Position numbers and translations under genes: made by a program. Shown here in pieces: positions 1 to 64,000 of a stretch of DNA of 64,000 bases. How positions within the stretch are numbered: the stretch's first letter is position 1; the number at the start of each line of letters is the position of its first letter. This DNA is from Mesonia phycicola (GTDB taxonomy: Bacteria; Bacteroidota; Bacteroidia; Flavobacteriales; Flavobacteriaceae), in assembly GCF_900141885.1 (NCBI RefSeq), contig NZ_FQYY01000002.1, positions 248,001 to 312,000 of the forward strand, in the 5' to 3' direction. Below the pieces are notes generated by a model. The model was given only the letters and a program-made list of their open reading frames with translations. It was not told where the DNA came from and did not search any database.

Positions 1-566
1 ACTCCTTCAGAAATTAAAAGTATACCACCACCTGTTTGCTCTGCAATTTTAGTTGCTCTTTCTAAGTTTTTTTCGATACTTGCTACATCGTTGTGCTTAT
101 AAGTAAAACGCTTCCCTAAATGTAAACGTACACCATCTATAATACAAGCATGAGCATCTACATCATACACAATCACATCATCTTTACCAACTAAAGCATC
201 AATAGTAGAAACCATACCTTGATACCCAAAATTTAATAAATATGCAGCATCTTTTTGTACAAAGTCTGCCAATTCATTTTGAAGCTTTTCGTGTAAATCT
301 GTATGCCCACTCATCATTCTTGCTCCCATTGGGTAAGCAGAACCGTATTTTTTACCAGCCTCAGCATCAACCTTTCTTACTTCTGGGTGATTTGCTAACC
401 CTAAATAATCATTCACACTCCAAGTAATAACTTCTTTACCTTGAAATTTCATGCGGTTGCTAATCTCTCCTTCAAGTTTAGGGAAAACAAAATATCCTTC
501 TGCTTGGTCTGCCCATTTACCTAATGGTCCTTTATCTCTATATATTTTATCAAATAAATCCTTCAT
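1..566 (-). CDS. Alpha-oxoamine synthase, PLP-dependent (5' part); candidate cysteate acyltransferase
   Basis: Fold-type I PLP enzyme of the alpha-oxoamine synthase group (AONS, KBL and SPT relatives), which join an amino acid to an acyl thioester with loss of CO2. About 188 residues are visible and the rest lies beyond the left edge, so the PLP lysine cannot be checked. The family pattern is clear: WSVNDYLGLANHP near residues 48-60, the glycine/serine-rich GARMMSGHTDLHEKLQ near 80-95, and YDVDAHACIIDGVR. Translation starts at the ATG ending at 566. The neighbour upstream is a CBS-like PLP synthase. Together they resemble the first two enzymes of capnine (sulfonolipid) synthesis known from gliding Flavobacteria, where this enzyme condenses cysteate with a fatty acyl thioester. 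Serine palmitoyltransferase or another oxoamine synthase remains possible. Family is certain; substrate is inference. Confidence 0.85.
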   Translation of the reverse strand, partial: MKDLFDKIYRDKGPLGKWADQAEGYFVFPKLEGEISNRMKFQGKEVITWSVNDYLGLANHPEVRKVDAEAGKKYGSAYPMGARMMSGHTDLHEKLQNELADFVQKDAAYLLNFGYQGMVSTIDALVGKDDVIVYDVDAHACIIDGVRLHLGKRFTYKHNDVASIEKNLERATKIAEQTGGGILLISEG

Positions 567-655
567 AAGATTTTAATTTTAAGCCAAGTTGCAAAAATAT
601 AATTTTTTAGTGTGAAAACGTAATGTATATATTAGAAATATAGACCGTTTATCGC

Positions 656-694
656 AAAAAAAAGACCTTGATATAGAATTCAAAGTCTTTTTTA
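656..694 (-). terminator. Rho-independent terminator after the CBS-like gene
   Basis: On the minus strand AAGACTTTGA pairs imperfectly with TCAAGGTCTT around a short loop and runs into a T-tract. It lies between the stop of the CBS-like gene and the start of the oxoamine synthase, so the two genes may be partly uncoupled. Confidence 0.65.
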
Positions 695-713
695 TAATTT
701 ATTACAACATTTA

Positions 714-1754
714 TTATTTTACAAATTCTATTTTCTCTGCTCCTACAATGTTTTCACTGTCTGAAAAACCTTGTTCTTTCATCCAGTCGTCACTGTAAAT
801 TTTACTCATATATCTTGAACCGTGATCAGGGAAAATCATAACTACATTACTATTTTCATCAAATTCACCTTGTTCTTCTAGTTGTTTTATTCCTTGAAAA
901 ACTGCTCCACTAGTATAACCTACAAATAAACCTTCTGTTCTTGCTATAAATCTAGCAGTATGTGCACTAGACTCATCTGTAACCTTTTCAAATTTATCTA
1001 TCACGTCAAAATCTGTAGCTGTTGGTATTAAGTTTTTACCTAAACCTTCTATTCTATATGGGTAAATTTCATCTGGATCTAACTCTCGAGTTTCGTGGTA
1101 TTTTTTAAGTACCGATCCATATGCATCTATACCAATTACTTTAATATTTGGATTTTGTTCTTTTAAAAATCTAGCTGTACCAGAAATTGTACCTCCTGTA
1201 CCACTACAAGCTACTAAGTGTGTGATTTTACCTTCTGTTTGTTTCCAAATTTCTGGACCTGTAGAGCGGTAGTGAGCTTCAATATTCAATTCATTAAAAT
1301 ATTGATTTATGTAAACAGAACCTTTCATTTCTTGGTGAAGGCGTTTTGCTACTTGGTAATATGATCTTGGATCGTCTGCAGAAACATTTGCCGGACAAAC
1401 ATATACTTTAGCTCCCATGGTTTTCAGCATATCTATTTTATCTGCTGATGATTTTGAGCTTACTGCTAAAATACAATCGTACCCTTTAATTACACTAACC
1501 ATAGCAATACTAAAGCCTGTGTTACCAGAGGTAGTTTCAATAATTGTATCTCCTGGTTTTAATATACCCTTCCTCTCTGCTTCTTCTATGATATACAGAG
1601 CAATCCGATCTTTTGTAGAGTGACCTGGGTTAAAGGCTTCTACTTTAGCGTAAAAATTACCTTCTAATTCTTTAGTTACTTTATTGAGTTTTATTAGTGG
1701 AGTATTACCTATAAGTTGCAACACATCGTTATAAACCTTTAAGTCTTCTTTCAT
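714..1754 (-). CDS. PLP-dependent cysteine synthase/CBS-like enzyme; candidate cysteate synthase
   Basis: Fold-type II PLP enzyme of 346 residues. The PLP lysine is K48 in HSTKDR, the substrate loop TSGNTG is at 75-80, and the phosphate-cradle loop SGTGGT at 184-189. It reads as the catalytic core of cystathionine beta-synthase without the C-terminal CBS domains. The enzyme replaces the beta substituent of an activated serine with a sulfur nucleophile. The gene lies directly upstream of an alpha-oxoamine synthase on the same strand. In capnine-producing Bacteroidota a CBS-like enzyme makes L-cysteate for such a synthase, so cysteate synthase is the favoured specific role. A plain cysteine or cystathionine synthase cannot be excluded from sequence. 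Confidence 0.85.
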
Positions 1755-1844
1755 AAATTGAAGTTCTTGTTAACATATAAAAATGTCTCTAAGTATAGAG
1801 ATACATTTTTGAAAAACATTGCGAATTTACAATATTTTTTTTAA

Positions 1845-3923
1845 TTATTCATTAATTCCTTCCAAGTCTAATATAAAAGAATAATCTTCAGCTACTTCTT
1901 TTAAAGCTTCAAATCTACCTGATGCCCCCCCGTGGCCTGCATCCATATTTGTATGTAGCAAGAGTATACAGTTGTCTGTCTTTAACTCTCTTAATTTTGC
2001 AACCCATTTTGCAGGTTCCCAATATTGAACTTGTGAGTCATGTAAACCTGTAGTTACCAAAATATTTGGGTAATCTTGCGCTTTTACATTATCGTAAGGA
2101 GAGTAAGATTTCATATAATGGTAGTATTCTTCATTATTAGGGTTACCCCACTCGTCATACTCACCTGTAGTTAATGGGATACTATCGTCTAGCATAGTGG
2201 TTACTACATCTACAAAAGGAACAGCTGCTATAATTCCGTTGTATAAATGTGGTGCCATATTTGCGATACCTCCCATTAACATTCCGCCAGCAGAACCTCC
2301 CATTGCATATAAATGTTGAGCTGAAGTATATTTTTGAGCTATTAAGTATTCACTACAAGCTATAAAATCTGTAAACGTATTTTTCTTTTTCAGCATTTTT
2401 CCATCTTCATACCATTTTCTACCCAGGTACTCTCCTCCTCTTATGTGAGCAATTGCAAAAATGAATCCTCTATTTAGTAAACTTAATCTTGAACTAGAAA
2501 ATGATGGATCTGTGGTATGGCCGTAACTACCGTAAGCATATTGTAAAACGGGATTACTTCCATCTCTTTTAATACCTTTTTTATAGACCATAGAAATTGG
2601 AACTTTGGCACCATCTTTAGCGGTAGCCCAAATTCTTTCTGAAATATAATTTTCTTTTTTAAAACTAGGGTCTTGTACTTCTTGTTCTTTTTTAACTTCA
2701 CTTTCTTTTGTCTTCATGTTAAAATCTATAACTGAAGATGGTGTAGTTAAAGAGTTATAACCATAACGTAATATATCTGTATCAAAATCTGGGTTATTAC
2801 CCGTGTAGGCGGTGTAAGTTTCATTATCAAATGGTAAAAAATAATCTTCTTGATTATCCCAACTCATTATTCTAATTCTATTTAAACCATTAAAACGCTC
2901 ACCTAATACCAAGTAATTTTTAAAAATATCCATGTCTTCTAACAAAACATCTTCTCTGTGTGGTATTACTTCTTCCCAATAGTTAGAGCTGGTGTTAGTT
3001 AATGAGGTTTTCATCAACTTAAAATTGTGAGCATCATCTTTATTGGTAATAATATAAAAATGGTCTTTATAATGAGAAAAACCATATTCTACACCCCTTA
3101 CTCTTTCTTGAAACATTTTAAATTCACCTCTAGGTTTATCTGCGTCTAAGATCATATACTCATCACTCATAGTACTACTAGCACCAATAATGATGTATTG
3201 CTTAGATTTTGATTTATAAACAAAGGTGTTAAAGGTTTCATCTTTTTCATGATAAACTAATTTATCTTCTGCAGGGTCTTGCCCTAATATATGCTGATAA
3301 ATTTTGTCTGAACGTAAAGTTTCTTCGTCTTTACGAGTATAAAAAAGTGTTTTATTATCGTTAGCCCAAGTAGAACCTCCTGTGGTACTTTCTATTTTTG
3401 TTGGTAAAACCTCATTGGTTTCTAAGTTTTTTATTTGAATAGTGTATTTTCTTCTACTCACCGTATCTATCCCAAAACTTACTAATTTGTTATTAGGACT
3501 CACACTAATTCCGCTTAAATTGAAATAAGCATGGTCTTTAGCCATTTCGTTACAATCAAACAAAATTTCTTCTGCTGCTTCTAAGGTTTCTTTTTTACGC
3601 ACGTAAATAGGATAACCTTGACCAACTTCATACCTTACATAATACCAGTAACCATTAGATTTGTAGGGTACAGAAGAGTCATCTTCTTTTATTCTACTTT
3701 TCATCTCTTCAAACAAATTTTCTTGAAATTGCTTGGTATGAGCGGTCATTTTATCGTTATATGTATTTTCTTGCTCTAAATAATCAATTACTTTAGGGTT
3801 TTCTCTATCATTCAGCCAGAAATAGTTATCTACACGTATATCGCCATGCATTTCTAATTCTTTTGCAATTTTTTCTGCTTTAGGCGGAAGTATTTTTTCT
3901 TCTATCATCTTCTTAAAATTCAA
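1845..3923 (-). CDS. ptrB: S9 family prolyl oligopeptidase (oligopeptidase B-like)
   Basis: Serine peptidase of 692 residues that cleaves short peptides after basic residues if it is a true oligopeptidase B. The N-terminal part (about 1-410) is the beta-propeller that excludes large substrates. The C-terminal alpha/beta hydrolase domain carries the nucleophile in GGSAGG (serine near 544), an acid in GLHDSQVQYW (near 630) and the histidine in DAGHGG (near 663). No signal peptide is evident, so it should be cytosolic. Length and layout match oligopeptidase B rather than secreted DPP-IV. It is transcribed divergently from ybaB. Confidence 0.88.
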   Translation of the reverse strand: MNFKKMIEEKILPPKAEKIAKELEMHGDIRVDNYFWLNDRENPKVIDYLEQENTYNDKMTAHTKQFQENLFEEMKSRIKEDDSSVPYKSNGYWYYVRYEVGQGYPIYVRKKETLEAAEEILFDCNEMAKDHAYFNLSGISVSPNNKLVSFGIDTVSRRKYTIQIKNLETNEVLPTKIESTTGGSTWANDNKTLFYTRKDEETLRSDKIYQHILGQDPAEDKLVYHEKDETFNTFVYKSKSKQYIIIGASSTMSDEYMILDADKPRGEFKMFQERVRGVEYGFSHYKDHFYIITNKDDAHNFKLMKTSLTNTSSNYWEEVIPHREDVLLEDMDIFKNYLVLGERFNGLNRIRIMSWDNQEDYFLPFDNETYTAYTGNNPDFDTDILRYGYNSLTTPSSVIDFNMKTKESEVKKEQEVQDPSFKKENYISERIWATAKDGAKVPISMVYKKGIKRDGSNPVLQYAYGSYGHTTDPSFSSSRLSLLNRGFIFAIAHIRGGEYLGRKWYEDGKMLKKKNTFTDFIACSEYLIAQKYTSAQHLYAMGGSAGGMLMGGIANMAPHLYNGIIAAVPFVDVVTTMLDDSIPLTTGEYDEWGNPNNEEYYHYMKSYSPYDNVKAQDYPNILVTTGLHDSQVQYWEPAKWVAKLRELKTDNCILLLHTNMDAGHGGASGRFEALKEVAEDYSFILDLEGINE

Positions 3924-3984
3924 TTTTGAATGCTTGCAAAGGTAAAATTTAAGTAGAAATTAGGAAGCATTGAGAGTATATTAA

Positions 3985-3992
3985 TAACTTTG
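3985..3992 (+). promoter_or_regulatory. Bacteroidota -7 box upstream of ybaB
   Basis: TAACTTTG fits the Bacteroidota -7 consensus TAnnTTTG and lies 27 bases before the ybaB start. No convincing -33 element was seen at the usual spacing. Confidence 0.5.
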
Positions 3993-4018
3993 CCACTCAA
4001 CTAAAAAACAAAGAAGCT

Positions 4019-4333
4019 ATGTTTGGAGATATGATGAATAAAATTAAAGAGGCGCAAGTAAAAGTAGAAGAAACTAAAAAACGCTTAGACACGGTTACCA
4101 TTCAAGAAAAGTCTAGTGACGATTTATTAAAAATTACGATCACTGGAAATAGAGAAATTAAAAATATTGAGGTTTCTGAAGAATTATTAAATGATAAAGA
4201 ACAACTAGAAGACTATTTAATACTTACTCTTAATAAAGCCATAAAAAAAGCTTCTGATATTAACGAAGCTGAATTGGCTGCTGCTGCAAAAGAAGGTATG
4301 CCTAATATCCCTGGAATGGATATGTTTAAATAA
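4019..4333 (+). CDS. YbaB/EbfC family nucleoid-associated protein
   Basis: Small DNA-binding protein of 104 residues. It opens [13 protein letters not shown], has the central beta-sheet segment with [12 protein letters not shown], and ends in a glycine/proline/methionine-rich tail ([11 protein letters not shown]), all typical of YbaB. Members form dimers that coat DNA and act as small nucleoid proteins. In many bacteria ybaB sits between dnaX and recR; here it stands beside an S9 peptidase and two membrane proteins instead. A strong terminator follows, so it is probably transcribed alone. Confidence 0.93.
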
Positions 4334-4340
4334 ATTTATA

Positions 4341-4375
4341 AAGACCGCCTATATTCTAGGCGGTCTTTTTTTTAA
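4341..4375 (+). terminator. Rho-independent terminator after ybaB
   Basis: AAGACCGCCTA and TAGGCGGTCTT form an eleven-base stem around TATTC, followed by a run of eight T. One of the strongest hairpins in the window. Confidence 0.9.
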
Positions 4376-4386
4376 AATTCTTCCTA

Positions 4387-4938
4387 ATGAAGAGAATTAT
4401 TAGTGTAATTACCTTTTTTTTGATTATTGCTATTCATCTTATTTTTTTAACCTCAATCTTGGTAGAAAAAGTAAATGAAATATGGGTTTTGTTAGGTATT
4501 ATTTTAGTAACCTCTTTAATTACTTATGCTTATTACCATAGCACTACCGACCAAGAAGACCACTTTTTAGCCGATTTACAAGATATATTTTACATTGCTA
4601 TAGGTGGCATTTTTACTTATTTTTTAAGTGTAGAACTAAAACTAGGTTCTGTAATTGCTGCAGGAATTGTAGGAACCGTTGCTTCTATACCTCCTTATCT
4701 TCCTAAAAATTCAAAAATTTTTAGAAGAATTCCTGCTACGGTTTATTGTGGCGCATTTGTAGGGATGTCTCAAAAAACTTTAGCTAGCGGTTATAGCTTT
4801 ATTCTATTTGCTTGTCTACTAACTGGCATTTTATTTATTGGCTCAAAAAACCTGTTTAATGGGTATGGTGGTAAATTGGGAACTTTAGCATTTGGTGGAG
4901 TAGCTTTTACTTCTTTATTAATATACCTACTTGTATGA
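4387..4938 (+). CDS. Multi-pass membrane protein of unknown function, tandem copy 1
   Basis: Protein of 183 residues with about five or six hydrophobic segments separated by short loops. I do not recognise a named family. Its C-terminal half (KLGSVIAAGIVG, then AFVGMSQKTLASGYSF, then NGYGGKLGT) matches the next gene segment by segment (KLGAVLASAFPS, SFVGMVSKKILTHSIY, NNFGGALGT). The stop codon overlaps the start of that next gene, so the two are translationally coupled and probably work as one complex. The alternating small residues suggest a transporter or channel-like core, but that is only inference. Confidence 0.75.
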   Translation: MKRIISVITFFLIIAIHLIFLTSILVEKVNEIWVLLGIILVTSLITYAYYHSTTDQEDHFLADLQDIFYIAIGGIFTYFLSVELKLGSVIAAGIVGTVASIPPYLPKNSKIFRRIPATVYCGAFVGMSQKTLASGYSFILFACLLTGILFIGSKNLFNGYGGKLGTLAFGGVAFTSLLIYLLV

Positions 4939-5348
4939 TAGAAGAAAACACAATTATACTAATACTTGTAGGTACTATTGGAAGTTATATTACCTACTAC
5001 TTAAATAATCACATAAAATTAGGAGCGGTTTTAGCTTCTGCTTTTCCCTCTTTATTAGTGGGATTATTTTTCTATTATTTTGGAGAAATAGTAAATGAAA
5101 CGCTTCAAAAGCAAATTCCGTTAGTTTATATAGGTTCTTCTTTTGTAGGTATGGTTTCTAAAAAAATACTTACTCATAGTATTTATGTACTGTTAGCCGG
5201 ACTAATTTTTAGTGTTTTATACCTTAATAAAGGAAGTTTCTTTAACAATTTTGGAGGTGCTTTAGGTACTACTGCTTGTATCTCTGTAGTAGTTTCTATA
5301 AGTTTAGCTACCCTTATAAAACATAAGAAAATAAAGAAAAAGCCCTGA
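4935..5348 (+). CDS. Multi-pass membrane protein of unknown function, tandem copy 2
   Basis: Protein of 137 residues with four or five predicted membrane spans and a basic tail (KHKKIKKKP). It starts inside the last codons of the preceding gene (ATGA overlap) and shares with it three aligned blocks: KLGxVxA, xFVGMxxKxxxxxxY and NxxGGxLGT. It lacks the N-terminal spans of its neighbour. The arrangement looks like an old tandem duplication that produced two subunits. Function unknown. Confidence 0.75.
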   Translation: MIEENTIILILVGTIGSYITYYLNNHIKLGAVLASAFPSLLVGLFFYYFGEIVNETLQKQIPLVYIGSSFVGMVSKKILTHSIYVLLAGLIFSVLYLNKGSFFNNFGGALGTTACISVVVSISLATLIKHKKIKKKP

Positions 5349-5366
5349 AAAATCAGGACTTTTTTA
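5341..5366. terminator. Bidirectional terminator between convergent genes
   Basis: CCTGA and TCAGG form a short stem with an A-rich loop, flanked by A- and T-tracts. It can serve both the membrane-protein pair (plus) and the peroxiredoxin-like gene (minus). Confidence 0.6.
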
Positions 5367-5370
5367 TAAA

Positions 5371-5901
5371 TTATGCTTCCCCTCTTGCAGGATAATCTTT
5401 GTCTAGTACAAAATCTATAGATTTTAGTAACTCTTTTAATTTTGGTCTTGCAAATGGCATTGTTTGTACAGAACTTGCATAAAGTGTTTGGTCTGGACGT
5501 ACTAAAAATATTGCAGGCTCTACAAACTCTGCAGGTTCTTTATCATTAATACCTTCAGACACATACAAATCCCACTTTCTTGCTTCTTCAATTGGGAAAT
5601 CGTAACCAATAGTTACATTATCTACATCCCAACTTTCTACTGTTTTCTCTGCTAGTTCTTTTGTATTAGAACTAATTGCAATAACATTAACGCCTCTTTC
5701 TTCATAATCTTTTATAAGCGTATTTAATTCTTGTAAATATGTTTTACAAACTGGGCAGTGAAGACCTCTGTAAAAAATTATAAGGTTAAAATTTTCAGGA
5801 TTTGACTCTTCAATATTCCAATTAGTACCATTAACCGTTTTAATGTTTAATGCTGGTACTTTTTGTCTTGGTTTAAAATTTTTCATAGCTTTTTTTTTCA
5901 A
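5371..5901 (-). CDS. Peroxiredoxin-like (AhpC/TSA superfamily) protein
   Basis: Thioredoxin-fold protein of 176 residues. The active-site region reads FYRGLHCPVCKTYL, with cysteines at 49 and 52, after the conserved strand NLIIFYRG. The spacing resembles the Prx-like subgroup and differs from the PxxxTxxC motif of canonical peroxiredoxins. Later segments (VNVIAISS, FVEPAIFLVRPDQTLYASSVQ) fit the fold. It likely reduces peroxides or disulfides in the cytosol; no signal peptide is seen. The exact substrate is unknown. Confidence 0.82.
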   Translation of the reverse strand: MKKKAMKNFKPRQKVPALNIKTVNGTNWNIEESNPENFNLIIFYRGLHCPVCKTYLQELNTLIKDYEERGVNVIAISSNTKELAEKTVESWDVDNVTIGYDFPIEEARKWDLYVSEGINDKEPAEFVEPAIFLVRPDQTLYASSVQTMPFARPKLKELLKSIDFVLDKDYPARGEA

Positions 5902-5957
5902 AGCTAACAGATGTTCTTCATAAAAACTCTTAATAAACCAACAAGGTGTTGTTAAAT

Positions 5958-6974
5958 TTATATGTTTTTTAGAATAGAAATGAATTTTTCGTGCATTTCT
6001 AGAGAATAATCTAAGTGAGTTACAATTCTTAATTTTCCTTGCCCCATTCCGCTAATTATTACTCCTTTATCTTCTAAATGTTTTAAGAAAGTAATTTCAT
6101 TTACATTATCATTTAAATAAAATATTACAATATTAGTTTCTACTGGTTCCACTTTTTTTACAAAAGTCAATTCCTTTAAAACGGTTGCTAACTCTTTAGC
6201 TCTTCTATGATCTACCGCTAAACGATCTATGTGATTGTCTAAAGCATACAAACCTGCAGCTGCCATAAAACCTACTTGTCTCATTCCGCCTCCCAATACT
6301 TTACGTACACGCATAGCGTTTTTCATTACTTCTTTATCTCCAATTAAAACAGAACCCATTGGTGTACCTAACCCTTTAGACAGGCATACAGAAATAGTAT
6401 CAAAAACTTCCCCATATTGTTTTGGATTTTCATTTTTGGCTACTAGAGCATTAAATAAACGCGCTCCGTCTAGATGCAAACCTAATTTGTGCTCATTACA
6501 TACTTCTCTTATTTTCTTGATTTCTTCAAAATTATAACAAGCTCCACCCCCTTTGTTAGTAGTATTTTCTAAACAAACCAAAGACGTTAACGGACTGTGA
6601 TAAAAATCTGGCGGATTAATATTTTCTGCCACTTGTGCTGCAGTTATCATTCCGCGGTCACCATCTATTAATTTACAAGAAACTCCACTGTTAAAAGAAA
6701 CACCACCACCTTCATAATTATACACATGCGCCCATTTATCACAAATTAACTGTTCTCCAGGCTGAGTATGCAACTTTATTGCTGCTTGGTTAGCCATACT
6801 TCCCGTAGGAAAAAACAAGGCCGTTTCTTTACCAAACATATTAGCCAAACGTTCTTCTAATGTATTAACTGTTGGGTCTTCTTTATAAACATCGTCACCT
6901 ACTTCTGCACTCATTATAGCTTTTAACATTGCAGGAGTTGGTTTGGTTACAGTATCACTTTTTAAATCTATCAT
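5958..6974 (-). CDS. ltaE: Low-specificity L-threonine aldolase (GntG family)
   Basis: PLP-dependent aldolase of 338 residues that splits L-threonine or allo-threonine into glycine and acetaldehyde. The start MIDLKSDTVTKPTPAML is the family signature. GDDVYKEDPTVNTLE binds the substrate side, LHLDGARLFNA holds the aspartate that contacts the pyridine nitrogen, and SVCLSKGLGTPMGSV contains the PLP lysine near residue 200. Length is normal for the family. Single gene, divergent from mgsA. Confidence 0.92.
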   Translation of the reverse strand: MIDLKSDTVTKPTPAMLKAIMSAEVGDDVYKEDPTVNTLEERLANMFGKETALFFPTGSMANQAAIKLHTQPGEQLICDKWAHVYNYEGGGVSFNSGVSCKLIDGDRGMITAAQVAENINPPDFYHSPLTSLVCLENTTNKGGGACYNFEEIKKIREVCNEHKLGLHLDGARLFNALVAKNENPKQYGEVFDTISVCLSKGLGTPMGSVLIGDKEVMKNAMRVRKVLGGGMRQVGFMAAAGLYALDNHIDRLAVDHRRAKELATVLKELTFVKKVEPVETNIVIFYLNDNVNEITFLKHLEDKGVIISGMGQGKLRIVTHLDYSLEMHEKFISILKNI

Positions 6975-7134
6975 AGCTATTAATTATATTCAAGAAAATC
7001 AAATTTACAAGAATTGTTTAAGCTGCATCCTCTTCAATTAAATAATCATTATAATTACTTAAAACTAAAATTTGTATCTGTTTTACAATGTAATTATTAT
7101 AGACAAAATTTTCATTTTGTCTTTCTTTATAAAA

Positions 7135-7165
7135 TTGATACCCAACTAAAATAATTGTAATTTTG
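7135..7165 (+). promoter_or_regulatory. Promoter of mgsA
   Basis: A TTG at 7135-7137 and TAATTTTG at 7158-7165 are 20 bases apart, fitting the Bacteroidota -33/-7 pattern. The start codon of mgsA follows 20 bases downstream of the -7 box. Confidence 0.6.
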
Positions 7166-7184
7166 TTATTCAAACTAAAGAAAA

Positions 7185-7577
7185 ATGGAAATAGCTATAA
7201 TTGCCCACGATGGTAAAAAAGTAGAAATGGTTAAGTTTTTAGAAGAATTTAAAGATTTTTTTCTTCAAGATCATATTAAACTAATTGCCACAGGTACTAC
7301 AGGAAATAAAGTTGAAAATGCAGGATTTAAAGTACAGCGCTATCTTTCTGGACCAATTGGGGGTGATGCACAAATTGCAGGCCGTGTAGCAGAAGGAAAA
7401 TGCAAAATGGTATTGTTTTTTAGAGACCCTTTAGAAAAACATCCGCACGAGCCAGATGTATTAATGCTTTTACGTATTTGTGATGTACATAATGTACCTC
7501 TAGCATCCAATCCTGCATCTGCTAAACTTTTAATTAAAGGTGTTTCTTTGGTAAATACAGAAATAAAACCTATTTAA
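7185..7577 (+). CDS. mgsA: Methylglyoxal synthase
   Basis: Converts dihydroxyacetone phosphate to methylglyoxal and phosphate, a bypass used when sugar phosphates accumulate. The 130-residue protein keeps the family layout: HDGKK near the N-terminus, the phosphate-binding ATGTTG (36-41), SGPIGGDAQIAG with the catalytic aspartate D61, and CDVHNVPLASNPASA carrying the active-site histidine. It is slightly shorter than the E. coli enzyme but complete. It has its own promoter; prfB follows about 130 bases later. Confidence 0.95.
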   Translation: MEIAIIAHDGKKVEMVKFLEEFKDFFLQDHIKLIATGTTGNKVENAGFKVQRYLSGPIGGDAQIAGRVAEGKCKMVLFFRDPLEKHPHEPDVLMLLRICDVHNVPLASNPASAKLLIKGVSLVNTEIKPI

Positions 7578-7705
7578 AAACTTCACTCAGAAAATTTACA
7601 ATAGAAGTATGGAATGGTTTAAAATTTATTCCGAAGAAATAAGTAGTTGTATTTTTTTTAAAACTCTTATCAACTTCTATTTTTATACATTAAAAAATAA
7701 AAAAT

Positions 7706-8813
7706 ATGATTACCCAAGATACTCTTAAAGACTTCAAAGATCGTGTAACTGCCCTAAAACAATATCTTTGACATTGATGCCAAACGTATAGAAATTAGCA
7801 ATCAGGAAGAAAAAACTTTTGCGCCAGATTTTTGGAATAATGCACAAGAGGCTCAAAAAATAGTTAGAGCTCTTAACCAAGAAAAAAAATGGGTAGAAGA
7901 TTATGAAGCTGCGGTGACTCTTTATGAAGATTTAGAAGTAATTTTTGAATTTTACAAAGAAGACGAAGCTACAGAAGAAGACCTTAATTTACGCTACGAA
8001 AAACTTAAAAACCTTTTAGAAGATTTAGAGTTTAAAAATATGCTTTCTGAAGAAGGAGACGATTTATCTGCTGTTTTACAAATAACTGCTGGTGCTGGTG
8101 GTACAGAAAGTTGTGATTGGGCAGAAATGCTGATGAGAATGTATTTAATGTGGGCAGAAAAGCAAGGCTTTAAAATTAAAGAACTTAATTACCAAGCTGG
8201 TGATGTAGCTGGTATTAAAACAGTAACTATTGAAATTGAAGGTGATTATGCTTTTGGTTGGCTAAAAGGAGAAAATGGTGTACACCGTTTGGTACGTATT
8301 TCTCCGTTTGATAGTAATGCTAAACGTCACACCTCTTTTGCTTCTGTTTACGTTTACCCATTAGTAGATGATTCTATAGAAATAGACATTAACCCTGCAG
8401 ATATCGAAATTACTACCGCTAGATCTAGTGGTGCTGGAGGGCAAAATGTAAATAAAGTAGAAACAAAAGTACAATTAGTGCACCACCCAACTGGTATTCA
8501 AATATCTTGTTCAGAAACACGCTCTCAACATGAAAATAGAGCTCGTGCTATGCAAATGCTTAGATCACAACTATACGAAATTGAGCTACAAAAACAACTA
8601 GCACAACGAGAAGATATTGAGGCCGGAAAAATGAAGATAGAATGGGGTTCACAAATTAGAAATTATGTAATGCACCCTTACAAGTTAGTTAAAGATGTAA
8701 GAACCGCAGAAGAAACTGGTAATGTAGATGCCGTGATGGATGGTAATATTGATGCATTTTTAAAAGCATATTTAATGATGATGGGGCAAAAAGAAGATGA
8801 AAAATCTCTTTAA
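7706..8813 (+). CDS. prfB: Peptide chain release factor 2, made by programmed +1 frameshift
   Basis: RF2 recognises UAA and UGA. The zero-frame leader starts at ATG 7706, encodes [21 protein letters not shown] and meets an in-frame TGA at 7769-7771. The site is TAT CTT TGA C: slippage on CTT shifts into the +1 frame, which continues from GAC at 7770 to the stop at 8811-8813, giving about 368 residues. The codon-recognition tripeptide SPF lies near residue 198 in [15 protein letters not shown] and the catalytic GGQ near 244 in [11 protein letters not shown]. The E. coli AGGGGG element that stimulates shifting is absent; the bases before TAT are CTAAAACAA. An automatic call beginning at 7914 would miss the N-terminal domain. 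Confidence 0.97.
7757..7772 (+). promoter_or_regulatory. Programmed +1 frameshift site in prfB
   Basis: AAACAATATCTTTGAC contains the slippery CTT codon followed by TGA C, the weak stop context that makes RF2 levels self-regulating. No Shine-Dalgarno-like spacer element precedes it, unlike the enterobacterial site. Confidence 0.95.
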
Positions 8814-8828
8814 ATAAAATATAAAATA

Positions 8829-9173
8829 ATGATTAAAATATACCACAACCCTAGATGTTCTAAATCTAGAGAAGGTTTAAAGATGTTAGAAGAGTCTGGT
8901 AAAGATTTTCAAATTATTAAGTATTTAGATACACCATTATCTGCTTCAGAAATAAAAGAAATTCTTAACCTTTTAAATATTTCTGCGGAAGAATTAGTAC
9001 GTAAAAATGAAAAAATCTGGAAAGAAAACTATAAAGGTAAATCACTTTCTGAAGAAGAAATAATTACTGCTATGCAAGAAAACCCAAAGTTAATAGAAAG
9101 ACCAATTGTAGTTAATAATAAGAAAGCTGTAATTGGTAGACCGTCAGAAAATATTAAAAAAATAATACAATAA
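8829..9173 (+). CDS. ArsC-family (glutaredoxin-fold) reductase-like protein
   Basis: Small thioredoxin-fold protein of 114 residues. NPRCSKSREGLKML places the reactive cysteine at residue 10 as in glutathione/glutaredoxin-dependent arsenate reductase, and ERPIVVNNKKAVIGRP near the C-terminus is the conserved arsenate-site region. No other arsenic genes (arsB, acr3, arsR) are nearby, so arsenate may not be the true substrate; YffB-like roles are possible. It follows prfB by 15 bases and may share its transcript. A terminator follows. Confidence 0.82.
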   Translation: MIKIYHNPRCSKSREGLKMLEESGKDFQIIKYLDTPLSASEIKEILNLLNISAEELVRKNEKIWKENYKGKSLSEEEIITAMQENPKLIERPIVVNNKKAVIGRPSENIKKIIQ

Positions 9174-9195
9174 ACTTTCAATTAATTTGAAAACT

Positions 9196-9227
9196 AAAAG
9201 TCTCTTATAAAAAAGAGGCTTTTTTTG
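9196..9227 (+). terminator. Terminator after the ArsC-like gene
   Basis: AGTCTCTT and AAGAGGCT pair around an A-rich loop (with one G-T pair) and run into seven T. Confidence 0.7.
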
Positions 9228-9299
9228 TTAACTCAACTTTAACAAAATAAAATTAAACGATTCTATAATAATTAGGTCTTATAAGCAAAGAACAAACCA

Positions 9300-11795
9300 A
9301 TGACCCAAAAACTATTTTTAGTAAAAACACTTTTATTATTTGTTACACTAAGCTTAACTCAATTTAGTAACGCCCAAGAGAAAGTTAAAGTAACTGGTAC
9401 TGTTGTAGACAAAGATGCTGCAATACCGCTAGAATACGCTACTATTACATTTATAGACAAATCTGGAGATCGCCTACCACAAGGTGGTGTAACAGATTTT
9501 GATGGTAATTTTAATGTAGATGTTTATAAAGGTACGTATGATATTAAAATTGAATTTATTTCTTTTGAAACAAAAACATATAACAGCCAAACTTTAAATG
9601 GAAACTTAGATCTAGGTACAATCACTTTAGGTATAAATTCTGATAGCTTAGACGAAGTAGTTGTTACCGCAGAAACTACACAAGTTGAAGTACGTTTAGA
9701 TAAAAAAATATACAATATAGGTAAAGATCTAACCACTCGCGGTGGTACTGTAAATGATGCATTGCAAAACATACCTTCTGTATCTGTAGATGTAGAGGGA
9801 GCTATAAGTTTACGTGGTAATGAAAATGTACGTATACTTATTAATGGTAAACCGTCTGCAATGGCTGGCTTTGATGATACCACTATCTTTCAACAACTAC
9901 CTGCAGATGCTATTGAAAAGGTAGAAGTTATTACTAGTCCTTCAGCTAGATATGATGCAGAAGGTACTGCTGGGATATTAAATATTATTCTTAAAAAAGA
10001 AAAAACTTTAGGTCTTAATGGTTCTGTTAATGCAACCTTTGGTTATCCAATTAATAATTCTGTTTCTACCACATTAAACCTAAGAACAGATAAATTTAAT
10101 ATATTTAATAACACAGGGGTTTATTATAGAAAATCTCCTGGTAATGCTTATTTTGATAATAACTACTTCTCTGGCACTTACGATCGTATTATTGAAGACC
10201 GTGAGTATGATCGCTTAAGAAAAGGTATTAACACCAACTTAGGTATAGAATATTACTTAAATGATCAATCTTCTATTACTGGTACTTTTTTCGGAAAATG
10301 GGGTGATGATGAAGATGAAAGTGAATCTATTAGTGATCGTTATATAGACGATGCTTTAGATAGCTCTACCTACAGAAATCAATTAGAAGGAGAAAAAGAA
10401 GAAACCTACCAAGGGTCTGTAAATTACATTAATAATTTTAATGGAGAAGGACATAAATTAACTGCAGATTTGCAGTATTCTTACGATAATGAAGACAAGC
10501 CAAATAATATTGTAGAAAATAAAACTTTCCCTACTAATGAGTTGGTAGAAAGTCAACGCATATTTGAAAATCAACGTCAAAATGAATTTTTATTACAAGC
10601 AGATTATGTTTTACCTAAGGGAGATGCACAATTTGAAGCTGGTTTTAGAATAAATACACAATCTAGCAAAACAGATTACGTACTAGAAGATTTTGATTTA
10701 GATACACAAGAATATTATTTAGACGAGGGACAGTCTTATAATTTTGATTACGATGAGAATGTGTACGCTCTATATACTCAATACGGAAACAAACTAGGAG
10801 ATAGATTTTCATTTCTATTAGGGCTACGTTTAGAACAAACAGAATTAAAAGGAAATGCATATTCAGATTATTTAACGCAAGATGAATTAATAGAAGAAAT
10901 TGGTGTAGATTTTGATCCTAATTTTGATAAAAATTACCTAGGCCTCTTCCCTACCGTAAATTTAATTTACGAAATAGGAAATGATGAAAATATAACTTTA
11001 GGATACAATAGAAGAATAAACAGACCTAGAGGAAGATACATAAATCCTTTTCCTTCAAGATCAAGTACTACAAACATCTTTCAAGGAAATCCAAATTTAA
11101 ATCCTGCATTTGCTAATACTTTTGATTTGGGTTACCTAAAAAAATGGGATAAACTAACTTTTAATACTTCTGTGTACTACCAAAAAGAAACAGACGCTTT
11201 TGAAAGAATACAGCAAGACACAGGAAATACTAATGATGATGGTGTTGCTATTATTAGAAACCAACCTATTAATTTAGCTACAGATGAACGTATTGGTGGT
11301 GAGGTAGGATTAATTTACAATCCGACAAGAAAATTGAGATTAAACGGTAGTTTTAATATATTTAGATTTGAGACAGAAGGTTTTTATGAAGGCGTAGATT
11401 ACGGGACAGAAAGTACAAGTTGGTTTGGTAGGTTTAGCGCTAAATATACTTTACCAGCAGAAATAGACATACAAACTAATGGTATTTATAAAGGGCCTAC
11501 TCAAAACTCTCAAACAGAAAATGATGCTATTTTCTCTTTAGATCTTGCTTTAAGTAAAGAGGTTATCAAAGATAAATTAACTGCCACTTTTAATATTAGA
11601 GACGTATTTAATTCTAGAAAAAGAAACTCTTATACAGTAAGTGATAGTTTCACATCAGATAGTGAGTTTCAATGGAGAGAAAGACAATTTACTTTATCTC
11701 TTATCTACAGATTTAATCAGTCTAAAGAAGATAGAATGAAAGAAAAAGGAAGAAACAACGGTGCTGGTTTAAACGAAGAAGAAGGAGATTTCTAA
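9300..11795 (+). CDS. TonB-dependent outer-membrane receptor with carboxypeptidase-like N-domain
   Basis: Outer-membrane beta-barrel protein of 831 residues. A signal peptide ends near SNAQ (about residue 25). A carboxypeptidase-regulatory-like domain follows (VKVTGTVVDKDAAIPLEYATITF). A plug-like region (TTRGGTVNDALQNIPSVSVD, then EKVEVITSPSARYDAEGTAGILNIILKK) precedes a barrel with alternating aromatic strands, ending in LSLIYRFNQSKED. It belongs to the Bacteroidota outer-membrane beta-barrel family that resembles SusC but has no SusD partner. The substrate is unknown; such proteins import siderophores, peptides or other nutrients. It is flanked by terminators and stands alone. Confidence 0.85.
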   Translation: MTQKLFLVKTLLLFVTLSLTQFSNAQEKVKVTGTVVDKDAAIPLEYATITFIDKSGDRLPQGGVTDFDGNFNVDVYKGTYDIKIEFISFETKTYNSQTLNGNLDLGTITLGINSDSLDEVVVTAETTQVEVRLDKKIYNIGKDLTTRGGTVNDALQNIPSVSVDVEGAISLRGNENVRILINGKPSAMAGFDDTTIFQQLPADAIEKVEVITSPSARYDAEGTAGILNIILKKEKTLGLNGSVNATFGYPINNSVSTTLNLRTDKFNIFNNTGVYYRKSPGNAYFDNNYFSGTYDRIIEDREYDRLRKGINTNLGIEYYLNDQSSITGTFFGKWGDDEDESESISDRYIDDALDSSTYRNQLEGEKEETYQGSVNYINNFNGEGHKLTADLQYSYDNEDKPNNIVENKTFPTNELVESQRIFENQRQNEFLLQADYVLPKGDAQFEAGFRINTQSSKTDYVLEDFDLDTQEYYLDEGQSYNFDYDENVYALYTQYGNKLGDRFSFLLGLRLEQTELKGNAYSDYLTQDELIEEIGVDFDPNFDKNYLGLFPTVNLIYEIGNDENITLGYNRRINRPRGRYINPFPSRSSTTNIFQGNPNLNPAFANTFDLGYLKKWDKLTFNTSVYYQKETDAFERIQQDTGNTNDDGVAIIRNQPINLATDERIGGEVGLIYNPTRKLRLNGSFNIFRFETEGFYEGVDYGTESTSWFGRFSAKYTLPAEIDIQTNGIYKGPTQNSQTENDAIFSLDLALSKEVIKDKLTATFNIRDVFNSRKRNSYTVSDSFTSDSEFQWRERQFTLSLIYRFNQSKEDRMKEKGRNNGAGLNEEEGDF

Positions 11796-11814
11796 ACAAA
11801 ACTCAAAGAAAAAT

Positions 11815-11857
11815 AAAATGCGCTTTAAATTATTTTATTTAGAGCGCATTTTTTTTA
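11815..11857 (+). terminator. Terminator after the TonB receptor gene
   Basis: AATGCGCT and AGCGCATT form a stem with an AT-rich loop, followed by eight T. Confidence 0.8.
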
Positions 11858-11886
11858 CCCATACAACTACTTAAATTTTACCCCAC

Positions 11887-11921
11887 AAAAAAAAGGAAGC
11901 TAAAAATAGCTTCCTTTTTTT
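11887..11921. terminator. Bidirectional terminator between convergent genes
   Basis: GGAAGCTA and TAGCTTCC pair perfectly around four A, with an A-tract on one side and a T-tract on the other. It serves the small membrane-protein gene on the minus strand and may back up the receptor terminator. Confidence 0.85.
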
Positions 11922-11940
11922 ATATAAGTATATATCTTAA

Positions 11941-12123
11941 TTATGCGTTTAACTCTTCACGTTTTTTACGCTTAGCTTCTTTCTTTTCTTTAAGCATTTC
12001 CATAATAGAACCACCAATCCAATAAGGTACTATAAAACTTACTAAAAATATCATTAACCAAAAACCAATAGTTGCGATGGTTAAAAATGCTAAAAAGCCA
12101 AGGTATTGATCAAACTCAAACAT
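11941..12123 (-). CDS. Small membrane protein of unknown function
   Basis: Protein of 60 residues with two hydrophobic stretches (FLAFLTIATIGFWLMIFLVSFIVPYWIG) followed by a strongly basic tail (KEKKEAKRKKREE). The tail should face the cytoplasm under the positive-inside rule. It is not nested in another gene and has its own terminator downstream, which supports it being real. I do not recognise a family. Confidence 0.6.
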   Translation of the reverse strand: MFEFDQYLGFLAFLTIATIGFWLMIFLVSFIVPYWIGGSIMEMLKEKKEAKRKKREELNA

Positions 12124-12294
12124 AATTTATAAATTTCAAGAATTTGCTTCAAAAATAATTATTCTATATGAAATATCACAACTAAACTTAAAAAAATATC
12201 AACAGATTATTAATTATTTTTTATCCTTCTATTTCTATTTGTAAAAAATATGCATTTCGTGGTTTAACTAAGCTTATAAAAAAAACTAAATCCT

Positions 12295-12302
12295 TAAATT
12301 TG
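12295..12302 (+). promoter_or_regulatory. Bacteroidota -7 box upstream of fumC
   Basis: TAAATTTG fits TAnnTTTG and lies 25 bases before the fumC start. A clear -33 element was not found. Confidence 0.5.
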
Positions 12303-12327
12303 TTATACTTAAAATTAATCAACTATT

Positions 12328-13725
12328 ATGGAATATAGAATAGAGAAAGACACCATGGGTGAGGTAAAAGTACCTGCCGATAAATTATGGGGTGCTCAAA
12401 CAGAAAGATCTAGAAATAACTTTAAAATAGGGCCAGCAGCTTCTATGCCTTTAGAGATTATTTATGGGTTTGCTTACTTAAAAAAAGCTGCGGCATACAC
12501 AAACGCTGCTTTAGGTGTTTTACCTAACGAAAAAAGAGATTTTATTGCTCAAGTTTGTGAAGAAATTTTAGAAGGTAAACACGATGATCAATTTCCTTTG
12601 GTTATTTGGCAAACAGGTTCTGGTACACAAAGTAACATGAACGTAAACGAAGTTGTAGCCAATCGTGCACACCAATTAGCAGGAAAAACAATTGGTGAGG
12701 GAGAAAAAACACTTCAACCTAATGATGATGTAAATAAATCTCAATCTTCTAATGATACTTTTCCTACAGGTATGCACATTGCTGCTTATAAAAAAGTAGT
12801 AGAAGTAACCATCCCTGGTGTAAAAAAATTACGTGACACATTATATAAAAAATCACAAGATTTTAAAGAAGTAGTAAAAATTGGACGTACGCATTTTATG
12901 GATGCTACTCCCCTAACTCTTGGTCAAGAATTTGGAGGTTACGTTTCTCAATTAGATCACGGATTAAAAGCTCTAGAAAACACACTTCCGCATTTAGCTG
13001 AATTAGCTTTAGGTGGTACTGCAGTAGGTACAGGGTTAAATACTCCTGCTGGTTATGCTGAAAAAGTAGCTGAATTTATTGCTGAATTTACAGGATTACC
13101 TTTTACTTCTGCCGAAAATAAATTTGAAGCTCTTGCTGCTCACGATGCTTTAGTAGAAACACACGGAGCTTTAAAACAACTTGCTGTTTCTTTAAATAAA
13201 ATAGGAAACGATATTAGAATGTTAGCTTCTGGGCCAAGAAGTGGAATTGGAGAAATTATTATACCAGCCAATGAGCCAGGTTCTTCTATTATGCCAGGTA
13301 AAGTAAACCCTACACAATGTGAAGCTTTAACTATGGTTTGCGCGCAAGTTGTAGGTAACGATGTTGCTGCAACTGTTGGCGGTTTACAAGGCCAGTTTGA
13401 GCTAAATGTATTTAAACCAGTTATGGCTGCTAACTTATTACAGAGTGCACAGTTAATTGGTGACGCTTGTCTTTCTTTTGAAGAGCATTGTGCTGCAGGT
13501 ATAGAGCCTAACCAAGAGCGTATAGATGAGTTATTAAAAAATAGTTTAATGTTAGTAACTGCTTTAAATACCAAAATTGGATACTATAAAGCTGCTGAAA
13601 TTGCAAATACTGCTCATAAAAACGGAACAACTTTAAAAGAAGAAGCTGTAAATTTAGGCTACACTACTGCTGAAGAGTTTGATGCTTGGGTAAAACCTGA
13701 AGATATGGTTGGTGAGTTAAAATAA
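12328..13725 (+). CDS. fumC: Class II fumarate hydratase
   Basis: Iron-independent fumarase of 465 residues that interconverts fumarate and malate in the TCA cycle. Visible landmarks: [19 protein letters not shown] at the N-terminus, [13 protein letters not shown], the SSNDTFPT segment, and the superfamily signature [11 protein letters not shown] near residues 318-328. [14 protein letters not shown] carries the active-site histidine. Length is normal and nothing is missing. It stands alone between a promoter and a strong terminator. Confidence 0.97.
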
Positions 13726-13747
13726 TCACTTTCCACAATATTTTATA

Positions 13748-13783
13748 AAAAAATCCCAGAGAATTATCTCTGGGATTTTTTAT
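13748..13783 (+). terminator. Terminator after fumC
   Basis: AAATCCCAGAGA and TCTCTGGGATTT form a twelve-base stem around ATTA, followed by T-rich sequence; the flanking A-tract makes it able to work in both directions. Confidence 0.88.
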
Positions 13784-13809
13784 TTTATTTAGTTAAAGAA
13801 AATAGTTTT

Positions 13810-14205
13810 TTACTCTTCAGAAGATTCTATTTTCATTAATATATGTTGTTGGTTATCTTTAAAAGGTTCTGCTTTAAAATTAAGGTGCATAATTTTATTA
13901 TCTACTATTTTAAAATATAAAGGCATAGCACCAACTTGTTCTATACTAAAAACTCCTTTTTCTTCTTCCCATTCAAATTTCCCACTCATTCTCTTTATTT
14001 CATCCCCTTCTGCAGCACTATAAGTTTCATACAAAGTGTAAAATTGATCTTCTTTTAAAGTAAGTTTAGCCTTTATAGCATCACAATCTTCACAAGGTAA
14101 AACCCCTTCATAAACACCTATATAATCTATAGATGAGTTAGAATTACAAGCAATAAAACTAATAACACCTATTACTAAAAGTAAAAAAGATTTAAAATTC
14201 ATCAT
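13810..14205 (-). CDS. NlpE-like lipoprotein
   Basis: Lipoprotein of 131 residues. The signal peptide ends in the lipobox SFIAC, with the lipidated cysteine near residue 20. The mature protein begins YIGVYEGVLPCEDCDAIKAKLTL, the CxxC pattern of the NlpE N-terminal domain known from envelope copper and stress sensing. It ends four bases before the CcsBA gene begins its coding (downstream of it on the minus strand), so the two are probably cotranscribed. A link to periplasmic metal or heme handling is inference. Confidence 0.8.
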   Translation of the reverse strand: MMNFKSFLLLVIGVISFIACNSNSSIDYIGVYEGVLPCEDCDAIKAKLTLKEDQFYTLYETYSAAEGDEIKRMSGKFEWEEEKGVFSIEQVGAMPLYFKIVDNKIMHLNFKAEPFKDNQQHILMKIESSEE

Positions 14206-14208
14206 ATT

Positions 14209-17200
14209 TTATTTTTTATAAAATAGTACATACTTTCTTCTAGCAAAAAAGCCTAATAACAACCAAATTACAAAAGCAGCTATTATAAATTGGTAACTTA
14301 TAATTTGATCTCCACTAGCGTATGAATGTAAACCTGTTAAATAGAAATTTACACCAAAATAAGTCATCATAATAGAAGAAAAAGCAAAAACTGCTGCCCA
14401 GTTAAAAGCAAATCTCCCTCTCATACCTGGCACTAAACGCATATGTATTACAAATGCGTATACCATAATACTAATTAACGCCCAAGTTTCTTTAGGGTCC
14501 CAACCCCAATATCTTCCCCAACTTTCATTAGCCCATTGACCTCCTAAAAAGTTTCCTATAGTTAGCATTACTAAGCCTACTGTTAATGCAAGTTCTGTAA
14601 TAATGGTTAACTCTTGTATATTAATAGCCATTTTCTTTTTATTCTTTTGATTAGTTAAAATCATTAGAATTAAAGAAACTAAACCTAAAATCATTCCTAA
14701 AGTAAACGGACCGTAACTTGCTACAATTACCGCTACGTGAATCATTAACCAATAAGAATCTAATACAGGTACTAGGTTGGCAATAGACGGATCCATCCAG
14801 TTTAAGTGAGCTACCATTAAAATCATAGAAGCTACAAATGTAGTAGAAGAAAAAGTTAAATCACTTTTTCTACCAAATGCTAAACCAAAAAACATAGTAG
14901 CCCAAGCCACGTAAATCATACTTTCGTAAGCATCACTCCAAGGCGCGTGTCCAGAAATATACCAACGGGCAATTAACCCTGCGGTATGCAATGCAAACAA
15001 AATAATTATTGCCACTTTGCTAATGTTTACTCCTATTTTAAGTCCTTTTTTATCAAAAAATATTCTAAAAATTACCAAAATAAACATCACAGAGCCTGCA
15101 AGCATATATTGCCAAAATAGACCTCTAAAAACATCGTATTTATTATACATGATTTCTAAATCTATTTTTTTATCAGATGGCATCACTTCTGCTCCGTATT
15201 TTTTCTGAAAACCTTTTAAGCTTTCTAAAACTTCGTCTGCTTTATTATAACCTCCTGTACTTTTTGCATTTTGTATAGTTTGCATGTATAAAGGAAGTAC
15301 TTGCGTAACGTATAAAGAGTCTACACCTGTAAATTTACCTTCGGTTTTAATTACTTCAGGGTAAGAAAGCCATTTGTTGTTTTCGGCATTAGGAACCGGA
15401 AATATTTTTAAAACCTTTCCTTCTAAAGCGCTGTAAAGTAAATTCACTTTTTCATCTGCAGAAATAAAATCTTTTTGAAATTGATTTTTTACTTCTTCTT
15501 TGTAAGCCGACTCTAAGTAAGATGAAAGTTTGTACGCTCCTTTTTCATCAAAAAAATTAGCTAACGGAATATGTTTTAATCCTTTCTCTACTCCTAATAT
15601 ATTATGTAAACTATCGTTTTTAGCTTTTACATAAATTATAGGTACATTATACCAAAGTGAAGGGTTTTCAAACATAGAAAACAATACCTGATCACTTGTT
15701 AACCCCTCGTAAGTATCAGACTTGCTTAATTTTCTAACTAATTCTGAAGAATACGTGTTGGCAGGTTTCATTCTACCACCTGCATCTTGAATAATTAGTT
15801 TTCCAAATTTTGCAGCGTGTTCTTCAGAAATTTTATTTTTTATAATTATTTTATCTACTTCTTCTTTAGATAAACTAATTGGTGCTTGAGCTTCGTGTTG
15901 GTGCTCTTCTGTTTCTACTGCATGATCGTGTTGGTGGTCATGCTCTTCTGTAATATGCTCGGGAGCTTGCTCTTCGTTAATCGTACCTGAAGTAACGTCT
16001 TGCTGAGCAAAACTACCAAAACTAACTAGTAATAATAATATGCTTAGTTGTTTGGCTTTTTTAGCTTTTAGCTTATCTAGTTTTATGGTAAGCTCTCCAA
16101 AACGAGAATTTTTATCAAACAAAATCCACATTAAACCTATGTATAGTAAAAAATAGCCAATGTAAGTTACCCAAGTTCCCCACCAATCGTGATTTACAGA
16201 AAGTACGGTTCCTTTTTCATCTGCATCAAAAGAAGACTGAAAAAAACGATACCCTTTATGGTCTAAAACGTGATTCATGTAAATATCAAAAGGTTTAGAC
16301 TCACCCTCATCTACCAATTCTACTTTACTTTTAAATGCAGAATAACTAGGTGTTGGGTTTTCTTCTGTACCTGGATATTTTTCAGCAATAAAATCGTTTA
16401 ATTTTAAAGCAAAAGGCAATTCGTGTTCTTTACTTCCGTAACGGGCATAAATCTCTAAACCACCAACTTCTACTTCTTTAAAATCATTAATAATTCCTTC
16501 AGCTCCCAATAGTTTTAATTGTTGTGTTTCTCCTGCAGTAGTAACGTTAAGCACTACTCCATCTGCTTGACCTTTTTGTTTAGGGTCTGAAGCTACCATA
16601 TCATAACGTCCTTTAATTACAGGATCTGGAATTACAAATTGCATTCCTGCCATATTGTAAAGAGATCTTAACACTAAAGGTTGTACTGTATCTGCAACAA
16701 CGCTACCTTGTTTTTGGTCTGCCATTCTCATATAGTTACCTTCAAAAGGAGATGAAATTTTATATTCTCCATTTTCTATCATAAAATTTATAGCACCTTC
16801 TGTTGGTTTATTTAACGCAAAAAGAATATTATGTATGTTGGCTACTTCATTTTCTTTTAAGTAGTGATCGTGACGTTGCCCGCCACCAGCTTCTACAATT
16901 TTTAAATAATTTTCTCCGTTTTCATCTTCTACTAATCCTTCTTCAGCTCCGTTAATAAATTCTGTAACTTCAAAAGTGATTTTTTGGCCTTTAAAATCTG
17001 TGGTTACAGTTTTAAGGTTATTTATACCAGGTGCAAGATTTAAAGGTAGCTCTACAGATCTTCTAAGTGGTTCTCCATTAAACTCACCATCTATCATTGC
17101 TGTTAAATAAGTTTCTTGAGATAACATTACGTTAGAAACTTCACCTTCTCGTATTGGCATAACCCCCTCATAACCAATATACCTGGTAATAGCTGCACCT

Positions 17201-17475
17201 ATAATAATTAAAAAGAAAGAAAGGTGTAATAATAAAGTACTTGCTTTTTCTTTACTCCAAAGTCTATATCTTTTAATATTTCCTAAAAAATTAACCGCAA
17301 AAAGTAGCATAATTGCCTCAAACCACCAGGCATTGTAAATCCACTCTCTAGCGGTTGCTGTGGTGTAAGAATTTTCTACAAAAGTCCCAATAGCCATTGC
17401 AAGTGCAAAAACAATAAATAATACGGCCATTAATCGTGTTGAGAACAGAATATTCGCGATCTTTTTTTGAATCAT
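14209..17475 (-). CDS. ccsA: Cytochrome c biogenesis fusion protein CcsBA (ResB-CcsA)
   Basis: Membrane protein of 1088 residues that carries heme across the inner membrane and attaches it to apocytochromes c (System II). The N-terminal ResB/CcsB part has membrane spans in the first 110 residues, a large periplasmic domain and another span near HDWWGTWVTYIGYF. The C-terminal CcsA part has several spans, the WWD motif region WGRYWGWDPKETW, and histidines in HTAGL, WLMIHVA and TGLHSYASG that serve as heme ligands in the family. Between the halves lie a signal-peptide-like segment (QLSILLLLVSFGSFAQQ) and a histidine-rich linker (EEHDHQHDH, EEHQHEAQ). A natural fusion of this kind is known in Bacteroidota. 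Confidence 0.93.
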   Translation of the reverse strand: MIQKKIANILFSTRLMAVLFIVFALAMAIGTFVENSYTTATAREWIYNAWWFEAIMLLFAVNFLGNIKRYRLWSKEKASTLLLHLSFFLIIIGAAITRYIGYEGVMPIREGEVSNVMLSQETYLTAMIDGEFNGEPLRRSVELPLNLAPGINNLKTVTTDFKGQKITFEVTEFINGAEEGLVEDENGENYLKIVEAGGGQRHDHYLKENEVANIHNILFALNKPTEGAINFMIENGEYKISSPFEGNYMRMADQKQGSVVADTVQPLVLRSLYNMAGMQFVIPDPVIKGRYDMVASDPKQKGQADGVVLNVTTAGETQQLKLLGAEGIINDFKEVEVGGLEIYARYGSKEHELPFALKLNDFIAEKYPGTEENPTPSYSAFKSKVELVDEGESKPFDIYMNHVLDHKGYRFFQSSFDADEKGTVLSVNHDWWGTWVTYIGYFLLYIGLMWILFDKNSRFGELTIKLDKLKAKKAKQLSILLLLVSFGSFAQQDVTSGTINEEQAPEHITEEHDHQHDHAVETEEHQHEAQAPISLSKEEVDKIIIKNKISEEHAAKFGKLIIQDAGGRMKPANTYSSELVRKLSKSDTYEGLTSDQVLFSMFENPSLWYNVPIIYVKAKNDSLHNILGVEKGLKHIPLANFFDEKGAYKLSSYLESAYKEEVKNQFQKDFISADEKVNLLYSALEGKVLKIFPVPNAENNKWLSYPEVIKTEGKFTGVDSLYVTQVLPLYMQTIQNAKSTGGYNKADEVLESLKGFQKKYGAEVMPSDKKIDLEIMYNKYDVFRGLFWQYMLAGSVMFILVIFRIFFDKKGLKIGVNISKVAIIILFALHTAGLIARWYISGHAPWSDAYESMIYVAWATMFFGLAFGRKSDLTFSSTTFVASMILMVAHLNWMDPSIANLVPVLDSYWLMIHVAVIVASYGPFTLGMILGLVSLILMILTNQKNKKKMAINIQELTIITELALTVGLVMLTIGNFLGGQWANESWGRYWGWDPKETWALISIMVYAFVIHMRLVPGMRGRFAFNWAAVFAFSSIMMTYFGVNFYLTGLHSYASGDQIISYQFIIAAFVIWLLLGFFARRKYVLFYKK

Positions 17476-17599
17476 GAGAAGTACTTTAAAAACGCTGCAA
17501 ATTTACCCATTTCTAACGGATTTATCTGCAATTATGCTATTAAAATACCTCTAAGAATGTTAATTTTAAAAGGCCGACTCTTTTTAATATTTTAGCCAA

Positions 17600-18349
17600 A
17601 TGATAAATATGGTACTTATTGGCACAGGAAATGTTGCCACGCATTTATTTCATGCTTTTTTAACTACTGAAAACGTGAAAGTTATTCAGGTTTATAATCA
17701 CCTAGAAGAATCTTTATTACCCTTTAAAAAACATACTGCTACCACAACTTCTTTATCGCAAATAAAAGATGCTGATGTGTATGTTATTTGTGTAAAAGAT
17801 GATTTTGTTGCAGAAACTGCCAAGAAAATTAGTTTTAAAAAAGGAATAATAGCACATACTTCTGGTAGCGTAGAGCTGCTAAAAAGTAGTGCTCATAGTG
17901 CGGTTTTTTACCCATTACAAACTTTTTCTAAAAATGTAGAAGTAGATTTTAAAGAAATTCCGTTTTGTTTAGAAACTTCTAATAAAGGTGATAATGAGTT
18001 ACTAGAAGGTTTAGCTAAAAGCATTTCTAACAAAGTATATTTTATTTCTTCAGCTCAACGAAAAAAATTACATCTAGCAGCTGTATTTGCGTGTAATTTT
18101 GTGAATTATATGTATTCTATTTCTGAAGATATTTGTAAAGAAAATCAAGTACCTTTTGATGTTTTAAGTGCTTTAATAAAAGAAACTGCAAAAAAAGCAA
18201 CTCTCAATTCACCAAAAGATGTACAAACTGGTCCTGCTGTAAGAAAAGACCAAAAAACCATTCAGCATCATTTAGATCAAATTAATAATGCGGATTATAA
18301 GGAAATTTATAAATTGCTCACCCAATCAATAATTAACCAACATGAATAG
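17600..18349 (+). CDS. Rossmann-fold DUF2520 oxidoreductase-like protein
   Basis: Protein of 249 residues opening with a dinucleotide-binding motif (VLIGTGNVATHLFHAF, GxGxxA) and a C-terminal all-helical domain matching DUF2520. It resembles 6-phosphogluconate dehydrogenase-type or ProC-like NADP enzymes, and HTSGSVELL and VFYPLQTFSK are typical of the family. The substrate is not established. It begins a plus-strand run and overlaps the KdsC-like gene by eight bases. Confidence 0.85.
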   Translation: MINMVLIGTGNVATHLFHAFLTTENVKVIQVYNHLEESLLPFKKHTATTTSLSQIKDADVYVICVKDDFVAETAKKISFKKGIIAHTSGSVELLKSSAHSAVFYPLQTFSKNVEVDFKEIPFCLETSNKGDNELLEGLAKSISNKVYFISSAQRKKLHLAAVFACNFVNYMYSISEDICKENQVPFDVLSALIKETAKKATLNSPKDVQTGPAVRKDQKTIQHHLDQINNADYKEIYKLLTQSIINQHE

Positions 18350-18866
18350 AAATTATAAAGAGATTTTAAACGATATAACCACTTTTGTTTTTGATGTAGA
18401 TGGTGTTTTAACCAACGGAACAGTATTGGTTTCTTCTGAAGGAGAACTACTAAGATCTATGAATATTAAAGATGGTTATGCTTTAAAAAAAGCCGTAAAA
18501 ACTGGCTATCATGTTTGTATAATTTCTGGTGGAAAAAACGAAGGTGTTAGAAAACGTTTAAGCGGATTAGGTATTAATAATATTTTTTTAGGAGTAGAAG
18601 ACAAAGTGGAATGCCTAAATACATTTTTTAACAACCATCAAATAAAAGCAGAAAATGTAGCTTATATGGGAGACGATATCCCTGATATTTTCCCTATGAA
18701 ATTAATAGGTTTACCTACTTGCCCACAAGATGCCGTGCCAGAGATTAAAGCTATTTCTAAATATATTTCTCATAAAAATGGTGGTGAAGGTGCTGGTCGT
18801 GATTTAATAGAGCAAGTAATGAAGGTGCAAGGCAAGTGGATAAATGAAGTAATGAGCAACGAATAA
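18342..18866 (+). CDS. HAD phosphatase of the KdsC family
   Basis: HAD-superfamily hydrolase of 174 residues. Motif I is FDVDGVLTNG, motif II is the serine in CIISGGKN, and motif III/IV is MGDDIPD. The lack of a cap domain and the GGEGAGRDLIEQ ending match 3-deoxy-D-manno-octulosonate 8-phosphate phosphatase, which makes KDO for lipopolysaccharide. No kdsA or kdsB is in this window, so KDO-8-P as substrate rests on family resemblance. Its start overlaps the DUF2520 gene, indicating coupled translation. Confidence 0.85.
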   Translation: MNRNYKEILNDITTFVFDVDGVLTNGTVLVSSEGELLRSMNIKDGYALKKAVKTGYHVCIISGGKNEGVRKRLSGLGINNIFLGVEDKVECLNTFFNNHQIKAENVAYMGDDIPDIFPMKLIGLPTCPQDAVPEIKAISKYISHKNGGEGAGRDLIEQVMKVQGKWINEVMSNE

Positions 18867-18922
18867 AAATTAAAATAAACTTATCTAAAACAAAATTCAC
18901 TAACACTAAGCATAATTAAATT

Positions 18923-19834
18923 TTGAAGTATTTAAAACTAGTACGTTACCCTAATTTATTAATGATTATTTTTACTCAAATTCTCATTAAATATTTTCTA
19001 TTTGAGCCTTTTGGCATATCTATAACCTTAAATGCTTTTGGGTTCTTTTTATTAGTAACTGCTACTGTTTGTTTAGCCGCTGCAGGAAATATAATTAACG
19101 ATATTTTTGATGTTGAGGCAGACCATATAAACAAACCTAGTAAAGTAATAATTGGTAAATCTATTTCAGAAAAAACTGCTTACAACCTATTTTTTATTCT
19201 AAATATAATTGGTGTAGTTATTGGTTTTTATCTATCTAATATGATACAAAAACCATCTTTTACAGCTATTTTTATCTTTACCTCTGCCCTACTTTACCTT
19301 TATGCAAGCTCTTTAAAAAGTTATTTGGTACTAGGCAATATTATCATTAGTATATTAGTTGCAATGTCACTTATAATTGTAGGCCTTTTTGATCTTTTTC
19401 CTGCTATTACTCCGCAAAACCAAGCCACTCAAAACGTGATTTTTAGAATTGTATTAGACTATTCTATTTTCGCTTTTCTACTAAATTGGCTAAGAGAAAT
19501 GGTTAAAGACCAGCAAGATATTAATGGTGATTATAAAACTGGCATTAAAACCTTACCTATTATGGTAGGAAAAGAGCGTACCAATAAAATTATTTTTGCA
19601 GTAAGTATTTTACCATTAGCAGCTGTAATATATTATTTATATACCTATTTATATAGTCACCTAAGTTCTATTATTTATGCTCTTGCATTAATTGTTGCAC
19701 CACTACTTTATTTTATGATTAAAATAATAACTGCAAAAACTGAAAATGATTATAAAAGTTTAAGCTTACTTTTAAAAGTAATTATGTTTTTGGGATTGCT
19801 TTCTAGTGGTCTTTTTCAATTCATTCTTTTATAA
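18923..19834 (+). CDS. UbiA family prenyltransferase
   Basis: Membrane prenyltransferase of 303 residues with about eight spans. The two aspartate-rich substrate motifs are NDIFDVEADHINKP (near 45-60) and REMVKDQQDINGDYKTGIKTLP (near 190-210). Bacteroidota homologues are often annotated as geranylgeranylglycerol-phosphate geranylgeranyltransferase, but menaquinone- or other lipid-related substrates are possible. The start codon is TTG at 18923, giving MKYLKLVRYPNLL, which is where homologues begin. It lies between the KdsC-like gene and maf in a compact plus-strand run. Confidence 0.85.
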   Translation: MKYLKLVRYPNLLMIIFTQILIKYFLFEPFGISITLNAFGFFLLVTATVCLAAAGNIINDIFDVEADHINKPSKVIIGKSISEKTAYNLFFILNIIGVVIGFYLSNMIQKPSFTAIFIFTSALLYLYASSLKSYLVLGNIIISILVAMSLIIVGLFDLFPAITPQNQATQNVIFRIVLDYSIFAFLLNWLREMVKDQQDINGDYKTGIKTLPIMVGKERTNKIIFAVSILPLAAVIYYLYTYLYSHLSSIIYALALIVAPLLYFMIKIITAKTENDYKSLSLLLKVIMFLGLLSSGLFQFILL

Positions 19835-19843
19835 TATTAAATC

Positions 19844-20425
19844 ATGCTAAAAGAAAAATTAAAAAATAAGCAGCTAATTTTAGCGTCTGGTTCTCCTCGT
19901 AGACAGCAATTTTTAAAAGATTTAAATTTAGATTTTAAAATTCAGTTAAAATCTGTAGAAGAAATTTACCCTCCAAACTTAAAAGGGGCAGATATTGCTC
20001 TTTTTCTAGCAGAATTAAAAGCAAAAGCATTTGATGGTTCTCTGCAAGACAACGAAATTTTAATTACCGGAGACACTATAGTTTGTATAGATAACATTGC
20101 TTTAGGGAAACCTAAAAATGCAGAAGAAGCATACCAAATGCTAGAACAACTTTCTGGCAGAACGCACGAGGTAATATCATCTGTATGCTTAAAATCTACA
20201 GAAAAAACCAAGCTTTTTTATGATAAAACTGTAGTTTATTTTAAAAAATTAACTTCCGAAGAAATTAATAGCTACATTAAAAACTACCAACCATTTGACA
20301 AAGCTGGCGCTTACGGCATACAAGAATGGATAGGACAAATTGGTATTGAAAAAATTGAAGGGTCTTACTTTACAGTAATGGGAATGCCTACACATTTACT
20401 CTATAAAGAATTAATGAATTTTTAG
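19844..20425 (+). CDS. maf: Maf family nucleotide pyrophosphatase
   Basis: House-cleaning nucleotide pyrophosphatase of 193 residues, thought to hydrolyse non-canonical NTPs or dTTP/UTP. It shows the N-terminal LILASGSPRRQQFLKDL, the catalytic region ITGDTIVCIDNIALGKP, LSGRTHEVIS and the late DKAGAYGIQEW block. All family motifs are present. It starts ten bases after the UbiA gene and is probably cotranscribed with it. Confidence 0.93.
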   Translation: MLKEKLKNKQLILASGSPRRQQFLKDLNLDFKIQLKSVEEIYPPNLKGADIALFLAELKAKAFDGSLQDNEILITGDTIVCIDNIALGKPKNAEEAYQMLEQLSGRTHEVISSVCLKSTEKTKLFYDKTVVYFKKLTSEEINSYIKNYQPFDKAGAYGIQEWIGQIGIEKIEGSYFTVMGMPTHLLYKELMNF

Positions 20426-20459
20426 ATATTTATTTCTAATGTCGGGATTTATAAACTAG

Positions 20460-20467
20460 TATCTTTG
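20460..20467 (+). promoter_or_regulatory. Bacteroidota -7 box upstream of the MscS-like gene
   Basis: TATCTTTG matches TAnnTTTG and lies 15 bases before the start codon, suggesting that this gene has its own promoter with a very short leader. Confidence 0.5.
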
Positions 20468-20481
20468 CAAAAAAATATAGT

Positions 20482-21030
20482 ATGCAAGAGGTTTTCACTT
20501 CTTTTGAAAAAGAGATTATTTACACTATTACAGCGTTAATATTACTTTTTATATTCAAGTTTATATTAACCACAACCGCTAATAAAGTAGGTAAACGAGC
20601 AGATATTAATTTGGCGAGAGTAAAATTAATAGTAAGGTATATTAATTTTTTAGTGATTTTTATAGCCATTTTTGTATTGCTAATTGTGTGGGGAGTAGAA
20701 ATTACACAAGTTACAGTTGTTTTCTCTTCTGTATTTGCAGTAATAGGCGTTGGTCTTTTTGCTGTTTGGTCTATTTTAAGTAATATCACCTCTGGAGTAA
20801 TTATGTTTTTCTCTTGCCCGTACAAAATTGGTGATGAAATTAAAATTCACGATAAAGATTTTCCTTTTACCGCTATCATAGAAGATATTAAAGCATTTCA
20901 AATTCACTTAAGAACTTCTGAAGGAGAGCTTATTACCTACCCTAATAATTTAATTTTACAAAAAGCTGTTTCTTTAGTAAAAAAAGATGCCTTTATAGAT
21001 TCTTCTGATGAAGGTAAAGATGCATTGTAA
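20482..21030 (+). CDS. Small MscS-type mechanosensitive channel protein
   Basis: Membrane protein of 182 residues with an N-terminal span, two further spans (LIVRYINFLVIFIAIFVLLIVWG and VVFSSVFAVIGVGLFAVWSILSN) and a short soluble beta-domain. The pore-lining helix and following SNITSGVIMFF, CPYKIGDEIKI match MscS, where the glycine/alanine-packed helix forms the gate. It lacks the larger C-terminal vestibule of E. coli MscS, so it is a minimal version. Probable role: release of solutes on osmotic downshock. Confidence 0.85.
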   Translation: MQEVFTSFEKEIIYTITALILLFIFKFILTTTANKVGKRADINLARVKLIVRYINFLVIFIAIFVLLIVWGVEITQVTVVFSSVFAVIGVGLFAVWSILSNITSGVIMFFSCPYKIGDEIKIHDKDFPFTAIIEDIKAFQIHLRTSEGELITYPNNLILQKAVSLVKKDAFIDSSDEGKDAL

Positions 21031-21152
21031 TAGGTTTTAAGAGATAAACTTTATACATATTTAAATACTATTATATTTATTAAAGCTAGAGCTTTTCTTT
21101 ATCTTGAAAGTTATTATATTTGGAGATATCCCTAAAATATTACTCCTACCAG

Positions 21153-23645
21153 ATGAAAAAACTCATTCTGCTACTATTATTAGTCTCTTTTCAATTTTTA
21201 AAAGCACAAACCCCTCAAAAATTAAATAGTTCTGAAATATATGACGCTATACAAAAGCTCAACTTTTTAGGTTCTGTTTTATATTTTGCAGCTCATCCAG
21301 ACGATGAAAACACCAGATTAATCTCTTATTTTTCTAATAAAGTACATGCTAGAACCGCATACCTCTCTCTAACTCGTGGTGATGGTGGTCAAAATTTAAT
21401 AGGTACAGAAATTAGAGAATTACTTGGCGTTATAAGAACCGAAGAATTATTAGAAGCTAGAAAAATAGATGGCGGAGAACAGTTTTTTACCAGAGCTAAT
21501 GATTTTGGATACTCTAAAACACCCGAAGAAACACTAGAAATCTGGAACAAAGAAGAAGTAATGGCAGATGTCATTAAAAATATTAGAAAATTTCAGCCAG
21601 ATATTATCATTAATAGGTTTGATCACCGTACTTCTGGCACCACACACGGTCACCACACCACCTCTGCTATTTTAAGCGTAGAAGCTTTTGATATTGCTGG
21701 CAATAAAAAATACTACCCAGAACAACTACAAGATTTAGATGTTTGGCAACCAAAACGGCTATTTATTAATACCTCTTGGAGATTTTATGGAAGTCAAGAA
21801 AAATTTAATGAGGCAGACAAGTCTAACTTTTTGAGTTATGATATAGGTACTTATTACCCAAGTAAAGGTTTATCTAATTCAGAAATTGCTGCTCTAAGTA
21901 GAAGTCAACATAAATCTCAAGGTTTTGGTAATACAGGTACCCGCGGTATTTCTTCAGAATACATAGAACTTATAAAAGGCGATTACCCTAAAAGTAAAGA
22001 TATTTTTGAAGGAATTAATACTACTTGGTCTAGAGTAAAAGGAGGAAAAAAAATTGGAAAAATTTTACATAATGTAGAAGATAATTTTGATTTTACACAC
22101 CCAGAAAAGAGCTTACCTCAACTTATAGAAGCTTATGAACTTATCCAGAAGTTAAAAAATAAACATTGGCGAGAGTTAAAATCTAAAGAAATAAAATCTA
22201 TCATTTTAGCTTGTACAGGTTTATATCTAGAAGCCAATACTTCAACTTCATTTGCAACAAAAAATTCAGAAATTTCTATCAATTTAGAGGCTATTAATAG
22301 AAGTAATGCCTCTATTCAATTACAAAAAATCGCTTTCCATAATTTAGAAAAAGAAATAGAAATTAATTCTGCACTAAAAAACAACGAACCTTATTACAAA
22401 AAAATATCCCTACCAATACCTTCGTCAGCAAATTACACCAATCCTTATTGGTTAAATGAGCCTAGTACATTAGGTATGTATACAGTCAATCAAAAATCAT
22501 TAATAGGTTTACCAGAAACACCTGCGGCTATTCAAGCTAATTTTGAGTTACTTATTGAAGGTAAACAGATATCATTTACAAAAGATCTAGTTTTTAAAAC
22601 TAATGACCCTGTAAAAGGGGAAGTATTTGAGCCATTTGCCATTGTGCCAGAGGTATCTGTAGGTTTAGAAAACTCTACCTTAATTTTTAAAGATGATACA
22701 CCTAAAAAAGTTACAGTAAATGTCACTGCTTATAAAGAAAACTTAAAAGGAAATATTGCTTTAAATGCTCCTGAAAATTGGCAAGTAACCCCAAGTAATA
22801 TCCCGTTAACATTTTTGCAAAAAGGAGCTTCACAAACAGTTATTTTTAATGTAACCCCGCCCGAAAACAATGAAGAGGCAGAAATTTACCCTGTTTTTAC
22901 CGATAATGACGAGAAATTTAGTAATGAAATTCACGTAATTAAATACAATCATATTCCGCAGCAAACCGTGATTTTACCTTCTAAAACAAAGGTGATTAAA
23001 TTAAATATTCAGAAAAAAGGAAACCAAATAGCATATATAGAAGGTGCGGGAGATGTGGTACCTAAAAGTTTAAGAGCAATTGGTTATCAAGTTGAAATAA
23101 TAAAACCTTCACAAATTACTTCAGAAAAATTAAAAAACTTTGATGCAGTGGTAATTGGTATTCGTGCTTATAATACGCAACAAGAATTAGTGTATAAACA
23201 ACCTATTTTGTTTGATTACGTTAAAAATGGTGGTACAATGGTGGTGCAGTACAACACTAACCATCGACTTAAAACAGAAAATATAGCTCCTTACCCACTC
23301 CATCTTTCTAGAGATAGAGTTACAGATGAGTTTTCTAATGTAATATTTAAAACTAAAAATCACCCCGTATTAAATACCCCTAACAAAATAACAGAAAAAG
23401 ATTTTGACGGTTGGGTACAAGAGCGTGGTTTATATTTTCCTGATGAATGGAGTAAAGAATTTACCCCAATTTTAGCTATGAAAGATAAAAACGAAGCAGA
23501 ACTTTACGGTAGTTTATTAGTTGCGCCTTATGGTAAAGGTAATTATGTATACACAGGTTTAAGCTTTTTTAGAGAGCTGCCAGCAGGTGTGTCTGGTGCT
23601 TATAAATTATTTGCTAATATTTTATCTCTAGGAAATGACGAGTAA
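21153..23645 (+). CDS. Secreted PIG-L family deacetylase, multidomain
   Basis: Exported protein of 830 residues. I place the start at ATG 21153, which gives the signal peptide MKKLILLLLLVSFQFLKAQ; a TTG 33 bases upstream is in frame but would mask it. The N-terminal PIG-L/LmbE domain has the zinc motif AAHPDDE (near 50) and the distal histidines in TTHGHHTTSA. The middle contains an immunoglobulin-like NEW3-type region (VTVNVTAYKENLKGNIALNAPENWQV), and the C-terminus a glutamine amidotransferase-like fold (VVIGIRAYNT). It probably deacetylates an N-acetylated sugar in the periplasm. It is followed by a tiny membrane peptide and a symporter, suggesting uptake of the product. Confidence 0.87.
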   Translation: MKKLILLLLLVSFQFLKAQTPQKLNSSEIYDAIQKLNFLGSVLYFAAHPDDENTRLISYFSNKVHARTAYLSLTRGDGGQNLIGTEIRELLGVIRTEELLEARKIDGGEQFFTRANDFGYSKTPEETLEIWNKEEVMADVIKNIRKFQPDIIINRFDHRTSGTTHGHHTTSAILSVEAFDIAGNKKYYPEQLQDLDVWQPKRLFINTSWRFYGSQEKFNEADKSNFLSYDIGTYYPSKGLSNSEIAALSRSQHKSQGFGNTGTRGISSEYIELIKGDYPKSKDIFEGINTTWSRVKGGKKIGKILHNVEDNFDFTHPEKSLPQLIEAYELIQKLKNKHWRELKSKEIKSIILACTGLYLEANTSTSFATKNSEISINLEAINRSNASIQLQKIAFHNLEKEIEINSALKNNEPYYKKISLPIPSSANYTNPYWLNEPSTLGMYTVNQKSLIGLPETPAAIQANFELLIEGKQISFTKDLVFKTNDPVKGEVFEPFAIVPEVSVGLENSTLIFKDDTPKKVTVNVTAYKENLKGNIALNAPENWQVTPSNIPLTFLQKGASQTVIFNVTPPENNEEAEIYPVFTDNDEKFSNEIHVIKYNHIPQQTVILPSKTKVIKLNIQKKGNQIAYIEGAGDVVPKSLRAIGYQVEIIKPSQITSEKLKNFDAVVIGIRAYNTQQELVYKQPILFDYVKNGGTMVVQYNTNHRLKTENIAPYPLHLSRDRVTDEFSNVIFKTKNHPVLNTPNKITEKDFDGWVQERGLYFPDEWSKEFTPILAMKDKNEAELYGSLLVAPYGKGNYVYTGLSFFRELPAGVSGAYKLFANILSLGNDE

Positions 23646-23748
23646 ACAACCTGAAAAATATATCTGGAAAAAATCTTACACGTGGCTACTACTTGCCAAT
23701 TTAATTTACGTGTTTTTCTTCTATTTATTTATGAATTTCTTTCAATAA
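23635..23748 (+). CDS. 37-residue single-span membrane peptide
   Basis: A short reading frame starting at ATG 23635 overlaps the last codons of the deacetylase gene and stops at 23748, eleven bases before the symporter start. The product has a basic, aromatic N-terminus (MTSKQPEKYIWKKSYTW) and one hydrophobic span (LLLANLIYVFFFYLFMNFF). Overlap with one gene and tight spacing to the next suggest translation within the operon. It may be a small symporter subunit, by analogy with the short partner proteins (DUF485, DUF4212) of some SSS transporters, though it is shorter and not recognisably related. Confidence 0.6.
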   Translation: MTSKQPEKYIWKKSYTWLLLANLIYVFFFYLFMNFFQ

Positions 23749-23758
23749 AATTACTACA

Positions 23759-25453
23759 ATGCACACCATAGATTTAGTTGTTCTAGTTTGTACACTGGCA
23801 TTTATAGTAATTTACGGTTACACACAAACCAGAGGAAGCAAAAATGTAAATGATTTTTTAAAAGGCGGTAACGAAGCTCGTTGGTGGACGGTTGGTTTAT
23901 CTGTAATGGCTACCCAAGCAAGTGCCATTACATTTTTATCTGCTCCTGGTCAGGCTTTTCATAGCGGGATGGGTTTTGTTCAATTTTACTTAGGCGTACC
24001 AATTGCTATGGTTGTAATTTGTATGGTTTTTATACCTATTTACCATAAATTAAAAGTATATACGGCCTATGAGTATTTAGAGACAAGGTTTGACTTAAAA
24101 ACTAGAACCTTAACAGCTATGCTTTTTTTAATTCAAAGAAGTTTAGCTGCAGGTATTACCATTTTTGCACCTTCTATAATTCTCTCTGCCGTTTTAGGTT
24201 GGGATTTATTTTCTCTAAATATTATTATTGGGTCGTTGGTAGTAATTTACACCGTTTCTGGCGGTACAAAAGCGGTAAGCGTAACCCAAAAACAACAAAT
24301 GGGAGTTATTTTTCTAGGTTTAATTATTGCTTTTGTTCTTATTGTAAGTGATTTACCAGATAATATTACCTTTTCTAACGCTTTGAAAATTGCTTCTGCT
24401 AATGAAAAATTGAATGTTTTAGATTTTTCATTTGATTGGAATAATAGATATACTTTTTGGAGCGGACTTATTGGAGGTACTTTTTTAGCGCTTTCTTACT
24501 TTGGTACAGACCAAAGCCAAGTACAACGCTACCTTTCTGCTAGCTCATTAAAAGAAAGCCAAATGGGGCTAATCTTTAATGGCTTTTTAAAAGTACCTAT
24601 GCAGTTTTTTATATTACTTATAGGTATTATGGTTTTTGTGTTTTACCAATTCAACTCTTCTCCGTTAAATTTTAATCCTGCAGCAGAAGAAGAAGTTTTA
24701 AATTCTGCTTATTCTAAAGAATATAAACAGCTTCAGCAACAATTAGAAACAGAACGTTTAAAAAAAGAACAACTTACCTATCAATTTATAGAGAGTAGTA
24801 ATAAAGATAACTCTACTCTACAAAAACAAATTTTAAACTCTAATAAAAAAGAAGTAAAAATTAGAGAAAAAGCTAATTTGTTAATTAAAAAAGCAAATCC
24901 GCTATTAGAAACCAACGATAAAGATTATGTGTTTATACATTTTATTCTAAATAATTTACCAAAAGGATTAATAGGTCTACTTCTAGCCGTTATACTATCT
25001 GCCGCAATGTCTTCTACAGCATCAGAGCTTAATTCTCTTGCCTCTACCACTGCTATAGATTTATACAAACGCAATGTTAGTGAAAACAAATCTGAAAAAC
25101 ATTTTTTAACCGCCTCTCGTTGGTTTACGGTTATGTGGGGATTTTTAGCTGTGATAGTTGCTTGTACTGCCAATTTGTTTGATAATCTTATTCAGTTGGT
25201 TAATATTATAGGTTCTATTTTCTACGGAAATGTTTTAGGTATTTTTCTTCTTGCATTTTTTGTAAAATTTGTAAAAAGTAATGCCACTTTTACAGCTGCC
25301 TTAATTACACAAGTTATTGTAATAATTGGTTGGTGGTACGATTGGATGCCTTATTTATGGCTTAATATGTTTGGCTGTGCTTTAGTGATGCTTATTGCTA
25401 TATTAATTCAAATTTTTACAAAACAAAAAGCGTATGCAGTCCAAAATATATAA
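23759..25453 (+). CDS. Sodium:solute symporter (SSS family)
   Basis: Transporter of 564 residues with about thirteen membrane spans. Family landmarks are the N-terminal FLKGGNEARWWTVGLSVMATQASAITFLSAPGQ and the sodium-site region ILSAAMSSTASELNSLASTTAIDLYK. A hydrophilic, coiled-coil-like insertion of about 75 residues (EYKQLQQQLETERLKKEQ and onward) sits between spans near residues 310-385. The substrate is unknown. Placement after a secreted PIG-L deacetylase and before a Gfo/Idh dehydrogenase suggests a sugar or amino-sugar derivative. Its end overlaps the next gene by 20 bases. Confidence 0.9.
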   Translation: MHTIDLVVLVCTLAFIVIYGYTQTRGSKNVNDFLKGGNEARWWTVGLSVMATQASAITFLSAPGQAFHSGMGFVQFYLGVPIAMVVICMVFIPIYHKLKVYTAYEYLETRFDLKTRTLTAMLFLIQRSLAAGITIFAPSIILSAVLGWDLFSLNIIIGSLVVIYTVSGGTKAVSVTQKQQMGVIFLGLIIAFVLIVSDLPDNITFSNALKIASANEKLNVLDFSFDWNNRYTFWSGLIGGTFLALSYFGTDQSQVQRYLSASSLKESQMGLIFNGFLKVPMQFFILLIGIMVFVFYQFNSSPLNFNPAAEEEVLNSAYSKEYKQLQQQLETERLKKEQLTYQFIESSNKDNSTLQKQILNSNKKEVKIREKANLLIKKANPLLETNDKDYVFIHFILNNLPKGLIGLLLAVILSAAMSSTASELNSLASTTAIDLYKRNVSENKSEKHFLTASRWFTVMWGFLAVIVACTANLFDNLIQLVNIIGSIFYGNVLGIFLLAFFVKFVKSNATFTAALITQVIVIIGWWYDWMPYLWLNMFGCALVMLIAILIQIFTKQKAYAVQNI

Positions 25454-26414
25454 TTGGGGAATTATAGGATTAGGTAAAATAGCAAAAAAATTTGCTACCG
25501 ATTTACAAAGTGTAGAAAGAGCAAACTTAAAAGCTGTTGCAAGTAGATCTATAGAAAAAGCTGAAGATTTTGCACAAGATTTTCACGCTGAAAATTTCTA
25601 CGGAAGTTATACAGAACTAATTAATTCTCCCGAAATTGATGTCATTTATATTGCTACTCCACACGTTTTTCATAAAGAATTGACTGTTGAATGCCTAAAA
25701 GCTAAAAAGGCTGTTTTATGCGAAAAAGCTTTTGGAATGAATAAAGCCGAAGTAGAAGAAATGATAGCCACTGCCAAAAAAGAAAATGTATTTTTAATGG
25801 AAGCATTATGGACGCATTTTACACCACATTATAATTCTGTTTTAGAAATAATTCAGCAAAAAAAATACGGAAAAGTAAAATCTTTAACTGCAGATTTTGG
25901 TTTTAAAGCTCCCTTAGATTTTAACAAACGCTTATTCAACAAAAAATTAGGTGGTGGTAGTTTATTAGATATTGGTATATACCCTGTTTTTGCCGCTTTA
26001 ACTTGTATAGGAATGCCTCAAAAAATAGATGCTTCAGCCCAAATGAGTTCTACTGGTATTGATGAAGAGTGTGTGATAAATTTTGAGTATAAAAATGAAG
26101 TAACTGCTTCTTTAAAAAGTACTTTATTAGAAAAAACCCCTACAGAATGTGTTATTGAATTAGAAAATGCTACCGTTAAACTAACCAGCAGATTTCACCA
26201 ACCTCCTAGTAAAATAGAAATTACATTAACAAATGGAGATACACAAACAATAGATTTTCCTGTACATACTCTAGGTTATAATTTTGAAGCTATTCACGTG
26301 CAAGAAATGCTAGATTTAAACAGAATAGAAAGTACAATTATGACTTTTGAAAAGAGCTTAAATCTAATTTCTTTACTAGATGAGATTAGAAATAAAATTG
26401 GTTTGACATATTAA
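25434..26414 (+). CDS. Gfo/Idh/MocA family oxidoreductase
   Basis: NAD(P)-dependent dehydrogenase of 326 residues, usually acting on sugars or inositols. The Rossmann motif is GLGKIAKKFATDL, and the catalytic-lysine region reads AVLCEKAFGMN, a variant of the usual EKP in which alanine replaces proline. The second domain contains GGGSLLDIGIYPV, with the aspartate and tyrosine of the family. The gene starts within the final codons of the symporter, so the deacetylase, peptide, symporter and oxidoreductase form one unit. Confidence 0.88.
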   Translation: MQSKIYNWGIIGLGKIAKKFATDLQSVERANLKAVASRSIEKAEDFAQDFHAENFYGSYTELINSPEIDVIYIATPHVFHKELTVECLKAKKAVLCEKAFGMNKAEVEEMIATAKKENVFLMEALWTHFTPHYNSVLEIIQQKKYGKVKSLTADFGFKAPLDFNKRLFNKKLGGGSLLDIGIYPVFAALTCIGMPQKIDASAQMSSTGIDEECVINFEYKNEVTASLKSTLLEKTPTECVIELENATVKLTSRFHQPPSKIEITLTNGDTQTIDFPVHTLGYNFEAIHVQEMLDLNRIESTIMTFEKSLNLISLLDEIRNKIGLTY

Positions 26415-26417
26415 TTT

Positions 26418-26813
26418 CTATAAATAGTAACCGTCTTTTAAAAACACTACCAGCATTAATACCCAACCTATTATTAAACACAACCCACCTAACGGAGTTA
26501 TAGGGCCTAGTATTTTTATCTTTTTTCCTTTACTAGAAGAAATACATAAACCATAAATACTGAAAGAAAATAATACAACTCCTACAATTAAAAAAATAAG
26601 CATTACGTGTTGTAAACTATTTACTAAGGGTAAATTTAAGCCTATCACAATTAGTAATAACGCGTGATACATTTGGTATTTTACTCCAGTTTCAAAACTA
26701 GCTAATTGTTCTTCTGTAAAAGTTTTTTTTAAGGCGTGAGCACCAAATGCACCTAAAACAATGGCTAAAATTCCAAAACTGGCTCCAAATAGTAAAGCTA
26801 TTTCTTTATACAT
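26418..26813 (-). CDS. DUF423 membrane protein
   Basis: Small membrane protein of 131 residues with four spans. The opening LLFGASFGILAIVLGAFGAHALKK and the later YQMYHALLLIVIGL are the DUF423 (YgdD-like) signature. Function is unknown. It is the last gene of the cyd transcript: its start overlaps the cydB stop by one base, which indicates coupling to the oxidase genes. Confidence 0.88.
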   Translation of the reverse strand: MYKEIALLFGASFGILAIVLGAFGAHALKKTFTEEQLASFETGVKYQMYHALLLIVIGLNLPLVNSLQHVMLIFLIVGVVLFSFSIYGLCISSSKGKKIKILGPITPLGGLCLIIGWVLMLVVFLKDGYYL

Positions 26814-27832
26814 TATTTAAATAATTTTATAAGTTGAAAAGATTTCATTAAATGGAATAATCCAGGTAAAATTACACTACCACCTATTATTAAAGCTATT
26901 CCTAAAACAAAAATAACACTATCTGGCGCTACTCCATCTAAAATACTTACCTCTTTAGTAGAAGTGATTATAATATCAGGAAAATGAGCCAACATTGCTG
27001 CAGAAAGAACAAGCAATACTTGTACTCCCGCTAAAACTCTTGCCCAAACTTTTCTCTTTAGTTTAATCATTTTCCACAGAGGAATTAATACAACTCCGGA
27101 GATAAAAACTGCTAATAAAGAAAAAGGATTCTCTAAAAAATCTAATACAAAAGCTACCTCATTAAAATAGCCGTACAGTAAGATTATAAAACCAATTAAT
27201 ACCAAAACAATGGTAGAGTAACTTGCTTTTTTTCTATATTCATTTAGCTCGTGTTCATCATCTGCTTCTCCAATTAAAAAATTAGAAGCTATAAATGTAC
27301 ATAGTGCGGTATAAAATAGACCTATTAATAAAGAAAAAGTGTTAAACCAACCATCAATATAAATTTCTTTGAAACCTAAATTTGCACCCGTTGTATGTAA
27401 ATTTATATTTCCCCCTACTAATCCTCCAAAGATAACTCCTAAAAACAACGGACTAAGTATGCTTCCCATTTTAAATAGAACGTTATAAGAAGTCTGTGAT
27501 TTTCCCTTTACTGCATCATAGTGTCTAAAAATAAATGCAACTCCACGTATGGTTATACCTAATAACATTAATGTAATTGGGATATGTAGGTAAACCACAA
27601 ATATGTTAAAGTATTCAGGAAAAGCAATCCACATAATTACAATAAGAATAATAATCCAGATATGGTTAGCCTCCCAAATTGGCCCCATTACTCTATAAAT
27701 TGTTTGTTTGGTTTTCTCTTGATTTTTAGGCAACGAAAAAAGCTCAATAATACCGCCTCCAAAATCTGCTCCCGCCAATAAAACATATAGAAATAACGAA
27801 AAAAATAAAAAGAATAAAACAACTGTTAGCAT
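26813..27832 (-). CDS. cydB: Cytochrome bd ubiquinol oxidase subunit II
   Basis: Second subunit of the cytochrome bd quinol oxidase, 339 residues with about eight or nine membrane spans. Recognisable blocks are LLAGADFGGGIIELF near the N-terminus, GPIWEANHIWIIILIVIMWIAFP, and the later SLLIGLFYTALCTFIASNFL. It supports the heme-containing subunit I but carries no heme itself. It follows cydA with only two bases between the genes. Confidence 0.94.
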   Translation of the reverse strand: MLTVVLFFLFFSLFLYVLLAGADFGGGIIELFSLPKNQEKTKQTIYRVMGPIWEANHIWIIILIVIMWIAFPEYFNIFVVYLHIPITLMLLGITIRGVAFIFRHYDAVKGKSQTSYNVLFKMGSILSPLFLGVIFGGLVGGNINLHTTGANLGFKEIYIDGWFNTFSLLIGLFYTALCTFIASNFLIGEADDEHELNEYRKKASYSTIVLVLIGFIILLYGYFNEVAFVLDFLENPFSLLAVFISGVVLIPLWKMIKLKRKVWARVLAGVQVLLVLSAAMLAHFPDIIITSTKEVSILDGVAPDSVIFVLGIALIIGGSVILPGLFHLMKSFQLIKLFK

Positions 27833-27834
27833 AA

Positions 27835-29136
27835 TTAAGCTTCTTTTTGGTTAAGTACTTTTATTTGTCTCACCATTAACCAACTTACCACACAAGTAAG
27901 TAAAATATAAATCCCTGTATAAAAAAGTAAACTATAAAAAATACCTGGCATAGGTGTTACCGCATCTTTTGTTTTCATTACTTGGTAAATAATCCACGGT
28001 TGTCTACCAACTTCTGTAACAATCCACCCTGCTTCTAAAGCAATATAACCTAATGGAGCCATAAAGGTAAAAAGCAACCAAAACTTTCTGTTATCTTGCC
28101 ATTTTTTCCATTTTAAACTCAACAAATAAAATAAACCTACTATAGCAAGCAGCGTACCAATACCAACCATTATTTGAAACGCATAGTGCACTATAGCTAC
28201 TGGTGGTTGTTCATCTTCAGGGAAATCATTTAATCCTTTTACTTCTGCATCAAAATCACCAAAGGCTAAAAAAGAAAGTGCTTTAGGTATTTCTATTTTA
28301 TAACTTACTTCTTGCTTCTCTTCATCTACAATACCACCAATATAAAGCGGAGCTCCTTTCTCGGTTTCATAGTGCGCCTCTAGAGCAGCTAATTTACTTG
28401 GTTGACGCTCTGCTACATCTTTAGCAGAAATATCTCCGCTAATAGGTTGAAATAAAGCAGCAATTGCAGCAAAAATAATTGCTATGCTAAATGCTTTTTT
28501 GTGCAATACTACATTTCTTCCTTTATATACTTGATAGGCGTGAATACCAGCTACGGCAAAGCCAGTAGCTACAAAGGCAGCCAACGTCATATGTAATGCT
28601 TGAGTAAACCAAGCTCCGTTTAACATTGCTTGAATAGGATCTATATTAGAAAACACACCGTTTTCATAAGTAAAACCAGAAGGTGAATTCATCCAGCCGT
28701 TAGCAGCTACTACTAAAATGCCAGACATCACTCCAGAAACACCAATTATTACTCCGGTAAACCAATGAAATTTCTCTGGTAATTTTTTCCATCCATATAA
28801 ATAAAAACCTAAAGCTATTGCTTCTACAAAAAATGCTGCTCCCTCTAAAGAAAATGGCATTCCTATAATTGGCCCTGCATGTTTCATAAACTCTGGCCAG
28901 AGTAAACCTAATTCAAAAGAAAGCGCTGTACCAGAAACGGCTCCAGTTACAAAAAAAATTGCCACTCCTTTTTGCCAAGCTTTGGTTAGTTTTAAATAGA
29001 CTTTATCTTTAGTTTTTAACCATTTGTAATGAGAAATTACCATAAAAAAAGGCATCACCATTCCAATACAAGCAAACACAATGTGGAAAATAAGTGTTAT
29101 TGCCATTTGAAGTCTTGCGGCCTCTAGATTTTCCAT
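27835..29136 (-). CDS. cydA: Cytochrome bd ubiquinol oxidase subunit I
   Basis: Heme-bearing subunit of the bd-type terminal oxidase, 433 residues. The N-terminal helix has RLQMAITLIFHIVFA with a heme-ligand histidine near 18; QALHMTLAA gives a second heme ligand, and the quinol-site region GWIVTEVGRQPW is intact. The periplasmic Q-loop is short, as in cyanide-insensitive/short-Q-loop enzymes, not the long E. coli form. High-affinity oxygen reduction suits microaerobic growth. TAAATTTG on the minus strand (29162-29169) is a likely -7 box. Confidence 0.95.
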   Translation of the reverse strand: MENLEAARLQMAITLIFHIVFACIGMVMPFFMVISHYKWLKTKDKVYLKLTKAWQKGVAIFFVTGAVSGTALSFELGLLWPEFMKHAGPIIGMPFSLEGAAFFVEAIALGFYLYGWKKLPEKFHWFTGVIIGVSGVMSGILVVAANGWMNSPSGFTYENGVFSNIDPIQAMLNGAWFTQALHMTLAAFVATGFAVAGIHAYQVYKGRNVVLHKKAFSIAIIFAAIAALFQPISGDISAKDVAERQPSKLAALEAHYETEKGAPLYIGGIVDEEKQEVSYKIEIPKALSFLAFGDFDAEVKGLNDFPEDEQPPVAIVHYAFQIMVGIGTLLAIVGLFYLLSLKWKKWQDNRKFWLLFTFMAPLGYIALEAGWIVTEVGRQPWIIYQVMKTKDAVTPMPGIFYSLLFYTGIYILLTCVVSWLMVRQIKVLNQKEA

Positions 29137-29161
29137 ATAAATAGGTATTTATGTTCTCTTA

Positions 29162-29169
29162 CAAATTTA
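29162..29169 (-). promoter_or_regulatory. Bacteroidota -7 box of the cydAB-DUF423 transcript
   Basis: Read on the minus strand the sequence is TAAATTTG, fitting TAnnTTTG, 26 bases before the cydA start. A matching -33 element is not obvious. Confidence 0.5.
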
Positions 29170-29336
29170 CTTCATATCCCTTTAAAATCTGTAGCTTTTG
29201 TTACATAGTTTGCAGGTTTAACACTTTTTTTCTTTCTTCTTATTTTCATAATTAATCGTAATTTGCGCTACCTCATTTTTGCATTAATTTCATTCTTCTG
29301 TAAATTTTTACATTTAAAAATTATCTTCTCAAAACA

Positions 29337-29428
29337 CGATAATTATCTTTATCTACTCTACAAACGATAAAATACAATATCGTCTTTTAAAACGATATTT
29401 GCATTTATCGCTTTTTTAAACGATATTT
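29337..29428. promoter_or_regulatory. 28-bp-phased operator array upstream of satD
   Basis: CGATA occurs at 29337, 29365, 29393 and 29421, exactly 28 bases apart each time. The inverted element TATCG occurs at 29378 and 29406, also 28 apart. The result is two identical inverted repeats TATCG-N10-CGATA (29378-29397 and 29406-29425) separated by N8. The last site ends just before the satD start codon at 29434. Near-consensus -7 boxes (GATATTTG at 29394 and 29422) overlap the sites, so a bound protein would block RNA polymerase. The helix-turn-helix of the SatD-like product is the obvious candidate ligand. Confidence 0.8.
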
Positions 29429-29433
29429 GACCT

Positions 29434-30048
29434 ATGACAAGTGTAATAACAGGAGATATCATCAATTCTAAATCGGTTAAATTGCCTAAAGCATACTTAG
29501 AGCAAATAAGAACAACGCTTCAAGTACTAGGCAAAGAGCATACCGATTGGGAAATTTTTAGAGGAGACAGTTTTCAGATAGAAATTAAAGATCCGCTAAA
29601 TGTTTTTTGGCAATGTGTATACATAAAAGCTTCTTTAAAAACTATAAAAGAGCTTGATGCAAGAATGGCAATAGGGATTGGAGAGAAAACTTACCACGCC
29701 AAAACCATATCAGAGGCTAATGGCTCTGCATTTATAAATTCTGGAGAAGTATTTGAGACTCTTAAAAAAGAAAAAAGCAACTTACTAATTAATACAGGCC
29801 ATACAGATTTAGATAATGAGCTAAACGTATATTTTCAATTAGCATTAATGACGATGGATTATTGGACACCAAATTCTGCCGAAATTATTAAGCTATCTAT
29901 AGAAAATCCACAACTCAATCAAAAGCAATTAGGTGAGCTTATCGGGATCAAGCAAAATACCGTGAGTGAGCGACAAAAACGCGCAGCTTTAAGTCAATTA
30001 CAAGATTTTGACCTTATATTTAGAGAAAAAATTAATTCCATTTTATGA
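29434..30048 (+). CDS. SatD family protein with C-terminal helix-turn-helix
   Basis: Protein of 204 residues. The N-terminal part (TSVITGDIINSKSV, FRGDSFQIEI, ARMAIGIGEK) matches the SatD family, named from a Streptococcus mutans acid-tolerance locus; its fold looks nucleotide-cyclase-like, but activity is unproven. Residues about 160-195 (NQKQLGELIGIKQNTVSERQKRA) form a clear helix-turn-helix. It is preceded by a phased operator array and its stop overlaps the start of the DUF3307 gene by four bases. I infer an autoregulated sensor-regulator that controls the membrane protein. The ligand is unknown. Confidence 0.82.
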   Translation: MTSVITGDIINSKSVKLPKAYLEQIRTTLQVLGKEHTDWEIFRGDSFQIEIKDPLNVFWQCVYIKASLKTIKELDARMAIGIGEKTYHAKTISEANGSAFINSGEVFETLKKEKSNLLINTGHTDLDNELNVYFQLALMTMDYWTPNSAEIIKLSIENPQLNQKQLGELIGIKQNTVSERQKRAALSQLQDFDLIFREKINSIL

Positions 30049-30752
30049 TTATTCTGCTCAAACTTATTTTAGCTCACTTGGTGGGAGATTTTTTGTTGCA
30101 ACCTTATTCTTGGGTAAAAGAGAAAGAAAATAAAAAATTAGCTTCTAATAAACTCTACTTTCACGTAGGGATTCACTTATTGCTTAATTTTCTTTTTCTG
30201 TGGAATTTAAAACTTTGGTACGTCCCACTAATTATTGCCGTTACTCATTTGGGCATAGATGCCTGGAAACTTAGTTTTCAAAATAATAAAAATAGACGAT
30301 TACTCTTTTTTCTTGACCAGCTTTTTCATTTGATTATTATTTTTGGACTTTATTTTTTAATCGAGAGAGAGAACATTCACTTTAACCTCTCGCCTGTTTT
30401 TCTGTGTTACCTTACCGGAGCTATTTTCTTGAGCACCCCCGCATCAATTATGATAAAAACGCTAATTTCTATTTACAAGCCAAATACCGAGATAGAAAAA
30501 GACGAATCGCTCGAAAATGCAGGAAAATACATAGGTATCTTAGAGCGTTTACTCGTATTTGTTTTTATTGCTACACAACATTGGGAAGGCGTAGGATTTT
30601 TAATTGCTGCCAAATCTATTTTCCGCTTTAGCGACCTTACCCAATCTAAAGATAGAAAACTTACAGAATATATTTTAATTGGGACATTATTAAGCTTTGG
30701 TATAGCTATTAATGTTGCGCTTTTAATAGGTGTTTTACAGCATAGTTTATAA
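30045..30752 (+). CDS. DUF3307 multi-pass membrane protein
   Basis: Membrane protein of 235 residues with about six spans. The start LLKLILAHLVGDFLLQPYSWVKEKENK and HLGIDAWKL are the DUF3307 signature, with histidine and aspartate pairs inside the first and third hydrophobic segments that could bind metal or protons. ATGA overlap with the satD-like gene means coupled translation. Function is unknown. A decayed paralogue lies about 1.2 kb downstream. Confidence 0.85.
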   Translation: MIILLKLILAHLVGDFLLQPYSWVKEKENKKLASNKLYFHVGIHLLLNFLFLWNLKLWYVPLIIAVTHLGIDAWKLSFQNNKNRRLLFFLDQLFHLIIIFGLYFLIERENIHFNLSPVFLCYLTGAIFLSTPASIMIKTLISIYKPNTEIEKDESLENAGKYIGILERLLVFVFIATQHWEGVGFLIAAKSIFRFSDLTQSKDRKLTEYILIGTLLSFGIAINVALLIGVLQHSL

Positions 30753-30801
30753 AAAATGCCTCACTAAAATTGTTACAGAAAGGTATTTTTGATTAAAAAA
30801 A

Positions 30802-31638
30802 TTATCGTTTAACCACTCGCTTAATACTTTGCCCCCTATTATTCTGTATTTTCACAAAATAGACTCCAGCAGGAAGTTGTGAAATATCATATGTATTTTG
30901 CAAACCAAAATTTGCTACTTCATTACCTATAATAGAAAATACGCTTACATGCTCTATTTCTTCTAATGTTTTTACTTGAAAGTTATTTTGCACAGGATTA
31001 GGGTATAAAGCAGCTTCTATTTTGTTAGTAGTCTTTAGTGATAAATTACAATTTTCAGAAAAATTACTACTTCCAGAAATTGACCAAGTAGAATAAATTC
31101 CTTGTTGGTTCTGTGCATTTACAGAATTTGTTACTTCAAAACAAACGCTAGAATCTGATTCCTCTCCATATTTCTGTACATTTACTGATAAATTGTTAAG
31201 TTGAGTATCACTTCCCTTTAAATTAATTTTATTAAGTGACCAGGCATCAATCGCCTGAATAACTTGAAGGTTTGGATTGTTGGTCAGTATAATCTCTCCC
31301 ACAAGTATTGTAGTACTGTCTCCACCACTATTCATATAAAGTTCTTCTAAACTTCCTACTTGGCTCAAATCTAGTGTATAGCCTAATCCTGTATCAGAAA
31401 TATTAAGTATTTTAAGTGAATCAAAATCTTCTATTCCCGTTAAATCATTTAAAAGTATATTTTTTAAATCTAAATTTATTACACCACTAATATCACTTGT
31501 TAATACTTGCCCGTTTATAGTTTGATCAGAATCTATACCTAAATTAATCAAGGCTTGCTCAAAATTTTGGTCAGGAATGCTGGTGGTTTGCGCAGTAAGT
31601 TTTAAGCAAAAGAAAAAAATGTATATATATATTTTCAT
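30802..31638 (-). CDS. Short T9SS-sorted leucine-rich-repeat-like secreted protein
   Basis: Secreted protein of 278 residues. A signal peptide ends near KLTAQ. The next part (IPDQNFEQALINLGIDSDQTINGQVLTSDI, then LTGIEDFDSLKILNISD) is the start of a leucine-rich-repeat family common in Flavobacteria, but only one or two repeats remain where relatives have many. The last 80 residues form a type A sorting domain (LYPNPVQNNFQV, AGVYFVKIQNNRGQSIKRVVKR) that directs the protein through the type IX secretion system to the surface. Function unknown; it may be a shortened form. Confidence 0.8.
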   Translation of the reverse strand: MKIYIYIFFFCLKLTAQTTSIPDQNFEQALINLGIDSDQTINGQVLTSDISGVINLDLKNILLNDLTGIEDFDSLKILNISDTGLGYTLDLSQVGSLEELYMNSGGDSTTILVGEIILTNNPNLQVIQAIDAWSLNKINLKGSDTQLNNLSVNVQKYGEESDSSVCFEVTNSVNAQNQQGIYSTWSISGSSNFSENCNLSLKTTNKIEAALYPNPVQNNFQVKTLEEIEHVSVFSIIGNEVANFGLQNTYDISQLPAGVYFVKIQNNRGQSIKRVVKR

Positions 31639-31950
31639 GAAGTTTTTGTTTTATTGAATTATTAATAAATGTAGTTTAGATAGAAATCGTCGTTATATAG
31701 CCTTCATCTGCCCAAGATTTAATCATTGAAAGATTGAGGCTTATGCATTTAATTGCTATAATTTTAATTTATAGATTTACAATAAAACTCTTGTCATAAT
31801 TATATGATAATCGGTTGGTAATTTTTTTTTAATCGAATTAAATCTTAATTGGTTAAATAAAAAAAACTTACACCTAAATTACTTAAAAAATTTTAAACCA
31901 AACCATTAAGTGTTAAAATAACTTTTCAAAGCATTACACTTCTTTCATAT
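31639..31950. other. AT-rich gap with no recognised gene
   Basis: About 310 bases upstream of the T9SS-sorted gene. No reading frame, tRNA or strong hairpin was recognised. It may hold that gene's promoter and more decayed material, but nothing could be supported. Confidence 0.4.
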
Positions 31951-31954
31951 TTTA

Positions 31955-32400
31955 GCTTGTAGTAAATTTCATTAATTATAAAAATTGCTCATTTAGCCAT
32001 AGCTACTTAGAAACTTAGTTGTAAAACCAAAAAACAAACGTTTGTTCTTTTTTTCAATGAGTTATTCCACTCTTTAGTTATTTTGTTTTTTTATAATTTT
32101 TAAAATGAGTTAGTATTCCTTTAGAAATTTTGTCAATCTTATTGATTTAAATTTCCGTAGCATTTTTCTTAATCAACCAACTTCTTTTGTTATTAAAAGA
32201 CTTGTCTCTGTATATAAATTCAATACAAAAATTGGAAAAAAAGAAGCTCTAGAAAAGCAGAAATCTATAGTTGGTATACCAGAATGTTTATTGATATTTG
32301 TATTTATTGCCGCAAGATATTGGGAAGGTATAGCTCTTTAATTGCAGCCAAATCTATTTTTAGGTCTAGTAACTTTACAGATATATTATGTAGTTATTCC
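31955..32400 (+). pseudogene. Decayed copy of the DUF3307 gene
   Basis: The stretch aligns in order with the intact DUF3307 gene at 30045-30752 but has several frame breaks and stops. Bases 31985-32027 resemble the codons for IAVTHLGIDAWKLS. LFFNELFHSLVI (near 32050) matches LFFLDQLFHLII. From 32159 the frame reads SIFLNQPTSFVIKRLVSVYK, matching AIFLSTPASIMIKTLISIYK, and continues through FVFIAARYWEG against FVFIATQHWEG. A one-base deletion then brings in TAA at 32339-32341, while the shifted frame resumes LIAAKSIFR exactly as in the intact protein. No start codon or satD-like partner remains. Confidence 0.82.
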
Positions 32401-32421
32401 TTAAAATTTATATAGAATAAG

Positions 32422-32532
32422 GACCTTACCCTAACGGGTCGGGTTATCGGCAGTCGCTTTTTGTTTATCCCTTTTAGCTGCGCTCAAAGAAATAAAACAA
32501 AAGAGCTTCAACAAAGCCTCTACCCCTAACGC
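32422..32532 (-). repeat. Palindromic intergenic repeat, copy A
   Basis: On the minus strand this begins GCGTTAGGG and ends CCCGACCCGTTAGGGTA, with an internal imperfect hairpin (AGCTCTTTTGTTTTATTTC against GGGATAAACAAAAAGCG). The same 17-base ending is found exactly at 48434-48450, and the same GCGTTAGGG at 48371. I recognise the sequence type as one scattered between genes in many flavobacterial genomes. The copy stands between a pseudogene and an acetyltransferase gene. Confidence 0.8.
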
Positions 32533-32550
32533 AATAAACTTGAACCAAAA

Positions 32551-33108
32551 ATGAAATCTGAAAAAGAAAAAATGCTTTCTGGAGAATATTTTCATCCGTT
32601 TGACAAAGAGCTAAGCACAGAACGTTTACAAGCAAGAAAACTATTGCATGAACTCAACCATCTTTCTCCAGATAATTTTCAGCAGCAAAAAGAAATTATA
32701 AAAAAATTATTACCAAATTCTAGTAAAGCAACATTTATTCAGCCTCCATTTTACTGTGATTATGGCTACAATATAAAAACAGGTAAAGGCGTGTTTTTTA
32801 ATTTTAACTGTACTTTATTAGATTTAGCAACCATAGAAATAGGAGAAAAAACTCTACTAGGCCCCAACGTACAAATTTATACGGCAATACATCCCACCAA
32901 TGCAGAAAAACGCGCTACACATTTAGAAAAAGGAAAACCAGTTAGCATAGGTAGTAATGTATGGATTGGCGGCAATGTTACTATTTGTCCCGGAGTAAAA
33001 ATTGGAAATAAAAGTATAATTGGCGCAGGTAGTGTTGTAATTAAAGATATACCAGCAAACGTGATGGCTGCAGGCAACCCGTGTAAAGTAATAAAAGAGT
33101 TAGACTAA
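32551..33108 (+). CDS. Sugar O-acetyltransferase (left-handed beta-helix, Maa-like)
   Basis: Hexapeptide-repeat acetyltransferase of 185 residues using acetyl-CoA. The N-terminal helix region (MLSGEYFHPFDKELSTERLQAR) is the maltose/galactoside acetyltransferase type; the hexapeptide helix follows (IEIGEKTLLGPNVQIYTAIHP, VSIGSNVWIGGNVTICPGVKIGNKSIIGAGSVV). The catalytic histidine is H114 in TAIHPT. The C-terminal loop NPCKVIKELD is normal. The true acceptor is unknown. It converges with the HxlR gene, overlapping by four bases. Confidence 0.9.
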   Translation: MKSEKEKMLSGEYFHPFDKELSTERLQARKLLHELNHLSPDNFQQQKEIIKKLLPNSSKATFIQPPFYCDYGYNIKTGKGVFFNFNCTLLDLATIEIGEKTLLGPNVQIYTAIHPTNAEKRATHLEKGKPVSIGSNVWIGGNVTICPGVKIGNKSIIGAGSVVIKDIPANVMAAGNPCKVIKELD

Positions 33109-33467
33109 AAGCTTTTAATTACCTTTTCTCTATGTTGTAAACCCCAATCTGCAATTACGTTGGTTAAATCTTTTAAAGATTTTCCGTATTCTGTAATTTG
33201 GTAACTTACCATAACTGGTTTAGTATCTAAAACTTTTCTAACTATTAAATTATTGATCTCTAAATCTTTTAACTCTCTACTCAACATTTTACCAGAAATA
33301 CCAGGTATTTCTTTTAACAATTCAGAGTATCGCATAGGCTCGTAACAAAGACAAGCAATAATAGACACCTTCCACTTTCCGCTTAACACATCCATCGTAT
33401 CATGAATTGCTCTTATTTTTTGAGAGCAAGTCTTTAAAGTACAGGGTTTTTCTTCAATATTCTCCAT
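33105..33467 (-). CDS. HxlR family winged-helix transcriptional regulator
   Basis: Regulator of 120 residues. LSGKWKVSIIACLCYEPMRYSELLKEIPGISGKMLSRELKDLEINNLI is the HxlR winged helix. Cysteines near the N-terminus (PCTLKTCSQKI) and in the first helix (CLCYEP) could sense thiol stress, as in YodB-type members. It is divergent from a nitroreductase gene with 95 bases between them, the usual layout for a regulator and its target. Repeated TTACT/TGTCAC elements fill that space. Confidence 0.9.
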   Translation of the reverse strand: MENIEEKPCTLKTCSQKIRAIHDTMDVLSGKWKVSIIACLCYEPMRYSELLKEIPGISGKMLSRELKDLEINNLIVRKVLDTKPVMVSYQITEYGKSLKDLTNVIADWGLQHREKVIKSF

Positions 33468-33479
33468 AAAACATGTTGG

Positions 33480-33519
33480 TTACTTAAATGTCACTATTAC
33501 TTTTTGTCACAAAGTTACT
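33480..33519. promoter_or_regulatory. Candidate HxlR operator repeats
   Basis: TTACT occurs at 33480, 33497 and 33515 (spacing 17 and 18), and TGTCAC at 33489 and 33505 (spacing 16). They lie in the divergent regulator/nitroreductase promoter region, upstream of the -7 box TACCTTTG at 33539-33546. Confidence 0.5.
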
Positions 33520-33538
33520 ATATTAAACCCCTAACATA

Positions 33539-33546
33539 TACCTTTG
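33539..33546 (+). promoter_or_regulatory. Bacteroidota -7 box of the nitroreductase gene
   Basis: TACCTTTG fits TAnnTTTG and lies 16 bases before the start codon at 33563, directly downstream of the TTACT/TGTCAC repeats. Confidence 0.55.
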
Positions 33547-33562
33547 TATAAAAATTTATATA

Positions 33563-34255
33563 ATGAGTTTATTAGAAGATCTTAAATGGCGTTATGCCAC
33601 CAAAAAAATGAATGGTACAAAAGTACCTCAAGATAAATTAGATTATATTTTAGAAGCAGCTCGTTTAGCTCCTTCTTCTTCAGGGTTACAACCTTATAAA
33701 GTAATTGTTATTTCAGATAAAGCTTTACTAGAAAAAATAAAAGGCATCTCTTGGAACCAAAGCCAAGTAACAGATTGTTCTCACTTATTAGTATTTGCTG
33801 CTTGGGATGGTTACACAGATGAGCGTGTCTCTAAAGTATTTAATTATACGATGGATGAGCGTGGATTACCACACAGCACTATGGACGATTATAAAAATAA
33901 TTTGTTAGGTATGTACTCTCAATTAAGCCCAGAATGGCACGCACATCACGCGTCTAAGCAAAGTTATATTGCTTTTGGTTTAGCTATTGCTGCAGCTGCA
34001 GAGCAAAAAGTAGATGCTACTCCTATTGAAGGTTTTATACCAGAAAAGCTAGATAAACTTTTAAAATTAGAAGGTAGCGGTTATAAAAGTACTTTACTAT
34101 TACCAATTGGTTATCGTGAAGAAGAAAATGATTGGTTAGTAAATATGAAAAAAATACGTACGCCAAAAGAAGATTTTGTTACAGAAATGACTCTTGCAGA
34201 TGCGGCAGATTTTGATGAAGCACCAATGGAAGGCTCTTTAGGAGATCCTACTTAA
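33563..34255 (+). CDS. Nitroreductase family NAD(P)H oxidoreductase
   Basis: FMN-dependent oxidoreductase of 230 residues. The N-terminal RYATKKMNGTKVP and LEAARLAPSSSGLQPYKVIVI bind FMN phosphate and ring; the C-terminal YKSTLLLPIGYREEENDWLVNMKKIRTPKEDFV completes the NfsB-like fold. It probably reduces quinones, nitro compounds or other electrophiles. The divergent HxlR regulator suggests induction by such compounds. A perfect-palindrome terminator follows. Confidence 0.9.
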   Translation: MSLLEDLKWRYATKKMNGTKVPQDKLDYILEAARLAPSSSGLQPYKVIVISDKALLEKIKGISWNQSQVTDCSHLLVFAAWDGYTDERVSKVFNYTMDERGLPHSTMDDYKNNLLGMYSQLSPEWHAHHASKQSYIAFGLAIAAAAEQKVDATPIEGFIPEKLDKLLKLEGSGYKSTLLLPIGYREEENDWLVNMKKIRTPKEDFVTEMTLADAADFDEAPMEGSLGDPT

Positions 34256-34277
34256 AATAAAATAGGTTTGCAAAACT

Positions 34278-34312
34278 AAATCTCCTTATTGTTAACAATA
34301 AGGAGATTTTTT
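34278..34312 (+). terminator. Terminator after the nitroreductase gene
   Basis: A near-perfect palindrome: AAATCTCCTTATTG pairs with CAATAAGGAGATTT around a short centre, followed by T-rich sequence. Confidence 0.88.
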
Positions 34313-34400
34313 GTTTATTTCATAATTAAAATTGATATATTTTAAGAAATTTTTATTATCATTAGCTAAATTAAAAATATATTGTATTTAATTAAATTTC

Positions 34401-35153
34401 ATGAAATCTGAATTATATAAACAGCTTACCATACTTTCACCTTATTACAAAGAAAACTACTTACCCAGTGTATCTATAGATTGTGTTGTTTTTGGTTTTC
34501 ATAATGCTTGTTTAAAAGTTCTATTAATAAAGCTAAAAGAAAGTGAAACGTGGGGACTTCCTGGCGGATATTTAAAAAAAAAAGAAGATTTAAACGTAGG
34601 AGCTAATAGAATATTACAAGAAAGAACCGGTGCTACCAATATCTACTTAAATCAATTTAAAACATTTGGAGATAAAAACAGATCTGAAGCTCATTTTAAA
34701 GATTTTCCTGATGATTTGTGGCATAAACAACGCTACATATCTATTGCACATTACGCGTTAATAGATTTTGAAACCGTAACCCCTGTGATGGATCAATTTT
34801 CTGATGCTTGTGAATGGAAAGATATAGATATGTTACCTGAATTAATGATGGATCACCAACATATATTTGATGAAGCACTAATTCAACTTCGTAGAGATTT
34901 AAATTATAAACCAGTGGGTTTAAATCTTCTTCCTGAAAAATTTACCATGCCAGAGTTACAAAAACTCTATGAAATAATTTTAAACAAAAAACTAAATAGA
35001 GGTAATTTTTATAGAAAAATGACCCGTTATAATATTTTAGATAAATTAAACGAAACCCGTAAAGGTGGCGCACATAAAGCTCCAGATCTTTATAAATTTG
35101 ATATAGAAAACTATAATGCCGCTTTAAAAACTGGTTTACAAGAAAGTTGGTAA
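34401..35153 (+). CDS. NrtR-like Nudix-domain transcriptional regulator with degraded Nudix box
   Basis: Protein of 250 residues: an N-terminal Nudix domain (about 20-160) and a C-terminal winged helix (about 180-245, with FTMPELQKLYEIIL and GNFYRKMTRYNILDKL). The Nudix box reads GGYLKKKEDLNVGANRILQERTGA; the expected RExxEE appears as RILQER, so two catalytic glutamates are missing. Members with this erosion bind a sugar or nucleotide ligand without hydrolysing it. It is probably a DNA-binding regulator of sugar or NAD metabolism. No target gene is adjacent; carB converges from the other side. Confidence 0.82.
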   Translation: MKSELYKQLTILSPYYKENYLPSVSIDCVVFGFHNACLKVLLIKLKESETWGLPGGYLKKKEDLNVGANRILQERTGATNIYLNQFKTFGDKNRSEAHFKDFPDDLWHKQRYISIAHYALIDFETVTPVMDQFSDACEWKDIDMLPELMMDHQHIFDEALIQLRRDLNYKPVGLNLLPEKFTMPELQKLYEIILNKKLNRGNFYRKMTRYNILDKLNETRKGGAHKAPDLYKFDIENYNAALKTGLQESW

Positions 35154-35165
35154 CTTTTGCCTCAT

Positions 35166-35201
35166 AAAAAAAAGGGACTTCAATTTTGAAGTCCCTTTTT
35201 T
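35166..35201. terminator. Bidirectional terminator between the regulator gene and carB
   Basis: GGGACTTCAA and TTGAAGTCCC pair around a two- to four-base loop, with an A-tract before and a T-tract after, serving both convergent genes. Confidence 0.85.
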
Positions 35202-35222
35202 ATTACTACTAAATAATTTATC

Positions 35223-38075
35223 TTATTTAGTTAAATACATTTTACGTCTTGCATAAAGATCGTAAAAATCATCATCTTTTAAATCTTTAATAAAAAGTAT
35301 ACTCTCACCAGTACTCTTCATTTCAGGCCCTAATTGCTTATTTACTTTCGGGAATTTATTGAAAGAGAATACAGGTTGCTTAATTGCATAACCTTCTAAA
35401 TGAGGGTTAAACTCAAAATCTGTTACTTTTTTCTCACCTAACATTACCTTGGTAGCATAGTTTACATAAGGCTCTCCGTATGCTTTTGCTATAAATGGTA
35501 CTGTTCTAGATGCGCGAGGGTTAGCCTCTATAATGTAAACTTTATCTTCTTTAATTGCAAATTGAATATTAATAAGACCTACTGTTTTTAATGCCAAAGC
35601 AATTTTCTTAGTATGGTCTTTAATTTGCTGAAGTACTAAATCACCTAAGTTAAAAGGAGGTAGTAATGCATTTGAATCTCCAGAGTGAATACCACAAGGT
35701 TCTATATGCTCCATTATACCAATAATGTAAACATTTTCACCGTCACAAATAGCATCTGCTTCTGCTTCTATAGCTCCGTCTAAATAATGATCTAATAGTA
35801 ACTTATTGTTAGGTATTTTTCTTAATAAATCTACAACTGTACTTTCTAGTTCTTTTTTATTAATAACAATCTTCATTCCTTGGCCACCTAACACGTAAGA
35901 AGGTCTTACCAAGATTGGGAAATCTAATTCATCTGCTAAAGCAAGAGCTTCATCTGCAGTTTCTGCAGTACCAAACTCTGGATAAGGAATGTTGTTTTCT
36001 TGTAATAAAGTAGAGAAGCTACCACGGTCTTCAGCTAAATCTAAAGCTTCATAACTAGTACCTAAAATTTTAACTCCGTAACGCTCTAGTTTTTCTGCTA
36101 ATTTTAATGCGGTTTGCCCTCCTAATTGAACAATTACTCCTTCTGGTTTTTCGTGACGAATAATGTCATAAATATGTTCCCAGAAAACAGGTTCAAAATA
36201 AAGTTTATCTGCAATATCAAAATCTGTAGATACCGTTTCTGGATTACAGTTAATCATGATAGTTTCATAACCACATTCAGATGCTGCTAAAACTCCGTGT
36301 ACACAACAGTAATCAAACTCAATACCTTGCCCAATTCTATTTGGTCCAGAACCTAGTACAATAATTTTCTTTTTATCTGTAACAACACTTTCATTTTCTA
36401 CATACGTAGTACCATCTACTCTTTCTATTTCACTTTCAAAAGTAGAATAATAATAAGGGGTTTGTGCTTTAAACTCTGCTGCACAAGTATCTACCAGTTT
36501 GTAAACTCGGTTAATTTTTAATTCGTCTCTTTTATTATAAACTTGGCTTTCTAAACAACCTAACATATATGCTATTTGTCTGTCTGCAAAACCTTTTTGT
36601 TTTGCTTCTAACAATAACTCTTTAGAAAGTGTATCTATTTTATAATTAGAAATTTCTTTTTCTAGGGTATAAAGCTCTTCATATTGCTTTAAGAACCACA
36701 TATCTATTTTAGTAATTTCGTGAATTCTGCTTAAAGGAATACCTAATTGAATAGCATCATAAATTACAAATACACGATCCCAACTTGCGTGAGTTAGTTT
36801 TTCTATAATTGTATCATACTTGCTATACCCTTTACCATCTGCACCAAGACCGTTTCTTTTAATTTCTAAAGATTGAGTTGCTTTTTGTAATGCTTCTTGG
36901 AAAGAACGCCCAATTCCCATTACTTCTCCTACAGATTTCATTTGAAGACCTAAAGTTCTATCAGACCCTTCAAACTTATCAAAATTCCAACGTGGTATTT
37001 TTACAATTACATAATCTAATGTAGGCTCAAATAAAGCAGAGGTAGTTTTTGTAATTTGGTTATCTAGCTCATCTAATGTGTAACCTAACGCTAATTTTGA
37101 AGCTATTTTAGCAATAGGGTAACCTGTTGCTTTAGATGCTAATGCAGAAGAACGAGATACACGAGGGTTAATTTCTATGGCAATAATATCTTCTTTATCG
37201 TCTGGACTTACTGCAAATTGTACATTACAACCTCCAGAAAAATCACCAATACTACGCATCATTTTAATAGCCATATCTCTCATACGTTGAAAAGTGGCAT
37301 CACTCAATGTCATTGCAGGTGCAACAGTGATTGAGTCTCCTGTATGAATACCCATTGGATCCATATTTTCAATAGTACAGATAATAACTACGTTATCATT
37401 TTTATCACGTAAAAGCTCTAATTCATATTCTTTCCAACCCATCATTGCCTTATCAATCATCACTTCATGAATAGGTGAGATTTCAAGACCTCTGGTTAGC
37501 ATTTCATCAAAGTCTTCTTCTTTATATACAATTCCTGCTCCTGCTCCACCTAAAGTGTAAGAAGCTCTAATTACTAAAGGAAAACCAAAATCTTGAGCTA
37601 TTTCTTTACCTCTTAAAAAAGAAGTAGCTGTTGCTTGAGGCGCCATAGGCACACCAATTTTCAACATTAACTCTCTAAATTGTTCTCTATCTTCTGTTAT
37701 ATTAATAGCGTTAATATCTACACCTATTAATTTTACATCAAAATCACTCCAAATTCCCTTTTCATCAGCTTCGATACAAAGGTTTAATGCAGTTTGTCCA
37801 CCCATAGTAGGTAAAACAGCATCAATTTGCGGATGCTCTTTTAAAATATCTATGATAGATTTTGTTGTTAAAGGCTTTAAATAAACATGATCTGCCATAG
37901 AAGGGTCTGTCATGATTGTTGCCGGATTAGAATTGATAAGTATCGTTTCTATCCCATCTTCTCTTAAAGAACGAAGGGCTTGCGTTCCGGAATAATCAAA
38001 TTCACACGCTTGACCAATAACGATTGGTCCTGATCCAATAATTAAAATACTTTTTAAGTCGTTGTTTTTAGGCAT
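35223..38075 (-). CDS. carB: Carbamoyl-phosphate synthase large subunit (short form)
   Basis: Makes carbamoyl phosphate from bicarbonate, ATP and glutamine-derived ammonia for arginine and pyrimidine synthesis. The 950-residue protein has two ATP-grasp halves: the first starts ILIIGSGPIVIGQACEFDYSG and the second IIVLGSGPNRIGQGIEFDYCCV. Both ATP-binding regions are intact (SYTLGGAGAGIV and SYVLGGQGMKIV). It ends about 120 residues earlier than the E. coli protein and so lacks the C-terminal allosteric (MGS-like) domain. No carA is near. TAACTTTG on the minus strand at 38104-38111 is a likely -7 box. Confidence 0.95.
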   Translation of the reverse strand: MPKNNDLKSILIIGSGPIVIGQACEFDYSGTQALRSLREDGIETILINSNPATIMTDPSMADHVYLKPLTTKSIIDILKEHPQIDAVLPTMGGQTALNLCIEADEKGIWSDFDVKLIGVDINAINITEDREQFRELMLKIGVPMAPQATATSFLRGKEIAQDFGFPLVIRASYTLGGAGAGIVYKEEDFDEMLTRGLEISPIHEVMIDKAMMGWKEYELELLRDKNDNVVIICTIENMDPMGIHTGDSITVAPAMTLSDATFQRMRDMAIKMMRSIGDFSGGCNVQFAVSPDDKEDIIAIEINPRVSRSSALASKATGYPIAKIASKLALGYTLDELDNQITKTTSALFEPTLDYVIVKIPRWNFDKFEGSDRTLGLQMKSVGEVMGIGRSFQEALQKATQSLEIKRNGLGADGKGYSKYDTIIEKLTHASWDRVFVIYDAIQLGIPLSRIHEITKIDMWFLKQYEELYTLEKEISNYKIDTLSKELLLEAKQKGFADRQIAYMLGCLESQVYNKRDELKINRVYKLVDTCAAEFKAQTPYYYSTFESEIERVDGTTYVENESVVTDKKKIIVLGSGPNRIGQGIEFDYCCVHGVLAASECGYETIMINCNPETVSTDFDIADKLYFEPVFWEHIYDIIRHEKPEGVIVQLGGQTALKLAEKLERYGVKILGTSYEALDLAEDRGSFSTLLQENNIPYPEFGTAETADEALALADELDFPILVRPSYVLGGQGMKIVINKKELESTVVDLLRKIPNNKLLLDHYLDGAIEAEADAICDGENVYIIGIMEHIEPCGIHSGDSNALLPPFNLGDLVLQQIKDHTKKIALALKTVGLINIQFAIKEDKVYIIEANPRASRTVPFIAKAYGEPYVNYATKVMLGEKKVTDFEFNPHLEGYAIKQPVFSFNKFPKVNKQLGPEMKSTGESILFIKDLKDDDFYDLYARRKMYLTK

Positions 38076-38103
38076 CTGAAAATAAATGTATTAGGTTGGG
38101 TTA

Positions 38104-38111
38104 CAAAGTTA
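38104..38111 (-). promoter_or_regulatory. Bacteroidota -7 box of carB
   Basis: Read on the minus strand the sequence is TAACTTTG, matching TAnnTTTG, 29 bases before the carB start and just downstream of the rpmH terminator. Confidence 0.5.
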
Positions 38112-38127
38112 AGCTACGAGTAGATAT

Positions 38128-38157
38128 AAAAAAAGGCGTTACGCTAAGTAACACCTT
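38128..38157 (-). terminator. Terminator after rpmH
   Basis: On the minus strand GGTGTTAC and GTAACGCC pair (one G-T pair) around TTAGC and lead into seven T, separating rpmH from carB. Confidence 0.82.
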
Positions 38158-38185
38158 AATATTTTAAACCACTAATATATCATAA

Positions 38186-38344
38186 TTAGTGTTTATGTCT
38201 ATTTTCTGAAGATACAGAAAGTTTCTTTCTTCCTTTTGCTCTTCTACGTGAAAGCACTTTTCTACCATTAACAGAACTCATACGTTCTCTAAAACCGTGC
38301 TTATTTTTTCTTTTTCTCTTTGAGGGTTGAAACGTTCTTTTCAT
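38186..38344 (-). CDS. rpmH: 50S ribosomal protein L34
   Basis: Ribosomal protein of 52 residues: it begins [22 protein letters not shown] and continues with the basic [21 protein letters not shown], ending SSENRHKH. It binds 23S rRNA in the large subunit. The gene has a well-formed promoter (TTTG-N19-TATATTTG) and its own terminator. The dnaA-rnpA neighbours found in many other bacteria are absent, as is usual in Bacteroidota. Confidence 0.96.
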
Positions 38345-38418
38345 TGTAAAATATCTTTAATCTTCTTTGTATCTTCGTTATTTGCTTTTTAAGAAAATTT
38401 CTTTTCTAAAACTGCGTG

Positions 38419-38449
38419 CAAATATACAATATCTTTTAACTCTTCCAAA
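38419..38449 (-). promoter_or_regulatory. Promoter of rpmH
   Basis: On the minus strand TTTG (38449-38446) and TATATTTG (38426-38419) are 19 bases apart, an excellent match to the Bacteroidota -33/-7 promoter. Confidence 0.78.
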
Positions 38450-38482
38450 CGTATTTTTAAATAATTTCTGAATTGTTTTTTA

Positions 38483-38490
38483 TACCTTTG
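38483..38490 (+). promoter_or_regulatory. Bacteroidota -7 box upstream of the TPR membrane protein gene
   Basis: TACCTTTG fits TAnnTTTG and lies 22 bases before the start at 38513. Confidence 0.45.
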
Positions 38491-38512
38491 CCGCTGTTAA
38501 AAAATAGAACAC

Positions 38513-39028
38513 ATGTTTAACAAAAATATAAAATTAGTTTTAGCCGTAGGTACTATTGTATTTGCAATTTATCAATTTATAGAAAATAATATAGGTAATG
38601 GTATTATGCTTATTTTACTAGCAGCCATTTTTGTTTTTTTATATTTTAAAAACGAAATTATACTTCTTGCTTTTTTAAGACTTAGAAAACAAGATTTTCC
38701 TGGTGCAAAAAAATGGCTAGACAAAATATCTAACCCAGAGGCTGCTTTAGTAGAAAAACAACAAGGCTATTATTATTATTTACATGGTTTAATGGTTTCT
38801 CAAACCAATATAAGTCAAGCTGAAAAATATTTTAAAAAAGCTATAAAATTAGGCCTTTCTATGAGTCAAGATTTAGCTATGGCTAAGTTGAACTTGGCAG
38901 GTATTGCCATGACCAAAAGAAGAAAACGTGAAGCACAAATGTTATTAAAAGAAGCTAAAACTTTAGATAAACACGGAATGCTTAATGAGCAAATAAGAAT
39001 GATGAAACAACAGATGAAAAAAATCTAA
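38513..39028 (+). CDS. Membrane-anchored TPR-like protein
   Basis: Protein of 171 residues. Two short membrane spans open it (IKLVLAVGTIVFAIYQFIE and GIMLILLAAIFVFLYF, residues about 6-45). The rest is helical with tetratricopeptide-like repeats: GYYYYLHGLMVSQTNISQAEKYFKKAIKLG and LAMAKLNLAGIAMTKRRKREAQMLLKEAKTL. Such proteins hold partners at the membrane; the partner here is unknown. It starts divergently from rpmH. Confidence 0.7.
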   Translation: MFNKNIKLVLAVGTIVFAIYQFIENNIGNGIMLILLAAIFVFLYFKNEIILLAFLRLRKQDFPGAKKWLDKISNPEAALVEKQQGYYYYLHGLMVSQTNISQAEKYFKKAIKLGLSMSQDLAMAKLNLAGIAMTKRRKREAQMLLKEAKTLDKHGMLNEQIRMMKQQMKKI

Positions 39029-39133
39029 TTGTTATCTAAATTTAATTATGCCAAGTTAATTTGATGATATTGAATTAACAATTCATCAAAAAAATAGATA
39101 TATTTTAGTATATTTATTACAGAAGCTTGGCGT

Positions 39134-39832
39134 ATGATTAAATTATTACTCATAATCTTATTCTGTTTAATGTTATCGTTAGCTAATGCCCAAGAAAAAA
39201 AAACTTATTTTTCTGAAGCTATTAGCTTAAACATTAGTAGTTACAAAAAGAAAGTAAGTAAAGCCTATCGGTATGAAAATATTGAAAGAGCTAATTTTCT
39301 TTTTGACTCTCTCGTGAACCATTGTTTAAAAGGCTCTTACATTGACAATTTTAGCATAAATTGCTTAGGTAAAAACAAAAACTGTTTTAACGATTACCAA
39401 AAACCTATATACCTACTAACTTATGCTTCATGGTGCGTTCCTGGAAAAGGAGAAATACCTGCACTAAATGAGTTATCTAAAAAATTTAAAGATCAGATAG
39501 ATTTTATAGTTCTTTTTTGGGACAAAAAAGACGAGGTTAGAAAAGTAGCTAAAGAATACCACAATTCTATAGATATTTTATATGTTAATGAGTTAGATAA
39601 TAGAAATGCTTATATTGTAAAAACAATGAAACATTCTCTAGGGTTTCCTACTACATTTTTTATAGGTTCTGATAAACAGATTTTAGATATTAGCAGAACT
39701 ATTATATTACCTTATAATTCTGCTTACGAAAAGTCTTACACTTTAAATTACCAAAATGTTTCTGAAGGTGTTTCGTTAATTTTAGAACACGAAGAGCAAT
39801 TATTAAATAACAAACCTTTTAACTTAGAGTAG
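39134..39832 (+). CDS. Periplasmic thioredoxin-fold (TlpA-like) protein lacking the resolving cysteine
   Basis: Protein of 232 residues with a signal peptide ending near LANAQ. The fold is seen in YLLTYASWCVPGKGEIPALNELSKKF and FPTTFFIGSDKQILDISRTI, with the cis-proline segment GFPTTF. The active site reads WCVPG at about 99-103: the second cysteine of the usual CxxC is glycine. A simple disulfide reductase role is therefore unlikely; mixed-disulfide formation or a non-redox role is possible. It converges with the cardiolipin synthase gene, one base apart. Confidence 0.72.
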   Translation: MIKLLLIILFCLMLSLANAQEKKTYFSEAISLNISSYKKKVSKAYRYENIERANFLFDSLVNHCLKGSYIDNFSINCLGKNKNCFNDYQKPIYLLTYASWCVPGKGEIPALNELSKKFKDQIDFIVLFWDKKDEVRKVAKEYHNSIDILYVNELDNRNAYIVKTMKHSLGFPTTFFIGSDKQILDISRTIILPYNSAYEKSYTLNYQNVSEGVSLILEHEEQLLNNKPFNLE

Positions 39833-39833
39833 T

Positions 39834-41288
39834 TTATAATAAAGGCGCCCAAAGTCTACTAAAAGATTCTTTCACTTTTTCTATAAATGGTCTTTGCTCC
39901 CATTTTTTTAGTTCTACTACATCGCAATGCTCTATATCTTCTTTAAAGATTTGAACCATTTTTTCACTTAAATTTTCATTATAAATGAGCGCTGTAATTT
40001 CAAAATTGATTTCAAAACTTCTATAATCCATATTAGAAGTACCTATTGTAGTTAACAAACCATCTACAATCATTGTTTTGGCGTGCACCATGCCTTTACA
40101 ATAATGAAATACTTTAATACCAGATTCTAGCAACCCAGAGATATAAGAATTAGTAGCATATTTAGCCGCCCAAGAATCTCCTTCTTTAGGGATTAGTAAT
40201 TCTACATCTACCCCTCTTCTACTTGCTGTTTTTAAAGCGGTTAACATTTGCTCATTAGGTATAAAATAAGGGGTTGTAATCTTTATATAATCATTTGCCC
40301 CGTTAATGGCCGTAAATAAAGCTTCCATAATATGCGGATAGTCTGAGTCTGGACCACTCGCTGCTATTTGCACTGGTATGTCTCCAAAAGACTCTACATC
40401 TGGAAAAAGATGATCTGTAATTTCTATTTCTTGTTGAGAAACAAAATTCCAATTTAATAAAAAGTGAGATTGAATAGACTTAACAATATTTCCCTTTAAT
40501 CTGCAATGCGTATCTCGCCAATACCCCTTATCACAAGGGTTTACATATTCATCTGAAATATTTACCCCACCAACGTAGCCAATAACACCATCTATTACTA
40601 CAATTTTACGGTGATTTCTGTAATTAAGTTTTCTGGTTAAATTTGGAAACCAAACTGGCATAAAAGGAAAAATTTCTATTCCGAAACTTTTCATTTTATT
40701 AATGTTTTTATTAGAAATACCACTTGCTACATAATCGTAATTTACCCTAACTTTAACTCCTTCTTTTGCTTTTTCTATAAGCGCATTAATAAGTTTAGTA
40801 CCAATTTTATCGTCATTAAACATATAGTATTCTACATGAATATGATGCTTTGCTGTTTTTAAATCTTTAAATAGTGCTTCAAATTTTTTTTCTCCGTTTA
40901 TCAAAATCTCCACATCATTACCTAATACCAGTGGTTTTTTTTGATTGTTTTGAAGTAATTTAACTACGTTAACTTTGTTTTGTAAAAAACCATTTTCATA
41001 ATCTTCTAAACGGCAATTATTCAGCATTAATTTTTTTTCCCATTTTTTTACGGTTTCATTATCAAATACTTTTCTGCGTTTAAACATTTTGTCTTTTCGG
41101 TATTCTTGGCCAAAAAAGTAATAAACTAATAGTCCTAAAAATGGCAAAACGACCAATGCCAATATGTATGACACGGTCGTTATAGGATTTCTATTATTTA
41201 AAATTATAAAAATTGCAGTACCAATAGCAATGATATAATTAATAATAATTAATGAAAAAAAGATATTATTCTGTATATATTCTAACAT
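39834..41288 (-). CDS. cls: Cardiolipin synthase (phospholipase D family)
   Basis: Inner-membrane enzyme of 484 residues that makes cardiolipin from phosphatidylglycerol. Two N-terminal spans (residues 8-65) are followed by two HKD motifs: NHRKIVVIDGVIGYVGGVN and VHAKTMIVDGLLTTIGTSNMD. Length and layout match ClsA. Its start shares one base with the stop of the lytic transglycosylase gene (TAATG), so the two are translationally coupled. Confidence 0.94.
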   Translation of the reverse strand: MLEYIQNNIFFSLIIINYIIAIGTAIFIILNNRNPITTVSYILALVVLPFLGLLVYYFFGQEYRKDKMFKRRKVFDNETVKKWEKKLMLNNCRLEDYENGFLQNKVNVVKLLQNNQKKPLVLGNDVEILINGEKKFEALFKDLKTAKHHIHVEYYMFNDDKIGTKLINALIEKAKEGVKVRVNYDYVASGISNKNINKMKSFGIEIFPFMPVWFPNLTRKLNYRNHRKIVVIDGVIGYVGGVNISDEYVNPCDKGYWRDTHCRLKGNIVKSIQSHFLLNWNFVSQQEIEITDHLFPDVESFGDIPVQIAASGPDSDYPHIMEALFTAINGANDYIKITTPYFIPNEQMLTALKTASRRGVDVELLIPKEGDSWAAKYATNSYISGLLESGIKVFHYCKGMVHAKTMIVDGLLTTIGTSNMDYRSFEINFEITALIYNENLSEKMVQIFKEDIEHCDVVELKKWEQRPFIEKVKESFSRLWAPLL

Positions 41289-42253
41289 TATGGCTTATAA
41301 GAGTAAACCCCTTCTTCAGGAATTTTAATTTTGTACAACTTACGAGATTTATTGTTAAGATGCGCTTCTCTTAACCAAGGATTATGAATTTTTAAGATTT
41401 TATAATTAATACCTAGTTCTTTAGCAAATACAGCAAAATCTGCAACAGGAGTATCTATTATTACTTCTTTTGTGGTAATTGGTTGGTAAAGGTGTTTGGC
41501 TTCATAATTAAAACCATACTTAACTGGGTTACTTAAAATCTCTTTTAAAGCCAAAATTCTAAAAACATACCTACCCGTTTCTTCCCCTAGTAATAATTGG
41601 TAATAATCATTTACTAATTGTCTATCTTGTTGTTTAGAAATACCGTAATTACCTGCATTATAAGCTGCAGCTGCAAGCGTCCAACTACCAAATTGTTCTT
41701 TAGATTTTTTTAAATACTCACAAGCTGCTTGTGTAGCTTTTTCTATATGATAGCGTTCATCTACATTATCGTTAACTTCTAACCCGTGTTCTTTCGCTGT
41801 TTCTCTCATTAATTGCCAAAAACCTGTAGCGCCAGCTGGAGAGACAATTTGAGTTAAACCACTTTCTGCTATAGCTAAATATTTAAAATCATCTGGAATA
41901 CCATTTTTCTTTAAAATAGGTTCTATTATAGGAAAGTATTTATTTGCACGTTTAATAAGTAACAATCCATTAGATTGCCAGTAAGTATTTACTAACAATT
42001 CTCTGTCCATTCTTTCCTTAATATCAGGGTCTTGCACTGGTACCTTTTCTCCTGCAAAATTTAAATCTTCTGGTAAAGACAATGCATAGACATTATAATC
42101 TTTCACTGCTTTTTCTGGATCTATTTTCACTATTTCTGTATCACTAGCTGTGGCTGCAGAGCCTTCTGTTTGTGATATTGAACTAACGGCTTGCACTCCC
42201 AAACCTGCAACAGCTATGACTCCAACAGTTGCAAAAACATTTCTATATTTCAT
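41288..42253 (-). CDS. Lytic murein transglycosylase (SLT domain)
   Basis: Envelope protein of 321 residues with an N-terminal membrane anchor or signal peptide (NVFATVGVIAVAGLGVQAV). The lysozyme-like SLT domain contains YLAIAESGLTQIVSPAGATGFWQLM, whose glutamate cleaves glycan strands of peptidoglycan, and later WTLAAAAYNAGNYGI. MltD homologues carry LysM repeats at the C-terminus; only a short region (VYSYKP end) is left here. It is coupled to cardiolipin synthase downstream. Confidence 0.88.
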   Translation of the reverse strand: MKYRNVFATVGVIAVAGLGVQAVSSISQTEGSAATASDTEIVKIDPEKAVKDYNVYALSLPEDLNFAGEKVPVQDPDIKERMDRELLVNTYWQSNGLLLIKRANKYFPIIEPILKKNGIPDDFKYLAIAESGLTQIVSPAGATGFWQLMRETAKEHGLEVNDNVDERYHIEKATQAACEYLKKSKEQFGSWTLAAAAYNAGNYGISKQQDRQLVNDYYQLLLGEETGRYVFRILALKEILSNPVKYGFNYEAKHLYQPITTKEVIIDTPVADFAVFAKELGINYKILKIHNPWLREAHLNNKSRKLYKIKIPEEGVYSYKP

Positions 42254-42286
42254 ATTCTCTTTTTTCTTCTTTCATAGGAAAACTTA

Positions 42287-42973
42287 CTAATCTTCCTGCA
42301 TTTTACCTTCTGTAATTAAAGAAGGTAAATATTTATTAAACCATCTAAAACGGTTAATAATCATAATATGTGTACCACCCTCAACAACTATGCAATTTTC
42401 AATATTTTTAATAGGAAAAACAATATCTGCATCTCCATGAATATGTATTGCTCCCTCCATAGGTTCTTCTTGATCCCAACAAACCATTTTTTGAATAGCC
42501 CAATCTAAATACTGCTTATCACTTACAGAAAGATATTGTTTGTAAAGGTGCGCTCTTTTTTTGGTAAACTCTCCAACAGGTAATTTTTCTAAATCTCCCA
42601 ATCTACCAGCAAGACTTGTTGGCAAAATTTTATAGAGACCTGTTTTACTTGCAAACTTCATTCTAGATGGTAATTCATGTTTAGATTTTACCGTAGAAAT
42701 CAAAATTAATCTCTTAACTGGTATAAGTTTAGCCATTTCTTGCACAATAACACCTCCAAACGAAACACCAATTAAAACAGGGTTGGGGTGTACAACATCT
42801 TCTAACATTCTTGTAATGTAAGAATGCATACACTCATTATGGTAAGGTATTTTCCACTTTAACCAATGTATTTTATAATCGTTCTCTGGTAGTTTTATAT
42901 GTTCAAAAATAGTAGGATTAGCCGCCATTCCTGGCATAAAATATACGTGGGTAATTGTAGAGTTTTCATTCAT
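42287..42973 (-). CDS. Alpha/beta hydrolase
   Basis: Hydrolase of 228 residues. The nucleophile elbow is GVSFGG (serine near 88), a late aspartate lies in HGDADIVFP and the histidine in GGTHIMI, completing a Ser-Asp-His triad. No signal peptide is present. Its natural ester, amide or thioester substrate is unknown. It may share a transcript with the following lytic transglycosylase and cardiolipin synthase genes. Confidence 0.8.
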   Translation of the reverse strand: MNENSTITHVYFMPGMAANPTIFEHIKLPENDYKIHWLKWKIPYHNECMHSYITRMLEDVVHPNPVLIGVSFGGVIVQEMAKLIPVKRLILISTVKSKHELPSRMKFASKTGLYKILPTSLAGRLGDLEKLPVGEFTKKRAHLYKQYLSVSDKQYLDWAIQKMVCWDQEEPMEGAIHIHGDADIVFPIKNIENCIVVEGGTHIMIINRFRWFNKYLPSLITEGKMQED

Positions 42974-43071
42974 TTTAACAGCTAGATAACAGTAAAACTG
43001 GTATTTAAAAATTAACTTTAAAAATCAAAAATACGGGTTATAAAGTTATTTAATCTTATAAAATATTTAAA

Positions 43072-43782
43072 ATGAAAAAAGTTTTTCATCCTGCCTCTTC
43101 TCGTGGCTCTGTAGACTTTGGATGGTTAAAAGCAAATTACTCTTTTAGTTTTGCTAAATATTATAATCCAGATTATATGCAATTTGGAAATTTACGTGTA
43201 CTTAATGATGATTTTATTGCTGGCGGGAAGGGTTTTGGTATGCATTCTCATCAAAATATGGAAATTATTACTATTCCGCTACAGGGAGCACTTCAACATA
43301 AAGATTCTTTAGGGAACGAAGGTGTTATTACAAAAGGAGAAGTACAAGTAATGAGTGCTGGTAGTGGCGTACAACACAGTGAATTTAACGCTAGCCAAAC
43401 AGAAACTGTAAATATTTTACAAATTTGGGTTTTTACCGAAAAAGAAAACGCAACTCCACGTTACGATCAAAAAAAATTCTCTTTTAAAGCAAATAAATTT
43501 CTACAAATAGTTTCTCCAAAAAATGATAACGACGGAAATGCGCTTTGGGTTTACCAACAAGCATATTTTAATTTAGGCAATTTTAACGCCTCTACAAACG
43601 TTACTTATAAACTACACCAACAAAACCACGGTATTTACATTTTAGTAATCTCTGGTAAAATTGAAGTAAGCAATCAACTTTTAGAAAAAAGAGATGCAAT
43701 AGGGATTTGGGATACTAGCAATATAGAAATAAAAGTAATAGAAGATGCTTACATACTTTTAATTGAAGTACCTATGACATAA
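43072..43782 (+). CDS. Pirin family protein (YhhW-like)
   Basis: Bicupin protein of 236 residues. The N-terminal cupin has HPASSRGSVDFGWLKANYSFSFAKYYNP, the metal ligands in MHSHQNMEI and the later histidine/glutamate in GVQHSEFN. These four ligands (three His and one Glu) bind iron or another metal as in YhhW, which can cleave quercetin in vitro. The cellular role in bacteria is unsettled. It is followed by a small gene of unknown function 16 bases away. Confidence 0.92.
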   Translation: MKKVFHPASSRGSVDFGWLKANYSFSFAKYYNPDYMQFGNLRVLNDDFIAGGKGFGMHSHQNMEIITIPLQGALQHKDSLGNEGVITKGEVQVMSAGSGVQHSEFNASQTETVNILQIWVFTEKENATPRYDQKKFSFKANKFLQIVSPKNDNDGNALWVYQQAYFNLGNFNASTNVTYKLHQQNHGIYILVISGKIEVSNQLLEKRDAIGIWDTSNIEIKVIEDAYILLIEVPMT

Positions 43783-43797
43783 TTTAAAACTAATATT

Positions 43798-44097
43798 ATG
43801 GAAGATTTTGAAATTAAAAACAATGAATTTTTAAGACAGTTTGAAGCAACGATTAATAATGAACTTATTAAGTTAGAATACTCTGAACAAGAGCGAAAAA
43901 TTTTTCTTTCTAAGCTAGAAATTTCTGAAGATTTAATAGACCAAGGGTATCAAGAAAAATTTTTAACTAAAATATTTGATTTTATCAAAGATAAAGGAAG
44001 AATTAAAATAGTACCTACTAGCAAAGAGGTGAAAAAATTTTTCCGAAAAAATAAGTTTAAATATTCAGACTTACTGCCAATAGGCATTAGCATTTAA
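43798..44097 (+). CDS. Small protein of unknown function
   Basis: Protein of 99 residues with no signal or membrane segment. The first half is acidic and helical (EATINNELIKLEYSEQERKIFLSKLEI) and the second half basic (KVPTSKEVKKFFRKNKFKYSDLLP in character). N-acetyltransferase-associated or GNAT-linked small proteins look similar, but I do not recognise a family. It follows the pirin gene closely and probably shares its transcript; its stop overlaps the mtaB stop by four bases in convergent orientation. Confidence 0.6.
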   Translation: MEDFEIKNNEFLRQFEATINNELIKLEYSEQERKIFLSKLEISEDLIDQGYQEKFLTKIFDFIKDKGRIKIVPTSKEVKKFFRKNKFKYSDLLPIGISI

Positions 44098-45446
44098 GCC
44101 ACATTTTCTTTTTTACATAGTAAATCAAAACGCACCAAACCATCTTCATCTATTTCTGTAAGTCTTACAGAGTGTAATGTATTTACAAAACTAGGATCCC
44201 AAGGCATTTTTACTTTTACGTAATTTTCTGTGAATCCGTGAATGTAACCTTCTTTATTTTCTCCTTCAAAAAGAACTGTTAGCTCATTACCTAATTGACT
44301 TTCGTAAAAAGATCTACGTTTTTTAGCAGATAAACCTCGAAGCATTTTACTTCTTTTTTTACGTACATTTAAAGAAACAGCATTATCCATTTCTGCAGCT
44401 ACAGTATTATCTCTTTCAGAATAAGTAAATACGTGTAAATAAGATATATCTAAATCATTTAAAAAATTATAGGTTTCTAAGAAAAGTTCTTCTGTTTCTC
44501 CAGGGAAACCAACAATTACATCTACCCCAATACACGCGTTTGGCATTGTTGCTTTAATTTGCTCTACTCTATTTACGTATAAAGCTGTTTGGTAACGACG
44601 ACGCATTAAACCTAATAACTTGTCACTACCGCTTTGTAACGGAATATGAAAATGAGGTACAAATGTGTTGCTGTTTGCTACAAACTCTATAGTTTCGTTT
44701 TTAAGTAAATTTGGCTCGATAGAAGAAATACGCAAACGCTCAATACCTTCTACTTCATCTAAAGCTTTAACTAGCTCTAAAAAAGTATGTTCATGCTTTT
44801 TATTACCAAACTCACCTTTGCCATAATCACCAATATTTACACCCGTTAAAACAATTTCTTTAATGTCTTGCTCAGAAATTTCTTGGGCATTTTTTAAAAC
44901 ATTCTCTAAAGTATCGCTTCTAGAAATCCCGCGTGCTAGCGGAATAGTACAGTAAGTACATTTATAATCACAACCATCTTGCACTTTTAAAAAAGCACGT
45001 GTACGATCACCTATAGAATAAGAACCAACATAAAAATCTGCTTCATCAATCTCACAAGAATGAATTTGAGCTGTTCTTGCTTCTGTTGGCTGACTTAGTA
45101 AATCATTTAAATAACTAGTAATGTTAAATTTTTCTGTAGCACCTAATACTAAATCTACACCATTTACATCTGCTAATTCTTCTGGTTTTAACTGTGCGTA
45201 ACAACCAATAGCTATTACAAATGCATTTTCATTAATTTTTTGAGCTTGCTTTACAATAGATTTAAAACGCTTATCTGCATTTTCTGTAACACTACACGTA
45301 TTAATCACATAGATCTCTGCTTTTTCTGTAAACTCTACCCTATTGAAACCTTCTTTCTCAAACGAACGAGCAATCGTAGAAGTTTCAGAAAAATTAAGTT
45401 TACAACCTAAAGTGTAAAATGCTACATTTTTATTTGTATCTATCAT
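44094..45446 (-). CDS. mtaB: tRNA t6A37 methylthiotransferase MtaB
   Basis: Radical-SAM enzyme of 450 residues that adds a methylthio group to t6A at position 37 of tRNAs. The N-terminal cluster cysteines are in LGCKLNFSE, NTCSVTENADKR and IGCYAQL; the radical-SAM CxxxCxxC is GCDYKCTYC near 158-165; a C-terminal TRAM-like region follows (GNELTVLFEGENKEGYIHGFTENYVKV). The SVTENADKR pattern and cluster spacing favour MtaB over MiaB and RimO. TATATTTG on the minus strand at 45531-45538 is a likely -7 box. Confidence 0.92.
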   Translation of the reverse strand: MIDTNKNVAFYTLGCKLNFSETSTIARSFEKEGFNRVEFTEKAEIYVINTCSVTENADKRFKSIVKQAQKINENAFVIAIGCYAQLKPEELADVNGVDLVLGATEKFNITSYLNDLLSQPTEARTAQIHSCEIDEADFYVGSYSIGDRTRAFLKVQDGCDYKCTYCTIPLARGISRSDTLENVLKNAQEISEQDIKEIVLTGVNIGDYGKGEFGNKKHEHTFLELVKALDEVEGIERLRISSIEPNLLKNETIEFVANSNTFVPHFHIPLQSGSDKLLGLMRRRYQTALYVNRVEQIKATMPNACIGVDVIVGFPGETEELFLETYNFLNDLDISYLHVFTYSERDNTVAAEMDNAVSLNVRKKRSKMLRGLSAKKRRSFYESQLGNELTVLFEGENKEGYIHGFTENYVKVKMPWDPSFVNTLHSVRLTEIDEDGLVRFDLLCKKENVA

Positions 45447-45530
45447 AACAGCTCCTTTCCTAATCTTTTAGTATTATTGTGATTGAAATACTTTGGCGAT
45501 AAGCCACAGCAATCCTTACAAAAACGCGTG

Positions 45531-45538
45531 CAAATATA
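45531..45538 (-). promoter_or_regulatory. Bacteroidota -7 box of mtaB
   Basis: Read on the minus strand the sequence is TATATTTG, matching TAnnTTTG, about 85 bases before the mtaB start. Confidence 0.45.
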
Positions 45539-45562
45539 CTATCTAAAATTGGTTTAAGAAAA

Positions 45563-47176
45563 TTGATAAATTACACTAACAACATAATTATCAAGCTATT
45601 ATTTATAGCCTTTATATTTATTGGTTTCTCTAGCTGCCAAAACACAAGAAAAAGCAATCAAGATCATCTAGTTTTTCGGTATAACGAACACGCAAATATT
45701 ACCTCTTTAGATCCTGCTTTTGCTAAAGATCAACGTAATATTTGGCCTTGCAATCAATTATACAATAGTTTGGTTCAGTTAGACGATAGTTTAAATATTC
45801 AGCCAGATTTAGCTGAAAATTGGACTATTTCTGCAGATGCTAAAACCTATACTTTTTCTCTAAGAAAAGGTATCTATTTTCATAAACATCAAATTTTTGG
45901 AGCAGACTCTACCAGAACAGTAAATGCAAAAGACGTTGTTTATAGTTTACAACGTTTAACAGATACAAAATTGGCTTCTCCAGGAAGTTGGGTCATGCAA
46001 AATGTAGAGAGCATTACTGCTTTAAATGATACCTCTGTGATTATTCAACTTAAAAAGCCATTTCCTGCATTTTTAGGATTATTATCGATGAAGTTTTGCT
46101 CTATTATCCCTACGGAAATGCAAGAACTTGATTTTAGAGAAAACCCAATTGGCACAGGACCGTTTAAATTTAAGCGCTGGGAAGCCAATGAAAAATTGGT
46201 GTTCAGAAAAAATAATCTTTATTTTGAAAAAGATAAAAAAGGTGAGCAATTACCCTATCTTGAAGCTATTGCCATTACATTTTTACCAGATAAACAAAGT
46301 GAATTTTTACAATTTGCTCAAGGAAATATAGATTTTTTAAGCGGATTAGACCCATCTTATAAAGATGAATTGCTTTCTGCCGTAGGAAATCTGAAAGAAA
46401 AATATAGCAAGCGAGTAAACATGCTTTCTGCTCCTTATTTAAATACAGAGTATTTAGGTATTTATCTTGACAGTAACACCCCAGAAATTAATGCCCAGCA
46501 ATTACGCCAAGCTATTAACTATGGTTTTGATAGAAAAACAATGATTACTTATTTAAGAAACGGAATTGGCACGCCTGCAGAAAATGGTTTTATACCTAAA
46601 GGTTTACCGGGTTTTTCTAAAGATAAGTACTATACATATAATTTACCTAAGGCAAAAGAACTTTTAGCTTCTTATCAAGCAGAAACTGGTGACACTTCTC
46701 CAGAAATAACTATTAGTACTAATTCTTCATATTTGGATTTGGTAGAATATATTCAGCGAGAATTACAGAAAATAGGTATTCAAGTAAATATAGACGTGAT
46801 GCCACCTTCTACCCTACGCCAGCAACGATCTGCCGGGAAATTAGATATTTTTAGAGCTAGTTGGATTGCAGATTACCCTGATGCAGAAAATTATCTGTCG
46901 TTGTTTTATTCTGAAAATTTTTCTCCCAACGGGCCAAACTATACACATTTTAAATCTGCTACCTTTGATAGTTTATATGAAAAAGCTATTAATACCTCTG
47001 ACGCAAAAGATAGAATACCACTTTACCAACAAATGGATTCTATAGTAATAAAGCAAGCAGCAGTTGTACCTTTATATTATGATCAAGTGGTTAGATTTTC
47101 ACAAAAAAATGTACAAGGCTTAGGCATTAATCCTATTAATTTATTGGATTTAAAACGAGTAAAGAAAGTTAACTAA
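45563..47176 (+). CDS. ABC transporter substrate-binding lipoprotein, family 5
   Basis: Solute-binding protein of 537 residues of the DppA/OppA class, which captures peptides or nickel for an ABC importer. The TTG at 45563 is the only plausible start: it yields a signal peptide ending in the lipobox GFSSC (cysteine near 26). The family signature is AENWTISADAKTYTFSLRKGIYFH, and IGTGPFKFKRWEANEKL is the other conserved block. No permease or ATPase is adjacent, so the partner genes lie elsewhere. Confidence 0.88.
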   Translation: MINYTNNIIIKLLFIAFIFIGFSSCQNTRKSNQDHLVFRYNEHANITSLDPAFAKDQRNIWPCNQLYNSLVQLDDSLNIQPDLAENWTISADAKTYTFSLRKGIYFHKHQIFGADSTRTVNAKDVVYSLQRLTDTKLASPGSWVMQNVESITALNDTSVIIQLKKPFPAFLGLLSMKFCSIIPTEMQELDFRENPIGTGPFKFKRWEANEKLVFRKNNLYFEKDKKGEQLPYLEAIAITFLPDKQSEFLQFAQGNIDFLSGLDPSYKDELLSAVGNLKEKYSKRVNMLSAPYLNTEYLGIYLDSNTPEINAQQLRQAINYGFDRKTMITYLRNGIGTPAENGFIPKGLPGFSKDKYYTYNLPKAKELLASYQAETGDTSPEITISTNSSYLDLVEYIQRELQKIGIQVNIDVMPPSTLRQQRSAGKLDIFRASWIADYPDAENYLSLFYSENFSPNGPNYTHFKSATFDSLYEKAINTSDAKDRIPLYQQMDSIVIKQAAVVPLYYDQVVRFSQKNVQGLGINPINLLDLKRVKKVN

Positions 47177-47189
47177 TTTTATTAAAATA

Positions 47190-47197
47190 TATATTTG
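47190..47197 (+). promoter_or_regulatory. Bacteroidota -7 box of the HipA-like/DUF3037 pair
   Basis: TATATTTG matches TAnnTTTG and lies 13 bases before the start codon, implying a nearly leaderless transcript of its own. Confidence 0.55.
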
Positions 47198-47210
47198 CAA
47201 AAATTATTAG

Positions 47211-48005
47211 ATGCAAGAAAAAATTGATTTAAGATCTGTAAATGTTACTCGCTATATTACTCCACTGCGAGAAGGTGGCTCGTTGCCAGCAATTGCAGAT
47301 GCAGATGATGGTTTTAAGTATGTGGTAAAATTTAAAGGTGCAGGTCACGGTACAAAAGCATTAATAGCAGAACTTATTGGTGGAGCAATAGCTAAACTAT
47401 TAGGTTTAAAAATACCAGAGCTTGTATTTACTAATTTAGACGAGGCTTTTGGAAGAACAGAAGCTGATGAAGAAATTCAAGATTTATTAAAATCTAGTAA
47501 AGGTTTAAATTTAGGTTTACATTTTTTATCTGGAGCTATTAATTTTGATCCTGCGGTAACTACGGTAGCACCTCAACTAGCTTCAGAAATTGTTTGGTTA
47601 GATGCATTTTTAACCAATATTGATAGAACTTTTAGAAATACAAACATGTTAATCTGGAATCGTGAGGTATGGTTAATAGATCATGGTGCTTCTTTATATT
47701 TTCACCATTCTTGGGATAATTGGGAAAAAACTGCCAAAACTAATTTTCCTTTTATAAAAGACCATGTTTTGTTACCTCAAGCTGGTTTGTTAGAAGAAAC
47801 TAATTTAAAATTCCAGAAAATTCTTAATCCTGATGTTTTAAAAACAGTTGTTGATTTAATACCTGAAGAATGGATTACTTGGGAAGGCTCTAATTTGTCT
47901 CCAGAAGAAATTAAATTGGTTTATTTTAACTTTTTAACTATACGTTTAGCTCATTCAGAAATATTTGTAAAACACGCCCAAGATGCAAGAAAGACACTTA
48001 TATGA
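47211..48005 (+). CDS. HipA-like protein kinase
   Basis: Compact HipA-fold protein of 264 residues, lacking the N-subdomain of E. coli HipA. The ATP-binding lysine is likely K40 in FKYVVKFKG. The catalytic segment is FLTNIDRTFRNTNMLIW, with D138 and N143, and the metal aspartate is D157 in WLIDHGASLYF. These match HipA, which phosphorylates proteins such as GltX. No HipB-like DNA-binding antitoxin lies upstream. The next gene, encoding a DUF3037 protein, overlaps by 23 bases. The substrate is unknown. Confidence 0.85.
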   Translation: MQEKIDLRSVNVTRYITPLREGGSLPAIADADDGFKYVVKFKGAGHGTKALIAELIGGAIAKLLGLKIPELVFTNLDEAFGRTEADEEIQDLLKSSKGLNLGLHFLSGAINFDPAVTTVAPQLASEIVWLDAFLTNIDRTFRNTNMLIWNREVWLIDHGASLYFHHSWDNWEKTAKTNFPFIKDHVLLPQAGLLEETNLKFQKILNPDVLKTVVDLIPEEWITWEGSNLSPEEIKLVYFNFLTIRLAHSEIFVKHAQDARKTLI

Positions 48006-48366
48006 ATATGCTGTAATTAGAATTGTACCAAAGGTAGAACGAGAAGAGTTTTTTAACGTTGGTGTAATTTTATATTCTAAAAATCAGAAATTTATTGATA
48101 TGCGATACCAATTAGATAAAAATAAATTGGCTGCATTTTGCCCTGATTTAGATGCAGAACAGGTAGAAAAAAATTTAAAAGCTTTTCATTTAATTAGTTT
48201 GGGAGAGAAAAATGGAGGACCTATTGCTTTAATGGATATAGCTTCTAGATTTAGATGGTTAACAGCCACAAGAAGTTCTGTTATACAAACTTCTAAAACG
48301 CATCCAGGTTTTAGCAATCATTTAGAAGATACTGTTTCTTGTTTATTTAACGAACTTGTTTTGTAA
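47983..48366 (+). CDS. DUF3037 protein
   Basis: Protein of 127 residues. EYAVIRIVPKVEREEFFNVGVILYSKNQKFIDMRY is the DUF3037 signature, followed by helical segments. Function is unknown. The start lies within the final codons of the HipA-like kinase gene (23-base overlap in another frame), so the two products are made together. DUF3037 proteins often accompany such kinases, which suggests a substrate, inhibitor or adaptor. The palindromic repeat begins five bases after its stop. Confidence 0.85.
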   Translation: MQERHLYEYAVIRIVPKVEREEFFNVGVILYSKNQKFIDMRYQLDKNKLAAFCPDLDAEQVEKNLKAFHLISLGEKNGGPIALMDIASRFRWLTATRSSVIQTSKTHPGFSNHLEDTVSCLFNELVL

Positions 48367-48370
48367 CAAT

Positions 48371-48456
48371 GCGTTAGGGATTGCAATGAAAATCCTTTTT
48401 ATGAGGTACGAGTAAAAAGATTGTAATGTAAAGCCCGACCCGTTAGGGTAACGCCC
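48371..48456 (+). repeat. Palindromic intergenic repeat, copy B
   Basis: Starts GCGTTAGGG and ends TAACGCCC, so the outer arms GCGTTA/TAACGC pair. An inner hairpin joins ATCCTTTTT and AAAAAGATT. It shares an exact 17-base segment (CCCGACCCGTTAGGGTA, 48434-48450) and the GCGTTAGGG start with the inverted copy at 32422-32532, while the middle differs. It sits between convergent genes and might also end transcription of the kinase pair. Confidence 0.82.
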
Positions 48457-48461
48457 AAAAA

Positions 48462-49505
48462 TTATCTATTAATTCCCATTTTATTTATCCAACGTACGTA
48501 AGCTTGTCTGTTATTATTGTGCTGGCGTAAGGTTTTTGCAAATTTATGATACCCTGGATTTTCTGGATTTGCTACAAAATAGTAATAGTCGTGGTTTTCG
48601 TAATTTAACACGGCATCAATAGCAGAGATATCTGGCATTGCAATGGGCCCTGGTGGTAAACCTGCATATTTATAGGTATTGTAGGGAGAATCGGTTTCTA
48701 GGTCTTTATAAAGTACACGTTTTATAACCGTATCAAAATTGTTATTTTTTTTCTTAACTGCATATATTACGGTTGGATCTGCGTCAAGTTTAATTCCGCG
48801 ATTGTAACGATTCATATAAACACCAGCTACACGCTTACGTTCGTCTACTTTTGCGGTTTCTTTTTGTACCACAGCAGCTAGGGTATACACTTGGTTAGGT
48901 GTTAGGTTTATTTTATTGGCTTTTGCCATTCTATCTTCATTCCAAAAACGCTGGTATTCTTTTAGCATTCTATTTCTGAAGGTTTCTGCGGAAGTATTCC
49001 AATACAATTGATATTGATTAGGTATATACATAGCCAATGCAGTTTCTGCCTTAAAATTATTTTCTGCTAAAAATGTAGAATCTTGCATTACTTCTAGTAA
49101 AGAAATACTGTCTGCTTCTATTTGCATGGCTATTCTGCCGGCAAGATTTTCTATACGCTCTTGATTATTAAATACTACAGCTACAGGTTGATTATTGCTT
49201 CTTAAAGTGTTTACTATTTCATTATTATTCATCCCTTTTTTTAGAATGAATCTTCCTGGTTTTAGGTTATTAGCGTAACCTTTTTTTCTTGCAATAGCAT
49301 CAAAACTTGAAATGTCTTTAACTAAAGGCTTTAATTGCTCAATTACCTCTGCATATTCTGCATTTGTAGGTACAAAAACTTCTTGCGTATCTGAAGAAAA
49401 ATTAGTGTTAGCGGTAAAAATAGAGTTGTACACAAAATAACTAAACACACCTAAGCCTACTATCCCTAAAAGAGATATAATTACTAATATTTTTTTAATA
49501 TACAT
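48462..49505 (-). CDS. mltG: Endolytic transglycosylase MltG
   Basis: Inner-membrane protein of 347 residues that cuts nascent peptidoglycan strands to end their growth. One N-terminal span (KKILVIISLLGIVGLGVFSYFV) leads to a LysM-like region and the YceG domain. The catalytic glutamate is in AAVVQKETAKVDERKRVAGVYMNR, and the signature LDADPTVIYA and SPYNTYKYAGLPPGPIAMP are intact. It is at the end of a dapF-GNAT-mltG unit, overlapping its neighbour by 11 bases. Confidence 0.94.
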   Translation of the reverse strand: MYIKKILVIISLLGIVGLGVFSYFVYNSIFTANTNFSSDTQEVFVPTNAEYAEVIEQLKPLVKDISSFDAIARKKGYANNLKPGRFILKKGMNNNEIVNTLRSNNQPVAVVFNNQERIENLAGRIAMQIEADSISLLEVMQDSTFLAENNFKAETALAMYIPNQYQLYWNTSAETFRNRMLKEYQRFWNEDRMAKANKINLTPNQVYTLAAVVQKETAKVDERKRVAGVYMNRYNRGIKLDADPTVIYAVKKKNNNFDTVIKRVLYKDLETDSPYNTYKYAGLPPGPIAMPDISAIDAVLNYENHDYYYFVANPENPGYHKFAKTLRQHNNNRQAYVRWINKMGINR

Positions 49506-50025
49506 TATTTAATAATTGATATAAATATTCGTTTTTATAAATTCCGTTTACGAGGTTCCAGTCTTTTTTCACCCCTATTTTTTGAAAACCTTGGTGCTCA
49601 AAAAGTTTCTGACTTTTTAAATTATCTTCTGCTACATTGGCATACACTTGGTGCAGCTTTAAACGCTCAAAAGCATAACCACAAAGTAAATTTAGAGCTT
49701 CTGCCCCAAAGCCTTTACCTCTATTTTGTTGCTCTACAATTAATATACCGATAGCTGCTCTGCGATGTTGCGGGTCAAAATCAAAAATATCTATTAAGCC
49801 TAAACTCTCTTTCTCATTATTTTCAATAACTAAACGTAATTGTTTTACCTCATAAATATCTCGATATGCATTATCTAAGTATTGCTGAATTAAAAAACGA
49901 GAATATGGGGTTTGTGTAGAGCTTAACTCCCACAAATCTTCGTTGTTTTCTATTTGATAAATAAAATCTAGATCTTCTGGCTCTAACGGTCTTAAACTAA
50001 TATGTTTTCCCGTTAATGTTAGCAT
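49495..50025 (-). CDS. GNAT family N-acetyltransferase
   Basis: Acetyltransferase of 176 residues of the RimJ/RimL-type GNAT subgroup. The N-terminal LTGKHISLRPLEPEDLDFIYQIENN is typical, and the acetyl-CoA pyrophosphate loop is QQNRGKGFGAEALNLL. The end ENLKSQKLFEHQGFQKIG is the usual final block. The acceptor (amine, polyamine or protein terminus) is unknown. It overlaps dapF by seven bases and mltG by eleven. Confidence 0.88.
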   Translation of the reverse strand: MLTLTGKHISLRPLEPEDLDFIYQIENNEDLWELSSTQTPYSRFLIQQYLDNAYRDIYEVKQLRLVIENNEKESLGLIDIFDFDPQHRRAAIGILIVEQQNRGKGFGAEALNLLCGYAFERLKLHQVYANVAEDNLKSQKLFEHQGFQKIGVKKDWNLVNGIYKNEYLYQLLNNVY

Positions 50026-50798
50026 AGAATTGTACCTTCAAAAACCTGCTCTGCTGGTCCGCTTAACCAAACATCTGTAAATTGATTTCCTTTCTGTTTG
50101 AAACTGATTTCTAAATTACCGCCAGGAGTTTCAATTTTAACTGGCAATGTATTGTATTTTTTTGCGTAGGTAGATGCAATTGCAACGGCTGTAACGCCAG
50201 TTCCGCAAGATAGTGTTTCATCTTCTACTCCACGCTCGTATGTTCTTACTTGAAGAACTCCCTCTTGTGGTTCTACAAAATTTACGTTAGTTCCTTCTGT
50301 TTTATAAACATCATTATAACGAATGGCAGCGCCTTCTTTTTTCACATCTAATTGATGTACTTCTGGTGTAAACACGATATGGTGAGGAGATCCAGTATCT
50401 AAAAAATAGTCTGTACCTAATTCTTTTACTTCAACAACATCTTGCATTTGTAAATGAATTTTATCTGCTTCTATTTTTGCATGATGTTTTCCGTCTATAG
50501 CTGTAAATATGGCTGTTTTATCTACAATTTTTAAAAATTCAGCAAAACGCACTAAACATCTTCCTCCATTACCACACATAGTACTTTGGTTTCCGTCAGA
50601 ATTAAAATAAACCATTTTAAAATCGTCTTCAGGGTCTTCAGAGTTTTCTAATAAAATTAAACCATCTGCACCTATGCCAAATTTACGGTCACATAAACGA
50701 TTAACGAGTTTGGTATTATTTTTGAAAAAACCTTCACGGTTATCGATCATTATAAAATCGTTACCAGTTCCTTGATATTTATAAAATTTTACAGTCAT
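50019..50798 (-). CDS. dapF: Diaminopimelate epimerase
   Basis: PLP-independent epimerase of 259 residues that converts LL- to meso-diaminopimelate for lysine and peptidoglycan. I choose the ATG at 50798, giving MTVKFYKYQGTGNDFIMID; a GTG 39 bases upstream is in frame but lies before the conserved start. The two catalytic cysteines are in MCGNGGRC (near 73) and LSCGTG (near 198). Length matches the family. TATATTTG on the minus strand at 50820-50827 is a likely -7 box. Confidence 0.96.
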   Translation of the reverse strand: MTVKFYKYQGTGNDFIMIDNREGFFKNNTKLVNRLCDRKFGIGADGLILLENSEDPEDDFKMVYFNSDGNQSTMCGNGGRCLVRFAEFLKIVDKTAIFTAIDGKHHAKIEADKIHLQMQDVVEVKELGTDYFLDTGSPHHIVFTPEVHQLDVKKEGAAIRYNDVYKTEGTNVNFVEPQEGVLQVRTYERGVEDETLSCGTGVTAVAIASTYAKKYNTLPVKIETPGGNLEISFKQKGNQFTDVWLSGPAEQVFEGTILC

Positions 50799-50819
50799 TT
50801 TTTCGTTATAAAAAGTGCG

Positions 50820-50827
50820 CAAATATA
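50820..50827 (-). promoter_or_regulatory. Bacteroidota -7 box of dapF
   Basis: Read on the minus strand the sequence is TATATTTG, 22 bases before the chosen dapF start. Its position also argues against the upstream GTG start, which would lie inside or before the transcript start. Confidence 0.5.
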
Positions 50828-50935
50828 CAATTTTCACTTAGAAATACTGTCGTTAAAAAACAGTTAAGCAAATATTTTGTAGGAATAAAAATTTTTAACT
50901 TTAATCATGTTTTCTATTTAAAACTCAATATAACT

Positions 50936-52342
50936 ATGAAAAATTTATCAAGTTTACTTTTAGTATCTATGTTGGGTGGAGCTCTTACACTTGGGAGCTA
51001 CAAACTATTTTTTGAAAATGAAAATAGCACCCCATTATATCAAACAGAAACACAGGCTCAAAAAGAAGCTGCTACATTTATTAACCATAACTTTACAAAT
51101 ACCGCTGTCTCTAATGCTATGAATACCGATTTTAGAGAAGCAGCAGATAAAACCATACATGCAGTAGTACACGTAAAAAATGTTACTGTGGGTAGACAAC
51201 CAAGAACCTTACAAGAATACATGAGTGGTATGAGAGCTGGTAGAGCTATACAAGGTGCTGGCTCTGGGGTTATTATAACTCCAGATGGCTATATTGTTAC
51301 CAATAACCATGTGATAGACGGTGCTAGTGAATTAGAGGTTACTTTAAACAACAATCGTACTTACCAAGCTAAAGTAATTGGTACAGACCCACAGTCTGAC
51401 ATTGCTTTAATAAAAGTAGATGCTGAAGATTTAGACTATATTCCGTTTGGAGACAGTGATACAGTGGGTATTGGTGATTGGGCTCTTGCTGTGGGTAATC
51501 CGTTTAATCTTACGTCTACTGTTACAGCAGGAATTATAAGTGCAAAAGGAAGAGATTTAAATGAAGGTGACTCTAAAATGCAATCGTTTATACAAACAGA
51601 TGCCGCTATAAATCCTGGTAATAGCGGTGGTGCTTTAGTAAATACTAACGGAGAGTTAATTGGTATTAATACCGCCATAACCTCTCAAACAGGAAGCTAT
51701 ATTGGATACGGCTTTGCAGTGCCTAGCAATAATGCTAGAAAAATTGTAGAAGACATTTTAGAGTATGGAGATGTACAACAAGCTATAATAGGTATTACCG
51801 GAGGTACATTAAACCCTAAAGCTGCTCAAAAAAATGAAATTGCAATTTCTCAAGGTGTTTATGTAGCATCTACAGCAGAAGGTGCAAAAAAAGCAGGTTT
51901 ACGTGAAGGCGATTTAATTACAAAAATTGATGGCATCAAAGTTAGAAATTTATCAGATTTAACCGCTTATATTAGAACCAAAAGACCAGGTGACAAAGTC
52001 ACTGTTAGTTATTTTAGAGATGGTGAAGAGAAAAATACAGGAGTAATTCTTTCTAAATATGAAACATTTATATTAGATGTAGCTGGCGTAGAAATTACAA
52101 ATGCTACAGACAGTGATTTAGCTAGTTTTAATGCAGATAATGGTGTCAAAATTTTAAGACCGCTTTCTACCCGTCTAGATATAAAAGAAAATGAGTGGTT
52201 GATTACCGCCATAGACAATAAAAAAGTTGCTAATGTTAGTGATGTTAAAAAAATAATAAATAGCAAGTCTAAAAATGAGAATACCAAAATAACCTTTAAA
52301 CATATTAGCGGTCAACAAGAAAATTACACGTTTAGACCGTAA
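50936..52342 (+). CDS. HtrA/DegP family periplasmic serine protease
   Basis: Envelope quality-control protease of 468 residues. A signal peptide or anchor comes first (LSSLLLVSMLGGALTLGSYK). The trypsin-like domain has the triad histidine in VTNNHVID (near 124), aspartate in QSDIALIKV (near 154) and serine in NPGNSGGAL (near 229). A full PDZ domain follows (GVYVASTAEGAKKAGLREGDLI) and a second, shorter one is at the end (VKILRPLSTRLD and onward). It should degrade or refold damaged periplasmic proteins. Single gene with a strong terminator. Confidence 0.93.
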   Translation: MKNLSSLLLVSMLGGALTLGSYKLFFENENSTPLYQTETQAQKEAATFINHNFTNTAVSNAMNTDFREAADKTIHAVVHVKNVTVGRQPRTLQEYMSGMRAGRAIQGAGSGVIITPDGYIVTNNHVIDGASELEVTLNNNRTYQAKVIGTDPQSDIALIKVDAEDLDYIPFGDSDTVGIGDWALAVGNPFNLTSTVTAGIISAKGRDLNEGDSKMQSFIQTDAAINPGNSGGALVNTNGELIGINTAITSQTGSYIGYGFAVPSNNARKIVEDILEYGDVQQAIIGITGGTLNPKAAQKNEIAISQGVYVASTAEGAKKAGLREGDLITKIDGIKVRNLSDLTAYIRTKRPGDKVTVSYFRDGEEKNTGVILSKYETFILDVAGVEITNATDSDLASFNADNGVKILRPLSTRLDIKENEWLITAIDNKKVANVSDVKKIINSKSKNENTKITFKHISGQQENYTFRP

Positions 52343-52359
52343 TTTATTGAATTATTCGC

Positions 52360-52394
52360 AAAAAATCCTCTTTATACCAAAAGAGGATTTTTTT
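52360..52394 (+). terminator. Terminator after the HtrA gene
   Basis: AAATCCTCTTT and AAAGAGGATTT form an eleven-base stem around a loop of TATACC-type sequence and end in seven T. Confidence 0.85.
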
Positions 52395-52425
52395 ATTTTT
52401 ATGTTACGAAAACGATTGAAATATG

Positions 52426-52433
52426 TATTTTTG
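52426..52433 (+). promoter_or_regulatory. Bacteroidota -7 box of the long GAPDH gene
   Basis: TATTTTTG matches TAnnTTTG and lies 41 bases before the chosen ATG at 52475. It also shows that a TTG at 52436 would be at about the transcript start, against its use for translation. Confidence 0.5.
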
Positions 52434-52474
52434 CATTGACTTTAAATTTTTATTCACAAACACAACACACAAAA

Positions 52475-53920
52475 ATGAGTCAAAACGAAGCATACGAAAA
52501 AGAACTAGCTTTTCAAGCAGACAGAAGAAAAGCAACAGTAGAGTTCATTAAAATTATTAGTGACCTTTGGTATGATAAATCTATTGAGATTGTATTATTC
52601 AGAAATCAATTATTAGATCAAAATGTAAGTCAAATTCTAAACCTTCACGAATATGCAGGTAAATTTGTACAAAAACCTATTTCTATTTTTGACTCTGTAG
52701 AAATTGCAAAAGCAATTCAAACATTAGACCTTCCTCCTGCAAAATTAGATATTGGTAAGCTTACTTACGAGTATCAATTAGAAGACTCTAAACATAACGC
52801 TACCGCATTTATAGCCAATAAACTTTCTAAAGCAAAAAGTTATAAAAATATAGAACCAAAAGATGTGGTTCTTTATGGTTTTGGTAGAATTGGTCGTTTA
52901 CTTGCTAGAGAATTAATGACTAAAACAGGTAAAGGCAGTCAACTAAGATTAAGAGCCATAGTCACTAGAGGTACTGTAGACAAAACAGTTTTAGAAAAAA
53001 GAGCTTCTCTTTTACAAAGTGATTCTGTACACAGTGATTTTTCTGGTACAGTAAATATAGATGAAAAGAAAAAAGCACTTATTATTAACGGAACTACCGT
53101 TTATATAATTTCTGCAAATCAACCAGAAGATATTGATTATACAAAATACGGTATAAATAATGCCTTAGTTATAGATAATACTGGGGCTTTTAGAGATGAT
53201 GTAGCACTTAAAAGACATTTAAAAGCAAAAGGAGCTAGTAAAGTATTACTAACAGCGCCAGGTAAAAATATACCTAATATTGTACATGGTGTAAACCATA
53301 AAGATCACGATCCAGATAAAGTTTCTATTTTTTCTGCAGCTTCTTGTACTACTAATGCAATTACACCTATATTAAAAGCTGTAGAAGACTCTTTAGGAGT
53401 GCAACACGGTCACTTAGAGACCATACACGCATATACCAATGATCAAAATTTGGTAGATAACATGCATAGTAAATATAGACGAGGCCGTGCTGCTGCGTTA
53501 AATATGGTTATTACAGAAACCGGTGCAGGTAAAGCAGTTGCAAAAGCATTACCTAAACTAGAAGGTAAATTAACTTCAAATGCTATAAGAGTACCTGTCC
53601 CAAATGGATCATTAGCTATTTTAAATTTAACTTTAAAAAAGCCAGTTACTTTAAAAGGAATGAATACCTTAATTAAAAAATATGCTCTTGAGGGTGATTT
53701 AGTAGAACAAATTAAGTACTCAATAGATAATGAACTAGTTTCTTCTGATATTATTGGGTCTTCTGCTCCGTCTATTTACGACAGTAATTCTACAATTGTT
53801 ACAGAAGACGGAAAAAATGTGATTTTATACATCTGGTATGATAACGAATACGGCTATAGCCATCAAGTAATGCGTTTAGCTAAATACATTGCAAAAGTAA
53901 GACGATTTACATATTATTAA
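52475..53920 (+). CDS. Glyceraldehyde-3-phosphate dehydrogenase, long form
   Basis: NAD(P)-dependent dehydrogenase of 481 residues, against about 335 in the classical enzyme. The extra 120-130 residues are N-terminal (MSQNEAYEKELAFQADRRKATVEF and onward) and helical. The Rossmann motif then begins VVLYGFGRIGRLLARELM. The catalytic cysteine is near 290 in AASCTTNAITPI and the histidine follows in ETIHAYTNDQ. I use ATG 52475 because the in-frame TTG at 52436 overlaps the promoter. The direction of flux, glycolytic or gluconeogenic, is not decided by sequence. Confidence 0.9.
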   Translation: MSQNEAYEKELAFQADRRKATVEFIKIISDLWYDKSIEIVLFRNQLLDQNVSQILNLHEYAGKFVQKPISIFDSVEIAKAIQTLDLPPAKLDIGKLTYEYQLEDSKHNATAFIANKLSKAKSYKNIEPKDVVLYGFGRIGRLLARELMTKTGKGSQLRLRAIVTRGTVDKTVLEKRASLLQSDSVHSDFSGTVNIDEKKKALIINGTTVYIISANQPEDIDYTKYGINNALVIDNTGAFRDDVALKRHLKAKGASKVLLTAPGKNIPNIVHGVNHKDHDPDKVSIFSAASCTTNAITPILKAVEDSLGVQHGHLETIHAYTNDQNLVDNMHSKYRRGRAAALNMVITETGAGKAVAKALPKLEGKLTSNAIRVPVPNGSLAILNLTLKKPVTLKGMNTLIKKYALEGDLVEQIKYSIDNELVSSDIIGSSAPSIYDSNSTIVTEDGKNVILYIWYDNEYGYSHQVMRLAKYIAKVRRFTYY

Positions 53921-53940
53921 TAGTATCTATCTGTCGTCTA

Positions 53941-53972
53941 AAAACCTACTGCTTGCCCAGTAGGTTTTTTTT
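53941..53972 (+). terminator. Terminator after the GAPDH gene
   Basis: AACCTACTG and CAGTAGGTT form a nine-base stem around CTTGCC, followed by eight T. Confidence 0.88.
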
Positions 53973-54086
53973 ATTTTTAAGTTTAATTCTTCACAGCTTT
54001 ACTTATATTTGGGGTTTACTCTAAAAATAAACTGTTTACAATAAAGTTGAATAACTTGTGTTATTTATTCTGAAAACTAACAAGCA

Positions 54087-54701
54087 ATGATGAAACCAAA
54101 AAACTTATTCTTCACATTTATTTTATTATGCATTTGTAACCTAAGCATTGCACAAGAAACCACAGAAACTAATCAAGAAGAAACCAGTAGCGCCGTAATT
54201 AATAATCAGTTTGATGAGCTTATAGAATCATCTAACAATTACCAAGATTATAAAGTGGTAAAGCGTTACGAGTTAATTCAGCTTCAAAAAAGTACTGTAA
54301 AAAAAGTAGATGCATTAAATGAAATAATTGTAGCATCTAAAAAAACCATCAACGAACAAAACACAAAAATTGAAGATTTAAAAACTCAATTAAGTGACAC
54401 TCAAAACAATTTAAACAAGGTAACAGAAGAAAAAGACCAAATACTATTTTTTGGTTTACCTACAGATAAAGGTACTTACCAAACTATTATGTGGGTAATT
54501 ATCTTCGCTTTAATACTAATTCTATTATTCTTCATTTATAAATTCAAGCAAAGTAACATTCTTACTAAAGAAGCTAAAAAGAACTTAGCAGAAAATGAAG
54601 TAGAATTTGACGAATACCGTAAACAAGCGCTAGAGAAACAACAAAAATTAGGTAGACAACTTCAAGACGAAAAAAACAAACAAGCTAAAAACAAGCATTA
54701 A
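54087..54701 (+). CDS. Coiled-coil membrane protein of unknown function upstream of trmD
   Basis: Protein of 204 residues. A signal peptide ends near LSIAQ; a coiled coil spans about 70-125 ([28 protein letters not shown]); one membrane span follows ([21 protein letters not shown]); and a charged helical tail ends the protein. It is often misnamed tRNA (guanine-N1)-methyltransferase because it sits nine bases before trmD, but nothing in it resembles an enzyme. It probably has a periplasmic coiled coil tied to a cytosolic tail. Confidence 0.75.
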
Positions 54702-54709
54702 ACACCTGT

Positions 54710-55387
54710 ATGCGAATAGATATTATTACTGTTGTTCCTGATATTTTAAGAAGTCCTTTTGAAGCTTCTATATTGCAACGCGCCATAGAAAAAGGACTCG
54801 TTGAAGTTCATTTACATAATTTACGAGATTATACTACAGATAATTATAAGCAAATTGACGATTATCAATTTGGAGGTGGTGCAGGTATGGTAATGATGAT
54901 TGAGCCTATAGATAAATGTATTACAAAACTTAAAAACGAACGCGAGTATGATGAAGTGATTTATATGACTCCAGACGGAGAAACATTAAATCAAAAAATT
55001 GCAAATTCTATATCTCTTCAAGGAAATATTATTATTCTATGCGGTCATTATAAAGGTGTAGACCAACGAGTAAGAGATCACTTTATCACTAGAGAAATTT
55101 CTGTTGGTGATTTTGTATTATCTGGGGGTGAGTTAGGAGCCGCTATTTTGTGTGATGCAGTTATTAGATTAATACCAGGAGTACTAGGTAATGAAACTTC
55201 TGCTCTAACAGACTCTTTTCAAGACGATCTTTTAGCTCCACCAATTTATACTAGACCAGCAGATTATAAAGGTTGGAAAGTACCAGAGATACTAACGAGC
55301 GGCAATTTCCCTAAAATAGAAGCTTGGCGAGAAAACCAAGCATACCAAAGAACAAAAGAAAAAAGACCAGATCTTTTAAAAGATTAA
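54710..55387 (+). CDS. trmD: tRNA (guanine37-N1)-methyltransferase
   Basis: SPOUT methyltransferase of 225 residues that makes m1G37 in tRNAs with a G at position 36, preventing frameshifts. The SAM-binding knot has [12 protein letters not shown] and [25 protein letters not shown] and the C-terminal region with [16 protein letters not shown] are conserved. It lies upstream of rplS, as in most bacteria, but an rplS promoter begins at its stop codon. Confidence 0.96.
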
Positions 55388-55388
55388 G

Positions 55389-55419
55389 TTGGTTAAATTA
55401 AAAATAAATATTAATTTTG
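55389..55419 (+). promoter_or_regulatory. Promoter of rplS
   Basis: TTG at 55389-55391 and TAATTTTG at 55412-55419 are 20 bases apart, fitting the Bacteroidota promoter. Transcription should start near 55426 and give a leader of about 65 bases. Confidence 0.7.
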
Positions 55420-55426
55420 CAGCCGT

Positions 55427-55491
55427 TTCTATATTAACCTCTGGCGATCGTCGCGAATGTTGATTTAGTATTATTAAAAAACATTTTAACA
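55427..55491 (+). promoter_or_regulatory. Structured 5' leader of rplS, candidate autoregulatory element
   Basis: The leader holds two hairpins: GCGA/TCGC around TCG (55444-55454), and AATGTT (55456-55461) pairing with AACATT (55480-55485), just before the start codon at 55492. The second would hide the start site. A flavobacterial L19 leader has been proposed in comparative RNA work, as far as I recall; identity with it is not shown here. Confidence 0.55.
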
Positions 55492-55851
55492 ATGGAATCG
55501 TTAATTAAATTTGTTCAAGACGAATTCGTAACAAAAAAAGAATTCCCAAAATTTAATGCAGGAGATACAATTACTGTATACTACGAAATTAAAGAGGGAG
55601 CTAAAACACGTACTCAGTTTTTTAGAGGTGTTGTAATTCAAATTAAAGGTGCTGGTTCAGCTCAAACTTTTACTATTCGTAAAATGAGTGGTACTGTTGG
55701 TGTAGAGCGTATCTTCCCAATTAATTTACCTGCACTACAAAAAGTAGAGATTAATAAAAGAGGTAAAGTTCGTAGAGCTAGAATTTACTACTTTAGAGAA
55801 CTTACTGGTAAAAAAGCTAGAATTAAAGAACGTCGTTTCAAACAAGACTAA
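55492..55851 (+). CDS. rplS: 50S ribosomal protein L19
   Basis: Ribosomal protein of 119 residues located at the subunit interface. FNAGDTITVYYEIKEGAKTRTQFFRGVVIQ and the C-terminal GKVRRARIYYFRELTGKKARIKERR are the family signature. Length is normal. It has its own promoter and a structured leader that may bind the protein, in addition to any read-through from trmD. Confidence 0.97.
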   Translation: MESLIKFVQDEFVTKKEFPKFNAGDTITVYYEIKEGAKTRTQFFRGVVIQIKGAGSAQTFTIRKMSGTVGVERIFPINLPALQKVEINKRGKVRRARIYYFRELTGKKARIKERRFKQD

Positions 55852-55867
55852 GCTTTTAAATAAGACA

Positions 55868-55898
55868 AACCTTCAACTTTCGTTGAAGGTTTTTTTTG
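55868..55898 (+). terminator. Terminator after rplS
   Basis: ACCTTCAAC and GTTGAAGGT pair perfectly around TTTC and lead into eight T. Confidence 0.9.
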
Positions 55899-58400
<2,502 letters not shown>

Positions 58401-58429
58401 AGTATTAAAGTTTTATTATATAAATTTTA

Positions 58430-58460
58430 AAAAGCCACGCTATTTGCGTGGCTTTTTTAT
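58430..58460 (+). terminator. Terminator after icd
   Basis: AAAGCCACGC and GCGTGGCTTT form a ten-base stem around TATTT, followed by T. Confidence 0.9.
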
Positions 58461-58642
58461 TAAAGTATGTTAAGAATTACCAACAGAGAATATTTCATAA
58501 AACTTAAAATTTCTTTGTCTTATCTTAACAAAATGTTATAGAAATTATAAAATACCGCATATTAAATGTTAAAACTGCTCATAAATATTCAATATTTATT
58601 TGTTTTTCGCCTAATTGAAAAGGCTAATTCAAATAAATAAAT

Positions 58643-61600
58643 ATGAGAACAAAATTTAAAGTGTTTTGCACACTTCTCTGTGTGCTATTTTCACAAGTAC
58701 TTCTAGCGCAGGAAAGTGAAATTACCGGAACCGTTACAGACAACAACAATTTACCTCTACCCGGAGTAAATGTTGTTATTAAAAACACATCAACAGGGAC
58801 ACAAACTGACTTTGATGGAAATTATTCTATTACTGCACAGCAAGGAGATATTTTAGTGTTTTCTTATGTAGGTCTTAAAACAACAGAATATACTGTAAGT
58901 AACAATACTACTATAGATGTTGTTTTAGAAGCTGACTCTTCAGAATTAGATGAAGTAGTGATAACTGCCTTAGGGATTAAAAGAGAAAAGAAATCTTTAG
59001 GTTACGCTACTCAAGAAGTTGATGGCTCTGCAGTTTCTGATGTCCCTACAACAAACTTTGCTAACGCTCTTTCAGGAAAAGTAGCAGGTTTAAGAATTAA
59101 TCCTTCTGGTACTATGGGTGGTTCTACCAATACCGTTATTAGAGGTAATTCTTCTTTAACAGGTAATAACCAAGCCTTATATGTAATTGATGGTACGCCT
59201 ATTGATAATTCTAACAATAACACTTCTACACAGATGTCTGGTGGTGGTGGTTATGATTATGGTAATGCTGCTACAGATATTAATCCAGAAGATATTGAAT
59301 CTATCAACGTTCTAAAGGGGGCAGCCGCAACCGCTCTTTATGGAGCTAGAGCTTCAAACGGGGTTATTATTATTGAAACTAAAAAAGGTAAAAAGAATAC
59401 AGACATTGGAGTTACTATTAGCTCTACATTGATGGCTACTAGCGTAAACAAAAAAACATTACCAATTTATCAAAAAGAATATGGTGCTGGTTATGGACCT
59501 TATTATGATTCTGATGATGGTTATTTTAATTTAGCCGATATTGATGGAGATGGTATACCAGATAAAACTACACCATTTACAGAAGATGCGTCTTTTGGTG
59601 CTGCTTTTGACGGTCAGCCTATTTACCAATGGAACTCTATTTACCCACAATTAGACACTTACCAACAAGCAACTCCATGGGAAGCTGCAGAAAATGACCC
59701 TAATACCATTTGGGAAGGTGGAACTACAGCTATAAATAGCGTAGCTTTAAGTGGAGGTACAGATAAAAGTACTTACAGAATGAGCTTTACCAACTTTTTA
59801 CAAGATGGTAATTTACCTAATAGTGAAATCAAAAGAAATACTTTAAAATTTAGTGGATCTCACGAGTTTACAGATAAATTGGAAGTAAGTTCTAATATCA
59901 GTTACACTAAAACAGATGGTAAAGGTAGATATGGTACTGGTTATGACTCTAACAATATTATGCAACAATTTAGACAATGGTGGCAAGTAAATGTAGATAT
60001 TGAAGAACAAAAACAAGCATATCTAGCAACTGGTGAAAACATCACTTGGAACCCTAACGGACCAAGTAACTTATCTCCTATTTATTCTGATAACCCATAC
60101 TGGACATTTTATGAGAATTTTGAAACCGATACTAGAAATAGATATTTTGGTAATGTAAATTTAAATTACGAATTAAACGATATATTTAGTGTTTTAGGTA
60201 GATTTACTTTTGATACTTATGATGAATTAAGAGAAGAAAGAAATAATGTAGGTAGTGCTGGTGTTTCTGGTTATAGTAGATATAACAATAGAACTTCTGA
60301 GTATAACTACGATATTATTTTAAATGTAAACAAAGATTTAAGTGATGATCTTAATTTAGACGGGAATTTAGGTTGGAATTTAAGAAGAAATGGTTACAGT
60401 TCAATTCTTGCATCTACAAACGGTGGTTTAGCAATACCTGGCCTTTATGCATTAACTAATACAATAAGCCCTTTAGAAGCACCTGACGAGTATGATGCAA
60501 CTAAAATGCTTTATGGAGTTTATGCTAGAGCAAGTTTAGGGTTTTTAGATACTTACTACTTAGAAGGAACCTTAAGAAGAGATAAATCTTCTACACTACC
60601 TACCGATAATAATGTATTTTACTACCCTTCAGTTTCTACTAGTATACTATTATCTAATATAGTAGATACAGATTGGCTATCATTTGCTAAATTAAGAGCT
60701 AATTATGCAGAAGTTGGTAACGATACAGATCCATATAGATTAGTAAATACTTATAACGTAAGTTTACCTTTTAATAGTAGTGGTAACGCATCTAACCCAT
60801 CTACATTAAATAACCCAGACTTAAAACCTGAAAGATCTAAAAACTACGAGCTAGGTCTTGAAGCCAACTTTTTGAACAATAGATTAGGTTTTGATGTTTC
60901 TTATTATAACAACAGAACAGAAGATCAAATTACTCCAGTACCTACTTCAGATGCAACAGGTTATTCTGCAAGAATTTTAAATGCAGGTACCATCGAGAAT
61001 AAAGGTATAGAAGTGTTATTTAGAGCTAACCCTATAAAAACAAAAGATTTTAGCTGGGATTTATCTGTAAACTGGTCTAGAAACAGAAGTGAAGTTGTTG
61101 AGTTAACAGAAGGTATCGAAAACCTAGAGCTTGCTAGCTTACAAGGTGGTGTGTCTATTAATGCTGCTCCAGGTGAAGCATATGGTGCCATTAGAGGTTC
61201 TGACTATGTTTACAATAGCGAAGGAAGAAAAATTGTAGGAGACAATGGTTACTATTTAATATCTGATACCAACAATGAAATAATTGGTAATATTCAACCA
61301 GATTGGATTGGTGGAGTTCAAAATTCACTTTCTTACAAAAACATAAGTATGTCTTTCTTAATCGATGTACAACAAGGTGGTGATATTTTCTCTTTAGATA
61401 CTTGGTATGGTTTTGCTACTGGATTGTATGACAGAACTGTAGGTACTAATGAGTTAGGAAACCCTATAAGAAATGCTGTAACAGGAGGTACTGATAGCGG
61501 TGGTATTATTTTACCAGGAGTTACAGAAGGTGGTGCAGAAAATACTACCAGAGCTTCTTTTAATACTTATGCTAATCCTTATGGATATGCTAGAGATGCA

Positions 61601-61864
61601 AACAAAGGTCATATTTATGACGCTTCTTATGTAAAATTAAGAGAGGTAAGTTTAACTTATAATTTCACAGAAAAAGCTCTAGAAAAAACTTTTATTACTA
61701 ATGCATCTATTTCTTTAATTGGTAGAAACTTATGGATTATCCATAAAAATATACCTTATTCAGATCCTGAAGCTGGTTTAAGTTCTGGTAATATTCAAGG
61801 TTATCAATCTGGAGCATACCCTTCTTTCAGAGAAATTGGAGCTAGTTTAAGACTTAACTTTTAA
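58643..61864 (+). CDS. SusC/RagA family TonB-linked outer-membrane protein
   Basis: Outer-membrane importer of 1073 residues. A signal peptide ends near LLAQ. The carboxypeptidase-like domain is SEITGTVTDNNNLPLPGVNVVIKNT, and a plug follows, with IESINVLKGAAATALYGARASNGVIIIETKKG. The barrel extends to the C-terminal strand GASLRLNF. SusC proteins act with a SusD lipoprotein lid to bring in glycans, peptides or other large nutrients using TonB energy. The SusD gene follows after ten bases. No glycan-degrading enzyme, sensor or anti-sigma gene lies beside the pair, so the substrate is open. Confidence 0.95.
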   Translation: MRTKFKVFCTLLCVLFSQVLLAQESEITGTVTDNNNLPLPGVNVVIKNTSTGTQTDFDGNYSITAQQGDILVFSYVGLKTTEYTVSNNTTIDVVLEADSSELDEVVITALGIKREKKSLGYATQEVDGSAVSDVPTTNFANALSGKVAGLRINPSGTMGGSTNTVIRGNSSLTGNNQALYVIDGTPIDNSNNNTSTQMSGGGGYDYGNAATDINPEDIESINVLKGAAATALYGARASNGVIIIETKKGKKNTDIGVTISSTLMATSVNKKTLPIYQKEYGAGYGPYYDSDDGYFNLADIDGDGIPDKTTPFTEDASFGAAFDGQPIYQWNSIYPQLDTYQQATPWEAAENDPNTIWEGGTTAINSVALSGGTDKSTYRMSFTNFLQDGNLPNSEIKRNTLKFSGSHEFTDKLEVSSNISYTKTDGKGRYGTGYDSNNIMQQFRQWWQVNVDIEEQKQAYLATGENITWNPNGPSNLSPIYSDNPYWTFYENFETDTRNRYFGNVNLNYELNDIFSVLGRFTFDTYDELREERNNVGSAGVSGYSRYNNRTSEYNYDIILNVNKDLSDDLNLDGNLGWNLRRNGYSSILASTNGGLAIPGLYALTNTISPLEAPDEYDATKMLYGVYARASLGFLDTYYLEGTLRRDKSSTLPTDNNVFYYPSVSTSILLSNIVDTDWLSFAKLRANYAEVGNDTDPYRLVNTYNVSLPFNSSGNASNPSTLNNPDLKPERSKNYELGLEANFLNNRLGFDVSYYNNRTEDQITPVPTSDATGYSARILNAGTIENKGIEVLFRANPIKTKDFSWDLSVNWSRNRSEVVELTEGIENLELASLQGGVSINAAPGEAYGAIRGSDYVYNSEGRKIVGDNGYYLISDTNNEIIGNIQPDWIGGVQNSLSYKNISMSFLIDVQQGGDIFSLDTWYGFATGLYDRTVGTNELGNPIRNAVTGGTDSGGIILPGVTEGGAENTTRASFNTYANPYGYARDANKGHIYDASYVKLREVSLTYNFTEKALEKTFITNASISLIGRNLWIIHKNIPYSDPEAGLSSGNIQGYQSGAYPSFREIGASLRLNF

Positions 61865-61874
61865 TAAAAAACAT

Positions 61875-63314
61875 ATGAAAAAATATATAATAGCAATATT
61901 GTCTGTAGTGGTTATTTATGCCTGCTCAGACGATCAATTTGATAATCTAAATACAGATCCCAAAAACCCACAAGAGGTTTCTGCAGATTTTCTATTTACC
62001 TCATCTACACAAGCGTTAGGTGACCAAATGGCAAGCCCAAATGTAAATCTTAATATTTTTAGATTTATATCTCAATATTGGACAGCCACTACTTACTTAG
62101 ATGAACCAAATTATAATTTAGTAAATAGAGGTATTCCTTCTAATCAATGGGCGATTCTTTACCAAAACGTATTACTTGATTTAGAAAATGCTAAAACTAA
62201 TGTACAAGAAGGTTTAGTGGTAAGTGAAGGAGCTTTAAGTCAAGAAGATATAGACGCTAGAATTGCACAAATTAATGTTTTACAAGCACTTACTTGGCAA
62301 GTATTAATTGATACATTTGGTGATGTTCCTTATGAGACTGCATTACAAGGAGCAGACAATCCTTTACCCGCATATTCTGATGCAGAAACTATTTATGAAG
62401 ATTTAATAAATACGTTAATTGATGCGGATGATGCACTTGCAAATGGTGATGGTTTTTCTAGTTCAGATGTAATTTATGGTGGTGATATGACTAACTGGAG
62501 AAAATTCTCTAATTCATTATTATTAAGATTGGCTATGAGAATTTCAGACTCTAACCCTGCTTTATCTCAAGATGCTGCAAATACTGCAATAGATAATGGA
62601 GTATTTACAAGTAACTCTGACAATGCTTTAATATATTATGAATCATCTCCACCTAACACTAACCCATTATGGGAAGATTTAGTACAAAGCGGAAGATCTG
62701 ACTATGTAACTGCAAATACCATTGTAGATAAATTAAATGACTTAAATGACCCTAGAAGAACTTATTATTTTGATGACAATGTCTCTACAGGATATATAGG
62801 TGGTATTTATGGAGCAAGTAATTCTTATAGCTCTTATACTCACGTTGGTGAAGTATTTTTAGATCCAGCTCACGAAGGTATTTTATTAGATTACGCAGAA
62901 GTAGAGTTTTATTTAGCTGAAGCTGCCCAAAGAGGTTATGCTTCTGCTAGCGATGCAGAAACGCACTATAATAATGCTATTACTGCTTCTATAACTTATT
63001 GGGGAGGTTCAGACAGTGATGCTAACACTTATATAGCACAATCTGATGTTGCTTATGATTCTGCTAATTGGAAAGAATCTATAGGAACTCAGTTTTGGAT
63101 TGCAATGTATGATAACCCTTATCAAGGTTGGTCTGTTTGGAGAAAGTTTGATGCTCCTGCATTTAATTTACCAGAAGATACTGGTAACCCTGTGCCGTTG
63201 CGTTATACTTACCCTGTAACAGAACAAAACTTGAACCCTACTAATTACAATGCCGCTGCTGCTGCTATTGGTGGTGACACTCAGCAAACAGCATTATTTT
63301 GGGATGTTAATTAA
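61875..63314 (+). CDS. SusD/RagB family nutrient-binding lipoprotein
   Basis: Surface lipoprotein of 479 residues that closes over the SusC barrel. The signal peptide ends in the lipobox VIYAC, with the lipidated cysteine near residue 16, then SDDQFDNLNTDPKNP. The rest is helical with TPR-like segments (NVLQALTWQVLIDTFGDVPYETAL, WRKFSNSLLLRLAMRISD) and the terminal TYPVTEQNLNPTNY that is common in SusD-like proteins. It is cotranscribed with the SusC gene. The compact type without obvious carbohydrate genes nearby may bind a peptide or other nutrient. Confidence 0.94.
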   Translation: MKKYIIAILSVVVIYACSDDQFDNLNTDPKNPQEVSADFLFTSSTQALGDQMASPNVNLNIFRFISQYWTATTYLDEPNYNLVNRGIPSNQWAILYQNVLLDLENAKTNVQEGLVVSEGALSQEDIDARIAQINVLQALTWQVLIDTFGDVPYETALQGADNPLPAYSDAETIYEDLINTLIDADDALANGDGFSSSDVIYGGDMTNWRKFSNSLLLRLAMRISDSNPALSQDAANTAIDNGVFTSNSDNALIYYESSPPNTNPLWEDLVQSGRSDYVTANTIVDKLNDLNDPRRTYYFDDNVSTGYIGGIYGASNSYSSYTHVGEVFLDPAHEGILLDYAEVEFYLAEAAQRGYASASDAETHYNNAITASITYWGGSDSDANTYIAQSDVAYDSANWKESIGTQFWIAMYDNPYQGWSVWRKFDAPAFNLPEDTGNPVPLRYTYPVTEQNLNPTNYNAAAAAIGGDTQQTALFWDVN

Positions 63315-63367
63315 GCCACATTATTAACAAAGGCTATTTTCCACTAAACTTTATCTTTTGTTAATAT

Positions 63368-63397
63368 AAAACCCCAAGCAATATGCTTGGGGTTTTT
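63368..63397 (+). terminator. Terminator after the susCD-like pair
   Basis: AACCCCAAGCA and TGCTTGGGGTT pair around ATA and lead into five T. Confidence 0.88.
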
Positions 63398-63800
63398 GTA
63401 TTTATATCACTTTATAATATAACCTCATATTTTTTCTACAACATCTTCCAAGTATTTTTACTTCGCTCGCTATCCATATATAATGAATTAATTCTCAATA
63501 TATTTACCTGAATAATTGCTAATCAGATAAATGTAAGACACATATACAATAACGAAAATTCTTTAATACCCTTACTTCAATCAATTCATTAAACCTCTCA
63601 ACTTGTATGAAATACTAAGTTACATTTATATAATTACCATCAATAATTATAGGTTTTATTTGCATATACTATAGTTGAATATTTAGAGTTTAACATGTTC
63701 AAACAAAATTAAATTAGTTAAAAGAAGTATTTTGAATACCTACTACCCTATTGTTTTTCTACAACTAAATATATATGAAATACAATTATTTTAAATTTAA
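63398..63800. other. AT-rich non-coding gap
   Basis: About 400 bases between the SusCD terminator and the convergent gene at the right edge. No credible reading frame, tRNA or repeat was recognised. Confidence 0.4.
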
Positions 63801-63804
63801 TAAA

Positions 63805-63834
63805 CAAAAAAAGCGATGTTTTCACATCGCTTTA
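63805..63834 (-). terminator. Terminator of the gene at the right edge
   Basis: On the minus strand AAAGCGATG and CATCGCTTT pair and lead into seven T; it follows the stop codon at 63857. Confidence 0.82.
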
Positions 63835-63856
63835 TAAGTAATAAAAGGTTATTATC

Positions 63857-64000
63857 TTATCCTTCAGAACCTCCTGTTTGCTGCTTCATTATAATAGCTT
63901 GAAGCTTTTGTTGAAGAGAAGCATCGGCTTGTATTGCTGAAGCAACTTCTTGATATCTTTCTAAAGAAAGTCCTTTATTTTTAATTACAGTCTCCATTTG
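63857..64000 (-). CDS. 3' end of a likely DUF4168 protein gene
   Basis: The last 47 residues are visible: METVIKNKGLSLERYQEV, then SAIQADASLQQKLQAII, ending MKQQTGGSEG. The pattern VIKxxGLSxERYQEVxxA is typical of DUF4168 proteins, small exported helical proteins of unknown function. The gene's start and any signal peptide lie beyond the window, so the family is a moderate-confidence call. It ends with a clear terminator. Confidence 0.65.
   Translation of the reverse strand, partial: QMETVIKNKGLSLERYQEVASAIQADASLQQKLQAIIMKQQTGGSEG

Follow-up and report, generated by a model that had tools for sequence, protein, structure and literature searches.

Immediately upstream of satD in Mesonia phycicola lies a series of short, regularly spaced inverted repeats, which raises the question of which protein binds there and what this binding does to the gene behind it. 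The first-pass annotation of the window (the whole stretch of DNA that was analysed, 64 kb) had placed CGATA sites at 29337, 29365, 29393 and 29421 and TATCG sites at 29378 and 29406, with a spacing of 28 bases within each set. All of these coordinates and the spacing were exact. The sites had been described as twin palindromes running up to the start codon, which held but was understated: there are four dyads, and the left arms TATCT of units 1 and 2, at 29322 and 29350, had been overlooked. The array consists of four 20-bp dyads TATC(G/T)-N10-CGATA in one register with a period of exactly 28 bp, and its fourth 28-bp unit (29406-29433) abuts the satD ATG at 29434 (Table 1). At 10.5 bp per turn, 28 bp corresponds to 2.67 turns and three units to 8 turns. 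Neighbouring units are therefore turned by 240 degrees, in agreement with the earlier remark that the spacing is near but not equal to three turns and that successive sites are rotated.

Table 1. Features of the satD-DUF3307 locus; positions are those of the window.
Feature	Position	Strand	Description
Operator dyad 1	29322..29341	+	TATCT-N10-CGATA; one mismatch in left arm
Operator dyad 2	29350..29369	+	TATCT-N10-CGATA; one mismatch in left arm
Operator dyad 3	29378..29397	+	TATCG-N10-CGATA, perfect
Candidate -33 element, TTTG	29398..29401	+	follows dyad 3; the next TTTG (29426-29429) lies exactly 28 bp downstream
Operator dyad 4	29406..29425	+	TATCG-N10-CGATA, perfect; within the TTTG-TTTG spacer
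GATATTTG	29422..29429	+	degenerate match to the -7 element (TAnnTTTG), on right arm of dyad 4; ATG 4 nt on
satD (PF16264), 204 aa	29434..30048	+	N-terminal palm domain and C-terminal helix-turn-helix
Palm domain (GGDEF/cyclase/Cas10-like), residues 1-120	29434..29793	+	carries D8 and G44-D45
Recognition helix, residues 174-183 (QNTVSERQKR)	29953..29982	+	from predicted structure
E179 codon	29968..29970	+	covaries with half-site offsets 5, 6 and 7
DUF3307 protein (PF11750)	30045..30752	+	helical membrane-type model; 4-nt overlap with satD stop

When the window was scanned for four palindromic units at period 28, the centre at 29332 ranked first: its score of 59.9 compares with a window mean of 13.9 (sd 3.6). 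The twelve top-scoring centres all lay within or at the edge of the satD array (29304-29360). Single dyads with up to two mismatches were not enriched in the window, with 17 observed versus 14.0 expected. The array is thus not a product of chance, and it is the phased clustering that is exceptional. The first-pass annotation had also proposed a genome scan for further sites. Among the 26 exact matches to TATC-N11-CGATA listed on both strands of the whole genome, the satD locus was the only phased cluster, and no second one was found.

Absence of the array in front of orthologous satD genes had been named beforehand as a refutation. It was, however, visible by eye upstream of most of the first 55 satD loci. 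Scanning 54 loci over periods of 22-35 and dyad lengths of 16-26 gave a maximum at period 28 and length 20 (32.0 of 36); period 28 with other dyad lengths reached 26.8-30.8 and other periods 22.9-25.4. A set of 190 loci was then made up of the first loci and 135 more, counting in the M. phycicola locus itself (L010) and containing at least two duplicate records (L011/L040 and L043/L070). In 168 of these a period-28 array scored above the largest of 190 dinucleotide shuffles, and the mean over the set at this period was 42.1 versus 23.1 for the shuffles. A strong period-29 array was present in 13 of the 22 loci that failed at period 28; the threshold for this test (41.5) derives from shuffles of 30 phylum-level loci and not of the same loci. 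Nine of the 190 loci (L030, L031, L038, L039, L074, L114, L153, L171 and L193) were without an array by these scans. Inspection of L038 by eye revealed two dyads 29 bp apart, and two-unit arrays of this kind were missed because the period scans required three copies. Among 30 distant PF16264 loci sampled across the phylum, the best period was 29 in 23 and 28 in 4, and 23 of the 30 exceeded all of 300 shuffles (period 29 in 19, period 28 in three and period 27 in one). One member of this phylum set (L212) was taken from the wrong reading frame, and some satD starts, probably including that of L198, were chosen by script and may be wrong. The array thus recurs. The claim as to the CGATA motif held only partly, as it is the geometry that recurs and CGATA is the version of one clade.

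Three units were counted in 116 and four in 25 of the 168 period-28 arrays. Comparison of the units inside each array (144 loci) gave an identity of 80-100% for the half-sites (offsets 6-10 from the centre) and of 37-67% for the remaining positions. This contrast arises partly by construction, because units were selected on their half-site match and entered the comparison only if 9 of 12 half-site letters agreed with the array consensus. Autoregulated bacterial repressors have palindromic sites in their own promoter. Repeated palindromes under constraint in the regulator's own promoter, which is the criterion of a self-regulated tandem operator, are present here. In L022, L046, L048, L052, L054 and L065 mixed arrays were found, in which GGAATA and GTGATA-type dyads stand in one 28-bp register and which reach three dyads of each of the two half-site types. 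These arrays appear to be passing from one specificity to another, which is an inference.

The half-site differs per clade and reads CGATA, GGAATA/GGCATA, GTGATA or CTAATA/CTTATA. Its outer ATA is almost fixed and the three bases inside vary with the clade; the invariance of ATA is in part by construction, since the outer ATA was used to choose between symmetry centres 14 bp apart. The first-pass annotation had proposed the helix-turn-helix of SatD as the ligand. Covariation between half-site and protein was calculated as weighted mutual information over the 168 period-28 loci (effective number 74.5). Residue 179 was the top of the 204 SatD columns for offsets 5, 6 and 7 (0.71, 1.05 and 0.77 bits). 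It was closely followed at offsets 5 and 6 by 175 or 176 in the same helix and by 185 just past it, and weaker signals came from further columns such as 139, 140, 53 and 195. The AlphaFold2 model (pLDDT 92.3) places residue 179 in the second helix (174-183) of the helix-turn-helix. Structure models were based on the window sequence together with 21 (A2) and 17 (A3) of 25 loci.

Shared ancestry was addressed by 300 simulations along a tree of the N-terminal 140 residues (166 distinct N-terminal sequences). Residue 179 again came first at offsets 5, 6 and 7 (z 6.9, 8.6 and 9.7), with observed values of 0.90, 1.26 and 0.97 versus simulated maxima of 0.54, 0.64 and 0.48. It was not alone in this, as 16, 6 and 6 columns exceeded every simulation at the three offsets, and the null is therefore imperfect. 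When the bases were predicted from residue 179 using only loci with less than 50% N-terminal identity, 91/153, 103/153 and 92/153 predictions were correct for offsets 5, 6 and 7, compared with baselines of 11/153, 56/153 and 69/153 (15 of the 168 loci were skipped). Below 40% identity the prediction mostly failed (7/55, 7/55 and 27/55 versus 4/55, 3/55 and 14/55).

Glutamine at position 179 goes with the offset 5-7 triplet CTA/CTT (42/52), lysine with GGA/GGC (37/40) and glutamate with ACG (24/44) or CAG/CCG (16/44). Rarer pairings are M with GTG (2/2), N with ATG (2/2), Y with CAT (2/2), A with CAT (3/4), R with GTA (3/5) and T with GTG (4/7); triplets are mixed for G (5 loci) and S (3 loci). 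Further residues matter, since E179 pairs with two half-site classes and G, T, S and R are mixed. The observed pairing of E with C, of K with G and of Q with A/T fits classical residue-base contacts. As residue 179 best tracks all three variable bases, it is very probable that SatD binds the array in its own promoter. The assignment of its helix-turn-helix as the ligand is thus supported by the covariation as well as by the recurrence of the array; it remains inferred, without direct binding data.

Of 60 genomes, 17 contained the CGATA double dyad with up to two mismatches, at 34 places in all. Of these places 32 are upstream of satD; a reversed control pattern occurred at one place in the same scan. 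The two places away from satD (G004:C34:227251 and G010:C56:2131) each have two mismatches. Because 32 of the 34 places are at satD, we infer that SatD of the CGATA clade probably regulates mainly itself and DUF3307. This genome-wide exclusivity covers the CGATA class alone and not the other half-site classes. A wider CGATA regulon in the M. phycicola genome was considered and rejected: of the four other perfect dyads, the two that were examined (L008 and L009) sit inside listed ORFs, that of L008 about 60 nt past the first ATG of its ORF. The remaining two are located on contig C26, at 502848 and 517704.

Promoters of Bacteroidota have the consensus TTTG (-33) and TAnnTTTG (-7), with the start 4-5 nt past the -7 box in probable promoters, and in F. 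johnsoniae the -33 motif stands out far less clearly than the -7 motif (PMC6847099). The same -7 element is given in a second study (PMC9723704), in which leaderless transcripts made up only 5.5% of those examined in F. psychrophilum. In 95 of 109 placements in front of satD, TAnnTTTG starts at dyad offset +9, so that the TA of the -7 box is the TA of the half-site. This sharing occurs in 67 of the 168 loci, and in 33 others a dyad is overlapped by a GATATTTG-type box, in which the first base is free. Of the 96 loci with a strict -7 box, 45 have the two TTTG elements exactly 28 bp apart and 5 have them 27 bp apart. A strict TAnnTTTG is absent within 130 nt in 72 of the 168 loci, and that of the window itself is degenerate (GATATTTG). 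The strict -7 box closest to the ATG falls past the last detected dyad in 24 of the 168 loci; in 17 of them it lies 42-44 from the centre of that dyad, which is in register within a base. Loci of the CGATA class carry GATATTTG as their box, which stands 3-6 nt before the ATG (22 placements); therefore, a transcript with little or no leader is predicted. This -33/-7 reading was checked by spacing, without start-site data. The frequent overlap of the -7 box with a dyad and the TTTG-TTTG spacing of 28 point to autorepression, and repression is the expected outcome because a protein that occupies such a dyad would mask the core promoter. That SatD represses its own promoter is therefore likely, although it is inferred from position alone and no expression data are available.

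SatD matched PF16264 with 33.6 bits (cut-off 29) over residues 5-186 and thus fulfils the criterion of this family; its helix-turn-helix also matched Sigma70_r4, under the cut-off of that family. SatD was present in 34 of 60 genomes of relatives, the own genome included, and in 175 of 299 genomes of the bacterial family (161 of 249 in the good-quality subset), and almost all of the genomes listed had a single match. In the phylum sample PF16264 was detected in 66 of 296 genomes and in none of 14 control genomes. The nearest named relative is a Salegentibacter (85% identity). Some of the 175 genomes were left out of the locus set, having weaker matches or a partial one (G089), and G013, a genome of the same genus, was not used. 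In the latter SatD was found as two overlapping pieces (G013:C5:2451-3049), and satD may therefore be broken there.

Comparison of the model of residues 1-130 with known folds (VIA-align) gave the GGDEF domain 4zvg_B as the best match (Z 10.8, rmsd 3.0, 118 aligned). GTP cyclohydrolase III and Cas10/Cmr2 were the other best matches, and adenylyl cyclases and Y-family polymerases scored only slightly lower. As these tie within about 1 Z, the palm fold singles out no one family. Foldseek assigned a probability of 1.00 to GGDEF and cyclase chains, but returned no match at E 1e-3 or better. The N-terminal domain meets the fold criterion of the palm-fold nucleotide cyclases (GGDEF / class III / Cas10 superfamily). 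SatD does not meet that of the GGDEF family proper, with no profile match at E 1e-3, nor that of PucR/CdaR regulators, with no Pfam match at E 1e-3. Sequence searches against solved structures (up to E 1) gave only helix-turn-helix matches and weak, unrelated ones, and so no link for the N-terminal domain. The hairpin motif reads RGDSF in this SatD and GDEF, with the first G missing, in 25 of the 30 distant loci. D8 and D45, which the model places in strand 1 and in the hairpin, are each kept in 189 of 190 aligned SatDs. They might represent cyclase-type metal-site aspartates, an equivalence inferred without residue-level structural alignment. Since the palm fold keeps these two candidate aspartates, a nucleotide is plausible as the signal. 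SatD may bind or make such a nucleotide, which is inferred from the predicted fold only, and no cyclase activity is known.

The second gene encodes a protein that matched PF11750 with 90.4 bits (cut-off 23) and belongs by this criterion to the DUF3307 family. An ORF resembling DUF3307 follows satD in all 55 loci examined (judged by eye). All of 18 aligned DUF3307 proteins match Pfam at E 1 or better (best 7.8e-33) and share invariant H, D and Q residues. The predicted structure has ten helices (mean pLDDT 83.5 for the kept model and 67.5-79.1 for the other four), and no significant match in the PDB was found for it (best E 1.5). The protein also matched phrog_2470, a membrane protein of the moron/host takeover category (E 5.7e-14). 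A label as defence system was rejected, as neither protein matched PADLOC at E 1 (library of 2023). Divergent from satD, with 297 nt between the two starts, the region 26813-29136 (minus strand) holds a gene for cytochrome bd oxidase subunit I (PF01654), directly followed by an ORF that resembles subunit II by look. On its other side, the DUF3307 gene faces a convergent ORF (30802-31638, minus strand) whose product carries a Por secretion system C-terminal sorting domain (PF18962).

Relatives of SatD were detected on 12 plasmid records. pEC34A and ten other non-Bacteroidota records come from Escherichia, Klebsiella, Enterobacter, Pseudomonas and Pseudoalteromonas. In the four annotated plasmids of this group that were examined (L233, L235, L237 and L238) an annotated DUF3307 gene adjoins the SatD relative. 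On pEC34A (L233, NC_019077.1, 3,770 bp) the pair is located at 1792-3481, and the other listed genes are one hypothetical gene, rop and mobA, the gene table of that collection being incomplete. As the pair makes up nearly half of pEC34A, a mobile cassette is suggested; the pEC34A cassette was not found in complete E. coli genomes at megablast sensitivity. In the viral contigs L230, L231 and L232 a SatD relative is followed by a DUF3307-like ORF (by eye). Clear period-29 arrays with other half-sites are present in two of these three, L230 and L232, and a clear period-29 array in one of seven plasmid relatives (L237). No 28/29 array was detected in L231, L234 and L235, and L233, L236, L238 and L239 were marginal: L233 (best period 29) scored slightly over its 8 shuffles, L238 (29), L236 and L239 (28) under theirs. 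Named phage genomes contained no SatD at E 1e-3.

The array, its conservation and period, the near-exclusivity of the CGATA double dyad, the covariation and the predicted fold are shown. The most probable interpretation is that the array is an autoregulatory operator of satD-DUF3307, for which binding, repression, cooperativity and a nucleotide signal are inferred. According to this model, SatD dimers (the dimer state being itself inferred) would occupy each 20-bp dyad via the C-terminal helix-turn-helix. Q174 and S178, which hardly vary, would correspond to the almost fixed outer ATA, and residue 179 (E in M. phycicola) to the inner bases that differ between clades (CG in M. phycicola). The period of 28 bp (29 in other clades) would be kept by contacts between neighbouring SatD proteins and/or by the natural TTTG-TTTG (-33/-7) spacing. 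At many loci one unit falls into the promoter spacer and its right arm overlaps the -7 box, so that its occupancy would shut off transcription. The N-terminal palm domain would be the likely signal input, with repression set or relieved by a nucleotide that this domain binds or makes.

Three alternatives were considered. In the first, SatD binds but activates, the upstream units being activator sites. This is supported by the 24 of 168 loci in which the strict -7 box falls past the last detected dyad, an activator-like layout. However, 67 of the 168 loci share the TA of TAnnTTTG with a half-site, the GATATTTG-type overlap adds 33 more, and a protein on the -7 box should block the polymerase, which makes activation unlikely. 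In the second, a transcription factor other than SatD binds the array and controls satD. In its favor, there are no direct binding data for SatD and the half-site is short and AT-rich. Against it, the half-site bases follow residue 179 of SatD beyond other columns and beyond the tree simulations, and the CGATA double dyad is nearly exclusive to satD (32/34), a restriction not expected of a second regulator that controls a regulon of its own; we therefore consider it very unlikely. The third, a tandem-duplication relic or duplicated promoter units without bound protein, could account for a period equal to the frequent TTTG-TTTG spacing (45/96) and for units resembling promoter modules, but it can be all but excluded, because half-sites are far better kept between units (80-100% versus 37-67%, with the selection caveat given above), both palindrome arms are retained, mixed two-type arrays stay in register, and duplication alone predicts neither half-site constraint nor covariation with SatD.

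The autoregulatory operator has partial counterparts among known systems. Protein-DNA correlation studies on the MerR family (PMC5045206) likewise concern a helix-turn-helix protein and used mutual information for residue-base covariation. In contrast to tandem-operator repressors and MerR, the geometry of the SatD array (28/29 bp, mostly three or more units) is kept across distant relatives while the half-site drifts, the regulator carries a palm domain, and the CGATA sites rarely occur outside the promoter of its own gene. PucR/CdaR-type regulators (MabR, PMC11617747) also combine a GGDEF-like domain with a helix-turn-helix in a transcription factor, and PDB 3onq, taken as a comparison of this type, appeared at ranks 20 and 24 of the Foldseek matches to SatD. 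Unlike these, SatD is without their Pfam match, keeps two candidate metal-site aspartates, has the order palm-HTH and comprises 204 aa. Panoptes mCpol/OptS, a minimal Cas10-like cyclase with a membrane effector (PMC12657230), resembles SatD as a small palm protein encoded with a membrane protein, and mCpol (9mnr_A) was a weak Foldseek match (rank 28, E 3e-2). SatD differs in having a helix-turn-helix and an operator array, and its partner DUF3307 is not known as 2TM-beta. In the open-access literature searched, outside of which most subscription papers fall, neither a SatD operator nor tandem 28-bp autorepressor operators were found, so that the earlier claim that no SatD operator has been described held within these limits. 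DUF3307 is named in one jumbo-phage paper (PMC8504454) and the 'SatD family' in one Fusobacterium annotation paper (PMC10326533).

A bolder reading, which as a whole is no more than possible, goes beyond autorepression. In it, SatD would use its palm domain, as an enzyme or a sensor, to make or bind a (cyclic) nucleotide, and would polymerise along the 28/29-bp operator with one protomer per ~14 bp in alternating orientation. The same nucleotide would gate the DUF3307 membrane protein. The satD-DUF3307 pair would then be a mobile two-gene nucleotide-signalling cassette, serving in defence or as plasmid/phage cargo, whose operator code diversifies such that cassettes of different hosts would not cross-regulate each other.

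For SatD and DUF3307, on which the literature searched held essentially nothing, these results provide an operator, its likely ligand and a testable one-residue recognition code. Fixed 28/29-bp phasing combined with drifting half-sites, including arrays of two types, constitutes a natural experiment in how the specificities of a regulator and its operator change together. A role in nucleotide signalling deserves a direct test, given that this DNA-binding regulator carries a palm domain, has a membrane protein as its genetic partner and also occurs on plasmids of 3.8 kb.
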